Source: an uncultured Poribacteria bacterium
GTDB taxonomy: Bacteria; Poribacteria; WGA-4E; WGA-3G
Direction: 5' to 3'
Length of the DNA: 64,000 nucleotides
Assembly: GCA_951812525.1 (NCBI GenBank)
Contig: OX638316.1
Location: 2,328,630 to 2,392,629, forward strand
The translations under genes and the position numbers were made by a program. The notes under the pieces were generated by a model, which had not been told where the DNA came from, did not search any database, and saw only the letters and a program-made list of their open reading frames with translations. Of the stretch, positions 1-64,000 are shown piece after piece. How positions within the stretch are numbered: position 1 is the first letter of the stretch; each line of letters opens with the position of its first letter.

Positions 1-143
1 CTGAGACCGCCATCGCTATTCGCGAGGAAGCACACGTTCAGGAAGCGGAAGACCAGCTTACAACCAGCGAAGCGAACGTCGCTGAAGCACTTCAAAGACT
101 TGAGGCTATAAAAGCAGAACTTGACGTATTGCGGAAGTTGTGA
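1..143 (+). CDS. 3' end of a coiled-coil protein (partial)
   Basis: An open frame enters from the left edge (codons from position 3) and stops at TGA 141-143. The visible 46 residues are rich in Glu, Ala, Gln and Leu with heptad-like spacing (EAEDQLTTSEANVAEALQRL), as in a coiled coil. The stop lies 10 bp before the start of the OmpA-type lipoprotein gene, so the two are probably co-transcribed. The function cannot be told from this fragment. A related DUF4398-like or envelope coiled-coil protein is plausible. Confidence 0.6.
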   Translation, partial: ETAIAIREEAHVQEAEDQLTTSEANVAEALQRLEAIKAELDVLRKL

Positions 144-153
144 GGAAAGCCGA

Positions 154-1800
154 ATGAGATTTTACGGTTGCTTATTTTTATTCACATACCTTGCTGTCTT
201 AGGATGCACTGTGCCAGAGATTGATGAAGTCATGCTGGCGACGCAACTTCAGGACGCACAGCAGGCGATTAATAACGCCACCGAATTGAAAGCTGAGCCT
301 TTGGTGCCAGAAGAGTTCGGGCGAGCTGTAAAGCTTCTGAACTTCGCACGCAATTCGCAGCAAGAAGGCAACATCCCCCAGAGTGTCGAGTTTGCGTATC
401 AGGCGGAATTAGTCGCCCAGGTTGCAATCGCGAAGGCACGGCAACATCACGCACGGCAACAAGTTATTGCTATTCGAGAAAAGATATACCAACAAATTAT
501 AAAAGCACAGGAGCATGAGCGCGAAATCGCGAACGTCCGCCAAGTAATTACGGAAGAACAGCTGACTCGTGCTTTGAGTTCGCACGATAAAGTCCAACAG
601 GTCAGGGAGCAGCTTTTAGCCGAAATTGCTGATTTAAAGACCGCACTGCGTCAAGCCGAACTTCGTTTACCGGTCACAAACTTGGATTCACTGATCGGTA
701 TGACTACATACATATATCCAGCGATTAAAACAACTGCTGATTACGAACGAACCCAAGCAGCAATCGCATCGATCGTTAATCTCGTTGAACGTGGGGAGTT
801 TGCTGAAGCCGAGAAGGCTATTGATAAAGCACAGACGGCGATAAACAGTCTTTACGAATTAGCAATACAGAGACAGAAATTGGAGGCGGAAGCGAAACTC
901 AAGGCGCAAATCTCAATTACTCGGGTTGAAGCAATTATTGAGCGCGCTCAAATTTTTAATGCCAGTGAACATACACCGGAGCTATTCCAAGACGCAAGTG
1001 CACAACTGAGACGCGCCAAGCAGGCATTGACAAACGGTCGCTATGAGCAGGCGAATCAATTCGCACAGCAGGCACAGCGGGTGGCAGACGAGACAGTCAC
1101 AACCGCAGGCGTAAAGGAATTTCAACGGCGCGCAAAGGAAGAGTTGAATCGGATAATATCGCAAGCGGAACGAGAAGTGCGTACGTTGAATGAAAAGATT
1201 AAGGCACAGTCGGAAACACAAGTGCCACGAATGGAGACGCGACTGTATGAACTCGCAAATTCCGCTTATGCAGGGGCTAAATCGGCACTGGCGGCTAAAG
1301 AATATCAGACCGCAATCGAAGCAGCAGCGGAGGGCAACGATTACTTAGAACGTGCCATCGCCAACACGCAACAGGTGACCTCTATCAAATCGGAATTGAT
1401 GGAGGCAGCAAGACAGATTCCTAAGGTTTCGGACATCATAGAGGCACAAAATAGCGTATTAGTTCGTATTAACGGAGATGCATTTGCCTCCGGAAGTGCA
1501 TCCCTCCAAGAAAGTTTTGCTCCTACGTTTGTGCAACTCGCAGAGGTCCTACAGAGAAGTGATTTTCGCGACTATCCTGTCCGAGTTGAATCGCATACAA
1601 GTTCCTTGGGGAATGCCAGCGTTAATCGCAAACTCAGTATGGCGCGCGCCGACGCAGTGAAGAATAAGCTTGTTAATAGTGGCATTGATGTCAGACGACT
1701 CACCGCCGCTGGCTTAGGCGAAACTAAACCAATTGCTACAGAGGGTCCGAGCAAAGAAGCGCGAAACCTCAGAATCGATGTAATTATTACAACAAATTGA
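154..1800 (+). CDS. OmpA-family lipoprotein with DUF4398-like helical N-terminus
   Basis: Predicted 548-residue envelope lipoprotein. I chose ATG 154 because GAGGAAAG lies just upstream and the frame opens with a signal peptide (MRFYGCLFLFTYLAVLGC). The lipobox is VLGC, with acylation expected at Cys18. Residues about 25-430 are almost entirely helical and Ala/Gln/Glu-rich; the first part resembles DUF4398 (LQDAQQAINNA, FAYQAELVAQVAIAKA). The last ~115 residues resemble an OmpA C-terminal peptidoglycan-binding domain (LSMARADAVKNKLVNSGI, AAGLGETKPIA), though the usual NRRV box reads ARNLRIDVII. Such proteins link the outer membrane to peptidoglycan. A TTG at 121 would add 11 residues ahead of the signal peptide and is less likely. 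Confidence 0.85.
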   Translation: MRFYGCLFLFTYLAVLGCTVPEIDEVMLATQLQDAQQAINNATELKAEPLVPEEFGRAVKLLNFARNSQQEGNIPQSVEFAYQAELVAQVAIAKARQHHARQQVIAIREKIYQQIIKAQEHEREIANVRQVITEEQLTRALSSHDKVQQVREQLLAEIADLKTALRQAELRLPVTNLDSLIGMTTYIYPAIKTTADYERTQAAIASIVNLVERGEFAEAEKAIDKAQTAINSLYELAIQRQKLEAEAKLKAQISITRVEAIIERAQIFNASEHTPELFQDASAQLRRAKQALTNGRYEQANQFAQQAQRVADETVTTAGVKEFQRRAKEELNRIISQAEREVRTLNEKIKAQSETQVPRMETRLYELANSAYAGAKSALAAKEYQTAIEAAAEGNDYLERAIANTQQVTSIKSELMEAARQIPKVSDIIEAQNSVLVRINGDAFASGSASLQESFAPTFVQLAEVLQRSDFRDYPVRVESHTSSLGNASVNRKLSMARADAVKNKLVNSGIDVRRLTAAGLGETKPIATEGPSKEARNLRIDVIITTN

Positions 1801-1806
1801 AGACCT

Positions 1807-2094
1807 GTGCCACACAAACAACCTTATGTCATCCATCAGATTGCGCTCAACCTGTTTGGCGACAGATATGTCATCATTTATGACAATACAATTCAGTTCC
1901 ACAACCACTGCTACTATGTGAGACGTATTGATGTATCTGAACATCTATATCATGGATGCTACTACCTACAAGACGCGAACACGGGCTTGGCGATGTGGAG
2001 CGATGTCGATTTCGCACCGCCGGGCAGTTACGGCGTAATCTTCGAGCCAGAAACCGGTGAGATTATTGGCCGTGAACCCGTCCATAACGATTAA
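1807..2094 (+). CDS. hypothetical protein, 95 aa
   Basis: Small open frame from GTG 1807, six bp after the OmpA-type gene and 25 bp before guaA. It has no signal peptide or membrane segment. It is rich in Tyr, His and Asp ([20 protein letters not shown]) and ends in [18 protein letters not shown] do not recognise a family. There is no strong ribosome-binding site and no ATG near the start. The tight packing between two co-directional genes and the protein-like composition support a real gene. Confidence 0.5.
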
Positions 2095-2119
2095 TAACCG
2101 CGTGCAAGCCCTTAAAAAT

Positions 2120-3691
2120 ATGAGCTACACCGATAACATGAAATCAGAACAGCAAGAGACTATCCTTATTTTGGACTTCGGCTCGCAGTACACGCAGCTA
2201 ATTGCGCGACGTATCCGTGAGCAAAACGTCTATTGCGAAATCCATCCTTATACGCTATCACTCCAGCGGATTGAGGCGATTGCGCCGAAGGGAATCATCC
2301 TCAGTGGTGGACCTGCGAGCGTCTACGAAGCCGAGTCCCCGAAGATAGACACCAAACTTTTTGAATTAGGCATTCCCGTATTAGGCATCTGCTACGGCAT
2401 GCAGCTCATGGCTGCACTCCTAACGGGTGGAAAGGTTCAGGCAGCCACCGAACGGGAGTACGGGCACGCACCGCTCCAAGTTCTTGACGCGTCAGAGCCC
2501 CTATTCGATGGGCTTTGCTCCGAATTTTCTGCCTGGATGAGCCACGGAGACCGGATTGACACGCTTCCAATCGGATTCCAGACGATTGGACAGACAGAGA
2601 ATGCCCCGATTGCCGCGATGGTAGATTCCAATCGCGCCTTTTACGGTTTGCAGTTTCATCCTGAGGTAGAGCATACGCAGGATGCTGACAGGATTTTGCA
2701 GAACTTTACGCGAAAAATCTGTCAATGCCACAGTGCTTGGACAATGCGAGCCTTTATCGCCCGCGCAACGGCACAGATTCAGGAACAGGTTGGGGATGGA
2801 CGCGTCCTATGTGCAGTGAGCGGAGGGGTCGATTCGATGGTGCTCGCAACGCTTCTCCATAAAGCGATCGGTGATGCGCTCGTGCCTGTCTTTGTGGACA
2901 ATGGACTCCTTCGTAAGAACGAAGCAGCAGAAGTCGTTGCAACGTGTAAGCAGCTTGATATTCCTCTCATCGCTGTCGATGCAGTGGAGCCGTTTCTGAA
3001 CGCTTTGGTAGGGATCACTGATCCCGAAGAGAAACGAAAGGTAATTGGCGCACAGTTCATTGAGACCTTCGAGTCAACAGTCCTTAGAATGAAACATAAC
3101 TTCCGATTCCTTGCGCAAGGCACACTCTATCCAGATGTAATAGAGAGTGTCTCTGTGAAGGGACCTTCGGCTACGATCAAGACACACCACAACGTTGGTG
3201 GATTACCCACTGATATGCCGTTTGAATTGCTTGAGCCTTTTCGGGAACTCTTTAAAGATGAGGTGCGCGCGGTGGGTGCTGAACTGAATGTGCCCCCGCA
3301 TGTGCTGGGGCGGCATCCGTTTCCAGGTCCCGGACTCGCTGTACGCGTCTTGGGTGAGGTCACTTACGAGCGATTGGAGGTGCTCCGCGCAGCAGATGCT
3401 ATTTTTATCTCTGAAATTAAAGAGGCGGAATTGTACAACGAAATATGGCAGGCTTTGGCAGTACTGCTGCCGGTCAAAAGTGTCGGTGTCATGGGAGACG
3501 CGCGGACCTACGAGAATGCTGTCGCGTTGCGAGCCGTCACCAGCAGCGATGCAATGACCGCTGATTGGGCACGCATCCCTGCCGATGTACTCGCCAGAAT
3601 CTCCAACCGTATTATTAACGAAGTGCAAGGCATCAACCGTGTCGTTTACGATATTAGTTCGAAGCCACCCAGCACTATTGAGTGGGAATAG
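2120..3691 (+). CDS. guaA: GMP synthase (glutamine-hydrolysing)
   Basis: Converts XMP to GMP in purine synthesis, using glutamine and ATP. The N-terminal class I glutamine amidotransferase domain opens with [19 protein letters not shown], has the nucleophile in GICYGMQ (about Cys91) and the His/Glu pair in FHPEVEHT. The ATP-pyrophosphatase domain carries [15 protein letters not shown]. The protein ends in KPPSTIEWE, the usual GuaA C-terminus. Length from ATG 2120 is 523 residues, normal for the family. ATG 2138 is an alternative start, and neither has a clear Shine-Dalgarno site. The gene converges on an aminotransferase gene with only 20 bp between the stops. Confidence 0.97.
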
Positions 3692-3711
3692 CAAAAACTG
3701 TCGCGGACAAA

Positions 3712-4887
3712 TTACACGGCGTAAGCCTGTGAGGCTGCCTGAACAGCTGTACCCCGTTTTACGCTATGTCCAGACGCAATCAAGAGTTTCTCCAGCGCGT
3801 TGAGGAATAACAGGACGTTCCGTTCGTTGGATGAATCGCCCATCAGTCCTACTCTCCACGCCTTTCCAGCAAAGATTCCCAGACCACCACCGATTTCTAT
3901 ACCGTAGTCTGCAATTAACCGTTCTCGAATTGTCGCATCGTCAATACCGTCAGGGATACGTAATGTGGTTAACATCGGTGCGCGATAGCCTTCCTCGGCG
4001 GCGGGTTGCAGTCCGATCGCTTTCGCACCTGTGAGAAGCGCACGAGCATTACGCTCATGCCGTTTATAGCGATCTGCCAAGCCCTCTTCTAATACAACCC
4101 GTAACCCTTCACGTAACGCGTAGATGAGCGACATCGAAACGGTGTGATGATAGCCTCGTTTCTCACCGTGCCAATAATTTTCGAGCAGCGTCATGTCGAG
4201 ATAAAAGCTTTGGATAGGTGTCTTTCGGTTCTGAATCACTTCGACGGCACGTTCACTGAAACTAATGGGTGAAAGTCCAGGAGGACAGGCGAGGCACTTT
4301 TGGGTACAACTATAGGCAACATCAATACCATGGGCATCCAAGTCTACGGGTTGTCCACCAAGAGTGGTCACACAGTCTGCGAGAAAGAGTGCCCCGTTTT
4401 CGTGGGCAATCTGAACTGCTTCCGTCAGCGGTTGGAGGATGCCGGTAGAGGTCTCCCCATGGACGAGTGCAACCAGTTTCGGGTTGGGAACCTTCGCGAC
4501 AGTTTCAGCAATTTTTTCGATAGGTATGTGTTTACCCCATTCTGCTTCCACGGTTGTCACCGCCGCGCCGCACCGTGCGGCGATATCAGCGATCCTTCCG
4601 CCAAAGTAGCCGTTAACGCCGACGATTACTGGGTCACCGGGTTCAATGAGGTTAGCGAGTGCCGCTTCCATTCCGGCTGTTCCTGTCCCGGAGACGGGTA
4701 AGGTTAGTCTATTTTTTGTTCCAAAAACCCGGCGTAGTAGTTCCACCGTGTCATCCATTATCTTAACAAATTCAGTGTCTAAATACCCCAGCATTGGGGT
4801 TGTCATTGCTTTGAGAACCCGCGCGTTGGCTTCACTGGGTCCCGGACCGAGTAGCACGCGCGGGGATGCTATTAATTCGTCATACAC
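3712..4887 (-). CDS. class V aminotransferase (alanine-glyoxylate / serine-pyruvate type)
   Basis: PLP-dependent aminotransferase of 391 residues, likely moving an amino group from alanine or serine to glyoxylate or pyruvate. It opens with LLGPGPSEANARVLKAM, the family's N-terminal motif. SGTGTAGMEAAL (66-77) contacts PLP, VHGETSTGI (142-150) follows, Asp171 in FLADCVTTLGG pairs with the PLP ring, and Lys197 in SCTQKCLACPPG is the Schiff-base lysine. The substrate cannot be fixed from sequence. Soluble, no signal peptide. A GAGGAG box lies 13 nt before ATG 4887, rather far for a good ribosome-binding site. Confidence 0.93.
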   Translation of the reverse strand: MYDELIASPRVLLGPGPSEANARVLKAMTTPMLGYLDTEFVKIMDDTVELLRRVFGTKNRLTLPVSGTGTAGMEAALANLIEPGDPVIVGVNGYFGGRIADIAARCGAAVTTVEAEWGKHIPIEKIAETVAKVPNPKLVALVHGETSTGILQPLTEAVQIAHENGALFLADCVTTLGGQPVDLDAHGIDVAYSCTQKCLACPPGLSPISFSERAVEVIQNRKTPIQSFYLDMTLLENYWHGEKRGYHHTVSMSLIYALREGLRVVLEEGLADRYKRHERNARALLTGAKAIGLQPAAEEGYRAPMLTTLRIPDGIDDATIRERLIADYGIEIGGGLGIFAGKAWRVGLMGDSSNERNVLLFLNALEKLLIASGHSVKRGTAVQAASQAYAV

Positions 4888-4972
4888 TTTTTGATAGGCT
4901 CCTCAGACATTGCCTAAATCACAGACTTTCAGAATCAGGGGATAGGCAAGAGATTAAGGCGAGTTAACAAGG

Positions 4973-5002
4973 AATGGAGGATGCCGTAAGGCACCCTCCA
5001 TT
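4973..5002. terminator. hairpin between aminotransferase and TPR genes
   Basis: An 8-bp stem (AATGGAGG/CCTCCATT), extended by TGCC/GGCA and closed by a GTAA tetraloop, lies just past the end of the large TPR gene. There is no U-run on either strand, so it may end transcription weakly or protect the 3' end of the message. Confidence 0.5.
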
Positions 5003-5051
5003 GAGAAACCTCGTTCAGGAGATCGAGGTTAGAGATAAAAGCGTGTGGCGA

Positions 5052-8000
5052 TTACTCACCACCACCGCCACCACCACCAGCGGCATCACGCATTTGCAGA
5101 TTATTCGCTCTCATATAACTTTGAATCGTCTGAATCTGACTGATAGCATACGTGAGTGCCTGGTTGACTTTTGTGTCAACAGGTGGGGTTGTCTCATATT
5201 TTGCCCACAACTGGTTGAAATAATCCAGCGCATCGTTGAAGTAGACATCGTCGCCATCCGCTAATACCATGTATGCTTCACCAATCTGCACGAGACCCAG
5301 ATCGGCGTACTTGGTCTTTGGATAGTTTTCAATAATCTTACTATATGCAGCGATAGCGGCTTCGATTGCAGGTTTCTGCTCCTCACCCCTGGCGAGTTTT
5401 GCTTCGTTGAGCAGATCTGTTGCTACCTCATACTCATAGAAAGTAAGAGCGTTTGCCGTATCGTTGAGATAGTTGAGTGCCGTCGATTTCGATTCGTTAC
5501 CGATGCCGGGCGTATCAATCGCTCTCTGATAGTGCTCGATCGCCATCTGATAGAAGCTGATACGCTCTGCTTGCTCGATACTTTGTTCGGAACCGGAGTT
5601 GTAGTACTTGTTACCAATGTTAATAAGCGCGTCAGCGGTGTACTGGCTGCTCGGATACTCAGCGGCGAGTGATTCATTCGCCTCAAAGAGTCGATTATAC
5701 CAGCGCTGTTTCGCTTCTTCGTCGCCTGACTTTTCGGCGGCTTCACTCAGAAGCTGCGCACAGGTCGAAATCGCATACAACGATTCTGGAGCGCTCTTGT
5801 GACTCTTGTTCACGGAACGCACCTTCTCGTATTCTGTGATTGCCTTCTCGAATTGCTGCGCGGCGTAGTGAGATTCACCGACGTGATACTGCCAGAAGGC
5901 GGCATCGTTGGCATTCGGATAACGGCGGACCATATCCCGGAACATATCACCGGCGGCGAGGAAGAAATTCACCGCTTTTTCTGACATTTCGCCGTCCATA
6001 CCTACTTGCATCCGACCTAACTCAAAGTTGGAAGCCGCGAGGTAATTCAGGGCTGTCTCAGTGTTCTTCCGGAGACCGTCCGATTTCGGGAAGATCCCTT
6101 TATCGACGTAACTCACGAACGTTGTCAGCGGCGCAAGCCCACTCGTCAGATCTTGCGGCAGCTTCACGCCGATACCAACGGAGTAGAAAATCTGTCCGGC
6201 TTGGAAGAGCGAATTCTGAACATACGGGATAACCGTCTGTTTGTCCGCTTTTTCTACAGGGGCGGCAATTGATGCCACTTCAAAGAAGGAACCAGCAGCC
6301 ATACGACTCACATCAATGTACGGTTGCAGATCTGTACCGGCTTCTGTCGAGAAAAGGGAACGCGCTTTGTCGGAGTAGAGGAATCCAATGTTGTATTGCG
6401 CCGCAGCTTTTTCTGCCACGGTGGCTTGCGGATTCGCCATGGTCCGGTCGCGTGCCTCAACCGCTTCAGCGATGGCTTCATCTAAACGATCCAATTCAAC
6501 ATAGAGCGTGGAGCGACGGATACCGGCGTCCGCTACCATTGAGGCGACGTTCGCATTGTCCGAACCGCTATACTCACCAATCAAGGTCTGGAAAGTATCC
6601 AGTGCTTTGTCGGGTTGCTTGAGTTGGTCTTGATAAATCAAGCCCATCCGATAGTAGGACTGTGCTTTGACGAGCGTATCTTCCACCAATTCAATGGCGT
6701 TCTGGTAACTCATCAAGGCTTCTTGATAGTTTTTGAGCTGCTCCTCTTGCGCAAATGCCATTGCGAAATAGGAACGTCCCTTCATATCTGCCTCTTCGGT
6801 GTTTTCGATGATATACTGATACTCTTGCACCGATGCAGCGTGGTCGCCGAGCGTTGAGTTGAGTTCAGCGAGACGTGAGTGCGCTTGGAAGATAAGCGAC
6901 TTCCGCGCTTCGTCCTCAGTCTTTCCTTCTAACGCCGTGACCGCTTTGAATGCGTCGGCTGCACCTTTATTGTCTTCTAAGCCAAGCTTAGCAAGACCGG
7001 CAGTGTAGTTCGCACTAATCAGGTTGTCAGCATCATCTGTCAAGGTTGCCACTTTCTCAGCAGCACTGACAGCGTTCTGGAGACCCAACTGCTTGCTACC
7101 AGCATCTGTCGCAGCTTGTGCGATTTGATAATGGCAGACCGCAGCTTGGTACTGCGCATTCGGTGCCAGTTCGCTGCTCGGGAAAGTTTGCACAAAGGCG
7201 AGATATTCTGCCAGTGCTTCCTCGTAGCGTTTGGCACTATAATAGGTGTGCCCGATTTTCAGCTGCGAACGGCTCCGTGCTTCTTCGGGTGCACCAGTGT
7301 TATCCACGATCCGCTTCAGAGACATCACTAAGGCATCAACATCAACTTCTTCACTGCTGCTTTCAATAGCGGTGGCTTTAATGAGGTCGATGTGTCCGAG
7401 CGTCTTGAGGACGAGATCGTTATCACTTGAGGAATACTTGCTGCTCGCTTCATCAGCGAGTTGAAGGATAAGTGGCCATTTTTCGGTGTCATTCTGTTTT
7501 TGAGCAGCATCACGATAGGCGAGTGCCAAACCGTAATAGGCTTCAACGGCGTTTGGACTATCGGCGTAGTCTGAAATCACGCTTTTGAAGGCTGTCTCAG
7601 AGGACACCAAAAGATCTGGGTTATCACTGGCGGCTTGGTAGTAGCAGAGCCCTACAAGATAGAGGGCATCGTCGGCGTATTCACCCGACGGGTTCCCGTT
7701 AACAACAGCTTGATACTGGACGGCAGCTTCTTCAAATCGTTTCTCTGCACGGAGCAGGTCAGCGAGTTTAATTGCTGCCAACGACCGGTTGTCCGCATCG
7801 GCAAGTTTATCCAAGATGCTGTTGTAGTAACTGATCGCATCATCTTGATTGCCCTGTTTGACATGACTGTTAGCGACGAGTAGGAGTGCGCGTTCGTAGT
7901 ATTCGCTCGTCTCTGGAACAGAGGCATACCGATCGCGCGCCCGCTCCCAGTCACCAAGCATTTCGTGAGAAAGTGCTTCGTTCATGGTACAGGCTTCTAC

Positions 8001-9755
8001 CTGCGCGATACGCTCGCTGAAGTCATCGTAACGTTCCTCGGCAACCCCGGGCAGGAATGCTTCGTCATTAAACATGCCGATAGCGTCTTGATACGCAGCA
8101 ACGGAATTCTGGAGGTATTCTACATTGAAGTTCGCCTCTGAATCGCCCTCCTGATAGCCTTCGGGTTTGGCGGCTTCATAGTAAGAACGTCCTTCGAAGA
8201 ACTTACCCATCAACTTGACGAGGTGGAACTTCGGAAGTGGACGGTAATCCCACAACTTGGCGTATTCTTCAGCGGCTTCAATATACTGTTCAAATTCAGT
8301 CCGCTTGATGTCGGCGAAACGGAGTTGAACCTCTGCGGCGAGGATATCGAACTCATTATCGTTCTTATTTTTATCGATAAACTCGCGTGCCACGGTTTCT
8401 AACTCTTCTTTACGACCGAGGTCGTTGAGAGCCCAGATTGCGCCGTAGAGGGCGTGTGGCGCGACAGGATCTTGCGGGAAGTTATCGATGGTTTTCTGAT
8501 ACCACTGCAGCGAGAGTTCGAGCGTCCCCATTCCGGCTTCAGTTTCCCCAGCCTGGTTCTGTTCTGTGCCGAGTTTGTAGTACGCTTCACCAATCTGATA
8601 GGAGCAATACGGAATGAAATCGGTGGCTTCTGTGTGTTCGTTGATGACACGTTCATACGCCGCGGTTGCTTCACTCCAATTCGCCAATCGGAAATAACTA
8701 TCAGCGATACCAAGCTTGGCTTCGGCAATATAATCGCTCTCCGGGTATTCTTCAAGGAGGGTGGTGTATGAAACGATAGCGTTTTCATAGTCACCTTGGT
8801 CGAAGTAGGTACGTCCGATAGCGGATTGGATTTCTGACTGTAGCGTCCGGTCAGCCGTATTTTGGAGTGCCAACTCGTAGTTAACGCGTGCGTTGTCATA
8901 GTCCTTCTGACGGGCGTAAATCGCGCCTTGGTCGAAGTATGCGGCTGTGACGTATTGGCTTTCCGGGAACTGCGTGATGAAGTTGGTGTACCTACCGATA
9001 GCTTCGTCATCTCTACCGAGTTGGTTCAAGCTATAAGCGGCTTTGTACATCGCTTCAGCTTGCAAGTCCGGATAGTTCTTGAATTCTTCTGTCGCAATCT
9101 TATCGAATTCCTGATAGGCTTGCTCGTAATTGGATTCGTTCAAGAAGGACTGCGCGATGAGGTGTTGCGCGTCATCTTTAAAGTCCGAATTCGGGAAACC
9201 ATCAAGGACGGCTTTGAATGCCTGTCGGGAGTCTTCATAGTTCTGTAGTTTAAAATTCAGCTGCCCGATAGCATACCACGCGTTCTCAACGAACAGGCTG
9301 TTCGGGAAGTTCTCAATAAGCTGCGTAAACTTCGGTTCTGCCAATTCAAACTGCTCGGTACGATAGAGGATGTGTCCCCAGAGATAGGTTAATCCCTCTT
9401 GGTGTTTAGGGATGGTCGCAGTCGGGGCAACCTTGGCAATGTACTCGATTGCAGTGTCATAGTAATTGACGTCACCGGTCTGTTCGGCGAGTCTCGAATA
9501 ACTAACAGCGATCTTATAGTTAGCGAGAGTTGCGAAGTCCTTGTCAATAACTTCGGTTTTAACGCCTCGTTTTGTTGATTCTTCGAGTGCTTCAGCGTAC
9601 TTGGCAATCGCACCTTCATAGTCCGCTTGTCCACGTAGATCTTCAGCGGATTGATAAAGCTGCTCCACCTTTTTGGAGCTCCCCATCATCAAAGGTGAGA
9701 TGAGAGCGATTATCAAAGCGAGACCGCCAATAATGCCCAAAATCCTTGGGTTCAT
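5052..9755 (-). CDS. giant TPR-repeat protein with N-terminal membrane anchor
   Basis: 1,567-residue protein. ATG 9755 has an excellent Shine-Dalgarno site (AAGGAGAA). A hydrophobic segment at about residues 5-24 (ILGIIGGLALIIALISPLMM) should anchor it in the inner membrane with the rest exported. The whole body is tandem tetratricopeptide repeats of the TPR_6/YbgF type, with recurring cores such as AWYAIGQLNFKLQNYEDS and ALYLVGLCYYQAA. The C-terminus is a poly-Gly tail (DAAGGGGGGGGE). TPR solenoids serve as protein-binding scaffolds; no catalytic motif is visible. It lies 177 bp downstream of the sigma/anti-sigma pair on the same strand and may share their transcript. Confidence 0.85.
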   Translation of the reverse strand: MNPRILGIIGGLALIIALISPLMMGSSKKVEQLYQSAEDLRGQADYEGAIAKYAEALEESTKRGVKTEVIDKDFATLANYKIAVSYSRLAEQTGDVNYYDTAIEYIAKVAPTATIPKHQEGLTYLWGHILYRTEQFELAEPKFTQLIENFPNSLFVENAWYAIGQLNFKLQNYEDSRQAFKAVLDGFPNSDFKDDAQHLIAQSFLNESNYEQAYQEFDKIATEEFKNYPDLQAEAMYKAAYSLNQLGRDDEAIGRYTNFITQFPESQYVTAAYFDQGAIYARQKDYDNARVNYELALQNTADRTLQSEIQSAIGRTYFDQGDYENAIVSYTTLLEEYPESDYIAEAKLGIADSYFRLANWSEATAAYERVINEHTEATDFIPYCSYQIGEAYYKLGTEQNQAGETEAGMGTLELSLQWYQKTIDNFPQDPVAPHALYGAIWALNDLGRKEELETVAREFIDKNKNDNEFDILAAEVQLRFADIKRTEFEQYIEAAEEYAKLWDYRPLPKFHLVKLMGKFFEGRSYYEAAKPEGYQEGDSEANFNVEYLQNSVAAYQDAIGMFNDEAFLPGVAEERYDDFSERIAQVEACTMNEALSHEMLGDWERARDRYASVPETSEYYERALLLVANSHVKQGNQDDAISYYNSILDKLADADNRSLAAIKLADLLRAEKRFEEAAVQYQAVVNGNPSGEYADDALYLVGLCYYQAASDNPDLLVSSETAFKSVISDYADSPNAVEAYYGLALAYRDAAQKQNDTEKWPLILQLADEASSKYSSSDNDLVLKTLGHIDLIKATAIESSSEEVDVDALVMSLKRIVDNTGAPEEARSRSQLKIGHTYYSAKRYEEALAEYLAFVQTFPSSELAPNAQYQAAVCHYQIAQAATDAGSKQLGLQNAVSAAEKVATLTDDADNLISANYTAGLAKLGLEDNKGAADAFKAVTALEGKTEDEARKSLIFQAHSRLAELNSTLGDHAASVQEYQYIIENTEEADMKGRSYFAMAFAQEEQLKNYQEALMSYQNAIELVEDTLVKAQSYYRMGLIYQDQLKQPDKALDTFQTLIGEYSGSDNANVASMVADAGIRRSTLYVELDRLDEAIAEAVEARDRTMANPQATVAEKAAAQYNIGFLYSDKARSLFSTEAGTDLQPYIDVSRMAAGSFFEVASIAAPVEKADKQTVIPYVQNSLFQAGQIFYSVGIGVKLPQDLTSGLAPLTTFVSYVDKGIFPKSDGLRKNTETALNYLAASNFELGRMQVGMDGEMSEKAVNFFLAAGDMFRDMVRRYPNANDAAFWQYHVGESHYAAQQFEKAITEYEKVRSVNKSHKSAPESLYAISTCAQLLSEAAEKSGDEEAKQRWYNRLFEANESLAAEYPSSQYTADALINIGNKYYNSGSEQSIEQAERISFYQMAIEHYQRAIDTPGIGNESKSTALNYLNDTANALTFYEYEVATDLLNEAKLARGEEQKPAIEAAIAAYSKIIENYPKTKYADLGLVQIGEAYMVLADGDDVYFNDALDYFNQLWAKYETTPPVDTKVNQALTYAISQIQTIQSYMRANNLQMRDAAGGGGGGGE

Positions 9756-9932
9756 TCGTGTTCTCCTTGTTTACGTCGCCTGCTGTAAAAGCACGGCTAC
9801 GGGATTAAATAAGTTTAACTTCAAAAATTCGATACCGAGGTGCTAAACCTCGAAAACCATTATTTAACCTTTGCTGATAGCATTCCAGATGCGCACCAGC
9901 ACAAGTTGGATATCGTATAACAATATATTTAC

Positions 9933-10928
9933 CTACAATTCTATTGAATCGTAGACTTCTGTAATAGAGAGGGTTTCTAACGGTACATCCAATAATTTTC
10001 TTGAAAAACCGTCGAACTGGCTCCATTTGCGTTTATATTCTTGGAGCGCATGCTGTCCTGAGCGGATGCCTTGTAACAGTAGGACGGTGTACCTACCGTC
10101 AGTTAGAAACTCTCGTGCTGTCGGATATTCCCACGGCGCACCTTGGGTCGGAAGTTCAGCATAAGTTAGCAATTCCGAATCGATGTTCAAGGCGACGCTG
10201 GGAAACGTATCTTTACTGTCTTTACGGAGTGTCGCGAGGATGTATCCTTCCGCCGCCGGATCATCAGTGAATTGCCAGACATCCGAACCTGAATCTACAG
10301 TCGGTGTTTCTGTTGTCCGGTTTCTACTGACATTGCGACGTATCTCGGCGGGTTGCGCCGTAGCCTTATCCTGTTGAATGGCAAGTGTTGCCGCCGGCTG
10401 GCGCGAAACGGAATTTGACGTAGAAAACAGTCGTGCTTTCGCCACTGTGTATAGGTGCCCAAGGGCGTGTTCTCCATTCTCATCTGACGGCATCTGCTGT
10501 AGCACAAACGGTGCCACAAGGAGTGCCATCATCGCTGCGACGAGTGCGTAGTAGGGCAGCACTTTTTGCCGAACGGTGATGAATCCAGACGGGACGCAGC
10601 GGTCAATATATCGGCGGACTCGCGCCAACAATTGCCACGTCCACCGAGCACCGATGCCATGGACCTGCTGATGGAGGGTAGTAGGGGCACTCTCTTCGAT
10701 GCGTTGCTGGAGGGTTTTTGTAAACCGAGCGTAATACGCATCGGACGCTTTGGGTTCAACGTAGAAATTTTCGAGGAGATGGCACGTCTTTTTCAGATCA
10801 ATGGCTTCGCGTTTACACGTCCGGCAGGCATTGAGATGCGATGCGACATGCCTCATCTGTCGTTTGGAAAGTGTCTCATCTATGTAGTCTGATAAAAGGC
10901 GTTGTATTTTCTGGCACTTCAAGCTCAT
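9933..10928 (-). CDS. anti-sigma factor with zinc-finger and one membrane segment
   Basis: 331 residues from ATG 10928, preceded by GGAGA at good spacing; ATG 10946 upstream is less well placed. The N-terminus matches the zf-HC2 anti-sigma zinc domain: CQKIQRLLSDYIDE, then HVASHLNACRTCKRE with the His-x3-His/Cys-x2-Cys ligand pattern. A central transmembrane helix (YYALVAAMMALLVAPFVL) separates a cytoplasmic sigma-binding half from an exported C-terminal sensor half of no known family. It follows the ECF sigma gene by 81 bp, the classic arrangement. It probably holds the sigma factor at the membrane until an envelope signal frees it. Confidence 0.85.
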   Translation of the reverse strand: MSLKCQKIQRLLSDYIDETLSKRQMRHVASHLNACRTCKREAIDLKKTCHLLENFYVEPKASDAYYARFTKTLQQRIEESAPTTLHQQVHGIGARWTWQLLARVRRYIDRCVPSGFITVRQKVLPYYALVAAMMALLVAPFVLQQMPSDENGEHALGHLYTVAKARLFSTSNSVSRQPAATLAIQQDKATAQPAEIRRNVSRNRTTETPTVDSGSDVWQFTDDPAAEGYILATLRKDSKDTFPSVALNIDSELLTYAELPTQGAPWEYPTAREFLTDGRYTVLLLQGIRSGQHALQEYKRKWSQFDGFSRKLLDVPLETLSITEVYDSIEL

Positions 10929-11009
10929 CGGTATTCTCCACGACATTGCGGGCTTTCACGTGCTTACAGATTTCATATTGATACCGGGGATCGCTATTTA
11001 GACAAAAAA

Positions 11010-11594
11010 CTAAATCGCGCCGGCATCTACATACGGTTTAAGCAAAGTTCGGAGTTTTTTGCGTGCGTAGTGCAAACGGGACCGGACTGTCCCTTCTGAG
11101 CAGTTGAGAATTGAAGCGATCTCGGCGTGTGTTAATCCTTCAAACTCATGGAGGATCACCACCGTGCGGTGTTTCAGCGAAAGGCTGTTGACTGCTTCTG
11201 TAACGTAGCGGCGCAGTTCCGTTTTTTCGGCATGTACGTGCGGGTCACTTGCACGTGTCACGCGATACCGCAAATCCGCCTCAAATTCAGCCTCTGCTGT
11301 TGTCTCAATTGTACGTTCCTGTCGACGTTCCCGGCGTTTAACGAAGTTCAACGCTTCGTTCACGGCTATCCGGTAGACCCACGTCTCAAAAGCGGCGTCC
11401 TTTCGGAACGTGCGAATTGAGCGGTACACCTTAAGAAAAGTCTCCTGCATCACATCCTCGGCATCTGCATGATTCTTTGTGATCTGCATCGCCAGTCGAT
11501 ACACCATCCGTTTATACTTTTCTATAAGGGGTGCCAACGCGGTCTCATCGCCTTCACACAGGTCAGCTATGAGCAAGGCTTCAGTTCTTTCCAC
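11010..11594 (-). CDS. ECF (group 4) RNA polymerase sigma factor
   Basis: 194-residue RpoE-like sigma factor. Region 2 is at about 25-65 (YKRMVYRLAMQITKNHADAE, QETFLKVYRSIRTF, TWVYRIAVNEALNFVKRR). Region 4 is at about 138-183 (LSLKHRTVVILHEFEGLTHA, EIASILNCSEGTVRSRLHYA). It starts at GTG 11594 with AAGGAGAA eight nt upstream. It directs polymerase to a small regulon and is presumably controlled by the anti-sigma factor encoded next. A promoter of the RpoE type lies about 30-60 bp upstream, suggesting autoregulation. Confidence 0.95.
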   Translation of the reverse strand: MERTEALLIADLCEGDETALAPLIEKYKRMVYRLAMQITKNHADAEDVMQETFLKVYRSIRTFRKDAAFETWVYRIAVNEALNFVKRRERRQERTIETTAEAEFEADLRYRVTRASDPHVHAEKTELRRYVTEAVNSLSLKHRTVVILHEFEGLTHAEIASILNCSEGTVRSRLHYARKKLRTLLKPYVDAGAI

Positions 11595-11624
11595 CGAACT
11601 TTTCTCCTTCAGTGTTCTAATTGT

Positions 11625-11653
11625 TTAGACAACGCCTTTTCAAAAACCGTTCA
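11625..11653 (-). promoter_or_regulatory. candidate ECF-type promoter of the sigma operon
   Basis: Read on the minus strand: TGAACGG at 11653-11647, a 16-bp spacer, then GTCTAA at 11630-11625. This resembles the RpoE-class pattern (GAAC about -35, TCTAA about -10). Its position just ahead of the sigma gene fits autoregulation. The match is short and could be chance in this AT-rich stretch. Confidence 0.45.
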
Positions 11654-11734
11654 AAAAATATATTTATTTTAGATCTCTGCGTTCAATTATAGCATTAATG
11701 CAAAAATTGTGGAAAAAAAAAGTGAATGGTTATC

Positions 11735-11766
11735 AGGGGCATTTAGTTTTCCAATAATTTATATAC
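11735..11766 (+). repeat. left-end fragment of the 140-bp MITE-like repeat
   Basis: The first ~30 bp of the element seen complete at 14436-14575 and 51086-51226 (AGGGGCATTTAGTTTTCC, then AATAATTTATA). The rest is missing here. The remainder of 11595-11845 is AT-rich and holds the sigma promoter region and the terminator of the next gene. Confidence 0.7.
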
Positions 11767-11787
11767 GGCTGACTGCTATACATATAC

Positions 11788-11822
11788 ACAAAAAAGGGCA
11801 ACGTATCAAAAATACGCTGCCC
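11788..11822 (-). terminator. Rho-independent terminator of the Ig-like lipoprotein gene
   Basis: On the minus strand a stem GGGCAGCGTAT / ATACGTTGCCC with one G-T pair and a short loop is followed at once by a run of T. It begins 24 bp past the stop codon of the lipoprotein gene. Confidence 0.9.
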
Positions 11823-11845
11823 TAATCATCGAAATAGCCTCGAAT

Positions 11846-12502
11846 TTACTCTTTACCCTTGGTTACAAAGGTGATGCTAATCTCAGCTTCATTGCCTGCG
11901 GCATCAGAGACTTTACCTGCGATAACGTAGGTGGTTTCATTACCAATCTCTTTGCCTTTGACAAGTTCGAGTGTGCCTGTGTTGCCGTCAACTGATCCAA
12001 GCCAACCGACGTCATCGCCGCCTTCGGTTTGGAGAGCGAGGTTTCCGGATACATCTTCACTGAAGGTGATCTCAATCTTCGCATCGGTGTTGATAGCTTC
12101 TGGATCGACGTCTTTGTCACCATCACTGACGGTTCCACCAGTAACTGAGGGCGGATCTGTGTCAGGGGCGGTAACGGTATAGGTAAGCGTCTGCGTTCCA
12201 TCAGCCCAAGTAACCGTCAAGCTGAGAGGACCGGGGGTGAAGGGACCATTGACGGTCACTGTTTTGCCGGAAGGCGCAGCGGCACCGGCACTTACCGTGA
12301 CATCAGCGGGTGCATTGTCGAAGGTAAGGGTAATACTTGCATTAGCGGCAATTTCTGAACCACTTGGCGGGGCTGCGCTTACGAAGTTGGCTGGTGCAGC
12401 TTCTTCTTCATCGCCACCATCGTCACCACCACAGCCAGCGAGCATGGAAACAGCAAGCAAGCCTGCCAGTAATAATGCTAAGGTTCTAAACGATTTTGTC
12501 AT
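11846..12502 (-). CDS. lipoprotein with Ig-like (SbsA/Big_5-type) domains
   Basis: 218-residue exported lipoprotein. ATG 12502 is preceded by AAGGAG at about 9 nt. The signal peptide (MTKSFRTLALLLAGLLAVSM) ends in lipobox LAGC, followed by an acidic Gly/Asp/Glu linker (GGDDGGDEEEA) that keeps the body away from the membrane. Two beta-sandwich modules follow: residues about 38-112 (VSAAPPSGSEIAANASITLT) and about 113-218, the latter like SbsA Ig-like/Big_5 domains (PPSVTGGTVSDGDKDVDP, ITFSEDVSG). No enzyme motif. It is probably a surface or periplasmic binding protein. Its long upstream leader is annotated separately. Confidence 0.85.
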   Translation of the reverse strand: MTKSFRTLALLLAGLLAVSMLAGCGGDDGGDEEEAAPANFVSAAPPSGSEIAANASITLTFDNAPADVTVSAGAAAPSGKTVTVNGPFTPGPLSLTVTWADGTQTLTYTVTAPDTDPPSVTGGTVSDGDKDVDPEAINTDAKIEITFSEDVSGNLALQTEGGDDVGWLGSVDGNTGTLELVKGKEIGNETTYVIAGKVSDAAGNEAEISITFVTKGKE

Positions 12503-12540
12503 TAGAGTTAACTCCTTAAATTGTAAAGTTTATCAAAATG

Positions 12541-12895
12541 CACCCATCAGATAGAGTGCGGTAAAAACTTTCGGTGCTTCCCCTGTGCGTTTGCAAAAGT
12601 GTGCCCTTAGGGAAAGTCGGTTTCAATGTCGCTGTTGATTGTACAATTCAACAACGAGCTTGGAAACCTACGGTCATATTCTCGTTAAGTCGAGTAACGT
12701 AGGGCTATTTCGTTGGCACCTTCCGTAAGATACGGAGGAACGAACCGACACGTTGAGAACAGAATTTCGCGAGGACGGCTTGTTGATCGAAACACCATTG
12801 GAGTGCCGTACGCTTCGCCCGAAAGCCAATATCTAAACGAGTACCTTAGAGTTTAGCAAAAATTGCAAACTCTGTAAAGGTAAAAATACCGGTTT
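12541..12895 (-). ncRNA. candidate structured 5' leader or small RNA upstream of the lipoprotein gene
   Basis: Transcription from the promoter at 12930-12902 would yield about 390 nt before the lipoprotein ATG. The segment can fold into a multibranch structure. An outer stem GTCGGTT/AACCGAC encloses hairpins with stems CCGTA/TACGG, CCTACG/CGTAGG (with an inner CTCG/CGAG stem) and TTGTTGA/TCAACA. Upstream lie CTAAAC/GTTTAG and ACGGC/GCCGT pairs. No open frame of note is present. I could not match it to RNase P, tmRNA, 6S, SRP RNA or a riboswitch core that I know. It may be a cis-regulatory leader or a separate RNA. Confidence 0.45.
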
Positions 12896-12901
12896 TCCAA
12901 A

Positions 12902-12980
12902 ATTATACAAAAGTTACTTTCTTTTGTCAAGAAAAAAACTAATTTTCCAGTAAATTTACCATAAATTAAAACGTTGTCAA
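12902..12980 (-). promoter_or_regulatory. tandem sigma-70 promoters for leader and lipoprotein gene
   Basis: On the minus strand, TTGACA (12930-12925), a 17-bp spacer and TATAAT (12907-12902) form a perfect consensus promoter with a start near 12895. A second copy lies upstream: TTGACA (12980-12975), 16 bp, TAAATT (12958-12953). The two share a TCTTGACAA context, suggesting duplication. The stretch 12981-13165 beyond holds only GCTGAC-type low-complexity repeat DNA and the end of dprA. Confidence 0.8.
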
Positions 12981-13165
12981 GAAAAAAAAGCGATACACGC
13001 TACTGTTAGAATCGAATTTAAGGACATCTTCGATATATAGTATATCACATACCTAAAAAAAATGCAAGTTTTTTTCAGGGCTATCAGCCGTCAGCTAATG
13101 GTTGTTAGTTGTTGATAGTAAGGTGTTGGGTTTCACTGCGTTCAACCCAACCTACATGCCTAAAG

Positions 13166-14146
13166 TTACTCTTCAAACAATCCCATCTGCTCGCTGGATG
13201 TGCCGCTCATATACGTTTCGAGCTGCTCTGGATGCAATAGCACATCGACCACCTTGTCGATCTCAGTTGGCGCAAACGGGAACGCCCCTCCTCTTATTAG
13301 TTCCCGTGGACCTTCATGTGCTTCGTTTTTTTTTGTTTTCCCAGTAACAGCACCTTCCCATCGACATGCGAGGAGTGCCCTGTCCTGACGCTGGGCATAT
13401 CGTGCTGCGTGCATCGCCCCGCCAGTCTTGTGTGACTCAATCACAATTGTTGCTACTGATAAGCCACTGATGATGCGGTTCCGCTGAACCAGATTTCCCG
13501 GCGATGGCGAGGTCCGAAACGGATGCTCTGAAAGCAGACATCCATTCTCATAGATCTGCATAGCGAGTGGGTTGTTCCGCGCTGGATAGATGGAAGAAAG
13601 GTCTGTCCCGACAACACCAACTGTTTTCCCCATACTCGCAAGTGCGCCGGAATGCGCAGCGGCATCGATACCCGATGCGAGCCCGCTGACAATTGTGAAT
13701 CCGGCGAGGACAAGTTGGGTCGCAAGCGCAAGCGTAAGGTCGATCGCCTCCGTGCTCGGCTGTCGTGTCCCTACAATAGCGACGCACTGCTCATCAATCT
13801 CTGTTAATTTGCCCACACGGCAGAGAATTCCGGGGGCATCGGGGAGCGTTTTAAGTTGTGCAGGATAGGTTGGGTCTTCGAGACACATCACACGTACCTG
13901 CTGATTACTGAGGGTGTTGAGTCTTTCTCGAAACGTCGAGAAATTACCGGCTACCGTGAGTATCCGTGAGGCGAGCACAGGGTTGAAAGACGGCAATCGT
14001 GCGATTTCAGGAAGTTCCGCTTCAAAGATTGCCTTTACGCTTCCAAAACGTGCGATCAGTCGTTTGATCCGAACACTGCCTAACCCTTCGACCGAGGAGA
14101 GGGCTAACCAGTATTCAAGGGGTGTTTTCTCTTTTGCGTCCGCCAT
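13166..14146 (-). CDS. dprA: DNA-processing protein DprA (Smf)
   Basis: 326-residue protein that loads RecA onto incoming single-stranded DNA during natural transformation. The N-terminal helix-hairpin-helix region (LEYWLALSSVEGLGSVRIKR) precedes the Rossmann-like DNA-binding core: VAIVGTRQPS, SGLASGIDAAAHSGAL, and RNRIISGLS, where the usual FPxRNR reads SPGNLVQRNR. The C-terminal winged-helix domain appears reduced, which is common outside Firmicutes. A GTAG-less intergenic repeat follows the stop. Confidence 0.93.
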   Translation of the reverse strand: MADAKEKTPLEYWLALSSVEGLGSVRIKRLIARFGSVKAIFEAELPEIARLPSFNPVLASRILTVAGNFSTFRERLNTLSNQQVRVMCLEDPTYPAQLKTLPDAPGILCRVGKLTEIDEQCVAIVGTRQPSTEAIDLTLALATQLVLAGFTIVSGLASGIDAAAHSGALASMGKTVGVVGTDLSSIYPARNNPLAMQIYENGCLLSEHPFRTSPSPGNLVQRNRIISGLSVATIVIESHKTGGAMHAARYAQRQDRALLACRWEGAVTGKTKKNEAHEGPRELIRGGAFPFAPTEIDKVVDVLLHPEQLETYMSGTSSEQMGLFEE

Positions 14147-14164
14147 GTTGGTTTGTCCTGTGAC

Positions 14165-14312
14165 AGGGGCATTCAGTATTCAATAATTTATATCCGGATG
14201 CCCGGATTTCGTCTGAGGATAGATGAAATCCATTCCTTGTATTACATTCTTGTTCGGGACAGTCTGTTTCCAATAATTTATACCCGGATGCCCGAACTTG
14301 TTCGGGACAGTC
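14165..14312. repeat. MITE left half interrupted by a palindromic element, then a second partial copy
   Basis: From 14165 the left end of the 140-bp MITE runs to GATGCCCG (14198-14205). There it is broken by a palindrome of about 45 bp (GATTTCGTCTGAGG, then AGATGAAATC, with tail ATTCCTTGTATTACATTC). The MITE sequence resumes as TTGTTCGGGACAG. A second partial copy follows from about 14267. The inserted palindrome is the one found, in opposite orientation, inside the second TnpB gene at 25884-25928. Confidence 0.7.
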
Positions 14313-14435
14313 CTATCGAATGTGCGGTTGTATCTCTGTGTGATTTATTATATACCTTAATATTTAAGTTCAAGTATAGCATAAGGTTCAAGTGATTGTC
14401 AAATTGGCTGTCAGTCGACAGCTGACCACCAATAC

Positions 14436-14575
14436 AGGGGCATTCAGTTTTCCAATAATTTATACCCGGATGCCCGAACTTGTTCGGGATATGGCACGCA
14501 ACCCGAATAAATTCGGGCATCCATCAACAGAAATCCTTCACATCAGTAAACTTACTTCTTAAACTAAATGACCCT
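14436..14575. mobile_element. MITE-like element, complete copy A (140 bp)
   Basis: Bounded by inverted ends of about 15 bp (AGGGGCATTCAGTTT on the left; reverse complement of the right end reads AGGGTCATTTAGTTT). It contains an internal long inverted repeat (GATGCCCGAA ... TTCGGGCATC) and no open frame. A near-identical complete copy lies at 51086-51226. Such non-autonomous elements move using a transposase encoded elsewhere. Confidence 0.8.
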
Positions 14576-14596
14576 ATCACCACTAAAAAAAACAGA

Positions 14597-14626
14597 TTGA
14601 CACAACTCCTTTAATTAAGGTATACT
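14597..14626 (+). promoter_or_regulatory. sigma-70 promoter of livG-livF-lgt
   Basis: TTGACA (14597-14602), an 18-bp spacer and TATACT (14621-14626), about 32 bp before the livG start. The ribosome-binding site GAGGAG lies eight nt before ATG 14659. Confidence 0.85.
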
Positions 14627-14658
14627 ATAGGAGTAGACAATCAGATGAGGAGACAAAC

Positions 14659-15441
14659 ATGCAGACCTCCACCGTCCGCCTGCTCGCCGTTAATGAAATG
14701 AGCAGACATTATGGCGGTGTCATCGCGCTGTCCGACGTGACGATGGCGGTACACCCCGGACAAATTTTCAGCCTGATCGGACCCAACGGCGCAGGAAAGA
14801 CGACACTTTTCAACTGCGTCACGGGACTCGATAGTCCCACATTGGGCAACGTCGATTTCTTAGGTCAATCTATCACCGGATTGCGTCCTGACCAGGTCAC
14901 ATTCCTCGGTATCGGTAGAACTTTCCAGAATATCCGACTCTTCACCGAGCTTACGGTGCTTGATAACGTCAAAATCGGACGCCACCCCCGCACCGCAAGC
15001 AGTTTCGTCGGCTCAGTATTTCGTACGCATATACAGCAACAGGAAGAAACCGGAATTACAGTGCGCGCACGGGATATGCTGGAATTCGTTGGGTTGGCTG
15101 ATATAAGTGAACAATCGGCAGGTAACCTTTCCTATGGTGATCAGCGCCGCGTTGAAATCGCAAGGGCTTTGGCGACTGAGCCTAAACTCCTGCTACTTGA
15201 CGAGCCCGCTGCAGGCATGAATCCACAAGAGACGCAAGAACTTATCGAACTCATCTACGCCATACGTGAACAAGGTATCACCGTTCTCCTCATTGAACAC
15301 GACGTCAAACTCGTGATGCAGATCTCCGATTGGGTAACAGTACTTGACCACGGCGAGAAAATCAGCGAAGGTATACCCGCAGATGTTCAGAACGATGAAC
15401 GCGTCATTGAGGCGTATTTAGGAAAATCTGAAGATGCTTGA
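14659..15441 (+). CDS. livG: branched-chain amino acid ABC transporter, ATP-binding protein LivG
   Basis: 260-residue ABC ATPase. Walker A is GPNGAGKT, the Q-loop region GIGRTFQNIRLF is typical of LivG, the signature is LSYGDQRR, Walker B LLLLDEP, then AAGMNP and the switch His in LLIEHDVKLVM. With LivF it powers import of branched-chain amino acids or similar substrates through LivH/LivM permeases, which are not in this window. It overlaps livF by 8 bp, so translation is probably coupled. The substrate is inferred from family membership only. Confidence 0.92.
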   Translation: MQTSTVRLLAVNEMSRHYGGVIALSDVTMAVHPGQIFSLIGPNGAGKTTLFNCVTGLDSPTLGNVDFLGQSITGLRPDQVTFLGIGRTFQNIRLFTELTVLDNVKIGRHPRTASSFVGSVFRTHIQQQEETGITVRARDMLEFVGLADISEQSAGNLSYGDQRRVEIARALATEPKLLLLDEPAAGMNPQETQELIELIYAIREQGITVLLIEHDVKLVMQISDWVTVLDHGEKISEGIPADVQNDERVIEAYLGKSEDA

Positions 15442-16138
15442 ACTTAAAGAGATACACACGTATTACGGACAGATTCGCGCCGTCCAAGGGATCTCTATCA
15501 CCGTCAGCGAAGGCGAGATGGTCTGTCTCATCGGTGCAAACGGTGCAGGAAAATCCACAACCTTAATGACGATCTCCGGTATCTATGACCCCGTACAAGG
15601 TAGCATCCAGTTCGAGGGTAACGATATTACCAGAACATCAGCAGAAGATCGGGTGGTCCTCGGCATTTCGCAAGTCCCAGAAGGGCGACTCGTCTTTCCT
15701 GACCTGAGCGTCCTTGAGAACCTTGAACTCGGTGCTTATTCCAGAAACGATAAGCAGGGCATCAGATCCGATTTAGACAGAATTTTTCAATCCTTCCCTG
15801 TGCTCCAGGAACGCCGTAGACAGCGAGGTGGTAGCCTCAGCGGTGGCGAGCAGCAGATGTTAGCTATCGGGCGCGCACTCATGTCGCGACCGAGGCTCCT
15901 ATTGCTTGATGAACCCTCCTTAGGACTCGCACCCCTTATCGTTAAGCGGATTTTTGAAATCATTGAGCAGATTAACAACGACGGTACGACGATCCTGCTT
16001 GTAGAACAGAACGCACAACTCGCGTTGCAAATGACCCACCGAGGCTACGTCATGGAGACCGGTGAAATCTCAATGGAAGGTGCTTCTGCCGACCTGTTAG
16101 CCGATGAACGTGTGCGACAGGCTTATCTTGGAGAGTAG
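15434..16138 (+). CDS. livF: branched-chain amino acid ABC transporter, ATP-binding protein LivF
   Basis: 234-residue ABC ATPase paired with LivG. Walker A GANGAGKS, SQVPEGRLVFPDLSVLENL (the LivF-type Q-loop region), signature LSGGEQQM, Walker B LLLLDEPSLGLAP, and LVEQNAQLALQM. It starts inside livG and ends 6 bp before lgt. The permease and binding-protein genes are absent here, so the transporter is assembled from loci outside the window. Confidence 0.92.
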   Translation: MLELKEIHTYYGQIRAVQGISITVSEGEMVCLIGANGAGKSTTLMTISGIYDPVQGSIQFEGNDITRTSAEDRVVLGISQVPEGRLVFPDLSVLENLELGAYSRNDKQGIRSDLDRIFQSFPVLQERRRQRGGSLSGGEQQMLAIGRALMSRPRLLLLDEPSLGLAPLIVKRIFEIIEQINNDGTTILLVEQNAQLALQMTHRGYVMETGEISMEGASADLLADERVRQAYLGE

Positions 16139-16144
16139 CTATCC

Positions 16145-16972
16145 ATGTATCCAACGCTCATTGAATTCGGACCCGTCGGCATACACTCTTACGGCTTGAT
16201 GTTAGCGACTGCGTTTATTACCGTGGTTTTTGTTTTGCAGTACGAGTTGAAACGGCGCGATTTTATCGCAGAACAGGCGTCCACGATCGTCATGGCAGCA
16301 GCGCTCGGTGGGATTGTTGGTGCGAAACTCTATTCCGCATTCTTGGATGGCTCCATAAACTTACGAGAACTCTTTTCCACGAGCGGATTGGTCTGGTATG
16401 GTGGTCTCATCGGAGGGTGCCTCGCCGTCACAATAGTTATTCTCCGCTCTCCGAACCCGTTTTTTCCCACAGTTGACATCGTTGGACCGACGGTCATACT
16501 TGGATACGGCATCGGTAGAATCGGGTGCCTTCTTGCGGGTGATGGTGACTACGGACCCCCGTCCGATCTCCCGTGGGCGATGGCGTTCCCGAACGGCACC
16601 GTTCCAACCGTTGTCCCTGTACACCCGACGCCCATATATGAGTCACTCATGTCATTTGCGTTTTTCGGGCTTCTCTGGTCGCAACGCCACAGATTTCAAA
16701 ACGTTCCCGGTACAACCTTCGGTCTCAGTCTTATGTTGTTGGGCGTAGAGCGGTTTATTGCCGAGTTTTGGCGTATTACGCCGCGCGTGTTGGGTTGGAT
16801 GACGGCGGCGCAGATTTTCAGTATTGTAGTGTTTGGCTTAGGCATCGCCCTGATTTTCTGGATGCGCTCCCGGCCCCGTGTTGTCGGTGAGGCAGTTTCG
16901 GTGGAGGTCTCGACACCAGCAACCGAAAAACCGTCGTCTCCGTCGCGTAGACGCCGCCAACGGAGAAGATAA
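16145..16972 (+). CDS. lgt: prolipoprotein diacylglyceryl transferase
   Basis: 275-residue inner-membrane enzyme that moves diacylglycerol from phosphatidylglycerol to the lipobox cysteine of prolipoproteins. It has multiple membrane helices, the HSYGLML start motif, SGLVWYGGLIGG, and the signature region GYGIGRIGCLLAGDGDYG, followed by PWAMAFP and VHPTPIYES. The signature Asn (GRxGNF in E. coli) is replaced by Cys, though GR, the acidic residue and GVERFIAEFWR are kept. The C-terminus is a basic tail (SRRRRQRRR). The lipoproteins in this window are potential substrates. Confidence 0.9.
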   Translation: MYPTLIEFGPVGIHSYGLMLATAFITVVFVLQYELKRRDFIAEQASTIVMAAALGGIVGAKLYSAFLDGSINLRELFSTSGLVWYGGLIGGCLAVTIVILRSPNPFFPTVDIVGPTVILGYGIGRIGCLLAGDGDYGPPSDLPWAMAFPNGTVPTVVPVHPTPIYESLMSFAFFGLLWSQRHRFQNVPGTTFGLSLMLLGVERFIAEFWRITPRVLGWMTAAQIFSIVVFGLGIALIFWMRSRPRVVGEAVSVEVSTPATEKPSSPSRRRRQRRR

Positions 16973-17128
16973 CGATTGGCGGTCAGCAGTCGGAAACCAT
17001 CAGCTCTCTTCTGTAGGAGGGATTTCCGAATCCCGACGTATTCTCACCGAATTCTAAAATTTACCATATATACCTTATAATAATATATAGAACAAAATAA
17101 ACCCCTATAAAAAGGAAATAGGAACGGC
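16973..17128. repeat. GTAG-headed palindrome and AT-rich promoter region
   Basis: Just after lgt lies a GCTGAC-type repeat and, at about 17014-17039, a degenerate member of the GTAG palindrome family (GTAGGAGGGATT / AATCCC). The rest is AT-rich with TATAAT-like boxes ahead of the next gene. Confidence 0.5.
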
Positions 17129-17878
17129 ATGCAAACAAAGCGTATCTGCCTCTGGTCTGGTCCCCGCAACGTCTCCACGGCACTCATGTACGCCTTCGCG
17201 CAGCGCAGCGATACCCAAGCCCTTGACGAACCCCTCTATGCCCATTATCTCTATAATACGAACAGAGCCGCAGCGCATCCCGGTATCGCGGCGGTCATGG
17301 CATCTATGTCAACAGACGCAGAACAAGTGGTCCGGGAGGTGATCCTCGGTCCTTGCGAGAAACCTGTGCTTTTCATGAAACAGATGGCGCACCACCTTAT
17401 CAACATCGACCGAAGTTTCCTCCAGCAGACCCTCAATGTATTCCTCATCCGCGACCCGCGAGAGATGCTACCTTCCCTCACAAATATCATCGGAAAACCC
17501 ACCTTAGCTGACACTGGATTTAAGACGCAGCACGATCTCCTCATTGATTTGCGTGCCGCAGGGCAATCGCCACCGATCCTTGACGCGCGGCTCCTGTTGG
17601 AGAATCCGTCGGGTGTTCTTCACGAATTGTGCGAACGGTTGGGGCTGCCGTTTGAAACGACGATGCTCTCTTGGGAGGCGGGCGGAAACCCTGCCGACGG
17701 TGTGTGGGCAAGATATTGGTATCAAAATGTGCATCGTAGCACAGGTTTCGCACCGTATCGTCCGAAATCCGAGCCGTTTCCAGTGGAATTGGAGGATATT
17801 TTGGCGGAGTGTTCTGTGTATTACGATGTGCTTCGGAGGGATGCAATCTCTACCGATCCGCCCCCAAAACCTCAATAA
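17129..17878 (+). CDS. sulfotransferase-like P-loop protein
   Basis: 249 residues. The N-terminus KRICLWSGPRNVSTALMYAF matches the 5'-phosphosulfate-binding loop of a sulfotransferase-like family also found fused to plant branched-chain aminotransferase-like proteins. NVFLIRDPREMLPSL resembles the 3'-phosphate-binding motif (RDPR, Ser). It would transfer sulfate from PAPS to an unknown acceptor. It is soluble, with AGGAAATAGGA ahead of ATG 17129. Its 3' end overlaps the convergent UPF0182 gene by 29 bp. Substrate unknown; the fold assignment is fairly sure. Confidence 0.75.
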   Translation: MQTKRICLWSGPRNVSTALMYAFAQRSDTQALDEPLYAHYLYNTNRAAAHPGIAAVMASMSTDAEQVVREVILGPCEKPVLFMKQMAHHLINIDRSFLQQTLNVFLIRDPREMLPSLTNIIGKPTLADTGFKTQHDLLIDLRAAGQSPPILDARLLLENPSGVLHELCERLGLPFETTMLSWEAGGNPADGVWARYWYQNVHRSTGFAPYRPKSEPFPVELEDILAECSVYYDVLRRDAISTDPPPKPQ

Positions 17879-20861
17879 GCCGTTCCAAGATGGCTTCTGC
17901 TTCCGCATCGCTCTTTGCACGGCTTTGACGCAATTGCTCCAATAACTCTGCCGCCGTCGGTGGTGCATCGCCTACAACCTCTGGGACGGTCGCCGGTTGC
18001 CCCAAGAAAAGCACATCTAACGCCTTATCCAACGTCTTCGCCGCGGCGAGTTCACTCGCACCTGCTTTCACGACGACCATCTCTAACTTCGGACGCCGCG
18101 GCTTCGTATCATCACCGTTCCCCTTCTCCGGTTTCTTTGCCTGCAAATAGATTGCCTCAACATAGAAGAGTGCATCTTCAATCGGAATAATCAGCAGATT
18201 CCCGCGGATCACATCGCTCGCCTTCTCCCAACCGACCTGCTGCTGCCCGGTCGCTTTGTTAATGTCCTCCTCAACCTGCGTCGGTCCCGCAACATCCGCA
18301 CCCTCTGGCAACACATAGACGATCCGTTCACCGTAGTTCGGAGGGTCGCATCGCGCCACCATCCACGCCTTCAACCGTTTCTCACGCTTCGGCGGTGTGA
18401 ACGGAATCACATTCACGAATTCTAAGGTATCCTCACCCGGCAACTTCAGCATGGCGTAGTAGGGCATCATCTCCTGATCGGCTTCCGATGAGTAATACGC
18501 CTCTTTCGGAATCAACCACCGATCCCGTCGGTGATAGAAATCCTCAGCCTGCCGATGATAAGCACCATACATCTTCGCTTGGATCCGCGTCAGATAATCG
18601 GGATACCGTAGGTGTGCTTTCAACCCCTGCGGCATCTCCGATACCGATTTAAAGAGATCGGGAAACGCCTTCCGATAGGCACGCATCACGGCTTCGTCGT
18701 CCTTGATGGCATAGAAACTGACTGCACCGGTATACGCATTGACGACAGCGACCCCTGAATTTCGGATGTAGTTGAACTTCTTGAAATCCGGCTCCTCGTA
18801 CAGTTGGGTCTGCGTCATCCGCGCCGTATCGTCAACATAGACTTGGGCGTTCGGGTAGTACCGGCTCGTTACATAGAAGTCGATAACCCACCACAACTCG
18901 CCGTCGCTAATCACAATATATGGGTCGGGATCGTAGTTCAAGAAGGGTGCGATATGTGAGACGCGATCCTTGATGAGCCGATCGCCGCGCCGAGTGCCAA
19001 TCTTCCGGCGGAACATCACACGACTCTCCGGTGTTAGTCGCTCCGAACGCAAGATTCGGAAAAAATCGAACCGAAGCGCAAAACAGAGCCGTCGAAACCA
19101 ACCGCCTAACGGGACACCACCGCCGCCGGTATAGGTGTGGCGTTCCCACGTTTCGGGTGCTTGACGCGCAGCGGCACGTCCTGTCGCCTCATCGGTATTG
19201 CGTTGTGTATTCACAGTATGGTAGGCGAGGTTTCCTAACCTCGCCGCCTTCGCGTCATCAGTGTTGCGCTGTGTATTCACAATAACGTAACTATTCGTCA
19301 TCTCGCCGTAGTAAATTTGCGGACGTTCGACCTTCAGTTCCTCGTATTCGCTGCGGATCGGTGTATCCCCGACCCAGAAATTCGGGAACCCGTCCTCGAT
19401 AAACTCGTTCACCGGCGACACGCAGACACCGTAGCCGTTCGTGTATTGCAGCTTCAGCGGCTCCCAACCGGCGATATCCTCCTCTGGACGCACCTCGCGC
19501 GCCGCAATGAGTACCTGCCGATACTCATCACCTACCCGGTACCTATCGACATCCGTGTATGGATGGAAATCGTAATGCGTCTGGATTTGTGCCTCGCGGA
19601 GTGCTTCGTAAAGCACCCGTCTATCCCAGATCTGGATGTTCTTTTTTATCTCCTCGTTCTCCTGTATCACATCCAGCGTGGCAAGTCCTTTTGTCTGTTC
19701 TTTGGTCGTAATTGTATCGAGTTCAAAGGCGAGGCGCGTCTCGGCGATGTGTCGCTCCAAGTACGGCTCCTCTTTGTCGAGAACATTGATACGCGCATCC
19801 CACAGGTGCAGTCCTAACGGATAGACGTGGATGAGTAGCACGTAACTCAAGCCCCAGACCCCCAACGTCGCATACCACAACAGTCGTTGCCGCAAAAACA
19901 TGTTAAACGCAACGGCGATTGCGATCCCTATCAACACACCACAATAGATCCGTGTCGCACCTCCGAGGTGGAAGTCTACATAGAACAAACCGTGGAGCGA
20001 TGACAGTTCCTGCGTCAATGGGCTTGTATAGACTTTGTTCCAGAGGTTCACATAACTCCGCCACCCAGCGACGAACAGCAACAGCAGCCATAGCACCGAT
20101 CCGTGGAAAATGATGTGCCGTTTAACGCGCTGCATCGTGTGCGCATCGCGACGGTAATAGAAGTTGTAGAGCATCCCGACGACGAGACACGTCACCCACA
20201 GCGTTATTTGCACCCAGAGACTCACCCATCGATGGAGCGGAAAACTAAAGAGATAGAAATTCCTGTCCATTCCGAAGTGCATAGATTCTTCTGGTTGGCT
20301 ATCAGTTATCGGTTGTCGGCTATCGGCTGTTGGTTGGTCGCTGACTGCTGACTGCTGACTGCTGACTGCTGTTGGCTGATTCTGATACCGGAGGTACACA
20401 TCGTCCAACAGGAGCATCGGCATCGCGAGTAGGAGTGCCGCAACCAGTGTCAAGTAGAAGACGGTGCGATGGAAAGAAAACGTCTGCGTGTGTGTCCAGC
20501 GTCGGAACTCGCGAGATTCCGGACACAACATGTTCGCGATGGCGGCGTTCGCACTCATGAATCCAAGGGCGACGAGGAAGCAGACACCGAAAATACTCCA
20601 CCGTATCTGCTGGAGTCCCCAGAATACATCTGAGTGTCCGAGGCTCTCGAACCAGAGATGCTCTGTATAGAGGTACGCCAGCGGCATGAAACTGCTCACG
20701 GCGATAAGCGCGCTGAGTATCCAGAGCAGGGATGCCTGAAGTTTGAACGCCTGTCTCCGGCGTTGTCGGCTCCGGCGGTACCGGAAAACGCCCCATATTA
20801 AGGTAACCGCGCTGAGAAACGCGCTCAAAAGGAGTTGTGCGATCGCGAGGTTCGCTGTCAT
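17850..20861 (-). CDS. UPF0182 family integral membrane protein with in-frame repeat insertions
   Basis: 1,003-residue protein. The N-terminal third has about seven membrane helices (LLLSAFLSAVTLIWGVFRYR; LLWILSALIAVSSFMPLAYL). The extracytoplasmic part carries UPF0182 motifs: YTEHLWFESLGHSDVFW, TNGYGVCVSPVNEF, IYYGEMTNSYVIVNT, LAFELDTI, ALFYVEAIYLQ. The family's role is unknown. Two segments foreign to the family lie in frame: a Ser/Gln/Ala-rich stretch (about residues 160-190) from a GCTGAC repeat, and a 22-residue duplication carrying a GTAG palindrome. An extended -10 (TGCTATAAT) lies upstream at about 20895-20903. Confidence 0.93.
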   Translation of the reverse strand: MTANLAIAQLLLSAFLSAVTLIWGVFRYRRSRQRRRQAFKLQASLLWILSALIAVSSFMPLAYLYTEHLWFESLGHSDVFWGLQQIRWSIFGVCFLVALGFMSANAAIANMLCPESREFRRWTHTQTFSFHRTVFYLTLVAALLLAMPMLLLDDVYLRYQNQPTAVSSQQSAVSDQPTADSRQPITDSQPEESMHFGMDRNFYLFSFPLHRWVSLWVQITLWVTCLVVGMLYNFYYRRDAHTMQRVKRHIIFHGSVLWLLLLFVAGWRSYVNLWNKVYTSPLTQELSSLHGLFYVDFHLGGATRIYCGVLIGIAIAVAFNMFLRQRLLWYATLGVWGLSYVLLIHVYPLGLHLWDARINVLDKEEPYLERHIAETRLAFELDTITTKEQTKGLATLDVIQENEEIKKNIQIWDRRVLYEALREAQIQTHYDFHPYTDVDRYRVGDEYRQVLIAAREVRPEEDIAGWEPLKLQYTNGYGVCVSPVNEFIEDGFPNFWVGDTPIRSEYEELKVERPQIYYGEMTNSYVIVNTQRNTDDAKAARLGNLAYHTVNTQRNTDEATGRAAARQAPETWERHTYTGGGGVPLGGWFRRLCFALRFDFFRILRSERLTPESRVMFRRKIGTRRGDRLIKDRVSHIAPFLNYDPDPYIVISDGELWWVIDFYVTSRYYPNAQVYVDDTARMTQTQLYEEPDFKKFNYIRNSGVAVVNAYTGAVSFYAIKDDEAVMRAYRKAFPDLFKSVSEMPQGLKAHLRYPDYLTRIQAKMYGAYHRQAEDFYHRRDRWLIPKEAYYSSEADQEMMPYYAMLKLPGEDTLEFVNVIPFTPPKREKRLKAWMVARCDPPNYGERIVYVLPEGADVAGPTQVEEDINKATGQQQVGWEKASDVIRGNLLIIPIEDALFYVEAIYLQAKKPEKGNGDDTKPRRPKLEMVVVKAGASELAAAKTLDKALDVLFLGQPATVPEVVGDAPPTAAELLEQLRQSRAKSDAEAEAILERLIEVLGADR
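19189..19281. repeat. GTAG palindrome inside the UPF0182 gene, flanked by a 27-bp duplication
   Basis: Two 27-bp copies (19189-19215 and 19255-19281, three mismatches) flank a GTAG-headed hairpin (19221-19245: stem GGCGAGGTT/AACCTCGCC, loop TCCT). The period is 66 bp, exactly 22 codons, so the frame is kept; the protein gains VNTQRNTD twice with KAARLGNLAYHT between. Confidence 0.9.
20290..20385. repeat. GCTGAC-type low-complexity repeat inside the UPF0182 gene
   Basis: Four tandem CTGACTG units, flanked by GGCTATCAG/GGTTGTCGGCTATCGG motifs, encode a Ser/Gln/Ala/Asp-rich loop. Relatives of this repeat lie between genes at about 13080, 14406, 16978, 20930, 35430, 36160, 52420, 52530 and 55740. 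Confidence 0.75.
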
Positions 20862-21440
20862 GTGTGCAGAATCCTTCTGTAAAGTCTTGGTATATTATAG
20901 CATAAGTTTGTTGGAATTGGTAGATGGCTGTCTGTCGGCAGTCAGCGGTTAGTAGCCGGATATCGGTGATGTGAAAGGATGCGATGCCTAGGAGCGACAT
21001 CTGTTTAGCTGTCCAACGCCCATTGTTATCTTAGCGGTGTTTTTCGGTGTGGTTTTCCAAGGAAAAAAACAGCAGGCACAAGTTGCGGGATCAATAGAAA
21101 AGTGTTATAATATTGGTTAAGCGTTCTTAATACGATTCTGCTATGAGTAGTCCTGTTTCTTATCACATCTTCCCGCCAAAACCGCGTTCTTTAAAGCGAG
21201 GATGTTTAGAAAAATCGGGCTCTGCAACGAAGTAGCAGAAGGTTTACCATTTGCGAGCTGCAAGGCACCTCGCGAAGTGGGGAATTCTAAGAATCTCCAC
21301 GCTTTAGCGGCGGAGTATGTCAAAGTAAGGTTTTCCATAATCACTAAGACCCGTTATCCGGTGTGCTAAAGAGGCGGAGTTGAAAACCTCACCAATGGCG
21401 CACCTACCGGGAATTAAGCTACTTGTTTTAGGAGGTTATC
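20862..21440. other. intergenic region: divergent promoters and hairpin repeats
   Basis: Contains the UPF0182 promoter region, a GCTGAC-type repeat (about 20925-20960), an AT-rich stretch with TATAAT at about 21107, a partial copy (21171-21248) of the hairpin element complete at 25023-25160, and the ribosome-binding site AGGAGG at 21431 for the next gene. No gene is evident. Confidence 0.6.
21171..21248. repeat. partial, rearranged copy of the CCCGCC hairpin element
   Basis: Shares CTTCCCGCCAA, GATGTTTAGAAAAATCGGG and, in inverted orientation, a TCTGCAACGAAGTAGCAGAA segment with the element at 25023-25160. It lacks the right-hand CCCGATTTTTCTACGGCGGG end. Confidence 0.65.
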
Positions 21441-21965
21441 ATGAAAACCCACGACAATCAGTTGCCGGTCAAGATACCTGGCAACGATCAAATGCTGGGC
21501 GAGACACCATTGGCGTATACGTATTACAAATTGTATCGTGATACGCCGCCGGAGGCGCGTTCTTTGCGAGCGTTATGTCACCTAGAAGTCACCGGTAAAA
21601 AAAGATCTGAGCGCGTTATTAAGCGTTGGTCGAGTGAACACGATTGGCAGGAACGGGTTGCGATTTATGATACTATGGTTGCCCGTGCTGCATTTCAGGA
21701 ACAGCTAACTCAGCGACAAGCAGAGGTTTTAGCGTTTATAAATGAAGATATGGACATCTCTCTTAAATTTCAAAAAGTCTGTAAGGCACGGCTTGAGGAA
21801 TTGACGCGTGTTGCGGAGAATGTGGATTGTAGGGAATTGCGTCAATTGGCGTTAGCGTATAGAGAGAGTCGGGAGTGGTTAAAGGATCTGATAATCATCA
21901 TGCAGGAGGAGAAAGATGATGCGCAAGAAATGGAAGCGTGGGAAGAAAGAGCCGAATTTTTCTGA
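21441..21965 (+). CDS. hypothetical protein with phage-terminase-small-subunit-like HTH region
   Basis: 174 residues from ATG 21441 with AGGAGG close upstream. The pattern AYTYYKLYRDTPPEARSLRA followed by RVIKRWSSEHDWQERVAIYD resembles the N-terminal helix-turn-helix region of phage terminase small subunits and similar mobile-element proteins. The rest is helical. It overlaps the next gene by 50 bp in another frame, suggesting translational coupling. A damaged second copy lies at 23123-23384. No portal, large terminase or capsid gene is near, so a phage role is not shown. Confidence 0.6.
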   Translation: MKTHDNQLPVKIPGNDQMLGETPLAYTYYKLYRDTPPEARSLRALCHLEVTGKKRSERVIKRWSSEHDWQERVAIYDTMVARAAFQEQLTQRQAEVLAFINEDMDISLKFQKVCKARLEELTRVAENVDCRELRQLALAYRESREWLKDLIIIMQEEKDDAQEMEAWEERAEFF

Positions 21966-22767
21966 AGTGCGATATCCGAAATTGTCGAGGAGAATCTCAG
22001 ATATGATGCTACCTGATGAACTTTTTTGGCATGTTTATTATGGTGTGTGTAGTAGTGGTATCCTCCTTCAGTTTCAGCATATAATTCGGTGGCATGCGAT
22101 TCGGTGTTTAGTGGGTATTTTTGACAACGATGATGCAGGGTTACTTCAGTCGCGACAGATTTTGATAGGAATGCGCCCTCACGTTAGTCATTTTCTTTCT
22201 GAGTATGAATTGGTTATGGACAATGCTGTCTTTAAAAAAAGAGAGGCGTCACTGAACGCAACATCTACCAGAGAGAAAGCAAATTCAATGTGTGAGTGGA
22301 GAGCTAGAGCAGGTCGTGCCAATCTTGAATTTCGGTGGTATGCGCAGAATACCTTTGAACAGTTCTGTGATCAAGTAAGTTCTCTCCCCTCTGCTCGAAT
22401 GGGTGCGGATCTGGAGTTTACGTCGATGTATAAGCATAAATTTCCTATGGAATGGTATCTCTTTGTTCTGCTTCAGCTTCCGGATTTAGGTTTGGGTAGT
22501 CGGAATGATGCGTTTACCTTGCTCGGGGATCGTATTAAATCAGAGATGCATGAAATGGAGATGTTAGAAGAGACCCATGATCAAGAATGGAAACGGAGAT
22601 GTATGTATGAGTTTCTTTTATTTCTTGTGAGGCGAAGGGCTTTATATATTGAGGCGAAACCAAAGCTTGCGGAGTTGGACGATATGTATGGACATAGCAA
22701 CTTTGGGCTTGGTTTTGAGATTTACGCTGTGAGGGAAAAGAAAATTTTAGAGCGTATGGATTCCTAA
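21916..22767 (+). CDS. unknown protein, second gene of a duplicated cassette
   Basis: 283 residues from ATG 21916, preceded by GGAGGAGAAAG inside the previous gene. The N-terminus is very basic (MMRKKWKRGKKEPNFSEVRY); the rest is mixed helical with many Trp, Met and Glu (EMHEMEMLEETHDQEWKRRC). No membrane segment, signal peptide or catalytic motif is recognisable. Its last codons (GRIMDS-like LERMDS) and 3' flank reappear at the end of the collapsed copy near 23368, showing that both genes travelled as a unit. I do not recognise a family. Confidence 0.6.
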   Translation: MMRKKWKRGKKEPNFSEVRYPKLSRRISDMMLPDELFWHVYYGVCSSGILLQFQHIIRWHAIRCLVGIFDNDDAGLLQSRQILIGMRPHVSHFLSEYELVMDNAVFKKREASLNATSTREKANSMCEWRARAGRANLEFRWYAQNTFEQFCDQVSSLPSARMGADLEFTSMYKHKFPMEWYLFVLLQLPDLGLGSRNDAFTLLGDRIKSEMHEMEMLEETHDQEWKRRCMYEFLLFLVRRRALYIEAKPKLAELDDMYGHSNFGLGFEIYAVREKKILERMDS

Positions 22768-22784
22768 AAACGGATTGTTATTGA

Positions 22785-22816
22785 GTAGGTACGGTTTTTT
22801 AACCGCACCTACTTTT
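22785..22816 (+). terminator. GTAG palindrome acting as terminator
   Basis: Stem GTAGGTACGGTT/AACCGCACCTAC (one mismatch) with a T-rich loop, followed by TTTT, 18 bp after the stop of the 283-residue gene. It is also a member of the GTAG palindrome family. The following 22817-23122 has degenerate palindromes (about 22884-22908 and 23003-23030) and no gene. Confidence 0.65.
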
Positions 22817-23122
22817 ACCTACTTTTTAAGGTAACACATTCTGCGCCACCATTAATCTTTCTGCCTTACCCTTTTCTCTCCTCTGATAGGTGAGGTTTCC
22901 ACCCCTCGCCGTTTAGCCATCCAAAGCACCTTAATACACACCTTTCGTTCCGTTGGGTCGCTAACGGTTTCCTCCTTAATTGTTCCTATCCCTTACCACA
23001 TATCAGGTGCTGTTGTAAGCTGCACCTACCATTGTCAGATTCCCACGCCAAAACGTCCTACTTGAAGGCAAAGATTTGACACGAAACGCTATAAAATACC
23101 TGAGAGTAATCGGTTGCTAGCC

Positions 23123-23384
23123 GAGGTGGGATTGGCGTACATACATCACAGGTTGTACTATTCCCTGCCGCCAGAGGAGTGTTCTTTGCAGCTCTATGTG
23201 AACGCGAAGTGAACGCGAAAAAAAGATCTTCTATTTCACGATTCGAGCGTTGGGCGAGTGAACACAACTGGCAAGGACAGTTCGCTATTTGTGATGCTCA
23301 GGTTGCGGGGCTGCATATTTGGAACGGTTAGTCCAGCGGCGGGCGATGATTTCAGCATTTATGGATTCTTAAGCAGGTTGTTGT
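23123..23384 (+). pseudogene. collapsed second copy of the 174/283-residue gene cassette
   Basis: Translation in shifting frames follows the intact 174-residue protein. GLAYIHHRLYYSLPPEECSL matches its LAYTYYKLYRDTPPEARSL; after one lost base CEREVNAKKRSSISRFERWA and SEHNWQGQFAICDAQVA match CHLEVTGKKRS...WSSEHDWQERVAIYD; after a second, AYLERLVQRRAMISAF matches AAFQEQLTQRQAEVLAF. The frame then reads MDS-stop, and the DNA from about 23358 matches the end and 3' flank of the 283-residue gene. So a deletion joined the first gene to the tail of the second. Confidence 0.8.
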
Positions 23385-23544
23385 TGAATTAGGCGCGGTT
23401 TATCGCCGCGCCCTCTGTTTTGGTTATCAGGTTCTCCGGGCTGGAACCTCTGTCTTGTCCGAAAGTCACCCGACACAGAACTCCCCGAAGCCATTGTGTA
23501 GGGTGCTTTCGGCGGCAGGGGAGGAAAGCCCGATCCTTTCTTCC

Positions 23545-23673
23545 TTGACAAAAAGTGTCAATAATGTTAAAATAATTAAATCACGTTGGGAGACACAACC
23601 AAGCGCGTCGCAAGGCGTGTTTGTCTCCCTACCTATCTTGGTTGAGGGTTAAGGACGTGATACGTGATAATCC
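23545..23673 (+). promoter_or_regulatory. promoter and left-end hairpin of the first TnpB element
   Basis: TTGACA (23545-23550), 17-bp spacer, TAAAAT (23568-23573); the -35 box is the left arm of a TTGACA/TGTCAA dyad. A subterminal hairpin (GGGAGACA / TGTCTCCC, 23588-23629) follows. The second TnpB gene has a matching hairpin and spacing upstream (25225-25265), which marks this as the element's left end. The rest of 23385-23544 is a degenerate palindrome (GGCGCGG/CCGCGCC) and nothing else I can name. Confidence 0.65.
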
Positions 23674-24867
23674 ATGAAATGCACATTTAAATATCGTGTC
23701 TACCCGACGGCTGTACAAGAACAGTGGCTTTTTGCGGAGTTGCGGCACCAAAAACAGTTACAGAACTACATGCTCCAGATGCGTTCGCAGATGTGGGAGT
23801 ATGGTAGCAAATCTGTGTCGCTTTATGATCAAATCAATCATTTGGCAAAACTCCGTGAAAACTCACATTATGCGACACACGCACAGGATATGCAGGTTTC
23901 TACTATCAAGCGCGTTGATACTGCTTTCCAGCATTTCTTTCGCCGTTGTCAAGACGGTTCGGAGAAAAGAGGGCATCCGCGGTATAAGAAATCTGTCCGG
24001 TCCTTGACGTGGTGCTTGCGAAAATCTCAAGGTGTGCGTCGGAAACCGATTCGTGAAACAGGCAGACGGCAGAACCGATTAAAAGTGCCGAAACTCGGTG
24101 AAGTTGCTATCCGTCAGCACCGTCCATTCATCGGAGACCCGAAAGAGGTCACGTTGAAAAAGACAGCGCGTGGATGGTATGCTTTTATCGTTTGTGAGGT
24201 GCCTGATCCGGTGAAATGCGTTCCACAATCTGCTTGTGGGGTCGATGTCGGCACACACAATTTTCTAACGACTTCTGACGGCGAAAAGATACCCAACCCT
24301 CGCTTTTATCGTCAGGCAGAATGGAAACTCGCGAAACTTCAACGTAACCTCTCTCGAAAGAAAAGAGGGAGTCGGCGTTGGTATAAGGCAAAGCAGGCGA
24401 TTGCGAAACAGCATGATATTGTTGTTTGCCAGCGTCTCGACTTTATAGCAAAAACCGCCTATTGGCTTTTTCACCATAAAGGTTTTGATGCCGTCGTCGC
24501 TGAAGAACTCAAACCGAGCAATCTGGTAAAGAACCGGTATCTTGCGAAGTCTATTTCTGATGCATCTTGGGCTATCTTCTTTGATTGGTGTGCTTGGGTT
24601 GCCAAACGTGATGGCAAACATTTCCATCAAGTGTCACCCCATAACACAAGTCAAACCTGCTCGCAGTGTTGCCAACGTGCGGATACCAGACTGAAGTTGT
24701 CTCAACGCATGTTCTATTGTAAGTCCTGTGGAATCCGTATTGACCGCGACCACAACGCGGCGTTAAATATACTTTTCAGGGCGGCTTGCGCCCTTCGTGG
24801 AGAGGTGTGGGATGCCATCCTCTATGAAACGAGAAACCCGTTATTACAACAGGCTTGTTGGGGTTAA
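23674..24867 (+). CDS. tnpB: TnpB RNA-guided nuclease of an IS200/IS605-type element
   Basis: 397 residues, normal length. The RuvC catalytic residues are present: Asp191 in CGVDVGTHNFL, the Glu pair 277-278 in VVAEELKPSNL, and Asp359 in IDRDHNAALNIL. The zinc ribbon is CSQC (329-332) and CKSC (349-352). TnpB cuts DNA guided by an RNA made from the element's 3' end and helps keep the transposon in place. No tnpA accompanies it. By sequence it looks catalytically intact. Its right end, annotated next, should encode the guide scaffold. Confidence 0.95.
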   Translation: MKCTFKYRVYPTAVQEQWLFAELRHQKQLQNYMLQMRSQMWEYGSKSVSLYDQINHLAKLRENSHYATHAQDMQVSTIKRVDTAFQHFFRRCQDGSEKRGHPRYKKSVRSLTWCLRKSQGVRRKPIRETGRRQNRLKVPKLGEVAIRQHRPFIGDPKEVTLKKTARGWYAFIVCEVPDPVKCVPQSACGVDVGTHNFLTTSDGEKIPNPRFYRQAEWKLAKLQRNLSRKKRGSRRWYKAKQAIAKQHDIVVCQRLDFIAKTAYWLFHHKGFDAVVAEELKPSNLVKNRYLAKSISDASWAIFFDWCAWVAKRDGKHFHQVSPHNTSQTCSQCCQRADTRLKLSQRMFYCKSCGIRIDRDHNAALNILFRAACALRGEVWDAILYETRNPLLQQACWG

Positions 24868-24912
24868 AAACTTCTACAAGCTCCGCCTTTAGGTGGGGTG
24901 CTTGACGGTTGC
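24868..24912 (+). ncRNA. putative omega RNA 3' part / right end of the first TnpB element
   Basis: Directly after the tnpB stop comes ACAAGCTCCGCCTTTAGGTG and GGGTGCTTGAC, the hairpin and terminal sequence typical of right ends of tnpB elements. In known systems the omega RNA overlaps the tnpB 3' end and finishes here, with the guide taken from the flank. The exact boundary is inferred. 24913-25022 shows nothing recognisable. Confidence 0.5.
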
Positions 24913-25022
24913 TGGGTTCTCCTATTGTCGTTGTTTCACAACTGGAGATTCGGGCTAGCACAATATCTTACACGGTGTGTGGCACTGGGTATGTGGCTGC
25001 TACTAATTTAGTTATCGCTCTT

Positions 25023-25160
25023 CCCGCCAAGACCCCATCATGCTTTAGCTTGCGGGATGTTTAGAAAAATCGGGAGTTTTGCTCATTCCTCTGTCTGTGA
25101 GCAAAACCGTTACCTTCTGCCACTGCGTTGCAGAAGCCCGATTTTTCTACGGCGGGTATT
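25023..25160. repeat. hairpin element with CCCGCC ... GGCGGG ends
   Basis: The left arm (CCCGCC ... GTTTAGAAAAATCGGG) is complementary to the right arm (CCCGATTTTTCTACGGCGGG). Inside is a second stem GTTTTGCTCA/TGAGCAAAAC and a CTTCTGC/GCAGAAG pair. No open frame. A partial rearranged copy lies at 21171-21248. Confidence 0.7.
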
Positions 25161-25224
25161 GAGTTTGAAAGCCAAAATAGATTTGACTTTCACCTAAAAA
25201 TGTGAATAACTACAGTATCAAGTT

Positions 25225-25307
25225 GGCAGACATGCAAAGCATTGTCGCTTGACAATGTGTCTGCCTACCCACTTTGCGGGGGTTAAAGCCTTGAGACTTG
25301 ATATACC
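25225..25307 (+). promoter_or_regulatory. left-end hairpin of the second TnpB element
   Basis: Hairpin GGCAGACA / TGTCTGCC (25225-25265) with an inner GCATTGTC/GACAATG stem. It is followed, as in the first element, by CTACC, GGTTAA and a GACTTGATAT stretch leading to the start codon. Confidence 0.6.
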
Positions 25308-26468
25308 GTGAAAACCTATAAATATAAGATGTCGAATCAGTCGAATACGATACGTCTCGGCAACTTGCTTGACGATATGTGGCGAGTCCATGCGTATTTT
25401 CATAAATGGCAACGTCAACGCTATAAAGATGGGATGCCCTACGCGAACTATAATGCGATGTCTGCGCACTTGACTGAACTCAAGCGAACGACACACCCAC
25501 ATTGGAATGCGTTGCCGTCTCAAGCGATCCAATGTGAGTTGAAGCGGATAGACGCAGCCTATCAGCGTTTTTTCGATAACCTCGGTGGTAGACCGCATAT
25601 CAAGGCAAGACATAAGTTTAAATCTATGACCTTTCCGGGAGCATCGGGGTGGAAACTCAAAGACAATCGTATTTCTATTAATGTCAAACAATACAATGAA
25701 ACAAAGCATAAATGGCAAAATGATTTTCTTCCTTATACTTTTCATAAACACCGAGAGATTGAAGGTAAAATCAGACGTATCACACTCAAACGTGATAACT
25801 GTGGAGACTATTGGCTCTGCATAACTACGAACCACACCGATACCGAATCCTTACCGACAACAGGTCAGAGCGTTGGGGCAGACAATGTAATACAAGGAAT
25901 GAATTTGATCTATCCCCAGATCAAATTCGGTATGAAAGACGCTTACCTCACACTTAGCACAGGTGAGAAGATACAACATCCACAACCCCTGAAACAATCC
26001 TTGACCAAACTTCGCAGTCTCAACAAAAACCTTTCTCGTAAAGTTAAAGGCTCTAACGGCTGGTGGCGTGCTGTGCTTGTGCTCGCAAAACACTATAGAC
26101 ACGTTGCTAACCAGCGCAAAGACTTTCATTGGAAACTTGCCACATATCTGTGTGAAAGGTTTGATATCATAGTTCTTGAGACCTTGAACCTTGAGGGTAT
26201 GAAACGGAGACCTTGGGGTCGTAAGGTTTCTGATCTCGCTTTCTACCAATTTGTTGAGATATTGAAATATAAGTGTTTGAAACATAATCGTGAGTTGCAT
26301 CAAGTCGGACAGTGGACTGCTACTACAAAACCGTGCTCGGATTGCGGAGAGAACAACGAAAATCTTTCTCTCTCTGATAGGGAGTGGAGATGTCCTGACT
26401 GTGGCTCTCACCACGATAGAGACATCAACGCTGCGATAAACATATTGCGGGTAGGGCTAGCTACCTGA
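25308..26468 (+). CDS. tnpB: TnpB with a palindrome inserted in its RuvC-I motif
   Basis: 386 residues from GTG 25308. The zinc ribbon (CSDC ... CPDC), RuvC-II (FDIIVLETLNLEGM) and RuvC-III (HHDRDINAAINIL) are intact. In RuvC-I, catalytic Asp192 (SVGAD) is separated from the rest of the motif (FGMKDAYLTLSTGEKI) by 14-15 foreign residues. The inserted DNA is a palindrome also found at 14206-14250. Since other TnpBs read D-x-G directly, the nuclease is probably inactive, though the frame is open. It differs widely from the 23674 TnpB but shares its left-end structure. Confidence 0.9.
   Translation: MKTYKYKMSNQSNTIRLGNLLDDMWRVHAYFHKWQRQRYKDGMPYANYNAMSAHLTELKRTTHPHWNALPSQAIQCELKRIDAAYQRFFDNLGGRPHIKARHKFKSMTFPGASGWKLKDNRISINVKQYNETKHKWQNDFLPYTFHKHREIEGKIRRITLKRDNCGDYWLCITTNHTDTESLPTTGQSVGADNVIQGMNLIYPQIKFGMKDAYLTLSTGEKIQHPQPLKQSLTKLRSLNKNLSRKVKGSNGWWRAVLVLAKHYRHVANQRKDFHWKLATYLCERFDIIVLETLNLEGMKRRPWGRKVSDLAFYQFVEILKYKCLKHNRELHQVGQWTATTKPCSDCGENNENLSLSDREWRCPDCGSHHDRDINAAINILRVGLAT
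25884..25928. repeat. palindromic element inserted in frame in tnpB
   Basis: About 42-45 bp: AATGTAATACAAGGAAT then the hairpin GAATTTGATCT/AGATCAAATTC. It matches, in reverse orientation, the element interrupting the MITE at 14206-14250, so it is a mobile repeat and not part of TnpB. Confidence 0.88.
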
Positions 26469-26530
26469 TGGTGGAGCGACAGTTAGACGGTTGACTCTAT
26501 GAGAAAACCGCAGTCGCTATGAAACCGAAG

Positions 26531-26551
26531 CCCCACGCTTTAGCGTGTGGG
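26531..26551 (+). ncRNA. right-end hairpin (omega RNA end) of the second TnpB element
   Basis: CCCCACGCT/AGCGTGTGGG with a TT loop, 62 bp after the tnpB stop. This is the characteristic right-end hairpin of IS605-type tnpB elements. The guide-containing RNA would end near here. The stretch to 26678 includes a GTGGGCG/CGCCCAC palindrome at about 26647-26671. Confidence 0.55.
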
Positions 26552-26678
26552 TGCTATCACCCCCTTCGTAACGCTAGGCATATACGAAATATTGATTTTG
26601 ATGTATAGAACTCATAATTAAATCCTTTCAAAAGGTATGTGGAGGTATGTGGGCGAGCAGAACCCGCCCACGACTGGG

Positions 26679-27320
26679 TTACAAACAGACAAAAAGTCTG
26701 TCGTCCGAAATGTTAGCAATATCATTCGACACCGTACGCGTCAGCGAAAACCGTCCGTGTTTGATACACACGAGGGCAGTTTCATCGTCTCTGCCGACAA
26801 CAAGATCACCTGTGATGTTCGGTCTGGCTAATGTTTTAGAGTAGATGCCGTCGTCGTAGTTTGGATAGATCCACCAGTGATAAGTGTTTTCAAGGGGTTG
26901 ACCTTCAAATTTCACAGGTGGTGATTCAAACTTACCTTCTTCTGCGAGCCGCTTACGGATTTCCTCATCGCTGAGGTTATCAACACAAAAGAGATGCGAA
27001 TTGATCAGCGCATACACATCGTGATTACCAGACGGCACACCAATCATTTCCTCGGGGTATTCAACGGGATTAAGATCTTCGCCGTTTTCGATTAATTCCG
27101 CCCAGAGATCTTCCACAATCTTTAAATCACCGATGGGTGGCGTATAACCCCAATAAGCGAGTGCCTCGTCCCAGTAGGGGCTTCGCATCAGTTTTTGCAG
27201 GTGTTCAGGGGAAAGGTTTACAACGGCAGATATGTCGGCGACCTCTTGAGAAGAGAAGACAAAATGGTGCGCGCCGAACATAGTTTTCAAGCGTTTCGTT
27301 AGCGTTTTTCGATCTAACAT
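26679..27320 (-). CDS. hypothetical soluble protein, 213 aa
   Basis: I start it at ATG 27320 because ATAGGAGT lies eight nt upstream; an ATG at 27383 has no such site. The sequence is acidic and aromatic (YWDEALAYWGYTPP, ENTYHWWIYPNYDDGIY) with no signal peptide or membrane helix. The domain is unknown to me. The final residues (SDDRLFVCL) are encoded by a small ACAGAC/GTCTGT palindrome, so repeat DNA may have altered the original C-terminus. Its neighbours are transposon genes. Confidence 0.55.
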   Translation of the reverse strand: MLDRKTLTKRLKTMFGAHHFVFSSQEVADISAVVNLSPEHLQKLMRSPYWDEALAYWGYTPPIGDLKIVEDLWAELIENGEDLNPVEYPEEMIGVPSGNHDVYALINSHLFCVDNLSDEEIRKRLAEEGKFESPPVKFEGQPLENTYHWWIYPNYDDGIYSKTLARPNITGDLVVGRDDETALVCIKHGRFSLTRTVSNDIANISDDRLFVCL

Positions 27321-27801
27321 GTCAAGACTCCTATAGATTATGGGAAATCTCGCCTTGACATTTAAAGGTAAGGTTGCTATCATAAAAACAACCTCTCAAA
27401 GCGAAACTTCCTTCGTGAAAGTTGGGATTATTAATTTTGACTGGTTAGGGGGAGGTTCCATCTCCCCCACTTTCTTGCCTAAATCCTATTAGCCAATGCC
27501 CGGCAGCGAGAGTGTTGCTCACTTACAGGACAGCGGTTTCTTGCGTTGTATTGATGTCTTCGTTCGCAGATTTCAGGGTTGTTGCCGTAAAGGTTGAGAT
27601 TTGAATGAATTCTTGTCTACCCATCTTCACAATCTCTGCTGAACCAGAAATCCCCGTGCGTATATGGATAGCCGCGCTGATACTGATAGATATCCATCAG
27701 AATCAGGTACTCGTTCCAAACATCAGCAGAGTGTCTATTGATTTGAGAAAAAATAGACTGAAGTGCTATTTTAAGCCGTTCTGTTCTCACCTACTTTACG
27801 G
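27321..27801. other. intergenic region with one palindrome
   Basis: A GGGGGAG/CTCCCCC hairpin at 27448-27468 resembles the GTAG palindrome class and may end a transcript. I see no gene, RNA or promoter I can support in the rest. Confidence 0.5.
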
Positions 27802-28215
27802 TTAGACCCCTTTTTGGCTTTCTACATATTGCTTTAGAGTTTCAAGTGTAACGCTGCCCACACTTGCCACAAGCTTACCTCTTGTCCATAGACACGGTAA
27901 TTTTCGCTTAAGAACAGGGAACTCATCACGAAGTATCTTCGCAGTATATCCTTTAATTTTGTGAATAATGCTTGTAACAGAAACATCAGGCGGAATGCTC
28001 ACAAGTAGGTGGATGTGGTCTGGCATGCTCTCGACTTCGCGAACAATGTATCCATATCCCTCTTGTCGGTCAATAATCAAGGCTTTGAGTCTCGCTTGGA
28101 TTTCTTGGGATAAGGCAGAACGCCTATATTTCACGCACCAGATGATGTGATACTCACAAGCATATACAGTTGTTTCGGTTGAAATATATTTGTGGTCTCT
28201 ATTTTCAATTCTCAT
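27802..28215 (-). CDS. tnpA: IS200/IS605-family TnpA (Y1 HUH transposase)
   Basis: 137 residues from ATG 28215. HUH motif is MPDHIHLLVSIPP; the catalytic tyrosine is in LETLKQYVESQK; the fold signature YHIIWCVKYRR opens the protein. It cuts and rejoins single-stranded DNA to move the element. Residues upstream of this ATG in the same frame are AT-rich and overlap a consensus promoter, so the longer start at 28263 is unlikely. It lies 440 bp from the broken lamin-tail gene and may have caused its truncation. No tnpB is adjacent on the other strand. Confidence 0.93.
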   Translation of the reverse strand: MRIENRDHKYISTETTVYACEYHIIWCVKYRRSALSQEIQARLKALIIDRQEGYGYIVREVESMPDHIHLLVSIPPDVSVTSIIHKIKGYTAKILRDEFPVLKRKLPCLWTRGKLVASVGSVTLETLKQYVESQKGV

Positions 28216-28221
28216 ATAGAT

Positions 28222-28250
28222 ATTATACCATAAAACATAGTTTATTTCAA
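28222..28250 (-). promoter_or_regulatory. promoter of tnpA, likely giving a leaderless mRNA
   Basis: Minus strand: TTGAAA (28250-28245), 17 bp, TATAAT (28227-28222). The -10 ends seven nt before the tnpA ATG, so transcription should begin at or next to the A of ATG. The AT-rich 28251-28656 region holds no other gene. Confidence 0.75.
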
Positions 28251-28656
28251 ATAAAAATAACAAAAAAAGTATTTTATCTCTTACATTAGTATAATTGCAA
28301 AAGCCGAAAATGGCGAAACCTTCGACTTTGAAAATCCGGCTTTTAACTTCACTGATCTTTCCTTTTTGATTATACCCATCAAGAATAACATTACTATATT
28401 ATTGTAAGGTAACATCCTCATTAGGCGATTTTTCCATTTCCTCTTTTTTCCATAAAAAGATAGATAAGTGTTTCTTTGTTTTCTACCTTCTTCTGTTCTC
28501 CGTTCCCAGTAACTAGTGGGACCCTTTGTATAAAAAACGAATAAATAATTTATATTTAACATAATAATATATTTTGGAATTAGACATAGCAGGCAAAAGG
28601 CAACCATTTTTTATGAGCGATTTTCCTCCCACCCTAAAGGATGGGAGAAAACCGAA

Positions 28657-30773
28657 AAGTTATGTTGAAATTTTCAACAACGCTAGTACTGATGTGGCAC
28701 TGGGTGCTTCTCTTAGATTAGCGTTCTATCCTAACGAACGGAAGGTCGATGCGCCTAATGTCGTTAGGGACAGTGAATGGGTGCTCGTTGACCGTGTGCG
28801 GCTGAGCAATCATTTTGGGAACCGATAGTGCCTCTTGGGAAGCCTCTACGGCGCGCGCGAACATGACAGGTCGTTATAATATAGGTACACCCTTTGCGTC
28901 TCATAGAGTGAACCTTGGCGGCGGAAAGACATTTGAAAAAGCCAATGTTGCTGCCGTGAGCAGTGGCGGAACAGGTATCATTATTAATGAGATTCGCGAC
29001 GATCCGTCCAACCGTAACATCGACTGGATCGAACTGCACAACAACAGCACGGCTCCGATTTCCGTCAAAGACTGGAGAATCCGACTTATCACTGCCACTC
29101 AGAACGATGACAGTACTTATAAGGACTACAAAACAACCGTCCTCGCTATTCTCCCGGATTACCGGATTCCAGCAGGTGGGTATCTGTTGGTCGTCAACCG
29201 CGACCCTGAAGAGACGGTTTTAGCGGGTGGTGTCAACCTTAATGAAGTCGCCAACGGCACGGATGTTAGTAGAGGTGCTGCGCACGTGTACTACGTCAGC
29301 GATAATCTGGATCTACCGGGTGCTGGAAAGTATCTCCTTGTTGTTAGGAGCGGTGCTAAGAACGCCAGCGGTGTTGACGACGAGCCTGGTAACAATAACT
29401 ATCACGAGCAGTTTGTAGACTTCGCCGGTAACGGTTTCTTCACAGAGGATGTGCAAGCCGGTACGAATCTCTGGCCCCTGAGGGGTTGGACAATCCCCGA
29501 TGATCGTGAAAGCGAAGACTTCGGTACGCTTGGCACCTACGTTGCGCCTGGTGTGTCCTTCGGACGAACGGGTTCCAGAGCCAAGAGGTTACATCACGAA
29601 GACTGGCAGGCTTTTGGACCCCAAGGCGGACTCGGCTATGACCGCGACGTCAACCTCACAACTGCCCCAGGTACACCCGGTTATGCGAATGACGCACTCT
29701 CCAACTTCGTCATCGATGACAAAGGCAATTTCATCGCGTCTGACGATGTAGTGTTCGACGGTAGAATCACAATCAGTGAAGTTATGTACGATGCGGGTCC
29801 CCGTTGGAACCTCGTGCAGTGGATAGAACTCTACAATAGTTCGATGACAACGGCGGTTAACCTCGAAGGTTGGACGTTAGAGATCCGGAACAAAAATGAC
29901 ACTCAATCATACAGCGATGCAAGTTTTGAGTTTGAAGATGCAACAATTCTGCCGAATCAGACGCTGCTCTTGGTTTCCGATGCCGCTCCCAACGATATTG
30001 TGCGCAATCACGTCTACAATCTCTACGAGCGTCACCGGCGCGAGTTAGGGTTGCTGGCGCGTGATAGTGTCCTGTTGAGTCGCACCGGTTTCTGCCTTAA
30101 GCTTATTGGAAAGAATCGACAAGATGGTCGTGAGTTAGATGTCGTCATGGACGAAGCGGGGAACATTAGGGTCAATGGAGCGAAACGGGCTGTAATGTGG
30201 GAACTTCCCGCACGCGATCCAGCTATGCGTCAGTCGCTCGTGCGTCAATACGGCACGCGTGTAATTGACGGTGATGGTCCAGATGGCGCGAGTGATGGTA
30301 CAAAACAATCCGCATGGAGACAATCAGACCTCACAAGCGCGAGTCTCAGCTACTACGGCAATCGCAATGACATCGGCACTCCCGGCTACCGTCAGGGCGG
30401 TCCGCTACCGGTTTCACTATCCAGTTTCCGTCCGGTCCGCAACAAAGTCACGGGTCATGTTGATATTATGTGGATTACTGAGTCCGAGCTAAACAACGCT
30501 GGGTTCAATATTCTGCGGAGTGAGAGTAGAGACGGTGCGTTCAAGGTTATCAATGTAAAGGGTATTATATCCGGTCACGGCACAACGAGTGAAAAACGTA
30601 AGTATACCTTCACGGATGCGACTGCTAAGCCGAACGTTGCTTACTATTACCGGATTGAGGACATCTCGTTGCGCGGTCAGCGTACGATCTTGACGACGAC
30701 ACATCTCCGAGGAAACGTTTCCGTTGCTGGTAAGCTTACGACGATGTGGGGTGATTTGAAGAAGGAACGTTAA
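28657..30773 (+). pseudogene. lamin-tail domain secreted protein, 5'-truncated and frameshifted
   Basis: Homologous to the intact 986-residue protein at 32399-35359. Homology begins near SYVEIFNNASTDVALG (about 28657); the signal peptide and the first lamin-tail half are gone. The frame breaks near 28815 (HFGNR-stop in one frame, SWEASTARANMTGRYN in the next). Downstream, lamin-tail domains (IIINEIRDDPSNRNIDWIEL; ITISEVMYDAGPRWNLVQWI) and the C-terminal module (GPLPVSLSSFRPVRNKVTGH) are intact to position 30773. A TTG at 28815 could start a shorter protein, but it would lack an export signal. Confidence 0.8.
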
Positions 30774-30981
30774 AAATGGTAAGTGCGGTTTTTGTCTGAA
30801 TCGCAGATTACGCGGATTACACAGATTACGCGGATTCTAAGGCTAATGTTAGAACAATGGTGTCCTTAGCCCCAGCGGGGCGGTATGTGTATAGAAATGT
30901 GCTTGTCAGAAGTGTTGAGCCCCAGCGGGGCGACAGGTGAACTTTACATACTGAATACGCCTGGCATACATTTATAATTCC
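30774..30981. repeat. GATTACGC repeats and family-2 palindromes
   Basis: At 30799-30840 a GCAGATTACGCGGATTACAC-type repeat appears; relatives are at about 31520-31570 and 35555-35600. Two GCCCCAGCGGGGC palindromes (30869-30881, 30919-30931), the first followed by a TATGTGTATAG tail, belong to the family that forms the array at 45.2-46.4 kb. Confidence 0.65.
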
Positions 30982-31010
30982 TTGACATGGCTCCCACTTT
31001 CTATTATACT
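30982..31010 (+). promoter_or_regulatory. sigma-70 promoter of the coiled-coil gene
   Basis: TTGACA (30982-30987), 17-bp spacer, TATACT (31005-31010), followed by AGGAGG and ATG 31031. Confidence 0.85.
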
Positions 31011-31030
31011 GCAATACAGGAGGCTTTCCG

Positions 31031-31435
31031 ATGGCAAATCATTTTAACGAGCTGCTACTACAGACACTAAAAGAGATAAGCGTCCGGTTGGATCGGCTTG
31101 AAGAGCGTACTGATCGAATAATTGATCAAAAAGCAGATAAATCCGATTTTGAGTATACGAATAAGCGGCTTGATGACCTTGATACAAAGCTGGATCAAAA
31201 GGCGGATAAATCCGACCTTGCGTCTATTAACAAGAAACTTAATGAACTGGATCAGAAGGCAGATAAATCCGACCTTGCGTCTACTAATAAGAATATTGAT
31301 GACCTCCGCGAAGATATGCATTCTCAAGGGCAACGTCTTGATCGCATTGAAGCTGGGATCGGGACCCTCAAGTGGATAATCGGTGCTGAAGTTGCCGTCA
31401 TCGGCGTTATCCTCGCTTTCATCAAGGCGTGTTGA
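31031..31435 (+). CDS. small coiled-coil protein with repeat motif and C-terminal membrane anchor
   Basis: 134 residues, strong promoter and AGGAGG ribosome-binding site. After a helical start (LLLQTLKEISVRLDRLEERT) come three tandem units around DQKADKSDLASINKKL, then REDMHSQGQRLDRIEAGIG and a C-terminal helix (WIIGAEVAVIGVILAFI). The layout resembles Bdr-like or hemolysin-XhlA-like coiled-coil proteins, but family membership is not certain. The repeats are nearly identical in DNA, so their number may vary between strains. Probably an inner-membrane protein with a cytoplasmic coiled coil. Confidence 0.75.
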   Translation: MANHFNELLLQTLKEISVRLDRLEERTDRIIDQKADKSDFEYTNKRLDDLDTKLDQKADKSDLASINKKLNELDQKADKSDLASTNKNIDDLREDMHSQGQRLDRIEAGIGTLKWIIGAEVAVIGVILAFIKAC

Positions 31436-32398
31436 TATTATTATTAGCGGTTGGCAATTGGCGGTTGGCAGTTAGTGAATGATCATCAGCCAACCATTAG
31501 CCACCCGCTGAACAGAAATCTCTTAAAATCTGCGTAATCTGCGTAATCCGTGTAATCTGCGATTCAGACAAAACATCCCGTAAATCCTGATTCAGAGAAA
31601 AAAACTTTTGACACCCGACGCGAATTGTGATATAATACCAATATACCCGAAAAAAGGTTGACATTTTTCCGTAACTATTTTACAATAGCAGTGTTAAACC
31701 TAACGTGGAGGAGACCGAAAAACGATAGCCTCCAGTCCGGAAATAAATTTTTTCAGAAAAATTTGACAAAAAACGCAACTTCGGGTATAATTAACACAAG
31801 TTAAATCTTGACTTTGCTCTCACTTACGCACGATCCCTAACAACGCAGATAACTTTTTTGAAGAAATTCTTGACATCACACTACAATTGTGGTATAATTT
31901 CTACAACAATAGACAAAAGGGTTTGACATTACCCGTAACCCTTTTCTTAGAAATAGCGTCTTTAGGCGTAGGAGGGGTTTCTAACCCCGAAGCGTAATAA
32001 ATCAGGGTACGGAAATCCGCAAAACGCTTCCGGTCTCCCAACAAGAAGCTGGAAACCTCAGCGGTAAAATCCACGACCCAGCGGTTGAAAACGTAGCGAT
32101 TTTACAATCAATACCAGATACCGCTAAAAAAGCACTTGACTTTTTTTCGTAACTGTTTTACAATTAATACGTCAATAAGTAGAAGGGTTTTTTGAATCCC
32201 GACACCTTGGTAGAAAGGATTTCCGAACCCTAACACAAAAGGTTAGTAGAATAGATTTCATCCCTGAATCTGTTCTTAATGTTTGATAGTATATGAATAT
32301 AGTGCGTTATGCTAACGCACATGGGCGCGATTCTGTATCGCCCCACGATGTTAGATATAACGTTTTTTAGTTTGAATTTAAATGGAGGAAAATAACGA
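31436..32398. other. long intergenic region carrying a promoter array
   Basis: Starts with GCGGTTGGCAATTGG and CTGCGTAATC low-complexity repeats (31445-31570). From 31600 to 32170 it contains the promoter array described separately. Degenerate GTAG palindromes lie at about 31970 and 32180-32240. The ribosome-binding site GGAGG is at 32384. No coding frame stands out. Confidence 0.7.
31608..32164 (+). promoter_or_regulatory. array of five near-consensus sigma-70 promoters
   Basis: TTGACA/TATAAT pairs with exactly 17-bp spacers at 31608-31636, 31763-31791 and 31871-31899; TTGACA/TACAAT at 31658-31686; TTGACT/TACAAT at 32136-32164. A sixth, weaker TTGACA at 31923 sits in an AAAAGGGT/ACCCTTTT stem. 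The boxes fall into two sequence types (AATTGTGRTATAAT and CCGTAACTATTTTACAAT), which suggests duplication. All point at the 986-residue gene. Confidence 0.75.
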
Positions 32399-35359
32399 AT
32401 GTTGTCAAATAAATTGACATTTTCCTTAGTTTTAGTTTTAATGTTTGCTTTCGTTGCAACGTCGGCTTTTGGTCAGAATGTGAGTGGCAATGTCAATGCT
32501 GATCGTGATGATACTGCTACTGGGCATCAAGGTGTTCCTGCAAACAATTTTATTGTGTATCAGCAGGATTCGGCTGCTAACGGTATAGTTGGATTCACCA
32601 CACTCGTGACAGCTGAGGCTGCTACTGTAGGCGAAAACGATCCGTTCCCGGATATAGAGCAACTCCTTAAATCTGGCGGCACGATTGAGTTGGTGTTGAA
32701 TATTGGTGATAAGCTTGCTGCAGATGCAACAGCGACCCATACCGTTCATGCAGATTCAGAGGAAAGAAATCCTGATGCTACTGATTTTGCGAGTCTGTTT
32801 AGGTCAACCCTTACCCCTGATGCTGCTTATAAGCAAAAGCACAGACTCGTCATCAGTGAAATTATGTGGGGTCGTGATCGTGGTGCTGTAGCAGATGCTG
32901 CAGATACTCTCAGTCAAGCTTCACAGTGGATTGAAATTTACAATCACGGTGCTGTGTTGAAAGAAGCCGACGAACTCTATCTTGTTTTCCATTCTGGGAA
33001 AATGGATCGTCTTGGCACGGTTGTTTCTATTGATCCTGATGGTGCTGGAACCACCGAAGAACCAAGAAATGTAGTGGTTGTTGATAGTGTTTCCACAGTC
33101 AATGGTTTTAGTGTCTATTGGGCACCGAAGGGTAACGGTGGTAGCAGCGGTCTCATCGGCACAGCAGGTCAAGCTGTCCTGCCGAGTGCCCTAAATTCGA
33201 TGTATCGGAAAGTCGGCCTTAAAATTGGTAAGTATGAGGTCAAGGATGGTAAACTTAAGGATCTCGGTCTTGGTACAGAAGCCGGCTCTTGGGAGAAATC
33301 CGCAGGGGCGGTTAACATGGGTGAGAATTTCATCGGTTCTCCTGGTTCTGTTCATGTCCAAGCCGGTGGTGTGGTGACGAAATTCGCGAAGTCCCCCAGT
33401 GCTGTCCCGCCGACTTACAACCTCGGCACTGACGCTGCACCGAAAAACCTTGATCCCGGTTCGGGCGTTATCATCAACGAGGTGCGCAATGACTCTACGG
33501 GTGCTAACCTTGATTGGATTGAGTTATTCAATAACACCGATCCCGCACCGGCGGGTGTTACGTCAACGAATGTAGGCGGTTGGGAACTGAGCATCGTCAC
33601 AAGAACACCGAAGGCTGGTAAAACAGAGGCTGATGCGCCTACCAAAGCCAACTTCGACTATAAGGATGAGGAACTCGCAGAATTGCCGACATATAAGTTG
33701 GCACCGGGTGAATATCTGGTTATCTATAACCGCGATCCTGCAGGCACTGGGCTTGCTGGTGGTGTGAGTATTGATGATGTGGCGAATCAAACCAACGTCA
33801 ACAAAGGCGCATCACACGTCTACACCGTCAGTGCAAACTTGGACTTGCCGTCTGACAAGAAGTTTCTTATCATCCTGAGAAGCGGTAACGATAAAATCGG
33901 CACGCACGAGAAGATTGTCGACTTTGCCGGTAACGGCTACTTCGAGCGGGTAGAGCCTAATGAGTTTGATACCCAAGTCTGGCCCTTCGTCGGTTGGACA
34001 GCGCCTGGCGATCAAACAGCCGTGGGTGATAACACCTTCGCATCAGCGGATCAGTCATGGGGACGGAAAACCGAACTCGGACACGCCGTTGGCGATGCCG
34101 ATCCGACTGTGGCTGCCAAACGTGCGAGTACGCAGCTGAATCGTGGTGTCTATTGGCCCAAGGGTCGTGAAGGCAACAGGATGCATAAAGACGACTGGCT
34201 GTCCTTTGGATATATGGGTACAGGTTATGATCGCGCTGCTGATGGACGCGGATCGCCTGGTACGCCCGGTTATCCGAATGTTGCTATCAACGTCATAGCA
34301 CACGATAGAGATGGCGCAGCGAAGCACACGGCGTATGCCTTTGGCGGAAGCGTCACGATTTCTGAAGTGATGTATGATGCCGGTCCTCGCTGGAATCTTG
34401 TGCAGTGGATCGAACTCTACAACTCATCGATGAGCGAAACGATTGACCTTGAAGGTTGGCGTCTTGAGATTCGCAACAAAGAAGACGTTGAATCCTACGT
34501 TGATTCGAGTTTCGACTTCGAGGCAGGTGCTAAGATTCTGCCGAATCAGACCATACTGCTCGTTTCGGGTGCCGGTACCAACGATGTTGATGCCGACCGC
34601 GTCTATAACCTCTATCAACACCATCGTCGTGAGCTTGGATTGCTTGCACGTGATTCTATCCTGTTGTCTCGCACAGGCTTCTATTTGAGCTTGCATGCGA
34701 AGGTCAACGAAGGCGGCAGAACGGCTTTGAAGATGATAGACGAAGCGGGCAATGTTTCTGTCACAGGTGCGCAACGCATGGTGATGTGGGAACTGCCTAC
34801 ACGCGATCCTGCGGCACGTCAATCGTTGATACGTCAATATGGAAGTCGTGTGATTGACGGTACACCGGATGCGGCAGACGATGGCACGATGGATACGTCG
34901 TGGAAACAGTCTGACATTTCTGGTGCAGGCTTGGCATACTATGGACACCGCAACGACATCGGCACACCCGGTTTCCGTCTCGGTGGACCGCTGCCCGTAT
35001 CGCTGTCGAGTTTCCGTCCGGTTCGCAACCAAACCACTGGTCATGTTGATATTACGTGGGTCACACAGTCTGAGCTGAACAACGCTGGATTCAATATCCT
35101 GCGGAGTGAAGGCAAAGGCAGTGCGTTCAAGGTTATTAATGTGAAAGGTATCGTTCCTGGACACGGCACGACGTCTGAAAAGCACGTGTACACGTTCACG
35201 GACACGACTGCGAAACCCAACGTTGTATACTACTACCAGATCGAGGATGTCTCTTTAGATGGCAAGCGCACAACCCTGCGCAGCACCCATCTACGGGGTA
35301 ACGTCTCCGCCTCTGGTAAGTTGACCACAACGTGGAGTAATTTGAAATTACAGAAGTAA
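32399..35359 (+). CDS. secreted multi-domain lamin-tail protein
   Basis: 986 residues from ATG 32399 with AATGGAGGAA upstream. The signal peptide is KLTFSLVLVLMFAFVATSAF followed by GQ. Lamin-tail-like domains start near residues 150 (LVISEIMWGRDRGAVADAAD), 356 (GVIINEVRNDSTGANLDWIE) and 652 (VTISEVMYDAGPRWNLVQWI). From about residue 862 a C-terminal module begins GPLPVSLSSFRPVR and ends KLTTTWSNLKLQK, with ELNNAGFNILRSE inside. I recall this module from many Poribacteria-type exported proteins; it may be a sorting or fibronectin-like domain. Bacterial lamin-tail domains bind surfaces or nucleases in others; no enzyme motif is seen. A damaged paralogue lies upstream. Confidence 0.88.
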   Translation: MLSNKLTFSLVLVLMFAFVATSAFGQNVSGNVNADRDDTATGHQGVPANNFIVYQQDSAANGIVGFTTLVTAEAATVGENDPFPDIEQLLKSGGTIELVLNIGDKLAADATATHTVHADSEERNPDATDFASLFRSTLTPDAAYKQKHRLVISEIMWGRDRGAVADAADTLSQASQWIEIYNHGAVLKEADELYLVFHSGKMDRLGTVVSIDPDGAGTTEEPRNVVVVDSVSTVNGFSVYWAPKGNGGSSGLIGTAGQAVLPSALNSMYRKVGLKIGKYEVKDGKLKDLGLGTEAGSWEKSAGAVNMGENFIGSPGSVHVQAGGVVTKFAKSPSAVPPTYNLGTDAAPKNLDPGSGVIINEVRNDSTGANLDWIELFNNTDPAPAGVTSTNVGGWELSIVTRTPKAGKTEADAPTKANFDYKDEELAELPTYKLAPGEYLVIYNRDPAGTGLAGGVSIDDVANQTNVNKGASHVYTVSANLDLPSDKKFLIILRSGNDKIGTHEKIVDFAGNGYFERVEPNEFDTQVWPFVGWTAPGDQTAVGDNTFASADQSWGRKTELGHAVGDADPTVAAKRASTQLNRGVYWPKGREGNRMHKDDWLSFGYMGTGYDRAADGRGSPGTPGYPNVAINVIAHDRDGAAKHTAYAFGGSVTISEVMYDAGPRWNLVQWIELYNSSMSETIDLEGWRLEIRNKEDVESYVDSSFDFEAGAKILPNQTILLVSGAGTNDVDADRVYNLYQHHRRELGLLARDSILLSRTGFYLSLHAKVNEGGRTALKMIDEAGNVSVTGAQRMVMWELPTRDPAARQSLIRQYGSRVIDGTPDAADDGTMDTSWKQSDISGAGLAYYGHRNDIGTPGFRLGGPLPVSLSSFRPVRNQTTGHVDITWVTQSELNNAGFNILRSEGKGSAFKVINVKGIVPGHGTTSEKHVYTFTDTTAKPNVVYYYQIEDVSLDGKRTTLRSTHLRGNVSASGKLTTTWSNLKLQK

Positions 35360-35388
35360 CTCAGGGATATTCTAACTAACCTACCCGG

Positions 35389-35426
35389 CAGGGCGGTGGA
35401 CTTCGGTTCACCGCCCTGTTTTTTTA
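35389..35426 (+). terminator. Rho-independent terminator of the lamin-tail gene
   Basis: Ten-bp stem CAGGGCGGTG/CACCGCCCTG, then eight T. It begins 30 bp after the stop codon. Confidence 0.95.
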
Positions 35427-36505
35427 TTGGCTGTCGGTTGTCAGCATCAGCTGTCAGTATCCTTGAAATAGGTAGGTTCGGTTTTCAATCGCACCAATTA
35501 TGTTGTCTGAATCAGGATTTACAGGATTTTAGGATTTGCAAGATTTTTTGTTGTCTGAATCACGGATTACGCGGATTACACGAATTGCGCGGATTTTAAG
35601 AGGTTTTTTGTATGAATCTGGAATGCTATACAGATGTTGCTTCCCGGAATCAACGTCGAATGCGCGTAAATCAACGTCAAGTGTGCGTGTGGCACTTGCG
35701 GGCATTCGGCGGGAGTGCGAATCTGATTATGTTCGTTATTCTATAGACATATCACACCTCAGGCGTGAAGATCTGAAACGTAAAGTTTGCGTATCCGTCT
35801 ACTGTGTCCAGTGTATATGTGTTTTGTTTTTTTTGGCAACTGCGCATAATATTCCACCTGTTCCAATCCCATTCTTTGCTCCAGCGGAGCAATATGTCTA
35901 TAGAAAGATGTGCACCAAATGTCCGCACTCCAGCGGAGTGCTATGTATATACGCACCCTTCGTCTTCGTGTGCGTTTATTCCCAAAACAGATGCAGGCAT
36001 CCTGCCAATCCTCAAATCCTGTAAATCCTGATTCTGACAAAAATAAAAAAACACTCCTATCCGTAACCAATACCCCCAATTAAACGTATTAAAAACGAAA
36101 TTGCCGAAATAACCACGTCATCGCAAAAGAAATTTAATGAAGAAAGTTCACAACTCAGTTAACTAATAGCAGGTAGCTGACAGCCAATAAAATACTTGAC
36201 ATCACCACCTTATTTATGGTAAAATTACCTAAACGACTTTCTATATACCGGCGATGCTGCAATGCTCGTCCAACCGCAGACTTTTACATGGGCAGTGCCG
36301 TATGGACTGACCATATACAGATTTGAATAGATTAAGACGAATACAAATGGGATAGACGAATAGAGGTTAGCTGTTGGTTTTTGGAAACGACCAACCCCTA
36401 ATTGCCAACCGCCAACCGCCAACTAATAGACAGCGAGGCACACGTGCGGGTTTCCCCACGAAGCCCGCGCTGAGATCGAAAATCTAAAGAGAGGTATATT
36501 TTTTC
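35427..36505. other. repeat-rich intergenic region
   Basis: Holds a GCTGAC-type repeat (35428-35460), a GTAG palindrome (about 35471-35495), two TGAATCAGGATTTACAGGAT / GAATCACGGATTACGCGG repeats (35505-35600), a GTGTGGCACTTGCGG motif also found near 58162, and family-2 palindromes with the CTATAGACATAT tail (35748-35770, 35878-35955). From 36365 GCCAACCGCCAAC repeats appear. I see no gene. Confidence 0.7.
36196..36225 (+). promoter_or_regulatory. candidate promoter of the 1,336-residue surface protein gene
   Basis: TTGACA (36196-36201), 18-bp spacer, TAAAAT (36220-36225). It would give a leader of about 275 nt before ATG 36506. Confidence 0.6.
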
Positions 36506-39500
36506 ATGAAGAACTTAATGACACAAAGATTCGTCCTCGGTGTGCTGATGATGCTCGTGCTAGCGTTTGGTGTGCCAGGTATTGCAGATGCTGTCGAGGA
36601 TCCTGGAACCAGTTTGACTCAAGCTGATGGTGCTGCTGATGGGCAGATTCTCCATTCGTATTCCGTTGGTGAACCGTATACATTGTCTGGAATACCCGCT
36701 TTTCAAGGCACTAGACCCGGTACGGTCGAGACCGTCACGATTAGTAGGACTGGAGGTATCACGTTTCTAACTCCCCCCACTTCCGCCTCCAGCATATCCT
36801 TGAGAGAGACGGAAACGGATGGTCCTACTGATGGGGGTCTTACTCCTCTTCCATCTACCACTGCTCTCACATCTCTCAGGATAGGTTTCAGAAGCGCAGG
36901 TAGACAGACAGTTACAATAAGAGGGACAGAGTATACACAGAATGTGGATAACAACGGTCCGATTCCTAATAGCTACAGTTCAGAGAGTTGGAGCTATATT
37001 TATATCTTTCACGTGATGCAACCTACCACTAGCAGAACAGCATCTGTTACCTTGGATGGTCAAAATCAAGGATATAAAACAGGGGTCTTTACTGGTAGTG
37101 ATATAAAAATTCATAGCGGAAGTGGTAACTCTGCTGTTACATACACGGTGTCGAACGGGGATACTCTCACGATAGGGCATCGAGATTCTAGTCTAACTCC
37201 ATCGCTTACGTCTGGTTCTATTGTATCAAGTGCCTTTGATGTGCGTCTGCAAACGACTGGCACGGCTGAGGTGACTGCACAAGTTCAAGGTTCTGATGTA
37301 GTCAAGAGGGTTGTTTATATTCAAGGACAGCCTACGCTGACCGTAACTAGTCCGGAGGATAATGATGGTGATGGGGTGGGTGGTGATGCTAATAACGGGA
37401 GTAAGTCTAACTCAGGACGAATTAATGAGGTGATTAGGACTCATACTGATGGTGCCGGTGCTTTTGAGGCTACAGTAACGGATGGTGCTACTACTGGTGT
37501 CCCTGGGATTGTAGTCAAGTTTCACGCCAACAGGGGCGGTGCTGTCGGGGGCTGGGTGGTGTCTAGAGGAGGGATCTTGGTTGACTCTAATAACCAGGTC
37601 AAGACGCTACAGAGTGAGACAGGAGTGACGTTGTACGTTCGGACCGATAGTGATGGTAAAGCTAGCGTTGACTTCCAGCTTGGGACTGACAGGAAACAGG
37701 ATGTTACCGTTACGGCTGTGGGGCAGTCGAAAGTGGTGAGTATGTATGCTAATGTTCCTGGCTCTGGAAGGGAATTGGTTGACATTAGCAGTACCAGTCG
37801 TGCAGGAAAATACGATTTGCGTGTGACGGCGGAGGAGGACAATCAGCCGGTTACAACTAATGTAAGGGTTGAATTCACAACAAGCGACGGAACATTAGAC
37901 GACCCGAGCGATACAATAGTCGCAACCGTAGCTCCTCTAACTGTTATTCCTGATACACGAGGTGTAGCGTTTGTCGTCTTTGACCCAGACAACGATTCGG
38001 GTCCCCTGACAGTTACTGCGCGTCTTTGGGATACAGACGGTACAGACGATGTTACTGATGATACACTTCTTGATCAAACGGTTATTAACGTCAGAGGTGG
38101 AAGCACAAGACAGCCGATACAGAACCAACCCACAACCCCGTCCCTGACACTTTCTCAGTCAACAATCAGCGGGGCTGCGAATTCGGGAGCGAATATTATC
38201 GCAACTGTGCGAGATGCCAATCAGAACCTGGTATCAGGTGTGCAAGTCACATTTAGCGTCAATGGGGTTGCTGTGGCTGTACCGACAACCAATCCCTTGG
38301 GGCAAGCGTCGGCATCAATCATTCTGCCAAGCGGTGGCGGCACATTGAGTGCGTCATCTCTTTATGGCTCTGCGAGTGCGACCATTAGCATTACCGGTAC
38401 ACCATCGCCAACACCCGCACCTACACCCACGCCAACAGTTGGAGAACCAGCGCGACTCACCATCTCTGGTAACAGCAGCCTGACCGGTGATGTCAACAGG
38501 CGTCTTGATAATGGTCTAACCGTCCGCGTCGTAGATAGTGGCGGCACCGGTGTCGTAGGCGAAGTCGTCTCCTTCCGTGTTACGGAAGGTAGGGGTCGAC
38601 TCTCACCCGCCCGTCCCCGGACGGATAGTAGCGGCTATGCCGAGGCAGGCTTCACACCGCTCTCGACGGGAACGATTGAGATCCAGGCGGTTTTGGGTAA
38701 CCTTTCACCGGTAACCTTCACAATTACTACTGGTGAACCACCGGATGCGATCAAGAAAATCTCTGGCGACAACCAGAGCGGTAGACCCGGTGCTGCACTC
38801 GCCAACCCGTTTGTCGTTGAAGTCGTTGACGAAAACGATGATCTGGTTTCGGGTGTCTCTGTAACGTTTTCAGTCACTGCTGGTGGCGGTAGTGTCTCAC
38901 CGATGAGTGCGACGACGAACAACAGCGGACGCGCACAGACAACCCTCACACTCGGCGATGCGGTCGGTGATAACACCGTTACCGCAAGTGTTACGGGTCT
39001 CCCTCGGGTAACGTTTACAGCCGGTGCTGGTGCGGAGGTGCTTGTTAGAGCGGCACAGCGTGCGCCGATATACTGGGTCAGCAGGGATGATGGTAAACTC
39101 CACCGCCTAGTCGCTGACGAAGTCGAGAACCTCGCCCCGAATGTCACGGGTGTCACGAGCATCGCAGTTGATACGGCGAACGGACTTCTCTACTTTGCTG
39201 TAGAGACGGGTAATAACAGAGGCGCAATCCGGCGTTCGCGGCTCACGGGTGGGAACGTCCAAACAGTCAGAGAGTTGTTGAGCGTCCCGATGAGTATTGC
39301 GCTGGACGGTTCTGGTGGCACGATCTACTGGACGACTTCTGGCAAGATTATGAGCATGGCGACAGAGGGGAGCACGAAGGTCACCAAGATCCTCGATAAC
39401 CTCGCCAGTCCGACAGCACTCGCTGTATCGAACGGTTATCTCTATTGGGCGGAACCGCTCGGTAGGATTCGTCGTGTGAGTCTGACTGCTAGTCAGAAGG

Positions 39501-40516
39501 TCGCCGCGAATATTGCCACAGGCTTGGGTGAACCGGCGAGTCTTGCGATTGCGAAAGGTAAAATATACTGGGTCGAACGGAACGGTGGCGGTAAACTCCA
39601 ACGCGCCAATCTCAACGGCACGAACATCGAACAACTCAGGACCTTCACTGGCGGTGCTCCGCTGGGAGTTGCCGTTGATAGTTCAGATAACAGGATCTAC
39701 TGGACGCGACCGCAGGGCAAGATCCAGCGTTCAAATCTCGTGGGTAGATTCGTCAGTGACGTTGTCACTGGATTGGCGAGACCTGGTGCCATCGCACTCG
39801 GCGTGACAGCGGAACCTGTTGTTGGGCAAGTGACGCGGACACCGCAGACTCCCCAGACACCGCAGACTCCCCAGACGCCAACGACCTACTCGAAGTATGA
39901 CATTAACAGGGACGGCTCGGTCAACAATGCCGATACACGTCTTGTCGCAAGGGTAATAGCGGCTGGCGGTGACCCTACAGATAATCCGCGTACTGATGTT
40001 GACGACGACGGTGATGTCGATGTTACCGACCTGATTTTTGTCATTGGCAACCTCGACGACGATGTCGCTGCACCGGCGATCGATGTCGATCTGACGGCGA
40101 TGGATATGGATTTCGATCGGGTTTCGGAGCAAATTGAGGCGTTGCTCGCATCGGGTGACAGATCTCACGCCGCGCAACGGGCGTTGATGTATCTCCAACA
40201 CCTGTTGGCATCCGCACGACCTGACGCAACGGTGTTGTTGACGAACTATCCGAATCCGTTCAACCCTGAAACGTGGATACCCTATCACTTGGCGACGAGC
40301 ACAGATGTGAAGATTAACATCTACAATGCACAAGGCATCTTGGTGCGTGCGTTGACGCTCGGTCATCAATCAGCGGGTTACTACACGAGCCGGAGTCGAG
40401 CGGCATATTGGGATGGTCGGAATGCCCTCGGTGAACGCGTTGCGAGTGGTATCTATTTCTACCAGTTGCAAGCCGACGAGATTTCGCCAATGCGGAAGAT
40501 GGTTATCCTGAAGTAG
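36506..40516 (+). CDS. large secreted protein: Ig-like, YWTD propeller, dockerin, FlgD-like tail
   Basis: 1,336 residues. Signal peptide MMLVLAFGVPGIADA near residues 15-30. Bacterial Ig-like (Big_1/invasin) modules include residues about 650-745 and 747-850 (VSGVSVTFSVTAGGGSVSP). A six-bladed YWTD-type propeller spans about 852-1105 (IYWVSRDDGKLHRL, LYFAVETGNNRGAIRRS, IYWTTSGKIMSMATEGS). Then comes a TPQ linker (about 1112-1125), a dockerin-like Ca-binding pair (DINRDGSVNNADTRL, DVDDDGDVDVTDL) and the tail NYPNPFNPETWIPYHLA to MRKMVILK. The tail resembles FlgD-Ig/type IX sorting domains. Likely cell-surface adhesion or assembly. The ribosome-binding site (AGAGAGG) is 12 nt upstream. Confidence 0.9.
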   Translation: MKNLMTQRFVLGVLMMLVLAFGVPGIADAVEDPGTSLTQADGAADGQILHSYSVGEPYTLSGIPAFQGTRPGTVETVTISRTGGITFLTPPTSASSISLRETETDGPTDGGLTPLPSTTALTSLRIGFRSAGRQTVTIRGTEYTQNVDNNGPIPNSYSSESWSYIYIFHVMQPTTSRTASVTLDGQNQGYKTGVFTGSDIKIHSGSGNSAVTYTVSNGDTLTIGHRDSSLTPSLTSGSIVSSAFDVRLQTTGTAEVTAQVQGSDVVKRVVYIQGQPTLTVTSPEDNDGDGVGGDANNGSKSNSGRINEVIRTHTDGAGAFEATVTDGATTGVPGIVVKFHANRGGAVGGWVVSRGGILVDSNNQVKTLQSETGVTLYVRTDSDGKASVDFQLGTDRKQDVTVTAVGQSKVVSMYANVPGSGRELVDISSTSRAGKYDLRVTAEEDNQPVTTNVRVEFTTSDGTLDDPSDTIVATVAPLTVIPDTRGVAFVVFDPDNDSGPLTVTARLWDTDGTDDVTDDTLLDQTVINVRGGSTRQPIQNQPTTPSLTLSQSTISGAANSGANIIATVRDANQNLVSGVQVTFSVNGVAVAVPTTNPLGQASASIILPSGGGTLSASSLYGSASATISITGTPSPTPAPTPTPTVGEPARLTISGNSSLTGDVNRRLDNGLTVRVVDSGGTGVVGEVVSFRVTEGRGRLSPARPRTDSSGYAEAGFTPLSTGTIEIQAVLGNLSPVTFTITTGEPPDAIKKISGDNQSGRPGAALANPFVVEVVDENDDLVSGVSVTFSVTAGGGSVSPMSATTNNSGRAQTTLTLGDAVGDNTVTASVTGLPRVTFTAGAGAEVLVRAAQRAPIYWVSRDDGKLHRLVADEVENLAPNVTGVTSIAVDTANGLLYFAVETGNNRGAIRRSRLTGGNVQTVRELLSVPMSIALDGSGGTIYWTTSGKIMSMATEGSTKVTKILDNLASPTALAVSNGYLYWAEPLGRIRRVSLTASQKVAANIATGLGEPASLAIAKGKIYWVERNGGGKLQRANLNGTNIEQLRTFTGGAPLGVAVDSSDNRIYWTRPQGKIQRSNLVGRFVSDVVTGLARPGAIALGVTAEPVVGQVTRTPQTPQTPQTPQTPTTYSKYDINRDGSVNNADTRLVARVIAAGGDPTDNPRTDVDDDGDVDVTDLIFVIGNLDDDVAAPAIDVDLTAMDMDFDRVSEQIEALLASGDRSHAAQRALMYLQHLLASARPDATVLLTNYPNPFNPETWIPYHLATSTDVKINIYNAQGILVRALTLGHQSAGYYTSRSRAAYWDGRNALGERVASGIYFYQLQADEISPMRKMVILK

Positions 40517-40528
40517 AATCAAACAATA

Positions 40529-40553
40529 GTAGGCGAGGTTTGCAACCTCGCCG
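40529..40553. repeat. solitary GTAG palindrome
   Basis: GTAG followed by GCGAGGTT/AACCTCGC, 12 bp after the stop codon, ahead of the terminator. Confidence 0.8.
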
Positions 40554-40573
40554 GACCTCTCTTAGATAACACG

Positions 40574-40606
40574 AAAGGCGCGGTTTTCGGACCGCGCCTT
40601 TTTTTC
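40574..40606 (+). terminator. Rho-independent terminator after the 1,336-residue gene
   Basis: Stem AAAGGCGCGGT/ACCGCGCCTTT, loop TTTCGG, seven-T run. Confidence 0.93.
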
Positions 40607-40650
40607 TCTACCCTTGTATTCCCGGTTTCCTCGGTATTCCCGGTTTCCCC

Positions 40651-41160
40651 GGTAGGCACGGTTTCCCAACCGTGCCGGTCATCTCTCTCAAACCCATCAA
40701 CCCCGGTAGGCACGGTTTTGCGGCGTACTCGACCAAATGCGACCTGCATTCCTAACCGTGCCGATCTTCTTTCTCAAACTGATCATCCTCGGTAGGCACG
40801 GTTTCCTAACCGTGCCGGTCATCTCTCTCAAACCCATCAACCCCGGTAGGCACGGTTTCCTAACCGTGCCGGTCATCTCTCTCAAACTGATCATCCTCGG
40901 TAGGCACGGTTTTGCGGCGTACTCGACCCGGTTCATGCCCCGGTGAAGTCCACACGGACTTCATACCGTTGATTCTGAATGCCATAAGGCATTCATACCC
41001 GGTGAAGTCCACACGGACTTCATACCGTTGATTCTGATTCATGCGACCTGCATTCCCAACCGTGCCGTTCATCTTTCTCAAAGCCATCATCCCCGGTAGG
41101 CACGGTTTTGCGGCGTACTCGACCAAATGCGACCTGCATTCCCAACCGTGCCGGTTTCAG
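40651..41160. repeat. GTAG palindrome array 1, with nested insertions
   Basis: Six units about 54 bp apart: GGTAGGCACGGTT, loop TCCT or TCCC, AACCGTGCC, then a GGTCATCTCTCTCAAAC spacer. Units 1, 3 and 4 are clean. Units 2 (40705-40763), 5 (40899-41067) and 6 (41095-41153) are split at the loop by the same sequence (TTGCGGCGTACTCGACC ... ATGCGACCTGCATT). In unit 5 that insert is itself split by about 110 bp holding two GAAGTCC/GGACTTC hairpins and one GAATGCC/GGCATTC hairpin. Confidence 0.92.
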
Positions 41161-41225
41161 TATCTCCAGAAATCTGTTTGATTTTCAAATGTTAGATAGG
41201 TTAAAATAATAGAAACCGCGGTTAG

Positions 41226-41345
41226 ACCCGGTGCGGTTAGGAAACCGCACCTACCGTATGTGGGAATTTGAATATAATCCCGGTGCGGCATGTAAAGCTA
41301 AGACAAATTATGCTTTCGTAGCATAATTTGGAAACCGCACCTACC
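41226..41345. repeat. GGTGCGG palindromes, one split by a hairpin insert
   Basis: 41229-41258 is an intact GGTGCGGTTAGGAAACCGCACC palindrome written here as stem GGTGCGGTT. At 41279-41345 the same palindrome is split by CATGTAAAGCTAAGAC plus a hairpin AAATTATGCT/AGCATAATTT. An identical split copy is at 42409-42474. Confidence 0.85.
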
Positions 41346-41382
41346 GTTAAAATAATTCAAAGCGCAACCGAAAATATAAAAT

Positions 41383-41856
41383 ATGAAATATCGAAATCAC
41401 GATCTACGTAAAGGCAGAGTCTCAATACCGGGAGCATATTATCATATTATTATCAACACACACCAGCGACAGCAGCTTCTCGCGAATGACGGGGTTGCAT
41501 CAATTATCTTTGAAACATTTGCTTGGTTAGAAGCCAAACACCGGCTCAGATGGATCTGTATTATGATTATGCCTGACCATGTGCATACAATCATTGAACT
41601 TGGTGCTGGGCAGACTCTCGCCAAGGTTATGCATTCGCTGAAATTATTTACAGCACGCAAAATCAATGAACGCTTATCACGGGATGGGACTTTCTGGCAG
41701 CACGGTTATAGCGATTGGGCGATTCGTACCGAAGAGACATTAAACAACACCATTCGTTATTGTTATGCGAATCCGGTGAAAGAAGGTATAGTAAAATCAG
41801 CTCAGGATTATCCGTATTGGCGGTGCAAATTTGACATGGTAGGAGAGGTTTCCTAA
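41383..41856 (+). CDS. REP-associated tyrosine transposase (RAYT, Y1 family)
   Basis: 157 residues from ATG 41383. The HUH motif is MPDHVHTIIELG; the catalytic tyrosine is in TIRYCYANPVKEGIV; the N-terminus (RVSIPGAYYHIIINTHQR) and the WQHGYSDWAIR region are those of RAYTs. In other bacteria RAYTs process REP hairpins with a GTAG/GTGG head. Here GTAG palindromes flank both sides, and the stop codon TAA itself lies in a palindrome (GGTTTCCTAACC). No Shine-Dalgarno site is seen. It is probably the mobiliser of this window's GTAG palindromes. Confidence 0.92.
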   Translation: MKYRNHDLRKGRVSIPGAYYHIIINTHQRQQLLANDGVASIIFETFAWLEAKHRLRWICIMIMPDHVHTIIELGAGQTLAKVMHSLKLFTARKINERLSRDGTFWQHGYSDWAIRTEETLNNTIRYCYANPVKEGIVKSAQDYPYWRCKFDMVGEVS

Positions 41857-42067
41857 CCGTGTCGGACCCATCAACCCCGGTAGGCACGGTTTCCTCGGTA
41901 GGCACGGTTTCCTCGGTAGGCACGGTTTCCTCGGTAGGCACGGTTTCCCAACCGTGCCGTTCATCTTTCTCAAACCCATCTTCCCCGGTAGGCACGGTTT
42001 CCTAACCGTGCCGGTCATCTCTCTCGAACTCATCAGCCTTGGTAGTCCTGGTTTCCTAACCGTGCCG
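41841..42067. repeat. GTAG palindrome array 2
   Basis: Begins inside the RAYT 3' end. An 18-bp half-unit (GGTAGGCACGGTTTCCTC) is repeated three times from 41879, followed by complete palindromes at 41933-41959, 41987-42013 and 42041-42067, with the same CATCTCTCTC-type spacers as array 1. Confidence 0.92.
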
Positions 42068-42143
42068 TTTTCAGTATTTCCAGAAATCTGTTTGATTTTC
42101 AAATATTAGGTGGGTTAAAATAATAGAAACCGCGGTTAGTCCG

Positions 42144-42390
42144 TCACGGTTAGGAAACCGTGCTTACCGTGTGTGGTATTGTTAGCTGCCCGTCACGGTT
42201 AGGAAACCGTGTTTACCGTGTGAGGTATTGTTAGTTAGTCCGTCACGGTTAGGAAACCGTGCTTACCGTGTGTGGCATTGTTAGCTGCCCGTCACGGTTA
42301 GGAAACCGTGTTTACCGTGTGAGGTATTGTTAGTTAGCCCGTCACGGTTAGGAAACCGTGCCTACCGAGGAAACCGTGCTTACCGGTGTG
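42144..42390. repeat. GTAG palindrome array 3, opposite orientation
   Basis: Five units at about 50-bp period (starts 42144, 42194, 42244, 42293, 42343), each CACGGTTAGGAAACCGTG then CTTACC or TTTACC and a GTGTGGTATTGTTAG spacer. Two spacer types alternate, indicating duplication of a two-unit block. Confidence 0.92.
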
Positions 42391-42408
42391 TGGTGATTTA
42401 GATGTAAT

Positions 42409-42474
42409 CCCGGTGCGGCATGTAAAGCTAAGACAAATTATGCTTTCGTAGCATAATTTGGAAACCGCACCTAC
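42409..42474. repeat. second copy of the split GGTGCGG palindrome
   Basis: Near-identical to 41279-41345, including the CATGTAAAGCTAAGAC insert and its AAATTATGCT hairpin. It ends directly before the GAGGAGG ribosome-binding site of the next gene. Confidence 0.9.
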
Positions 42475-42497
42475 CGAGGTGAGGAGGTATCGACTCC

Positions 42498-45026
42498 ATG
42501 AAAAACCGAATGTTCACGCGAAATTTCGTTTGCGGCCCCATAACGGTGCTCCTGTTAATGTTCAGCGTTCACAGCATTGCAAATGCCCAAGGAACACTAA
42601 CGATCTCTCCAGCGTCTATCACGGGTAAATCGGGGGACGAATACCGCATTACAGTTACTGCGCAAGATGAAAATGGGGATCCAGTGAGCGGTGTCGTTGT
42701 CAACTTTGGGGTGAGTGAACCGAGTGGAAGGTTCTTACTGACTTCGGATGTAACAGACGACGACGGGACTGTTGAGAATATCTTTACGCTCCCAATTAGA
42801 AGTGCGACTGTTTATGCCAGTGCTACCGGCTATCGGACAGCATTCATACGCGTTAAAGTTGTATCTGAACCCCATAAGCTTGTGATAGTTTCTGGGGATA
42901 ATCAGGAGGGCGTGACAGGCACACAGCTCCCTTTACGCTTTGTCGTGAGAGTGGAGGATATCAACAATTATGCGCTTCCCGAACAGTTGGTGACGTTTTC
43001 GATAATTTCTGGTGAGGGAGATCTCGCAATAACAACTTTCAGGACGGATTCACACGGAGAGGCATGGACGATTCTTACCTTAGGGGACATTCCTGGTGAT
43101 AACGTTGTTGAAGCGAGCGTCGGTGATGTTCTACCCGTGCGCTTTCGTGCTACCGCTATCGCTATCGCAGAAAAATTGATAACTTCTTCCGGGATAGGCC
43201 AGACGGGATTTCCAAACAAGCCTCTCGCAGCGCCGCTTGTTGTTAAAGCAGTAGATCGCAACGGATACGGTGTTCATAGTGTGAAGGTCACGTTCAAGGT
43301 TACAGAAGGTGGTGGACGTGTCTCACCGTCTTGGATGTTGACAGATAACGACGGATTTGCTACAGCGGATTTCATGCCCAACACTCCCGGCACCGTCATC
43401 ATTGAAGCGAGTACTGACGCACTTTCGTCTGTGACCTTCATTGTGCAGGTTGCTGACCCGCCGGATAAGGTTCTAAGCGTTTCAGGGAGTAACCAGAACG
43501 GGGCACCGGGCACTCGGCTTCCTAAGCCGTTTGTGGTTGAAGTGCAGGATATAAACGCTGAACCTGTTGCAGGAGTCGTTGTAACCTTCACGGTAACTGC
43601 CGGTGGCGGAAACGTCTCTGAGACAACCGCTATCACCGGTGCGAACGGACAGGCGCAAACCTACCTCAGACTCGGAAGTATGTACGGCGTGACCACTGTC
43701 GAAGCGAGCGTCTCCGGTATTTTGAGGCAGGCAACGTTTGAAGCCACTTCTCAGGAACAGGTACTTGTTACGCCGGCGGCGCATCCGTCAATATATTGGA
43801 TAAGTACATCAGCTAATACACTCTATCGTCTCGTTGAGGCGAAAGTGGAAAACTTGGTATCCAGTTCACAGCATATCACAAGCCTCGCAGTTGATACGAC
43901 AAATAGGCTTCTCTATTTTGGTGTGAAGACCGGTGCAAATAGGGGTGAAATCCGGCGTTCGGAACTGACCGGTAGGAATATCCAAACGGTCAGGGAGTTG
44001 TTGAGCGTTCCGATGGATATTGCTCTGGACAGTTCCGGTAGAAAAATCTACTGGACAACTTCCGGCAAGGTTATGAGCATGGCGACAGAGGGCAGCAAGA
44101 GAGTCACGAGCATTGTCCGAGATCTCTTCAATCCGACATCGCTCGCCGTGTGGAAGGGCTATCTCTACTGGGCTGAGCCATTCGGACGAATTCGTCGGGT
44201 GAGACTCGCTCCGGACCAGAAGATACCTATGGATATTGCCACAGGCTTGCATGATCCGCGGAGCATCGCGATTGCGAAAGGTAAGATATACTGGGCCGAG
44301 CACTTCGGTGGCGGTCGTGGCAGACTCCGACGTGCTAACCTCAATGGCACAAAAATCGAAGAACTGAGGACATTCACAAGAGACGTGCCGATCGGGATTA
44401 CTATTGATGCTTTGGACAATAAAATTTACTGGACACTATCAACAGGCAAAATCCAGCGAGCAAACCTCGTAGGCAAATTCGTCACGGGTGTTGTCACGGG
44501 GTTGATAAGACCGGGTGTCATCGCACTTGATGGGACATTGCCGGACGATGAACCTGTTGCTGAGCAAACGACTGCAGCCGGGGCACCATCGGTGATACCT
44601 ACCAGACGTACTACGGTTCAGATGGACCGTATTCGGGAGCAGATTGAGATGTTGCGCGCATCGGGCGATACATCGCTTGTAGCGCAACAGGTATTGATGT
44701 ATCTCCAGCACCTCTTGGCATCCGCACGACCTGACGCAACGGTCTTATTGACAAACTATCCGAATCCGTTCAACCCAGAGACGTGGATACCCTATCACTT
44801 GGCAACCAGCACGGATGTGAAAATCAACATCTACAATGCACAAGGGGTATTGGTACGTGCGTTGACGCTCGGTCATCAGTCGGCGGGTTACTACACGAGC
44901 CGGAGTCGAGCGGCGTATTGGGATGGTCGGAACGCACTCGGTGAACGTGTTGCGAGTGGTGTCTATTTCTACCAGTTGCAAGCCGACGAGATTTCACCGA
45001 TGCGGAAAATGGTTATTTTGAAATAG
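42498..45026 (+). CDS. secreted Ig-like / YWTD propeller protein, paralogue of the 1,336-residue protein
   Basis: 842 residues from ATG 42498 with GAGGAGG 12 nt upstream. Signal peptide ITVLLLMFSVHSIANAQG. Four Big_1-type Ig modules follow (about 32-130, 130-230, 230-325, 325-425; VAGVVVTFTVTAGGGNVSET). The YWTD-type propeller spans about 430-690 (IYWISTSANTLYRLVEAKVE; IYWTTSGKVMSMATEGSKRV). The tail NYPNPFNPETWIPYHLA to MRKMVILK is nearly identical in DNA to that of the other gene. It lacks the dockerin and TPQ linker. The pair encloses the RAYT and its arrays, so duplication and recombination across the repeats is likely. Confidence 0.9.
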   Translation: MKNRMFTRNFVCGPITVLLLMFSVHSIANAQGTLTISPASITGKSGDEYRITVTAQDENGDPVSGVVVNFGVSEPSGRFLLTSDVTDDDGTVENIFTLPIRSATVYASATGYRTAFIRVKVVSEPHKLVIVSGDNQEGVTGTQLPLRFVVRVEDINNYALPEQLVTFSIISGEGDLAITTFRTDSHGEAWTILTLGDIPGDNVVEASVGDVLPVRFRATAIAIAEKLITSSGIGQTGFPNKPLAAPLVVKAVDRNGYGVHSVKVTFKVTEGGGRVSPSWMLTDNDGFATADFMPNTPGTVIIEASTDALSSVTFIVQVADPPDKVLSVSGSNQNGAPGTRLPKPFVVEVQDINAEPVAGVVVTFTVTAGGGNVSETTAITGANGQAQTYLRLGSMYGVTTVEASVSGILRQATFEATSQEQVLVTPAAHPSIYWISTSANTLYRLVEAKVENLVSSSQHITSLAVDTTNRLLYFGVKTGANRGEIRRSELTGRNIQTVRELLSVPMDIALDSSGRKIYWTTSGKVMSMATEGSKRVTSIVRDLFNPTSLAVWKGYLYWAEPFGRIRRVRLAPDQKIPMDIATGLHDPRSIAIAKGKIYWAEHFGGGRGRLRRANLNGTKIEELRTFTRDVPIGITIDALDNKIYWTLSTGKIQRANLVGKFVTGVVTGLIRPGVIALDGTLPDDEPVAEQTTAAGAPSVIPTRRTTVQMDRIREQIEMLRASGDTSLVAQQVLMYLQHLLASARPDATVLLTNYPNPFNPETWIPYHLATSTDVKINIYNAQGVLVRALTLGHQSAGYYTSRSRAAYWDGRNALGERVASGVYFYQLQADEISPMRKMVILK

Positions 45027-46389
45027 TTGTCAGTTATCAGATCTATAGATATAGCACTCCTCCGGAGTGCGAAGATAGATGTCTCTGTATTTCTATAGAC
45101 ATATCACGCCTCTGGCGTGAAGAGTTAAACCGCGCAGATTACCGATATATCTCTTGTGTTGAGATGTGTGGATGGATATAAGTATATTTTTGTTATTATT
45201 TTCCGCTAATATTCGGTTTGTTCCATTCCAGCTCTTTGCTCCAGCGGAGCAACATGTCTATAAAAAAAAATCTATGAAACGACCGCACTCCAGAGGAGTG
45301 GTATGTCTATAACGACCTATCTATTGGGCTAAAGATCTTGATATACACCTACGACATTGGTGTGTATTTGCGTTTATTCTTCTTATTATTTTCGCCTAAT
45401 ATTTGGCTTGTTCCATTTCGGCTCTTTGCTCCAGCGGAACAACATGTCTATAGAAAAAAGTCTATGAAACGACCGCACTCCAGAGGCGTGCTATGTCTAT
45501 AGCACGTAGCTTCTTTTTATTCGTTTCTTTGCTCCAGCGGAGCAATATGTCTATAGAAAAAAGTCTATGAAACGACCGCACTCCAGAGGCGTGCTATGTC
45601 TATAGCACGTAGCTTCTTTTTATTCGTTTCTTTGCTCCAGGGGAGCAATATGTCTATAGAAAAAAGTCTATGAAACGACCGCACTCCAGAGGAGTGCTAT
45701 GGCTATAGCGACTATCTGTTGGGCTAAAGATCTTGATATACACCTACGACATTGGTGTGTATTTGCGTTTATTCTTCTTATTATTTCCACCTAATATTCG
45801 GCTTGTTCCATTCCGGCTCTTTGCTCCAGCGGAGCAATATGTCTATAGAAAAAAGTCTATGAAACGACCGCACTCCAGAGGAGTGCTATGGCTATAGCGA
45901 CTGTTGGGCTAAAGATCTTGATATACACCTACCACATTGGTGTGTATTTACGTTTATTCTTATTATTATTTTCCGCTAATATTTGGCTTGTTCCATTTCG
46001 GCTCTTTGCTCCAGCGGAGCAATATGTCTATAGAAAAAAGGTCTGTGAAACGACCGCACTCCAGAGGCGTGGTATGTCTATAACGACCTATCTGTTGGGC
46101 TAAAGATCTTGATATACACCTACGACGTTGGTGTGTATTTACGTTTATTCTTTTTATTATTTTCCGCTAATATTCGGCTTGTTCCATTTCGGCTCTTTGC
46201 TCCAGGGGAGCAATATGTCTATAGAAAAAAGTCTATGAAACGACCGCACTCCAGAGGCGTGCTATGTCTATAGCACGTAGCTTCTTTTTATTCGTTTCTT
46301 TGCTCCAGGGGAGCAATATGTCTATAGAAAAAAGGTCTGTGAAATGACCGCACTCCAGAGGAGTGCTATGGCTATAACAACATAATAAA
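45027..46389. repeat. family-2 palindrome array (eight tandem units)
   Basis: Units start near 45236, 45428, 45530, 45632, 45825, 46008, 46197 and 46300. Each has TTTGCTCCAGCGGAGCAA, ATATGTCTATAGAAAAAAG, then CGCACTCCAGAGGAGTG and CTATGTCTATAG: two short hairpins carrying the same tail in inverted sense. Short units (about 102 bp) end TAGCACGTAGCTTC; long ones (about 185-195 bp) add a CTAAAGATCTTGATATACAC segment with an ACACC/GGTGT hairpin. Related solitary copies lie at 45040-45125. The array abuts the Y1 transposase gene. Confidence 0.92.
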
Positions 46390-46869
46390 TCATTCTTCAG
46401 ATAATGGATCCGAAACCGGGTCAAAAACATACTTCATATCATACGCAATTCCAAAACGCTCCAAAAACGCAAGATACTCGTCCCGAAACGTCCGACGCGA
46501 ATGATGCGCTTCCTGATTTTCAATATATGTGGCTACCTCGGCTATCTGAGAATGTGAATAGCTGAACGCACCAAACCCCTCTTGCCATGAAAATTGCCCT
46601 GTAGTCCAACGCTTCTGACTGATAAAACGTGTCGAATTTACCTTGATGTCTTTTACTAAACTGGACAGTGCCACGTTTGGGGTCATGCCTATCAGAATGT
46701 GGATATGGTCGGGCATTGAATTGATTTGAATCAATTTTTGTCCCTTATTGGTGATAATGCCGGTGATGTATTTGTGGAGTTCTGGCTTGTGAAGTTTAGG
46801 AATGAGTGCTTGTCTGCCTTTCACAGAAAACACAATGTGTACGTAGAGTTGGGTATAGGTATCTGCCAT
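46390..46869 (-). CDS. Y1 (HUH) transposase next to the family-2 array
   Basis: 159 residues from ATG 46869, GAGGAT five nt upstream. HUH motif is MPDHIHILIGMTP; the catalytic tyrosine is in VATYIENQEAHHSRRTF. The start (YTQLYVHIVFSVKGRQALIP) matches a common IS200-like group often annotated simply as transposase. Palindromes of one family lie on both sides (45.04-46.38 and 46.97-47.13 kb), so this protein is the natural candidate for mobilising them, in parallel with the RAYT and its GTAG palindromes. Ends of a conventional IS are not evident. Confidence 0.92.
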   Translation of the reverse strand: MADTYTQLYVHIVFSVKGRQALIPKLHKPELHKYITGIITNKGQKLIQINSMPDHIHILIGMTPNVALSSLVKDIKVNSTRFISQKRWTTGQFSWQEGFGAFSYSHSQIAEVATYIENQEAHHSRRTFRDEYLAFLERFGIAYDMKYVFDPVSDPLSEE

Positions 46870-46969
46870 AGATCCTCGTATGTTTCCAGAATTTGGTATA
46901 TCTATATCGGTGAATTCACCATATTATATATGAATTACCTGTTGTGTGTCAAGCTAAAACAGGTTAGAT

Positions 46970-47130
46970 ACATAGCACTCCTCCGGAGTGCGTTCATCTA
47001 AAAACGCCATTTTCTATAAACATAGCACTCCGCTGGAGTGGGGAAAGGATGACATCTCTAAACACCCTCCGATAAAAATGCCGTTTTCTATTCTCACTGC
47101 GGAGCAATATCACTCTGCTGGAGCGGGGAA
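46970..47130. repeat. family-2 palindromes on the far side of the transposase
   Basis: Four degenerate copies: GCACTCCTCCGGAGTGC (about 46976), GCACTCCGCTGGAGTG (47024), GCGGAGCAATATCACTC and CTGCTGGAGCGGGG (47098-47127), with repeats of AAAATGCCGTTTTCTAT and GGTGACATCTCTAAACACC between them. Confidence 0.8.
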
Positions 47131-47164
47131 AAGGTGACATCTCTAAACACCTCCCCAATTCCAC

Positions 47165-47193
47165 TTGACTTTCACTAAAAAACACGCTATACT
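47165..47193 (+). promoter_or_regulatory. sigma-70 promoter of the redoxin/monooxygenase gene
   Basis: TTGACT (47165-47170), 17-bp spacer, TATACT (47188-47193), 33 bp ahead of ATG 47226. The ribosome-binding site is CCGGAGGA. Confidence 0.82.
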
Positions 47194-47225
47194 TAACCCG
47201 TAAAAAAACCAACCGGAGGATCCCT

Positions 47226-49049
47226 ATGAAGCCTTATACACTAATACTTTTACTAGTTCTCGCGTTCACATCCGCAACACACGCAGCGTCCGAATACGCA
47301 ATCACAAACAAACACCGTGTAATCGAAGAGGCAACCCTAAACCAGACCGATGTCCCTGTCGGCACAAAACTGTCCGCCGTTAGTTTCACCACACTCGACG
47401 GTAAAACCCACACTTTAGACACGCTCACCAAACATGGGCATGTCGTCTTCGCATTCCTCGCTACTGAATGTCCAGTTGCGCAACGTTACACGATGCGCCT
47501 GAAACGACTCCACGCCGAATTCACATCACACACCTTCGTTGCGGTCTACGCCAACGAGAACGATTCTGTGGACGATGTGAAGGCGTACGTTGCCAAGGCG
47601 GAATCCCCCTTCCACGTTGTGAAAGACACCACAGGTAAACTCGCGCACACTTTCGGCGCAACGATGACACCACAGACATTTGTCTTGGATACATCGCGCA
47701 CCTTGAAATACCGCGGTGCCATCGACGATAACCGCTACGAAACACGCGTCAAACACCACTACCTACGCGACGCACTCATCGCAACCCGCGACGGCACCAC
47801 TGTCCCTGTACAAGAGACACCGGCATTCGGCTGCACGATCCATCTCCCTGAAACCGCGTTCCCTGAAGAGATTACCTATAGCGAACACATCGCACCGATA
47901 CTCCAGAAACAGTGCCAGACCTGCCACCGTCAAGGCGAAGTCGCACCTTTCACGCTCATCGACTATAGCGACGCAAAAGCGTGGGCGACCGAAATTGCGG
48001 AATACACGCAGGCACGACTCATGCCGCCGTGGAAACCCGCTCCGGGCTACGGCGATTTCAAAAACGAACGCCGCCTTACTGATACCGAAATCGAGATGAT
48101 TGCGCACTGGGTCGAATCTGGCGCGCCTGCTGGCGATCTTGATGCCGTGCCACCCGCCCCCGAATTCCATGACGGATGGGCACTCGGTGAACCCGACTGG
48201 ATCGCTGAGATGCCGGTCGAATACGAAATCGAGCCTGAAGGTGAAGACGAATATCGGCAGTTCATCATCCCCACCAACTTCGACACCGACATGTACGTTC
48301 AAGCCGTTGACGTGCAACCCGGCAACCGCAAAACCGTCCATCACGTCATCGCCTACCTTGATGTGAACGGCGAAGCCCGCAAACTCGACGCGCAGGACCC
48401 GAAACCCGGCTACATTACCGAAGGCACAGGCCCCGGATTTGACAGTGCAGGAACCGTTGGCGGTTGGGCACCCGGTGTTACGCCTGTTGTGTTGCCTGAA
48501 GGTGTCGGCTATCTCTTACCCAAGGGTGCGGACATCGTCATGCAGGTACACTACTACCGCACCGGACACCTCGAACGCGATCGCACGCGTTTGGGGCTCT
48601 ACTTCTCCAAGACCGAGAACACGACGAAACTGCACATCGGCGACGCTACCAACAGCGATTTCGTGATTCCGCCGGGTGACGGTTGGCATGAGGTATTGGC
48701 AGACAAGCACTTCAAGAGAGACGTCTATCTCCTCGCCTCGATGCCGCACATGCATCTTCTTGGGCGCGATATGCGCCTCGTCGCCACCACGCCTGAAGGC
48801 ATAAAGCACGACCTGATCTGGATCCAAGATTGGGATTTCAATTGGCAGGATGTCTATCATTACGAGGACCCGTTATTTTTACCGGCGGGTACCCGTGTCG
48901 AGTTGGTAGCGCATTTCGACAACTCGGCAGGAAACCCAGCGAATCCGCATGATCCGCCTGTCCCTGTGGGTTGGGGCGAGAAAACAACGGATGAGATGTG
49001 TATTGGGTTTTTGTATTATGTGAAGGCGAGTGAGTTTTCTTTTGAATAG
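47226..49049 (+). CDS. exported redoxin - haem c - copper monooxygenase-like fusion
   Basis: 607 residues with signal peptide (YTLILLLVLAFTSATHAA). Residues about 45-190 are a thioredoxin-like redoxin domain (VGTKLSAVSFTTLDGKTHTL, FLATECPVAQRY) with a single Cys at the usual CxxC site. A c-type haem site CQTCH lies near residue 230, followed by the MPPWKPAPGYGDF motif. Residues about 330-605 resemble the copper type II ascorbate-dependent monooxygenase fold: TVHHVIAYLDVNG (His pair), VMQVHYYRTG, MPHMHLLGRDM and the Met in TTDEMCIGF. A periplasmic redox enzyme is likely; the substrate is unknown. Confidence 0.85.
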   Translation: MKPYTLILLLVLAFTSATHAASEYAITNKHRVIEEATLNQTDVPVGTKLSAVSFTTLDGKTHTLDTLTKHGHVVFAFLATECPVAQRYTMRLKRLHAEFTSHTFVAVYANENDSVDDVKAYVAKAESPFHVVKDTTGKLAHTFGATMTPQTFVLDTSRTLKYRGAIDDNRYETRVKHHYLRDALIATRDGTTVPVQETPAFGCTIHLPETAFPEEITYSEHIAPILQKQCQTCHRQGEVAPFTLIDYSDAKAWATEIAEYTQARLMPPWKPAPGYGDFKNERRLTDTEIEMIAHWVESGAPAGDLDAVPPAPEFHDGWALGEPDWIAEMPVEYEIEPEGEDEYRQFIIPTNFDTDMYVQAVDVQPGNRKTVHHVIAYLDVNGEARKLDAQDPKPGYITEGTGPGFDSAGTVGGWAPGVTPVVLPEGVGYLLPKGADIVMQVHYYRTGHLERDRTRLGLYFSKTENTTKLHIGDATNSDFVIPPGDGWHEVLADKHFKRDVYLLASMPHMHLLGRDMRLVATTPEGIKHDLIWIQDWDFNWQDVYHYEDPLFLPAGTRVELVAHFDNSAGNPANPHDPPVPVGWGEKTTDEMCIGFLYYVKASEFSFE

Positions 49050-49062
49050 GTTCCATACGCTG

Positions 49063-49088
49063 CTGGCGAGGTTTCCTAACCTCGCCAG
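49063..49088. terminator. GTAG-type palindrome between convergent genes
   Basis: Stem CTGGCGAGGTT/AACCTCGCCAG with loop TCCT, 13 bp after the fusion gene and 40 bp before the stop of the convergent yihY. It may serve both as a terminator and as a repeat copy. Confidence 0.7.
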
Positions 49089-49128
49089 TGGTGCGATAAT
49101 TGTGATTTTAACACCACTGACCGCTACT

Positions 49129-50364
49129 TCACAACAACGACGCAACCGTAACGCTCTCCAGATGCTCGCGCTGCGATTCCCGCAGATCCCCTAACACACG
49201 CTCGCCCTCCTCAGACCGGAGCCCATTCGTGAGATGCACCGTCATCTCACCCTCCACCGCATCCACAATCTGCTGCAACGTGATAGATGCTAACCCACGC
49301 GCCGGCAAAAATCCAACCGTATCCCCTTCCACCTCATAGATGAGTCGTGCCGCCTTAAACCGATCGAGACACGACTCTACTATCTCTTCAGGGACACCCG
49401 AGATTGACACAACCTGCTCCCTTTGACACACACCGCGCCCTTTCGAGAAATGCTCGGCGACAATCAGGAACAACATAATCACATCCGAAGAATTGAGGTA
49501 GTTGCCTGTGGCTTGCTGGAACCGATTGTACTTAGCAGGTGCAGAATGGAAATGTTGTGTTGAGTTCGAGATCTCGGCACCCAGTAGGATTACCACCCAC
49601 GTTACATAAGTCCAAATGGCGAACACGACAAGCATCGCCAGCGCACCGTAGATGTCACTATAGTTTTTCCACACCAATTCCAAATAACGCCCGAAAGCCA
49701 GTCGTGCGATCTGGAACAGCGTACCCGCGACGAATGTCCCAAACAGTGCCGCACTCCACTTCACAAACGTGTTCGGCATCGCAATGTACATCAGGAAAAA
49801 CACACAATAGACGAGTACCCATGGGAACACATGTGCAAATACCCAGTTCGTCGCTGTCGAGAAAAACAGCCAGATCAGCAGTGGACCAACCGACAACAAC
49901 GTATAGAAGACAGCGTATTTCTGGAACGCCTGCACAATCGGCAATCGGTGGCGTGCCCCCCAAATGTCGTTGAAATGCTGCTCGACGGACATGAAGAGCA
50001 TCGTCGATACCAGAAGAAACAGCAAAAATCCACCGACACCCAGTCCCCCAAGATTTCTATTGGCAAATGCTGAGAGTTCTGATACAATTTCCTCCGCAGC
50101 ATAGCGCGGTAGAAAGTTGTCACGCAGCGCAACAATCAGTGGTGAATTGCCGTCTTCGACAACCCCAAACGTTTTTAGCAAGAACAGCGCAACTGCTGAT
50201 AGCGGCACAAGACACAACAGTGTGTGAAACGCAAGCGACGATGCTTGTTGCAGACATTTGTGCCCTATGAATTGATGCCACACGGTCACGCCTAGGCGCC
50301 AAGCCGACCTATGGAAACCCGTAGCATACCCCGCATATTTTTCGGAAAGGTTGTTTATAACCAT
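49129..50364 (-). CDS. YihY/UPF0761 family inner-membrane protein
   Basis: 411 residues from ATG 50364; an ATG at 50445 would add 27 residues and overlap the divergent gene. The family (once mislabelled RNase BN, also BrkB) has six membrane helices: LAFHTLLCLVPLSAVALFLL, LGGLGVGGFLLFLLVSTMLF, YTLLSVGPLLIWLFFS, VLVYCVFFLMYIAMP, and LAMLVVFAIWTYVTWVVILL ending in GAEI. VEQHFNDIWG is the family hallmark. A C-terminal cytoplasmic winged-helix-like part (about 320-411; ISGVPEEIVESCLDRFKAAR) is also typical. Function is unknown, possibly transport. It is divergent from the methyltransferase gene. Confidence 0.9.
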   Translation of the reverse strand: MVINNLSEKYAGYATGFHRSAWRLGVTVWHQFIGHKCLQQASSLAFHTLLCLVPLSAVALFLLKTFGVVEDGNSPLIVALRDNFLPRYAAEEIVSELSAFANRNLGGLGVGGFLLFLLVSTMLFMSVEQHFNDIWGARHRLPIVQAFQKYAVFYTLLSVGPLLIWLFFSTATNWVFAHVFPWVLVYCVFFLMYIAMPNTFVKWSAALFGTFVAGTLFQIARLAFGRYLELVWKNYSDIYGALAMLVVFAIWTYVTWVVILLGAEISNSTQHFHSAPAKYNRFQQATGNYLNSSDVIMLFLIVAEHFSKGRGVCQREQVVSISGVPEEIVESCLDRFKAARLIYEVEGDTVGFLPARGLASITLQQIVDAVEGEMTVHLTNGLRSEEGERVLGDLRESQREHLESVTVASLL

Positions 50365-50368
50365 ATCT

Positions 50369-51070
50369 ATGGCAGACTCAAAACCAGACCTGATTTCACG
50401 CTTGAAACGCAAACTCAGGCAAAACCGGCTTCTGTCCCTCCTCATTGGATGCCCTTATCCCGCCCCACGTTGGAATCGATGTGTTAAACGTCTACTCCGG
50501 CAGCTCAGCAGTGACGCGAGAGTTTTGGACCTGGGTGCAGGCACTCGACGCCGCGCACCAAACGTCATTAATCTCGAAATTGAACCGACGCCAGAAATCG
50601 ATCTCGTCGGCGACGGTCATTTTCTGCCTTTCAAAGACAACACCTTCGACGCTGTCATCTCCGAGGCTGTTCTGGAGCACGTCCATTCACCGGACCTCGT
50701 TGTCCGAGAGATATACCGTGTGCTCAAACCCAGCGGCTATATTTGTATTGCTGTCCCGTTTCTACAAGGCTATCACGCCTCACCCCACGATTACCAGCGA
50801 TGGACAGTTTCGGGTATTGTACAACTCTGCACCGCCTTCTCCGAGATCGAAAGCGGGGCGTGTGCGGGTCCCACTGCGTCCTTACACTGGATTTTCCGAG
50901 AGTACGTCGGACTTGCCTGTTCTTTCGGCAGTCTACTCCTTGCGAAAGCGGTTTCTCTGATTGTCGGGTGGATAACGTTTCCGTTGCTACTCTTAGACGG
51001 TCTGTTAGGTCTACACAAAAATGCCGACATCTTAGCGTCGGCGGTCTATTTTTTCGGCAGAAAACCGTAA
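50369..51070 (+). CDS. class I SAM-dependent methyltransferase
   Basis: 233 residues from ATG 50369. Motif I is RVLDLGAGTRRRAPNVINLE; motif II/III region is DGHFLPFKDNTFDAVISEAV with LEHVHSPDLVVREIYRVLKP, the Methyltransf_11 pattern; PFLQGYHASPHDYQRWT follows. Similar enzymes act in glycan or lipid modification, but the substrate is not visible. A C-terminal hydrophobic stretch (LACSFGSLLLAKAVSLIVGW) may touch the membrane. Its start lies only 4 bp from that of the divergent yihY gene, so each promoter must sit inside the other gene. Confidence 0.85.
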   Translation: MADSKPDLISRLKRKLRQNRLLSLLIGCPYPAPRWNRCVKRLLRQLSSDARVLDLGAGTRRRAPNVINLEIEPTPEIDLVGDGHFLPFKDNTFDAVISEAVLEHVHSPDLVVREIYRVLKPSGYICIAVPFLQGYHASPHDYQRWTVSGIVQLCTAFSEIESGACAGPTASLHWIFREYVGLACSFGSLLLAKAVSLIVGWITFPLLLLDGLLGLHKNADILASAVYFFGRKP

Positions 51071-51085
51071 TCTTTCCCACCCTTC

Positions 51086-51226
51086 AGGGTCATTTAGTTT
51101 TCCAATAATTTATATCTGGACGCCTGAACTTGTTCGGGACAATGCACGCAACCCGAATAAATTCAGGCATCCATCAACAGAAATCCTTCACATAAGTAAA
51201 CTTATTTCTTAAAACTAAATGCCCCT
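51086..51226. mobile_element. MITE-like element, complete copy B (141 bp)
   Basis: Same ends as copy A (left AGGGTCATTTAGTTTT, right end reverse complement AGGGGCATTTAGTTTT) and the same internal inverted repeat (GCCTGAACTTG ... TTCAGGCATCC). Compensatory changes on both arms (CCTGAA/TTCAGG here, CCCGAA/TTCGGG in copy A) suggest the hairpin is kept. 51227-51489 has GCCAATTGGCGATTAG-type repeats and no gene. Confidence 0.82.
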
Positions 51227-51489
51227 ACCCATCCTTGCCGTTTCCGTGTATTATATAGTATTGTATTGTGAAATGTCAAAATAAAAGTGGCTGGTAATTA
51301 GCAAGTAATGGTTGCCAATTGGCGATTAGTCGTTGGTGCTCGTAGGTTGGGTTGAGTGATCCACGAAAAGTCCGGTGTGTTTGGCACAGAATCTTCGGAT
51401 TATCAAAAACTGTGAATACTCAAAAATCCAAGCGAAACCCAACGCTTTTTGGCTGACAATCCATCGCCAATTGCTAATTACCAATCGCC

Positions 51490-51519
51490 AAAAAAAACGG
51501 CGCGCCTATAAAGCGCGCC
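51490..51519 (-). terminator. Rho-independent terminator of the rpsU-dsRBD operon
   Basis: Minus strand stem GGCGCGC/GCGCGCC, loop TTTATAG, followed by G and eight T. Confidence 0.93.
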
Positions 51520-51550
51520 CATCATAAAAAAATATTACATCCCACAACGC

Positions 51551-52075
51551 CTATTGAAACGTAATCTCCTGTTTCTCCGCTGTCTTTAACAAACTCCGAA
51601 CAATCTCCAACGTCAATTTAGAAAGTTTCTGCGAGAATTCGGCATCCGTAAGCGTCCGATATCGCGTCGGTTGCGATGTTGTGAGCCGTTCATTCGCAAT
51701 CGTCAATGCACTGGAAACAAGGGATATCGGGACTTCAAGCGGGGTAAGTGTGGGGGTAAGGGCAGCATCGGACACCGGTAAAGCGGTGATACGATCTGCT
51801 AAATCACCCGCCAAGAAACTCTCCCGTCGCGAGGTAATCTCGGCTAACGCCTGCTGCGCGGCTACTTGGTGCGCAAACTTTTTCGAGCCAGGAATCGGTT
51901 CTGGTGTTTCATGAACACGGTCACCGTAAGATACCTTTACCTGCCAACACGGCGCATCCGCGGGCCCGGACTGGGTTTCAGTGTAAGTCGGTTGACTCAA
52001 TCCCCGTTCCTGACAGTATTGAATCAAAAGCCCTTTGTAATTCTCCACAATCTCGCCAGTAGCCAGATCTGCCAT
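51551..52075 (-). CDS. double-stranded RNA-binding domain protein
   Basis: 174 residues from ATG 52075, GGGGGAAA upstream. Residues about 10-82 match a dsRBD: ENYKGLLIQYCQERGLSQPT, YTETQSG, WQVKVSYGD, then GSKKFAHQVAAQQALAEI, the basic helix-2 motif. No RNase III catalytic domain is attached. The C-terminal half is Thr/Leu-rich and of unknown fold. It begins 19 bp after rpsU and shares its terminator, so the two are an operon. A role in RNA or ribosome metabolism is a reasonable guess. Confidence 0.8.
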   Translation of the reverse strand: MADLATGEIVENYKGLLIQYCQERGLSQPTYTETQSGPADAPCWQVKVSYGDRVHETPEPIPGSKKFAHQVAAQQALAEITSRRESFLAGDLADRITALPVSDAALTPTLTPLEVPISLVSSALTIANERLTTSQPTRYRTLTDAEFSQKLSKLTLEIVRSLLKTAEKQEITFQ

Positions 52076-52094
52076 TCATTTCCCCCTGTGTGTT

Positions 52095-52325
52095 CTAGGA
52101 TCTAGCTGCATTGTTAGAACGCGGGTTGCCACCCATCATTCTGCGAGGTTTGACCTTCCGCTGACGTTTCATCTCAATCCTGCGACGTTTTTCGCTCGGT
52201 TTCTCATAGAAACTCCGCTTTTTAATCTCTGTAACGATCCCCGCTTTGCCGCACATTTTCTTGAAGCGTGCGAGTGCACGGTCAAACGTTTCGCTTGGAT
52301 TGACGTTTACTTCTACTTGAACCAT
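52095..52325 (-). CDS. rpsU: 30S ribosomal protein S21
   Basis: 76 residues, the small basic S21 protein of the ribosomal platform that helps mRNA initiation. Key sequences are VNPSETFDRALARFKKMCGK, AGIVTEIKKRSFYEKPSEKR and the Arg/Lys-rich tail. AATGGAGG lies before ATG 52325. It is the first gene of a two-gene operon with the dsRBD protein. Confidence 0.96.
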   Translation of the reverse strand: MVQVEVNVNPSETFDRALARFKKMCGKAGIVTEIKKRSFYEKPSEKRRRIEMKRQRKVKPRRMMGGNPRSNNAARS

Positions 52326-52570
52326 TTTTTTAAGCCTCCATTAAATAAAACTTGGATTATAATAACGCTTTATAATTGTATCACATCTAATAGCGGATGT
52401 CAAATGTTTCTGGAATTGGCAGTCAGTAGTCGGCTGTTAGCCGTTAGCAATCAGTTGTGAATCATTGGTTACATGTACGCAAGGTTAGGAAACCTTGCTA
52501 GTGGGGAAGATGGTGTATGCTTAAAATCCCGCTGACAGTCGACAGCTGACCGCTGATAGCCAACAGCTAC
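52326..52570. repeat. GCTGAC-type repeats and a reversed GTAG palindrome
   Basis: TCGGCTGTTAGCCGTTAGCA (about 52428) and CTGACAGTCGACAGCTGACC (about 52533) are low-complexity repeats; GCAAGGTT/AACCTTGC at 52479-52498 is a palindrome. Confidence 0.6.
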
Positions 52571-52599
52571 TTGACAATTTGCCCAGAGTCCGCTATACT
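52571..52599 (+). promoter_or_regulatory. sigma-70 promoter of the TauE/SafE gene
   Basis: TTGACA (52571-52576), 17-bp spacer, TATACT (52594-52599). The AAGGAGG ribosome-binding site follows at 52612-52618. Confidence 0.87.
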
Positions 52600-52625
52600 C
52601 GTCTCACGAAAAAGGAGGCAGCACC

Positions 52626-53381
52626 ATCTACGAAATCATTATCCTCTGTTTCGGCGCATGGCTCACCGGGGTCAGCAAAGCCGGTTTCGGTGGTGGCATC
52701 GGTATGATTGTTGTTCCGATGTTCACGCACTTCCGCAGCGCACGGAACGTTATCGGACTCATGCTGCTGCTGCTTTTCTCAACCGATGTCTTCTCACTTC
52801 GCCACTACTGGAAACGTTGGCATCGCCAAAGCGTCACACGACTGATCCTCGGCTCTCTCCTCGGTATCATTTTAGCAAGCCTCGTTCTAAAGGACATCTC
52901 CGACGTTCACCTCAAGAAAGTCATCGGTGGGATCGCCTGTCTCTTTGCACTCCTTGAATTCCTGCGTCCGTATTGGCTACCACGGCTGAGAAACGCTGAA
53001 CAACCCATTGAAACAGCGTTCCATTTCAAAACGTGGCAAGGGCTGCTCGCCGGGATGTTTGCCGGCGCGTTCTCAACACTCGCGCACATGGGAGGGCTTG
53101 TCGTCGTCATCTATCTCCTCCCGCAACGCTTAGGCAATACCGCCTTCGTCGCCACCACAACCGCCACCTATTTCCTGCTCAACACCATCAAAATCCCGTT
53201 CTACTACCAACTGGAACTTTTCTCCTTTGAGATCCTGATCGAAGCGGTCGCGCTCCTGCCCTTTATTGCGTTAGGTGTCCTAACCGGCATCGCACTCAAC
53301 AACCGTGTCCCGGAGCATATCTTTTCAAAGATCGTTCTCTTCTTCCTGTTTGCCACGGGTATCCATCTGCTTTTGAGTTAA
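52626..53381 (+). CDS. TauE/SafE (TSUP) family membrane exporter, apparently ATC start
   Basis: 251 residues if it starts at ATC 52626, seven nt after AAGGAGG and 27 bp after a consensus promoter. No ATG, GTG or TTG is available in this frame until ATG 52704, which would remove the first helix and its motif YEIIILCFGAWLTGVSKAGF with GGGIG. That segment is the conserved TauE N-terminal repeat. Other helices are LMLLLLFSTDVFSL, LILGSLLGIILASL and the second repeat LLAGMFAGAFSTLAHMGG. The family exports sulfite, sulfoacetate or other organic anions. Substrate unknown. Confidence 0.85.
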   Translation: MYEIIILCFGAWLTGVSKAGFGGGIGMIVVPMFTHFRSARNVIGLMLLLLFSTDVFSLRHYWKRWHRQSVTRLILGSLLGIILASLVLKDISDVHLKKVIGGIACLFALLEFLRPYWLPRLRNAEQPIETAFHFKTWQGLLAGMFAGAFSTLAHMGGLVVVIYLLPQRLGNTAFVATTTATYFLLNTIKIPFYYQLELFSFEILIEAVALLPFIALGVLTGIALNNRVPEHIFSKIVLFFLFATGIHLLLS

Positions 53382-53534
53382 TTTTAAAATAGGTAGGCGA
53401 GGTTTCCCAACCTCGCTAGCAGGGAAGGTAGATATTACGAAAAGCTAATTAAACGGGTATCAATTTTAGAATAGGTAGGGAGGTTTCCCAACCTCGCCAG
53501 CAACGAAAATATATATTACGAAAAGCTAATTAAG
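53380..53534. repeat. tandem duplication of a GTAG palindrome with a 3' tail
   Basis: Two units of about 74 bp (53380-53453, 53462-53534), each an AATTTTARAATAGGTAGG head, the AGGTTTCCCAACCTCGC hairpin and the tail ATATTACGAAAAGCTAATTAA. The stop codon of the convergent Rpn-type gene falls in the second tail. Confidence 0.85.
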
Positions 53535-54504
53535 CAGAATCTCCATTAGTTATCAAATTGCTGATAAAGGTTTCGAGGCTTTGAGTTTCCGCGGCCTCTC
53601 GGAGCAGGTGCTTGAGGCGTTGCAAATCGTCAATCGCTTCAAGAGCAGACTTTAATATGTGGGTCGTGTCTGCCTCAAACCGGGTGTCCAGAAGTAGAAG
53701 AATGCCCTCTATAGTGCTTTCTTTCGCCCCCAATTCCTTGCCGCGCTCAATGCCTTGTTCAATACCTTCCGCCCGGCCCTTTTCAATAATGTGTTGGTAA
53801 ACAGATGATTCTTGCATAATGTCCTCCGGAAAAAGATTCGCTATAGCTTGTGGTTCATGGACCAAACCGCTCATCACCCACAAGTCTAACAGTAAGTTAT
53901 TGCGGATCGGTGCATCTAACGACAGCGATTTTGTCGTTTCAACACATCGGTGTATCCACTGGGAGGCGTCCATGCCAACCGGTCGTTTCATCAAAGGACA
54001 AAATGGCATGAGTCCCGGCTGTCGAGTTTCAAGAATCGCTTGCCCCTCGACTTCGATAAGGCGGATCACCTTATACTCAACGATGAAACGGTACCCTGGC
54101 ACTTCTTGAATATAGCTGCCGGGATCGTTTCCACCGGCGTCAGGACGGAAATAGACGACGTGCGAAAAAATCGGCAATCCATATCTTTCATAACACCTAC
54201 CCAGATAGCCAATGCTGCGTCGCACCATATCTAAATGAGTACTGTCGCTCGTCTGGAATTCACAGTGTACCAAAGCCTGCTCACCATTGAGAAGCACCTT
54301 TATCAAACTATCCATCTGCCGCGTTTCAACTGTTGTGAATTCACTCTCAAGATGTTCAAGAAACGCTATTTCCGAACCCTGCATCAGAAACTGAACTATA
54401 TCTTCAGGGAATGTATAAATCGCGTCTTTGGCAACAATATCAAATCTCTGGTGTGGTAAGTCGCTTCTGTTAGATACTTGCTGGGTTTCCTTGCCGTTTC
54501 TCAT
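53530..54504 (-). CDS. Rpn-type recombination-promoting nuclease / transposase-like protein
   Basis: 324 residues from ATG 54504 (MRNGKETQQV); the open frame reaches 54621, but the upstream part is AT-rich and includes a TATACT box. The PD-(D/E)xK-like core is visible: FPEDIVQFLMQGSEIAFLEH, RQMDSLIKVLLNGEQALVHC, then EFQT (Asp, Glu-x-Gln). Motif RSIGYLGRCYERYGLPIFSH follows. The C-terminal tail has the Rpn hallmark repeats GRAEGIEQGIERGKELG. Relatives (RpnA-E) promote recombination and can act in phage defence. It sits between GTAG palindromes. Confidence 0.8.
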   Translation of the reverse strand: MRNGKETQQVSNRSDLPHQRFDIVAKDAIYTFPEDIVQFLMQGSEIAFLEHLESEFTTVETRQMDSLIKVLLNGEQALVHCEFQTSDSTHLDMVRRSIGYLGRCYERYGLPIFSHVVYFRPDAGGNDPGSYIQEVPGYRFIVEYKVIRLIEVEGQAILETRQPGLMPFCPLMKRPVGMDASQWIHRCVETTKSLSLDAPIRNNLLLDLWVMSGLVHEPQAIANLFPEDIMQESSVYQHIIEKGRAEGIEQGIERGKELGAKESTIEGILLLLDTRFEADTTHILKSALEAIDDLQRLKHLLREAAETQSLETFISNLITNGDSA

Positions 54505-54604
54505 ACCAATAGTATACAATAACTCGTTGAGTAATGCTATCCTTTTTGGCAAGGCATTTATAGCGAATTTTACAATTACAGTAATATCCGTCCATGACTG
54601 AGGA

Positions 54605-54632
54605 AATGTGAGGTTTCCCAACCTCGCTAGCA
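54605..54632. repeat. GTAG-type palindrome
   Basis: GAGGTT/AACCTC hairpin with loop TCCC (54611-54627) followed by GCTAGCAGGGA, the same tail as at 53416. Confidence 0.65.
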
Positions 54633-54693
54633 GGGAACTATCCTATTTTTTTTCGTTCAACCCAACCTATGAGACTGATAACTGACATAACTA

Positions 54694-54722
54694 TTGAGCC
54701 GTATCCAAAAATACGCTATAAT
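54694..54722 (+). promoter_or_regulatory. sigma-70 promoter of the Gfo/Idh/MocA gene
   Basis: TTGAGC (54694-54699), 17-bp spacer, TATAAT (54717-54722), 27 bp before ATG 54750. Confidence 0.78.
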
Positions 54723-54749
54723 TACACTAAAACAGACGAGGTAAAAATA

Positions 54750-55739
54750 ATGACACTAAAATGGGGTGTGCTGGGTGCCGGGAGCGTCGCACAACGGCGG
54801 GCAATACCAGCCATCAACAAAGCAAAAGATGCCGAACTCCACGCCTTACTCTCTCGTGATGCCGACCGCGCAAAACGATTGGCACACGAGTACGGCGCAA
54901 CCAACGCCTATACCACCGTCGATGCTCTCTTAGCAGACGACACTCTCAATGCAATTTACGTCTCAACACCTGTGCATCTACACTGTCAACAGGTGATTGC
55001 CGCAGCGGAACGCGGCTTGCACGTGCTTTGCGATAAGCCGATGGCGCTCACACCACAAGAATGCACAGAGATGATTGCTGCCTGCGATGCTAACGGTGTC
55101 CATCTGCAGGTCTGTTTCCTATTTCGGTTTCACTCCTGCTTCCAGCAGATTCGGACATGGGTGAACGAAGGACGGTTTGGGCAGATCGTCCACGGACGCA
55201 TGCCGTTTTTGAAACATTACCAACTTGTGCCGGACGAATGGCGCGCAAAGCCCGAAGAAGGCGGTGGCGGGTGCTTTATGGATCTCGGACCCCATAGTGT
55301 TGATTTACTCCGTTATCTCATCGCTGAGGTGAATGCTGTCAGCGCATTCTACAACAGTGCCGTTGACAACGCCGCCGTCGAAGAAACGGGTGGCATCCTG
55401 ATGCAGTTCGATAACGGCGCACAGGCATTCACGGACCTCAGTTTCTCAGTCCCACACTGCGACATCGTGCTGGAGCTTTACGGAACAGCAGGCACCGTCT
55501 GGGTTTATAACGACGACGGTTGGAAAATGCGCACTCACTTTGACGGCGAAGAACAGTTGGTCCCCTCTCAATATGAAGACCTCTACCAGTATCAATTCGA
55601 GCACTTCGCAGCATGTGTACAGCAGGGGGAACCGCCACTCACAACCGGAAACGATGGATTAAGAGCAAACGAGATCTTAGCCGCCGCGTATCGCTCTGCA
55701 CGAACCCACCAAGTGGTTTCATGTTCGCCGTCGGTATAG
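54750..55739 (+). CDS. Gfo/Idh/MocA family NAD(P)-dependent oxidoreductase
   Basis: 329 residues from ATG 54750, with GAGG eight nt upstream. The Rossmann motif is WGVLGAGSVAQRRAIPAI; AIYVSTPVHLHCQQVIAAAE leads to the catalytic-region lysine in VLCDKPMALTP (EKP in most members, here DKP). GGCFMDLGPHSVDLLRYL holds the family's conserved Gly-Asp-x-Gly-x-His site. Members oxidise or reduce sugars and cyclitols; the substrate cannot be told. Soluble. It stands alone, with its own promoter. Confidence 0.92.
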   Translation: MTLKWGVLGAGSVAQRRAIPAINKAKDAELHALLSRDADRAKRLAHEYGATNAYTTVDALLADDTLNAIYVSTPVHLHCQQVIAAAERGLHVLCDKPMALTPQECTEMIAACDANGVHLQVCFLFRFHSCFQQIRTWVNEGRFGQIVHGRMPFLKHYQLVPDEWRAKPEEGGGGCFMDLGPHSVDLLRYLIAEVNAVSAFYNSAVDNAAVEETGGILMQFDNGAQAFTDLSFSVPHCDIVLELYGTAGTVWVYNDDGWKMRTHFDGEEQLVPSQYEDLYQYQFEHFAACVQQGEPPLTTGNDGLRANEILAAAYRSARTHQVVSCSPSV

Positions 55740-55825
55740 CAGTCAGCTATCAGCCGGGGATTATAACTCGTTATTTTCCTGCCTCCATCCGCCAATCGCC
55801 AATTGCCAACCGCCAATAACCAATA
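55740..55825. repeat. GCCAATCGCCAATTG low-complexity repeats
   Basis: A GCAGTCAGCTATCAGCC repeat (55738) and CCAATCGCCAATTGCCAACC (55794-55813). The rest of the 345-bp gap is the groSL control region described next. Confidence 0.6.
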
Positions 55826-55962
55826 GCGACAAAATGGCACATATTATGCCCTATGTATTTTTTATGAGACAAATTGTCGCTCCCAAAAACATGCCAAATT
55901 GTCACGTACCGCCTTAAATCTACGCCTATTTGGCACTTTTGGGGATTGGCACGAAAATTGCT
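55826..55962 (+). promoter_or_regulatory. sigma-54 promoter and upstream repeats of groSL
   Basis: TTGGCACG (55946-55953), four bases, TTGCT (55958-55962): the -24 GG and -12 GC are exactly 10 bp apart, matching the sigma-54 consensus. Three related sites lie 40-135 bp upstream: GCGACAAAA (55826), GACAAATTGTCGC (55868-55880) and CCAAATTGTCACG (55894-55906), as expected for an activator. No CIRCE element was found. ATG of groS is at 56085. Confidence 0.82.
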
Positions 55963-56084
55963 ACTGTTATTGATGATATAGACGAAGGCGTTTCTAAAAC
56001 GTCTTGCGACACTAAGAAACAATACAGAGGCATTGCAGCCTCAAACCTTAATTTTCTGCCAAACTCAAGGAGGAATTCACCAAG

Positions 56085-58020
<1,936 letters not shown>

Positions 58021-58027
58021 ACTACGT

Positions 58028-58063
58028 AAAGGTGCGGTTTCAAACCGCACCTTTTTCTTTTTT
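58028..58063 (+). terminator. Rho-independent terminator of groSL
   Basis: Stem AAAGGTGCGGTT/AACCGCACCTTT, loop TCA, then a T-rich run. The stem also resembles the GTAG palindrome core. Confidence 0.93.
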
Positions 58064-58229
58064 AAATAACGTGAGTTCGATGAAGACGGGCTTGTACCAC
58101 AAACTGTTAGTTTGTGGTGCTGGTGATGTTTCCAAATTGTCCCCGCAGGATGCCGCAAGTGCGCGTGTGGCACTTGGCGGACGTTGATTTACGCCGAGAA
58201 CCAAATTTGTCTTAGTTTTATATTTAAAG

Positions 58230-58389
58230 CAGTATGTTTACCAGTATGTTTACCAGTATGTTTACCAGTATGTTTACCAGTATGTTTACCAGTATGTTTA
58301 CCAGTATGTTTACCAGTATGTTTACCAGTATGTTTACCAGTATGTTTACCAGTATCTTTATCTGTACTTTCACTATGAAATTTTCATAG
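58230..58389. repeat. 12-bp tandem repeat (ten perfect copies) and a palindrome
   Basis: CAGTATGTTTAC is repeated ten times without a mismatch (58230-58349), then a diverged copy (CAGTATCTTTAT). A perfect palindrome ACTATGAAAATTTTCATAGT-like (ACTATGAAAT/ATTTTCATAGT) follows at about 58372-58390. The period is a multiple of three, so both strands are open, but the encoded VCLP or NILV repeats have no start signals. The rest of 58064-58562 shows no gene. Confidence 0.92.
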
Positions 58390-58562
58390 TAACTATGTAA
58401 CCAACCTTCCGACAAAACCGCCAAAAACCCAGTCACCACGTGTGCGCATAGCCTCTTTTGAAATCAACACTTTTTATTCTTTACTATGAAAACTGTGAAA
58501 TTAAAGGTTCACTACATGCGCGCTGATCCCGCAAATCCTGATTCAGACAAGCAAACTGATAA

Positions 58563-59693
58563 CTACTCTACAGCCAACAACCGCTCGCACGCTTCAAGCA
58601 CACGCGCCACCTCAATCGTATGCATACACGGCGAAGTCCCATCCGGTAACGCCTGACACCCGTATTCAAACCCCAAATTGAGACAAGGACTACACGGTAT
58701 CTGGGCACAAACAACACCCGCATTATGGTTCCAAGGTCCCCACTGCGCAAAATTCGTCGGACCATGCAACCCGATAACAGGAGCACCCGCCGCCGCAGCG
58801 AGGTGCATTGGACCACAGTTCCCACTCACGACGAGTGCTGCCTCCGCAAAGAGTGCCGCAAGTTGATTAACATCCGTCCGACCGGCAAGCATCACCACCC
58901 GATGTTTTGTCCGGCGTGCGATCTCTTGAGAGACGGCTATCTCCGCTGGTGCACCCGTCAAAATAATCTGTGCTCCATAACGCCCAACGAGGGTGTCTGC
59001 GAGTGCGACATAACGTTCCACGGGCCACCGTCTCCGTGGTTCATCGCGCCTGCCCGCTTCCGGGTGTAGCACAAAAATTGGTAGTTCTCGCGAAACCGAT
59101 TCTTGCACCAAGGTTTGATGCACCCATGCTCGCTCGGCTTCGGCGTACCAGACTTCGAGCCCAAATTCAAGCGTCGGACATCCCAGTCGTGTCGCAATGT
59201 CCAAGAAGTTCCGAACCTCATGCCGTCCCGCTGTATGCGGCACTGCGTGTGTAAAAAGGAAGTGGCGATACTGTTTCGTTGTCCGAAATCCGATCCGCAT
59301 TGGTGCCCCGCTTACATAAGCAAGCAGCACACTCAATCGGGGCCAATGCTCCAAGTCAATCGCCCAATCAAAGTCTTCCTGACGCAGTTGGGCAAACAAC
59401 CGGGGTGCAGGTGTGCGGAAGGGAATATGCTTGTCAATATACGGACAGTTTGCTAAATAATTCAGATTGGTCGGTGAGGCTAACACCGTGAATTCGGCAT
59501 TGGGGAAGGCGCGTCGTATAGCGCGGATGGTGGGGATCGCTAAAATCGTGTCGCCGAGTGCGGAGAGTTGGATAAACAGGATCTTTTTCGGTGTGTCTGG
59601 TATCGGTGAACGCTTGGGAAACAGACTCAGCAACAGGTTGAGCGGAATGCCGAGATAGCGGTCTAAGTACTGTTGAAAGCGATTTGACTGCAT
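58563..59693 (-). CDS. glycosyltransferase family 9 (heptosyltransferase-like)
   Basis: 376 residues. The GT9 N-terminal motif is KKILFIQLSALGDTILAIPT with IRAIRRAFPNAEF; the C-terminal donor-site motif is VVSGNCGPMHLAAAAGAPVI followed by GLHGPT. CSPCLNLGFEYGCQA near the end is typical of a Cys-rich group. Such enzymes add heptose or a similar sugar to lipopolysaccharide core on the cytoplasmic face. A GTAG palindrome (59700-59722) lies where the ribosome-binding site of ATG 59693 would be expected. Confidence 0.9.
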   Translation of the reverse strand: MQSNRFQQYLDRYLGIPLNLLLSLFPKRSPIPDTPKKILFIQLSALGDTILAIPTIRAIRRAFPNAEFTVLASPTNLNYLANCPYIDKHIPFRTPAPRLFAQLRQEDFDWAIDLEHWPRLSVLLAYVSGAPMRIGFRTTKQYRHFLFTHAVPHTAGRHEVRNFLDIATRLGCPTLEFGLEVWYAEAERAWVHQTLVQESVSRELPIFVLHPEAGRRDEPRRRWPVERYVALADTLVGRYGAQIILTGAPAEIAVSQEIARRTKHRVVMLAGRTDVNQLAALFAEAALVVSGNCGPMHLAAAAGAPVIGLHGPTNFAQWGPWNHNAGVVCAQIPCSPCLNLGFEYGCQALPDGTSPCMHTIEVARVLEACERLLAVE

Positions 59694-59857
59694 GAGTGGT
59701 AGGAGTGGTTTTCAACCACACTGGATTCCCTTTAAAATAGGTAGGCGAGGTTTCTAACCTCGCCGCTCCTCATTAGTAAATCACACCTCGCACCGCTGAC
59801 GAGGTACCTAACATCGTTAAACTTCCCTTCTATCCTAATGACAATTAACGATACAAA
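59694..59857. repeat. two GTAG palindromes
   Basis: GGTAGGAGTGGTT/AACCAC at 59698-59722 and GGTAGGCGAGGTT/AACCTCGCC at 59740-59765. Confidence 0.82.
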
Positions 59858-60469
59858 CTAAGGTGATGCTGTGGCATATCCGTACAATTCAATCTCTGCA
59901 ATATCTGCGAGTGCTGTCGTAGGTCCGGTTACAAAAATGCGATAGCGTCCGCGCCGGATATTGCCGTCCGGGGTTTGCATATTCTCCCGTCTTATCTGGA
60001 CGTTCTCCCGCTTGCGAGCGGCGTCGTCTGTTGTCCGACGCACGACCACTTTGACGCCCAATGTTGTGATAACCTTTTTAAGGCGGATGTCTATGATCCG
60101 GTCTTTGTTGCTTCGCTGATCGTAAATTTTGTCCCACTCTCCGCGCGAATTAAAGGCGTGCACCTCGAACTCTTCAAGGTTCTTCGAGTGAATCACAATA
60201 CGATAGATCGACTTCTTCTTCGGCAGGTAAACAATCGCCTCGGATGGGATATCGAGATCTGTTCCGGCACTGCCAGACCCTTTCTTGCGTTGGGATTGAC
60301 CGATAGTTTCAAGGTTGCCATCAATAAATGAAGGGTCGCTCGCTTTTGTATCGGGTAGGAGGGCGTAGTTTTCGCTCCACTCCTGTCCAAGGCTACAACC
60401 CGAACAGAAACAGATTAGCCCCAATAATATGTATCTGGAAACCCTACCTCCGTTTAAGTTTCTACTCAC
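59858..60469 (-). CDS. small lipoprotein with discoidin-like domain
   Basis: 203 residues. Signal peptide VSRYILLGLICFCSGC with lipobox CSGC. The body (about 40-203) looks like a beta-sandwich of F5/8-type (discoidin-like): FIDGNLETIGQSQ, IYRIVIHSKNLEEFEVHAFN, DIRLKKVITTLGVKVVVRR, YRIFVTGPTTALADIAEIEL. Such domains bind glycans or surfaces. Its start overlaps the stop of the upstream metallopeptidase gene by 4 bp (ATGA), so translation is coupled. Confidence 0.7.
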   Translation of the reverse strand: MSRNLNGGRVSRYILLGLICFCSGCSLGQEWSENYALLPDTKASDPSFIDGNLETIGQSQRKKGSGSAGTDLDIPSEAIVYLPKKKSIYRIVIHSKNLEEFEVHAFNSRGEWDKIYDQRSNKDRIIDIRLKKVITTLGVKVVVRRTTDDAARKRENVQIRRENMQTPDGNIRRGRYRIFVTGPTTALADIAEIELYGYATASP

Positions 60470-61521
60470 GGTTGCCTCCCAATTTGGCGGTTCAGGTTAT
60501 CAATGTACTTCACAATGTCTTCTTTTGTCAGTTTAACCACCTTGAACTGTAATTCCTTAAAGAAGGGAACCAAATCCTCGCCGGCTGCTTTGCTGAGATA
60601 GTAGACGAGGAAACTCGTCGGCATCTTGTCCTCAAGCCTCTGATGGAGCGCATCGGCTTCCATGAGTTGAAATACTTTGATATAAAAGTCGTTCCCGTAA
60701 CGGTTGCGCAACTCAGCAACAACCGTGTAAGAGTATCTATACCGCCAGCGAGTCAATGGACCACCTTCAGCATGTCCACCCCAGTTTTCCAATTGATTCA
60801 CACCGTCAAGATCTACTCTTAAATCGCGTTTGAGACTGTCATATTTCGGGTGTGTTCCGCCTTTTGCGTATTCCGTCTGAATTAGCACAGCGATACCTTC
60901 CGAAAACCATACCGGCAGGAAGTAGATATTTGTAAAGGCGTGTGTCAATTCATGTGCCCGAACCCCGTGTTTCTCATACATCGCCAGCGGAAAGTCCATA
61001 CTAATCCCGTTGATGAATTTCACGTGTCGTCCAGCCTGAAATACCGAACGGTAGTGTGTGGTCGTTATCGCGCGGAGTCTACTCCCTTGGAAGAGGTCAT
61101 GCAATCTCACATGAATTTTATGCTGCGGTTGAAAGCCAAAAAGTCGGTTCATTGCATCATAAAGGCTCTCCATATAACCGAGGGCGCTCCGAGCGAACGC
61201 CTCCCGCTCTGGAATCTTGCCAAGTTGTGGATGTTCGTACAAATCTTCAGCGAAAGTAAGGGTGTAGTGATCGCTCACGCTGTGAAGCGCATCGGTTCCA
61301 ACTTCGATCTTTGCCTTTGATGGTCTGAGCATGAGCGAATCGGCATTTCGTTCTTCAAGTATCCGTTTCTCGCGCCGAAGCTGTGCTTCTTCTAACGCTG
61401 TGCAGCCGTTTAAAACAAGTGCCGCTACAAGCAATACAACCGTAATGCGCGTTTGTATTAGGCTACAAAGAAGACGATCGAAAACCGCACTTAAAAAGAG
61501 CAATCTATTTCTATGTTCCAC
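60466..61521 (-). CDS. zinc metallopeptidase-like lipoprotein (gluzincin HExxH)
   Basis: 351 residues from GTG 61521, GAGAGG six nt upstream, ten bp after the sulfatase stop. Signal peptide ITVVLLVAALVLNGC with Cys40 in lipobox LNGC. The active site is HELTH (about residue 190) with the third ligand in WFSEGIAVLIQ, the arrangement of peptidase MA-clan proteins. MYEKHGVRAHELTHAFTNIY and RYSYTVVAELRNRYGNDFY surround it. The target is unknown. It forms an operon with the downstream discoidin-like lipoprotein and the upstream sulfatase. Confidence 0.8.
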   Translation of the reverse strand: MEHRNRLLFLSAVFDRLLCSLIQTRITVVLLVAALVLNGCTALEEAQLRREKRILEERNADSLMLRPSKAKIEVGTDALHSVSDHYTLTFAEDLYEHPQLGKIPEREAFARSALGYMESLYDAMNRLFGFQPQHKIHVRLHDLFQGSRLRAITTTHYRSVFQAGRHVKFINGISMDFPLAMYEKHGVRAHELTHAFTNIYFLPVWFSEGIAVLIQTEYAKGGTHPKYDSLKRDLRVDLDGVNQLENWGGHAEGGPLTRWRYRYSYTVVAELRNRYGNDFYIKVFQLMEADALHQRLEDKMPTSFLVYYLSKAAGEDLVPFFKELQFKVVKLTKEDIVKYIDNLNRQIGRQP

Positions 61522-61531
61522 GGTTCGCCTC

Positions 61532-62899
61532 TCAAAGCGGCACTGCTCTCGATTTATCGCCGATGCGCCGCATGGTAATATCCTGCACAAGGGTCGGATC
61601 CGGTAAGCCTGTCTCAGCGAGTCGGCGTTGCAGAAAAGCCTCCATATCGCCTTTCAAACGTGCAACGACCACATCTGCTTCCTCAGCCAGATTGTAGACC
61701 TCGTCTGGATCTTCCTCCAGGTCGTAAAGTTCCAAATCTGGTGTATTGTAGACAGCTGGCGTATCGCCGGTCTCAACAATTAGTTTCCACTTTTTCGTCT
61801 GCCACCCACGTTTTTTCATCCAACCGCATTCCGTGAGATAGACAGCCTCTGTTGTCCCGTCGTCGCTGCTGTTATCCATCAGCGTGCGAAGGCTTGTGCC
61901 TTCCATCTTTTCACGTTCCCTAAGTGCCGTTTGCCCCGCATAATCGAGAATTGTCGGGGCAATATCAGTGAGGCGAACCAGACCGTCAAGCCGCTGTCCG
62001 TCGGGGATGAGTGCCGGACAGTGAATGATGAGTGGAACGTGGCAGTTAGTCTCATAAAGCCCGTGGTGATCGTACCAGAGTTCGTGTTCGTCCAGCTCCT
62101 CGCCGTGGTCCGCCGTGATGATGAGTAGCGTTTCCTCAAGCTGATCACAGTCTTGTAGATAACGGAAAAGCTGCGCCAGGCAAGCATCCATATAAGCAAT
62201 CGAAGCATCATACGTGGCATTTACATATCGCCTGTCTGTCCATAACCGCTTCTTCGCTATATTTTCGGGATCCGCCGGATCCGGCGTGCACATCCACTGT
62301 CGGAAATAGTCCGTAAAAGGTTCGCAGGCGTAAACAGCGTCCATACTTCGGTTGTTTGGATCACACTCGTCGCCGCTATAGAACATCCGTTCAAACGGTA
62401 GAGGCGGCAGATACGGCGTGTGTGGATCCCAATAGTGAAGGAAAGCGAACCAAGGTTTATCCTGCGCCTGTGCCTGATCCAATAGTTCGATGGCTACCTC
62501 GTTAACTGCCTCCGCTTTTCGAGCTTTGCGATAACTGTTTTCCCACTGATACCCGCGGTACTGTGTCTCTGGAAAACCACGCTGAAACCACCGCCGCATG
62601 TTGTCCACAGCAACAGTAAAGTATCCAGCTTCACTCAACAACTCCGGAACAGTCTTTATATCGCCTGACAAGTCTAACGTCCCGCCCTGTGTGATGATTT
62701 GGTGGGATAAGACATCCTTGCCGGTGAACATCGTTGTATGCGCCGGATGCGTTGGGATGTGCGGACTGATACATTTCTCAAAAAGCGTCGAGCGTTCCGC
62801 AAGTGCATCGAGATGCGGTGTCGTTAGATTGCGATGCCCGTAGCAACTCATGCTGGATGCCCGCAGGGTATCTAATGAAATAAGGATGATGTTGCGCAA
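61532..62899 (-). CDS. sulfatase-family (alkaline phosphatase superfamily) hydrolase
   Basis: 455 residues from TTG 62899 with AAAGGAA upstream. Metal-binding Asp10 lies in ILISLDTLRASSMSCYGHRN. Where sulfatases have CxPSR, this reads PTHPAHTTMFTG (Thr50 at the nucleophile site), so a formylglycine cannot form. ADHGEELDEHELWYDHHGLY is the second metal site and CHVPLIIHCP follows. The nucleophile is therefore probably Thr, as in phosphodiesterase or phosphonate-monoester-hydrolase relatives. No signal peptide, so cytoplasmic unless exported by another route. First gene of a three-gene operon. Confidence 0.85.
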   Translation of the reverse strand: MRNIILISLDTLRASSMSCYGHRNLTTPHLDALAERSTLFEKCISPHIPTHPAHTTMFTGKDVLSHQIITQGGTLDLSGDIKTVPELLSEAGYFTVAVDNMRRWFQRGFPETQYRGYQWENSYRKARKAEAVNEVAIELLDQAQAQDKPWFAFLHYWDPHTPYLPPLPFERMFYSGDECDPNNRSMDAVYACEPFTDYFRQWMCTPDPADPENIAKKRLWTDRRYVNATYDASIAYMDACLAQLFRYLQDCDQLEETLLIITADHGEELDEHELWYDHHGLYETNCHVPLIIHCPALIPDGQRLDGLVRLTDIAPTILDYAGQTALREREKMEGTSLRTLMDNSSDDGTTEAVYLTECGWMKKRGWQTKKWKLIVETGDTPAVYNTPDLELYDLEEDPDEVYNLAEEADVVVARLKGDMEAFLQRRLAETGLPDPTLVQDITMRRIGDKSRAVPL

Positions 62900-62990
62900 A
62901 AACTCTGTTCCTTTCCACGTACTACCTTGATAGCGAGGTTACTTTTCTTACTTATAAGGTGAGATGAGTTTAGTGCTATGTCTATAAATG

Positions 62991-64000
62991 CTAATCGCCG
63001 GCGGCAACTTCAGCCGTTGAGGTCTGCGCTTCACGTATCGCTTCACACAGATAGGTAATCCCTTCGGGAATATCGTCTACGTGACAGTAAGCATACGCCA
63101 ACCGAATTGCTTTCACTGGGGCGTTCGCATAGTGGAAAGCGCTCCCGTAGCTGAAACCGACACCTTTCGCCGCAGCGAGGTCCCGTAATTTATCGAGGTC
63201 TGTCGTCTCTGGTAGATCTATCCAGAGGAAAAGCCCACCTCTCGGACGCGTCCATGTGCAGAGATCGCTCACGTGTTTATCGAGCGTTTCCACCACGGCG
63301 CGACATTTCGCACCAACAGCAGCGTTCGTCTTCACAAGATGTGTTTCGAGGTGTTCCATGAAGAATTCCGCAACGATTGCACTCGCCAAAGCACTCGTTC
63401 CACCATCCCACCGATTCTGGTGAATTTGCCCATAATACGGTTCCCGTGCAACGAAGTAGCCTTGTCGAACACCCGCACCTAAGATCTTCGAGAACGTAGC
63501 AATAAAGATCACCCGGTTTGAGGTATCCAGCTTAAAAAGCGAAGCCGGGGTCGGTGTCGATGTAAAGTCGATGTCGCCGTAGCAGTCGTCCTCAACGATG
63601 AGTGTATCATATTCCTCAGCCAACGCCAGCATCCGTTTTCGGCGTTCAAGTGAGAGGATCGCGCCTGTTGGGTTCTGATGGTTCGAGGTTGTGTAGATGA
63701 ACGATGGACGGATATTTTTTTCCTTGAGTGCCTTCAATCTCGACGCCAAGTCGTCCATATCCATGCCGTCAACGTAGTCCATCGACACGCCTTCGATATT
63801 CGCTTTGAAATGCCGCATGATCCCTAAGGTGCCGCTGTAAGTGTATTCCTCAGTCAGTACCGTATCGCCAGGATTGATGAGCGTTCCCAGCACCAATTCC
63901 AGTGCTTGCATAGAACCGGAGGTGATTGAGATGTTATCTATAGGCAACGGGACACCTTCGCGCCGCTCGAAGCGCATGGATGCGAGCTCCCGCAAACCTT
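62991..64000 (-). CDS. PLP-dependent aminotransferase class I/II (5' end outside the window)
   Basis: At least 334 residues; the frame is open to the right edge, so the N-terminus is missing. ISITSGSMQALELVLGTLIN, TTSNHQNPTGAILS (substrate-carboxylate site) and VEDDCYGDI precede the Schiff-base lysine in IATFSKILGAGVRQGY. The pattern fits the 2-aminoadipate (LysN)/MocR-type group of aminotransferases. No attached GntR domain can be judged. A family-2 tail (GCTATGTCTATA) lies in the gap before the sulfatase. Confidence 0.9.
   Translation of the reverse strand, partial: GLRELASMRFERREGVPLPIDNISITSGSMQALELVLGTLINPGDTVLTEEYTYSGTLGIMRHFKANIEGVSMDYVDGMDMDDLASRLKALKEKNIRPSFIYTTSNHQNPTGAILSLERRKRMLALAEEYDTLIVEDDCYGDIDFTSTPTPASLFKLDTSNRVIFIATFSKILGAGVRQGYFVAREPYYGQIHQNRWDGGTSALASAIVAEFFMEHLETHLVKTNAAVGAKCRAVVETLDKHVSDLCTWTRPRGGLFLWIDLPETTDLDKLRDLAAAKGVGFSYGSAFHYANAPVKAIRLAYAYCHVDDIPEGITYLCEAIREAQTSTAEVAAGD

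Follow-up and report, generated by a model that had tools for sequence, protein, structure and literature searches.

The window analysed here is a stretch of 64,000 nucleotides from the genome of a sponge symbiont, Candidatus Poribacteria. It contains a gene for a UPF0182 membrane protein of 1003 amino acids, the reading frame of which is open from end to end. The protein matches positions 4-761 of the 770 in the PF03699 profile (577 bits), which covers most of its length, and a homologue was present in all 40 relatives searched. Inside this gene a REP palindrome lies between two direct copies of native coding sequence. A REP-associated tyrosine transposase (RAYT), which is probably the mobiliser of this REP family, is encoded in the same window but is physically separate from the duplication. 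The coordinates of these features are shown in Table 1.

Table 1. Features of the duplicated locus and of the REP system in the window
Feature	Positions	Strand	Basis
UPF0182 (PF03699) membrane protein gene, host of the duplication	17850-20861	-	PF03699, E = 6.8e-173, residues 47-871
Leading unit on the coding strand, 62 nt, with native codons GEMTNSYVIVNTQRNTDDAK and 1 nt lost close to its end	19247-19308	-	Unit A aligned with unit B and L087
Second unit, 67 nt, REP sequence replaces its first 27 nt (net +4 nt)	19180-19246	-	Unit alignment
Flank copy 1, encodes VNTQRNTDDAK	19247-19281	-	Copy comparison
Flank copy 2, encodes VNTQRNTDEATG	19180-19215	-	4 of 30 nt differ from copy 1, all at third codon positions
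REP-derived tract, 31 nt, CGGCGAGGTTAGGAAACCTCGCCTACCATAC, in register with native CGGCGAGATGACGAACGACTACGTTAT	19216-19246	-	Unit and window-score alignment
REP palindrome GTAGGCGAGGTTTCCTAACCTCGCC, 9-bp perfect stem, TCCT loop	19221-19245	+	Pattern search, folding
REP-associated tyrosine transposase (RAYT)	41383-41856	+	NF047646, E = 1.9e-37, 128 bits against a cut-off of 80
REPtron: REP array around the RAYT, in which REPs and adjoining DNA are repeated together	40529-42365		Pattern search and repeat units

Over 40 nt the direct copies (19184-19223 and 19250-19289) share 83% identity, and their period is 66 nt. An earlier note on this DNA had described 27-bp copies on either side of a GTAG palindrome; the positions and the palindrome are as it gave them, but the copies (19189-19215 and 19255-19281) are imperfect, with 3 mismatches in 27. 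The flanking direct-repeat score at this site is 22.5, and scores of 12 or more occurred at only 8 of 1000 random positions. Folded as single-stranded DNA the palindrome gives -10.9 kcal/mol (z = -4.6), and no hairpin was obtained on folding the native stretch, the sister version of the REP tract. The flank copies were considered as a dispersed repeat and rejected as such, since their only matches elsewhere were local or orthologous.

The closest homologues come from the sister species represented by L086 and L087, for which nt identity across the gene is 87.4% and 88.1%, respectively. Each carries a single flank copy without the palindrome, and its stretch at this point measures 107 nt as against 173 nt in the window, a difference of 66 bp (22 codons). 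Both the in-frame net addition and the predicted empty allele, with one copy and no palindrome, are confirmed by these two sequences. L087 has VIVNTQRNTDDATGRADARQAPETW at the position of VIVNTQRNTDDAKAARLGNLAYHTVNTQRNTDEATGRAAARQAPETW in the window, and the sister site reads TTCACAATAAC-GTAG-TCG, its GTAG falling exactly where that of the REP falls. Three more distant homologues (L088, L089 and L090) likewise encode VNTQRN or VNSQRN once and lack the palindrome. As the sister and the more distant species are all single-copy and palindrome-free, the addition is specific to the lineage of the window, in a comparison based on one genome per species.

The extent of the repeat can be seen when the coding strands are aligned. 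The window carries CGGCGAGATGACGAATAGTTACGTTAT-TGTG...GCGAAGG followed directly by CGGCGAGGTTAGGAAACCTCGCCTACCATAC-TGTG...GCGACAGG, and L087 has a single unit of 63 nt (21 codons), CGGCGAGATGACGAACGACTACGTTAT-TGTG...GCTACAGG. The second window unit aligns with the L087 unit throughout, REP tract included, with a single 4-nt gap, and the repeat is therefore the whole 63-bp unit and reaches beyond the 27-bp flank. The features expected of an in-frame tandem duplication are present: adjacent units that align end to end, relatives with a single unit and a length that is a multiple of three. The net +66 bp is accounted for by 63 bp of duplication, 4 bp gained in the REP tract and 1 bp deleted at the junction. 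CGGCGAG and CTAC (= GTAG) are kept between the REP tract and the native codons, with one 4-bp gap. Aligned in register with the 27 native nt of L087, the REP tract reaches a score of 19, which only 5 of 172,226 non-REP genomic windows equal (2.9e-5), and for the L086 version 27 windows do as well (1.6e-4), in a test that was made post hoc, after the alignment had been noticed, and that rests mainly on 7 + 4 matching bases. Of the two origins that had been offered for the flanks, the tandem-duplication scar is the better description, since the repeat spans a 63-67-bp unit that includes the palindrome, and the target duplication was not supported. An element that makes target duplications should be unrelated to the local sequence and should have made duplications at its other insertions; here part of the element aligns with native sequence in register (again post hoc), and no insertion-linked duplication was seen at the other palindromes among 289 sites.

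Of the 10 third positions compared between the flank copies, 4 differ, and the first and second positions are all identical; third-position divergence over the whole gene is 27-29% between the window and L087/L086. As the divergence of the copies is on a par with that of the species, the duplication and the species split are of about the same age. The third-position states GAT and GCG are common to both flank copies and absent from the sisters compared, which places the duplication after the split, but early. Differences confined to third positions would fit continued selection on the amino acids and the frame. The REP is still a perfect 25-nt match, and an intact REP beside old flank copies weakly suggests that it is younger than the duplication, an order of events that the earlier note had listed as counting against its reading. 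From the divergence rates, the chance of an unchanged REP is estimated at ~0.4-3% if all 25 sites were free to vary and at 17-31% if third positions alone were; the REP could instead have stayed intact through conversion between REPs.

The duplicated segment sits in a hypervariable, hydrophilic linker of the UPF0182 protein (linker 2), the length of which ranges from 28 to 73 aa among the tabulated homologues, and it is this floppy location that allowed the frame to stay open. In-frame tandem duplications without a palindrome are found in linker 2 of congeners (42 bp in L103, 39 bp in L102 and 27 bp in L104 and L107). Linker 1 of the same protein carries an in-frame REP-like palindrome (e.g. 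EPVRLETAPT) in at least five species (L087, L088, L089, L090 and L117), about 450-640 nt into the gene, and in L088 it is doubled; these translated REPs appear to be older than the species that carry them. A separate 48-bp tandem REP pair is present at L092:6500-6600. Linker 1 of the window (20290-20400) encodes AVSSQQSAVSDQPTADSRQPITDSQ, the source of which is apparently another short repeat family, and L086 has GAAGCCCACACGGGCTTCATACCGTTGATTC in its place, so that several repeat families enter linker 1 in frame.

The strict REP pattern was matched 101 times in 5.06 Mb and the reversed control pattern not once. The element in the UPF0182 gene has GTAG at one end of a palindrome in the 20-40 bp range, and REPs at other sites of the genome match all 25 nt of it, the loop among them; the preferred neighbours of these REPs are a G before and a G after. 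The view that it is a REP-type repeat is supported by the copy number, the GTAG end and the presence of the RAYT in a REP array. The REPs are mostly extragenic, with 2 of 106 in ORFs of at least 150 codons (one of them doubtful), although ORFs make up about 88% of the region. Because REPs avoid genes, this intragenic copy is exceptional for the genome, and the claim that it shows how the palindromes spread into genes was too general, as it is the sole case among 106 palindromes of one inside a long, well-supported gene. Several REP loops in the array around the RAYT are interrupted by other repeats (GCGGCGTACTCGACC..., GAATGCC...ATACCGTTGATTC), as is also seen in L290. Besides the RAYT gene, and distinct from it, the window has two Y1 transposase genes of the IS200/IS605 type, at 27802-28263 and 46390-46869.

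Flanking direct repeats were detected at 13 of 100 strict REPs, compared to 0.8% of random sites. A genome-wide reading of these as target duplications was rejected, as on inspection the repeat units contain the REPs (arrays), which is tandem duplication. Among the 289 sites, the repeated flanks lie in REP-containing units at all except the target and L045. In this genome, units that contain a REP are commonly found duplicated in tandem at one place (L167, L155, L153, L144, L040 and the array in the window), and one such duplication, with a period of 42 (L241/L270), is polymorphic between the close species G041 and G040. L045 was rejected as a second flank-REP-flank case, since a second REP-like palindrome follows its second flank copy and it therefore looks like a tandem duplication. 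There (L045:1467-1700) a 31-bp duplication surrounds a REP just upstream of the start codon of a small gene and covers its probable ribosome-binding site, and the sisters are single-copy. L290 (G040) was rejected as well, its upstream REP being merely interrupted by another repeat. When G041 and G040 were surveyed for empty sites, many of the compared REPs were at the same site in both genomes; one local tandem gain (L241/L270) and no clean recent REP gain were found, in a survey in which the anchor segments were mostly 91-99% identical and divergence limits the intergenic comparison. Between L223 and L247, from two close species, a 64-bp REP-carrying difference is flanked by an imperfect 10-bp direct repeat.

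The simplest reading, which we consider somewhat probable (roughly 0.55), is that the locus arose by an in-frame 63-bp tandem duplication in the linker, with REP sequence captured in one of the copies. Once the lineage had separated from its nearest sister species, 63 bp (21 codons) of UPF0182 coding sequence would have been duplicated in tandem in frame, and one copy would have acquired the REP palindrome, either later or in the same replication or repair event. REP sequence would thereby have replaced about 27 native nt with 31 nt, most likely through template switching or gene conversion from another REP in the genome, guided by short matches that native and REP sequence already had in common, namely CGGCGAG on one side and CTAC (= GTAG) on the opposite one. 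The loss of 1 nt close to the junction would then bring the net change to +66 bp, and the frame would have been kept open for this reason. The empty site, the two units with their alignment from end to end and the REP identity are observed; we infer the order in which the changes took place and the step of template switching or conversion. Counting against capture, the 5-nt GTATG that separates GTAG from the flank copy matches the native sequence poorly, which is to be expected if it was brought in with the REP, and equally so if a whole REP was inserted. Capture also needs two changes (one if there was a single template-switch event), as against one for an insertion with a 36-bp target duplication.

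Such a one-step insertion, of a ~31-nt REP (GTATG-GTAG-palindrome-G) with ~36 bp of target duplication, could have come about through two staggered nicks or a microhomology-mediated template jump returning upstream. As the chief rival it is possible though on the unlikely side, and it gives the flank-REP-flank layout from one event with little filler; the sisters with one flank copy and no REP, the sister GTAG lying exactly at that of the REP, and the conserved G before and after the REP all suit it. However, it leaves the native likeness of the REP tract (5 of 172,226 windows) as a coincidence, the flank copies are not fresh, and the only other single-REP candidate among the 289 sites, L045, also looks like a tandem duplication. 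To our knowledge, no target duplication this long is made by Y1 enzymes of the IS200/IS605 type. Two events with no connection between them, in which a tolerant linker underwent tandem duplication and an ordinary REP was inserted by chance near the copy junction afterwards, would agree with the palindrome-free duplications in the same linker of congeners and with old flank copies beside a perfect REP. This is improbable, since landing within a few bases of the junction has a chance of ~10-15% by our estimate and the REP would also have to resemble the native codons in register.

The [flank + REP] arrays that are common in this genome bring to mind a REP that came first and was duplicated in tandem together with its flank, one REP later being removed precisely. 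No scar is seen where the two outer junctions align with the sisters, so that the lost REP would have needed exact excision, which makes this sequence of events very improbable. Least credible is that the palindrome was made in place, through hairpin-templated correction of a quasi-palindrome in the duplicated native sequence. Native sequence does already supply one arm (GGCGAG) as well as the CTAC end, but the native stretch does not fold, and self-templating would not yield 25 nt of identity, loop included, with other REPs in the genome.

Seen as duplication with REP capture, the locus has the look of an ordinary tandem duplication and not of a footprint left by some unusual transposon, and the locus argues for local duplication and REP capture over a target duplication made by transposition. 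More generally, and as a rather doubtful proposal, REPs may be copied through microhomologies of 4-7 bp, including GTAG, into REP-like sequence, a local duplication of some 36-63 bp being coupled to the copying. If this is true, microhomology copying would be a route of REP dispersal based on replication or repair and not on Y1 cut-and-paste. The locus is a useful test case for REP movement, being datable and having known empty alleles in the sisters, and it shows that translated repeats can accumulate in one and the same gene if it tolerates insertions. Taken alone, a single old event in a single gene leaves the general picture unchanged.

No paper on REPs of Poribacteria was found in the literature. 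In the GTAG superfamily, intragenic REPs have been reported, and it is common for clusters to consist of tandem reiterations of a REP together with a variable length of adjoining DNA (PMC3733652). The REPs described here resemble the GTAG-tagged REPs of that work in the GTAG end, the palindrome of 20-40 bp, the ~100 copies, the mostly extragenic location and the RAYT gene in a REP array; they differ in that the host is Candidatus Poribacteria, which is not mentioned there, and in that a REP lies within a frame-keeping duplication of native codons (PMC3733652). The RAYT amid REPs of the same GTAG type is as in REPtrons and TnpAREP systems (PMC8266576, PMC2817692), although there is no sign here of the enzyme having made the locus. 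A role for it may still be envisaged, because the mechanism of REP dissemination is stated as not understood (PMC8266576). Rickettsia palindromic elements (RPE) are likewise palindromic repeats that lie within genes, in frame and in tolerated regions, but some carry CGTC and not GTAG (PMC3733652), and in the Poribacteria genome intragenic copies are a rare exception. The closeness to short in-frame tandem duplications in disordered linkers lies in the length being a multiple of 3, the variable linker and the palindrome-free cases in congeners, and the difference is that one unit here carries a REP.

Follow-up and report, generated by a model that had tools for sequence, protein, structure and literature searches.

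A 45-bp palindromic element inserted in frame at the RuvC-I motif of TnpB nucleases in sponge-associated Poribacteria

The tnpB locus and its insert

The window analysed here is a 64,000-nucleotide stretch of DNA from a sponge-associated poribacterium. At 25308–26468 (+ strand) it carries a tnpB gene with a GTG start, which encodes an IS200/IS605-type RNA-guided endonuclease of 386 aa, as judged by translation and profiles (NF040570 guided_TnpB at 223.6 bits against a cut-off of 100, with further matches to OrfB_IS605 and Cas12f1-like_TNB). A second TnpB, a distant relative (~30% identity) without the insert described below, is encoded just upstream at 23674–24867 (+). Inside the 386-aa gene, a 45-bp palindromic repeat, termed E here, occupies 25884–25928 (+; AATGTAATACAAGGAATGAATTTGATCTATCCCCAGATCAAATTC), directly 3′ of the GAC codon (25881–25883, +) for the RuvC-I catalytic Asp192, a residue invariant in 43 TnpBs. 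E encodes NVIQGMNLIYPQIKF in frame and without a stop. Its arms GAATTTGATCT (25901–25911, +) and AGATCAAATTC (25918–25928, +), located by an inverted-repeat check and also folded, form a perfect inverted repeat of 11 bp. Sequence, translation and inverted repeat confirm the initial annotation, which had placed an in-frame palindrome at this motif with 14–15 extra residues after Asp192; in the homologue alignment, most poribacterial relatives are insert-free and read VGAD-FGMKDAYLTL, such that 45 bp replaces one Phe codon for a net gain of 14 residues.

The codons of RuvC-II Glu291 (26178–26180, +) and RuvC-III Asp372 (26421–26423, +) specify residues that are, like D192 and the zinc-finger cysteines C343, C346, C362 and C365, invariant in the alignment. 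An AlphaFold model of the insert-bearing TnpB (mean pLDDT 82.7) has strands at 188–193 and 212–216 and disorder at 195–210 between them, where pLDDT falls below 50 and the loop model is unreliable. The model superposes on ISDra2 TnpB (8h1j) with a Z of 27.5 and 26% identity over 343 residues. Fold and catalytic triad are the same as in ISDra2 TnpB (8h1j, 8bf8, 8exa), whereas in the window protein the single residue that separates the RuvC-I Asp from the next Gly is replaced by 15. The evidence favours a tolerated loop between two strands. If translated, E would give peptides spanning NVIQGMDLVYSQTK.

The exchange rule and the hosts of E

The consensus of E is AATGTAATACAAGGAATGGATTTAGTCTATTCCCAGACTAAATCC, consisting of a conserved 17-nt head (AATGTAATACAAGGAAT) followed by a hairpin with a stem of 10–11 bp and a loop of 6–8 nt. 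Its borders read AATG... at one end and ...AAATCC at the other, and it is palindromic only in its 3′ part. Sequence matching located the second copy of the window within a MITE at 14204–14248 (−); the reverse-strand match to a MITE that had been described initially is therefore real, although its coordinates (14206–14250) were about 2 bases off. The two copies share an exact match of 18 bases, and two were found where 0.04 were expected with three mismatches allowed. Empty copies of the same MITE palindrome (CCCGAACTTGTTCGGG; on the minus strand CCCGAACAAG-TTC-GGG) lie at 14291–14306 (+) and 14473–14488 (+), as established by empty/filled comparison. The head motif has 19 copies in the genome of origin, against 0 matches for a reversed control. 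E was present in 38 of 38 sampled genomes of the host's poribacterial genus and in 0 of 47 genomes from elsewhere in the phylum. Searches of plasmids and of viral contigs did not find E, and Rfam covariance models gave 0 matches in the window at gathering thresholds.

Comparison of empty and filled sites of seven kinds, including E within E, revealed one pattern: a TNN trinucleotide is lost and 45 bp is gained, a net change of +42 bp. The empty sites are GCAGAC-TTC-GGYATG in tnpB, AACAAG-TTC-GGGCAT in the MITE, GTGCGG-TTT-CCTAAC and GTTGGG-(TAA, TTA or TCA)-CCCAAC in GTAG-type palindromes, TTTTGC-TTG-GGTATT, AATTTA-TTC-GGGACA and, for self-insertion within E, GGA-TTT-AGTC. In an eighth site family, the empty form of which was searched for with NNN left open, TTC or TTT was found in seven of eight matches and CTC in one. 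Read from the sequences, an equivalent account would be that 42 bp is put before the T and the following two bases become CC. We know of no transposition chemistry in which three target bases are lost. E also differs from DDE-type MITEs, in that there is no target-site duplication, 3 bp is replaced and the palindrome is confined to the 3′ part. An IS605-type target rule was dismissed on visual inspection, as the flanks hold no constant tetranucleotide; group I or II introns, inteins and ribosomal bypass were rejected by size and for want of matching codons.

Because the net gain is exactly 42 bp, frame is kept at every insertion. The initial observation that E entered tnpB without frameshift or stop holds, but frame keeping is inherent in the 45-for-3 exchange, and a missing frameshift is therefore by itself no evidence of selection; selection on E touches only the frame that is read and the stem variant that is read. 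The common A/T stem variant can be read through without stops in just one of the frames; where a copy is read in the other (CNTRNGFDLFPDQIP), its stem is of a non-A/T type.

The hosts of E comprise MITEs, GTAG-type palindromes (for example GTAGGGGTTGGG..CCCAACCCCTAC, which resemble GTAG REPs), copies of E itself and cellular genes, in which it lies in frame. Other genic copies, the search for which the initial annotation had proposed, were confirmed in frame against insert-free homologues in an L-amino-acid ligase, an MBL-fold protein and an AMP-ligase/reductase, and genus-wide homologue alignments showed insertion to be stepwise and nested. Depending on the genome, the L-amino-acid ligase (ATP-grasp) has no insert, a GTAG palindrome alone (VGVGLPNPY) or that palindrome with its loop filled by E (VGVG-NVIQGMDLVYPQTKS-PNPY); the MBL-fold protein follows the same series. 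In the AMP-ligase/reductase, E is read in the second frame, and one genome has a copy of E nested within another. Further copies, seen without an insert-free comparison, lie in an ORF of 1166 aa that we take from its sequence to be A2M-like and in another that we likewise take to be outer-membrane-like; genome-wide genic counts rest on sampled copies. The reading frame through E is open, and the element may be retained in the protein.

Several related arrangements were observed alongside these copies. Two unrelated genes (L264 and L241) have, at the point of the shared host palindrome where E sits elsewhere, another in-frame insert (VGVGEPEETPQQKHPY, VGVGLPEETPKQKHPY). In the AMP-ligase genes L305 and L306, the linker position that is empty or filled by E in other genomes holds lengthy repeat-derived stretches, in frame (WLMVNSSWLMVNSLWLM..., NNQQP). 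Four copies of E in the genome of origin (L009, L011, L014 and L018) contain a second head-plus-hairpin element of ~43 bp, AATGTAAAGCAAAGAC-AAATTTTGCC-GCGTGTG-GGCAAAATTT, at the same GGA-TTT point at which E enters E; it is probably a sister family of E. One further copy (L196) has an inverted hairpin loop (TGGGAATA, not TATTCCCA), suggesting flipping of the hairpin.

The stem is well kept. Among 26 distinct copies, pairing is kept in 95.4% of stem cells, and both-sided changes number 15 (0 of 500 shuffles). Compared with the usual tnpB variant, the window tnpB copy carries two paired double changes, GGATTTGGTC/GACCAAATCC to GAATTTGATC/GATCAAATTC, with which the stem stays perfect and four amino acids differ (D to N, V to I, T to I and S to F). 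Either selection on the hairpin or correction templated by it could account for this upkeep.

Recurrence of E at one tnpB codon

Of the 72 tnpB gene rows compared, 19 carry E at one and the same codon (catalytic GAC, Phe, Gly), and insert-free sister copies occur as well. The insertion first described as a feature of this one TnpB is thus real but not unique, and every insert shared among homologues is the palindrome; none carries the extra residues apart from it. In a tree of the 72 genes built with the insert excluded, in which a few rows are one locus drawn from two collections, insert-bearing rows are scattered. Their distribution takes 10 changes, at least five of them forced by well-supported branches, and 0 of 500 shuffles came as low as 10. 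The tree test rejected a single clade of insert-bearing tnpBs, and the scatter points to recurrent insertion or short-tract homing, not to one inherited event. Gene pairs with identical inserts differ by up to 19 nt in the adjoining 45-nt windows, and the synonymous distance beside the insert in insert–insert pairs (0.41 and 0.49) is not reduced relative to the gene-wide value of 0.41. There is therefore no long conversion tract, and long-tract gene conversion as the spreader of E was left unsupported by this test; identical inserts in diverged genes, with no local synonymous drop, speak against plain inheritance as well as long-tract conversion. In one genome, two insert-bearing IS copies are 99.7% identical over 1.5 kb and differ in their flanks, indicating that the insert-bearing IS moves as a unit.

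The inserts in tnpB also resemble one another in their stems: a G/C arm variant occurs in 14 of 15 distinct tnpB inserts compared with 12 of 97 other copies of E (P = 5e-10). This suggests that most tnpB inserts descend from, or were copied from, one tnpB insert and are not free draws from the genomic pool. We read the pattern as recurrent, site-preferring insertion fed mainly by tnpB-resident or closely related copies. The shared arm variant, rare elsewhere, would also suit one ancient insertion into a single tnpB that was spread by recombination between IS copies, of which each genome holds many able to recombine, and was erased elsewhere when conversion restored the empty allele, with no site-specific re-insertion. 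We hold this account to be somewhat unlikely, as the unreduced synonymous distance would leave it only tracts of a few bases, the insert of L211 carries the A/T arm variant instead, and plain excision would leave a Ser codon where every empty tnpB site has Phe. Whether the insert leaves a working enzyme is a separate matter. It is possible, although we lean against it, that E kills the nuclease and that insert-bearing tnpBs are passengers surviving only by transposition in trans: E adjoins Asp192, the loop is the unreliable part of the model and the window copy sits on a long branch (0.34). However, the catalytic residues and zinc-finger cysteines are kept, full-length insert-bearing copies contain 0 stops, and dN/dS is 0.06–0.16 in insert-bearing pairs against 0.09–0.13 in comparable insert-free pairs, low values that may mostly predate the insertions if these are recent. 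The clearest pair in this respect, two sisters that probably share their insertion, is L134/L208 (dN 0.036, dS 0.378).

Two other accounts would remove E from the protein or from the genome altogether. Folded as mRNA, E forms a stable hairpin (z about −3.6), here downstream of a putative take-off codon, as might be expected if E were regulated or skipped, by ribosomal bypass of the mitochondrial byp or T4 gene 60 kind or by RNA removal, and TnpB were made without it. This is very improbable: the take-off and landing codons do not match (GAC before E, TCC or TTC as its last codon, GGY after it), the frame is open throughout, and in other genes E is read in the second frame (CNTRNGF...), where no stop-containing variants were seen. 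That the junctions are assembly or binning artefacts has a next to negligible chance; some short-read contigs do end near E, but the same junctions recur across many independent genomes, and single-contig assemblies show them too.

A proposed mobile hairpin and its relatives

We consider it likely that E is a genus-specific, non-autonomous mobile hairpin that exchanges TNN for 45 nt, has arrived repeatedly at the tnpB Phe codon and is tolerated there. Lacking a mover gene of its own, E swaps a TNN trinucleotide for 45 nt, as the empty and filled sites show, and would prefer certain targets, among them its own GGA-TTT, GAC-TTC-GGYATG in tnpB, AAG-TTC-GGGCAT in the MITE and the loop region of GTAG-type palindromes. 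Repeated arrival at the RuvC-I Phe codon is suggested by the tree, by near-identical inserts in diverged genes and by the one insert with a different arm. In TnpB, E would be read as a flexible loop of 15 residues in the β1–β2 turn beside the catalytic Asp, a loop that the kept fold and catalytic residues, as predicted, and the low dN/dS suggest is tolerated. E may thus be a selfish, protein-tolerated palindrome of the RPE kind. As its mover, the likeliest candidate may be a Y1 single-strand transposase of the genome, of RAYT or IS200 type, or else hairpin-templated repair. Of the five Y1 transposases that the genome encodes, two score as RAYTs (REP_Tyr_transpos, above the curated cut-off). 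Three of the five lie in the window: one RAYT at 41383–41856 (+; profile NF047646, 128 bits) and IS200-type TnpAs at 27802–28263 (−) and 46390–46869 (−). A bolder version, which we regard as unlikely, is that E or a subfamily of it is a protein-less homing hairpin that re-inserts at one tnpB codon across the IS family, through a 3-for-45 exchange that resembles no known transposition, and so retunes or disarms a transposon-guarding nuclease.

The initial annotation had likened E to Rickettsia palindromic elements (RPEs), but in a transposon protein. RPEs, for which we rely on the cited reviews, are small palindromic repeats found in frame in unrelated protein genes (PMC10969869), those of R. 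conorii with a terminal CGTC tag (PMC3733652). The likeness holds and the restriction to a transposon protein fails, since E lies in frame in tnpB and in unrelated cellular genes (the L-amino-acid ligase, MBL-fold and AMP-ligase genes and further ORFs). At 45 bp, however, E falls short of the RPE length of about 100–150 bp, and it has no CGTC end tag. Unlike RPEs and their Wolbachia relatives, it is restricted to one genus of Poribacteria, swaps exactly 3 bp, is found again and again at a single codon of a transposon nuclease and nests in other palindromes and in itself. REPs, which carry a GTAG/CGTC tag and are mobilized by RAYTs, also have some copies inside ORFs (PMC3733652). E shares with them a tag-plus-hairpin layout and compensatory stem variants, and the two RAYTs of the genome are a candidate link; it differs in its 17-nt head, lacks a terminal GTAG or CGTC and inserts into such palindromes. 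Yeast mitochondrial GC clusters are tiny mobile palindromes as well, one of them in frame in var1. Volvox organelle DNA contains small mobile palindromes nested in one another (PMC2670323). Compared with both, E is bacterial, in frame in several conserved enzymes and bound to a fixed 3-for-45 exchange. Because the size and tag of RPEs and the tag of REPs are absent, we place E in neither class: it works like RPEs, yet is a separate, nested, target-preferring family.

A search of the available literature found no paper on E, or on palindromic insertions in Poribacteria or in TnpB. Palindromic insertions that stay in frame are known mainly from Rickettsiales, and we know of no established mechanism for moving such small hairpins. 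This poribacterial genus supplies many insertions with their empty sites, a strict 3-for-45 rule, self-nesting and a recurrent target in the active site of an RNA-guided nuclease. Both how the element moves and how well the TnpB/Cas12 RuvC pocket tolerates an added loop thereby become directly testable.
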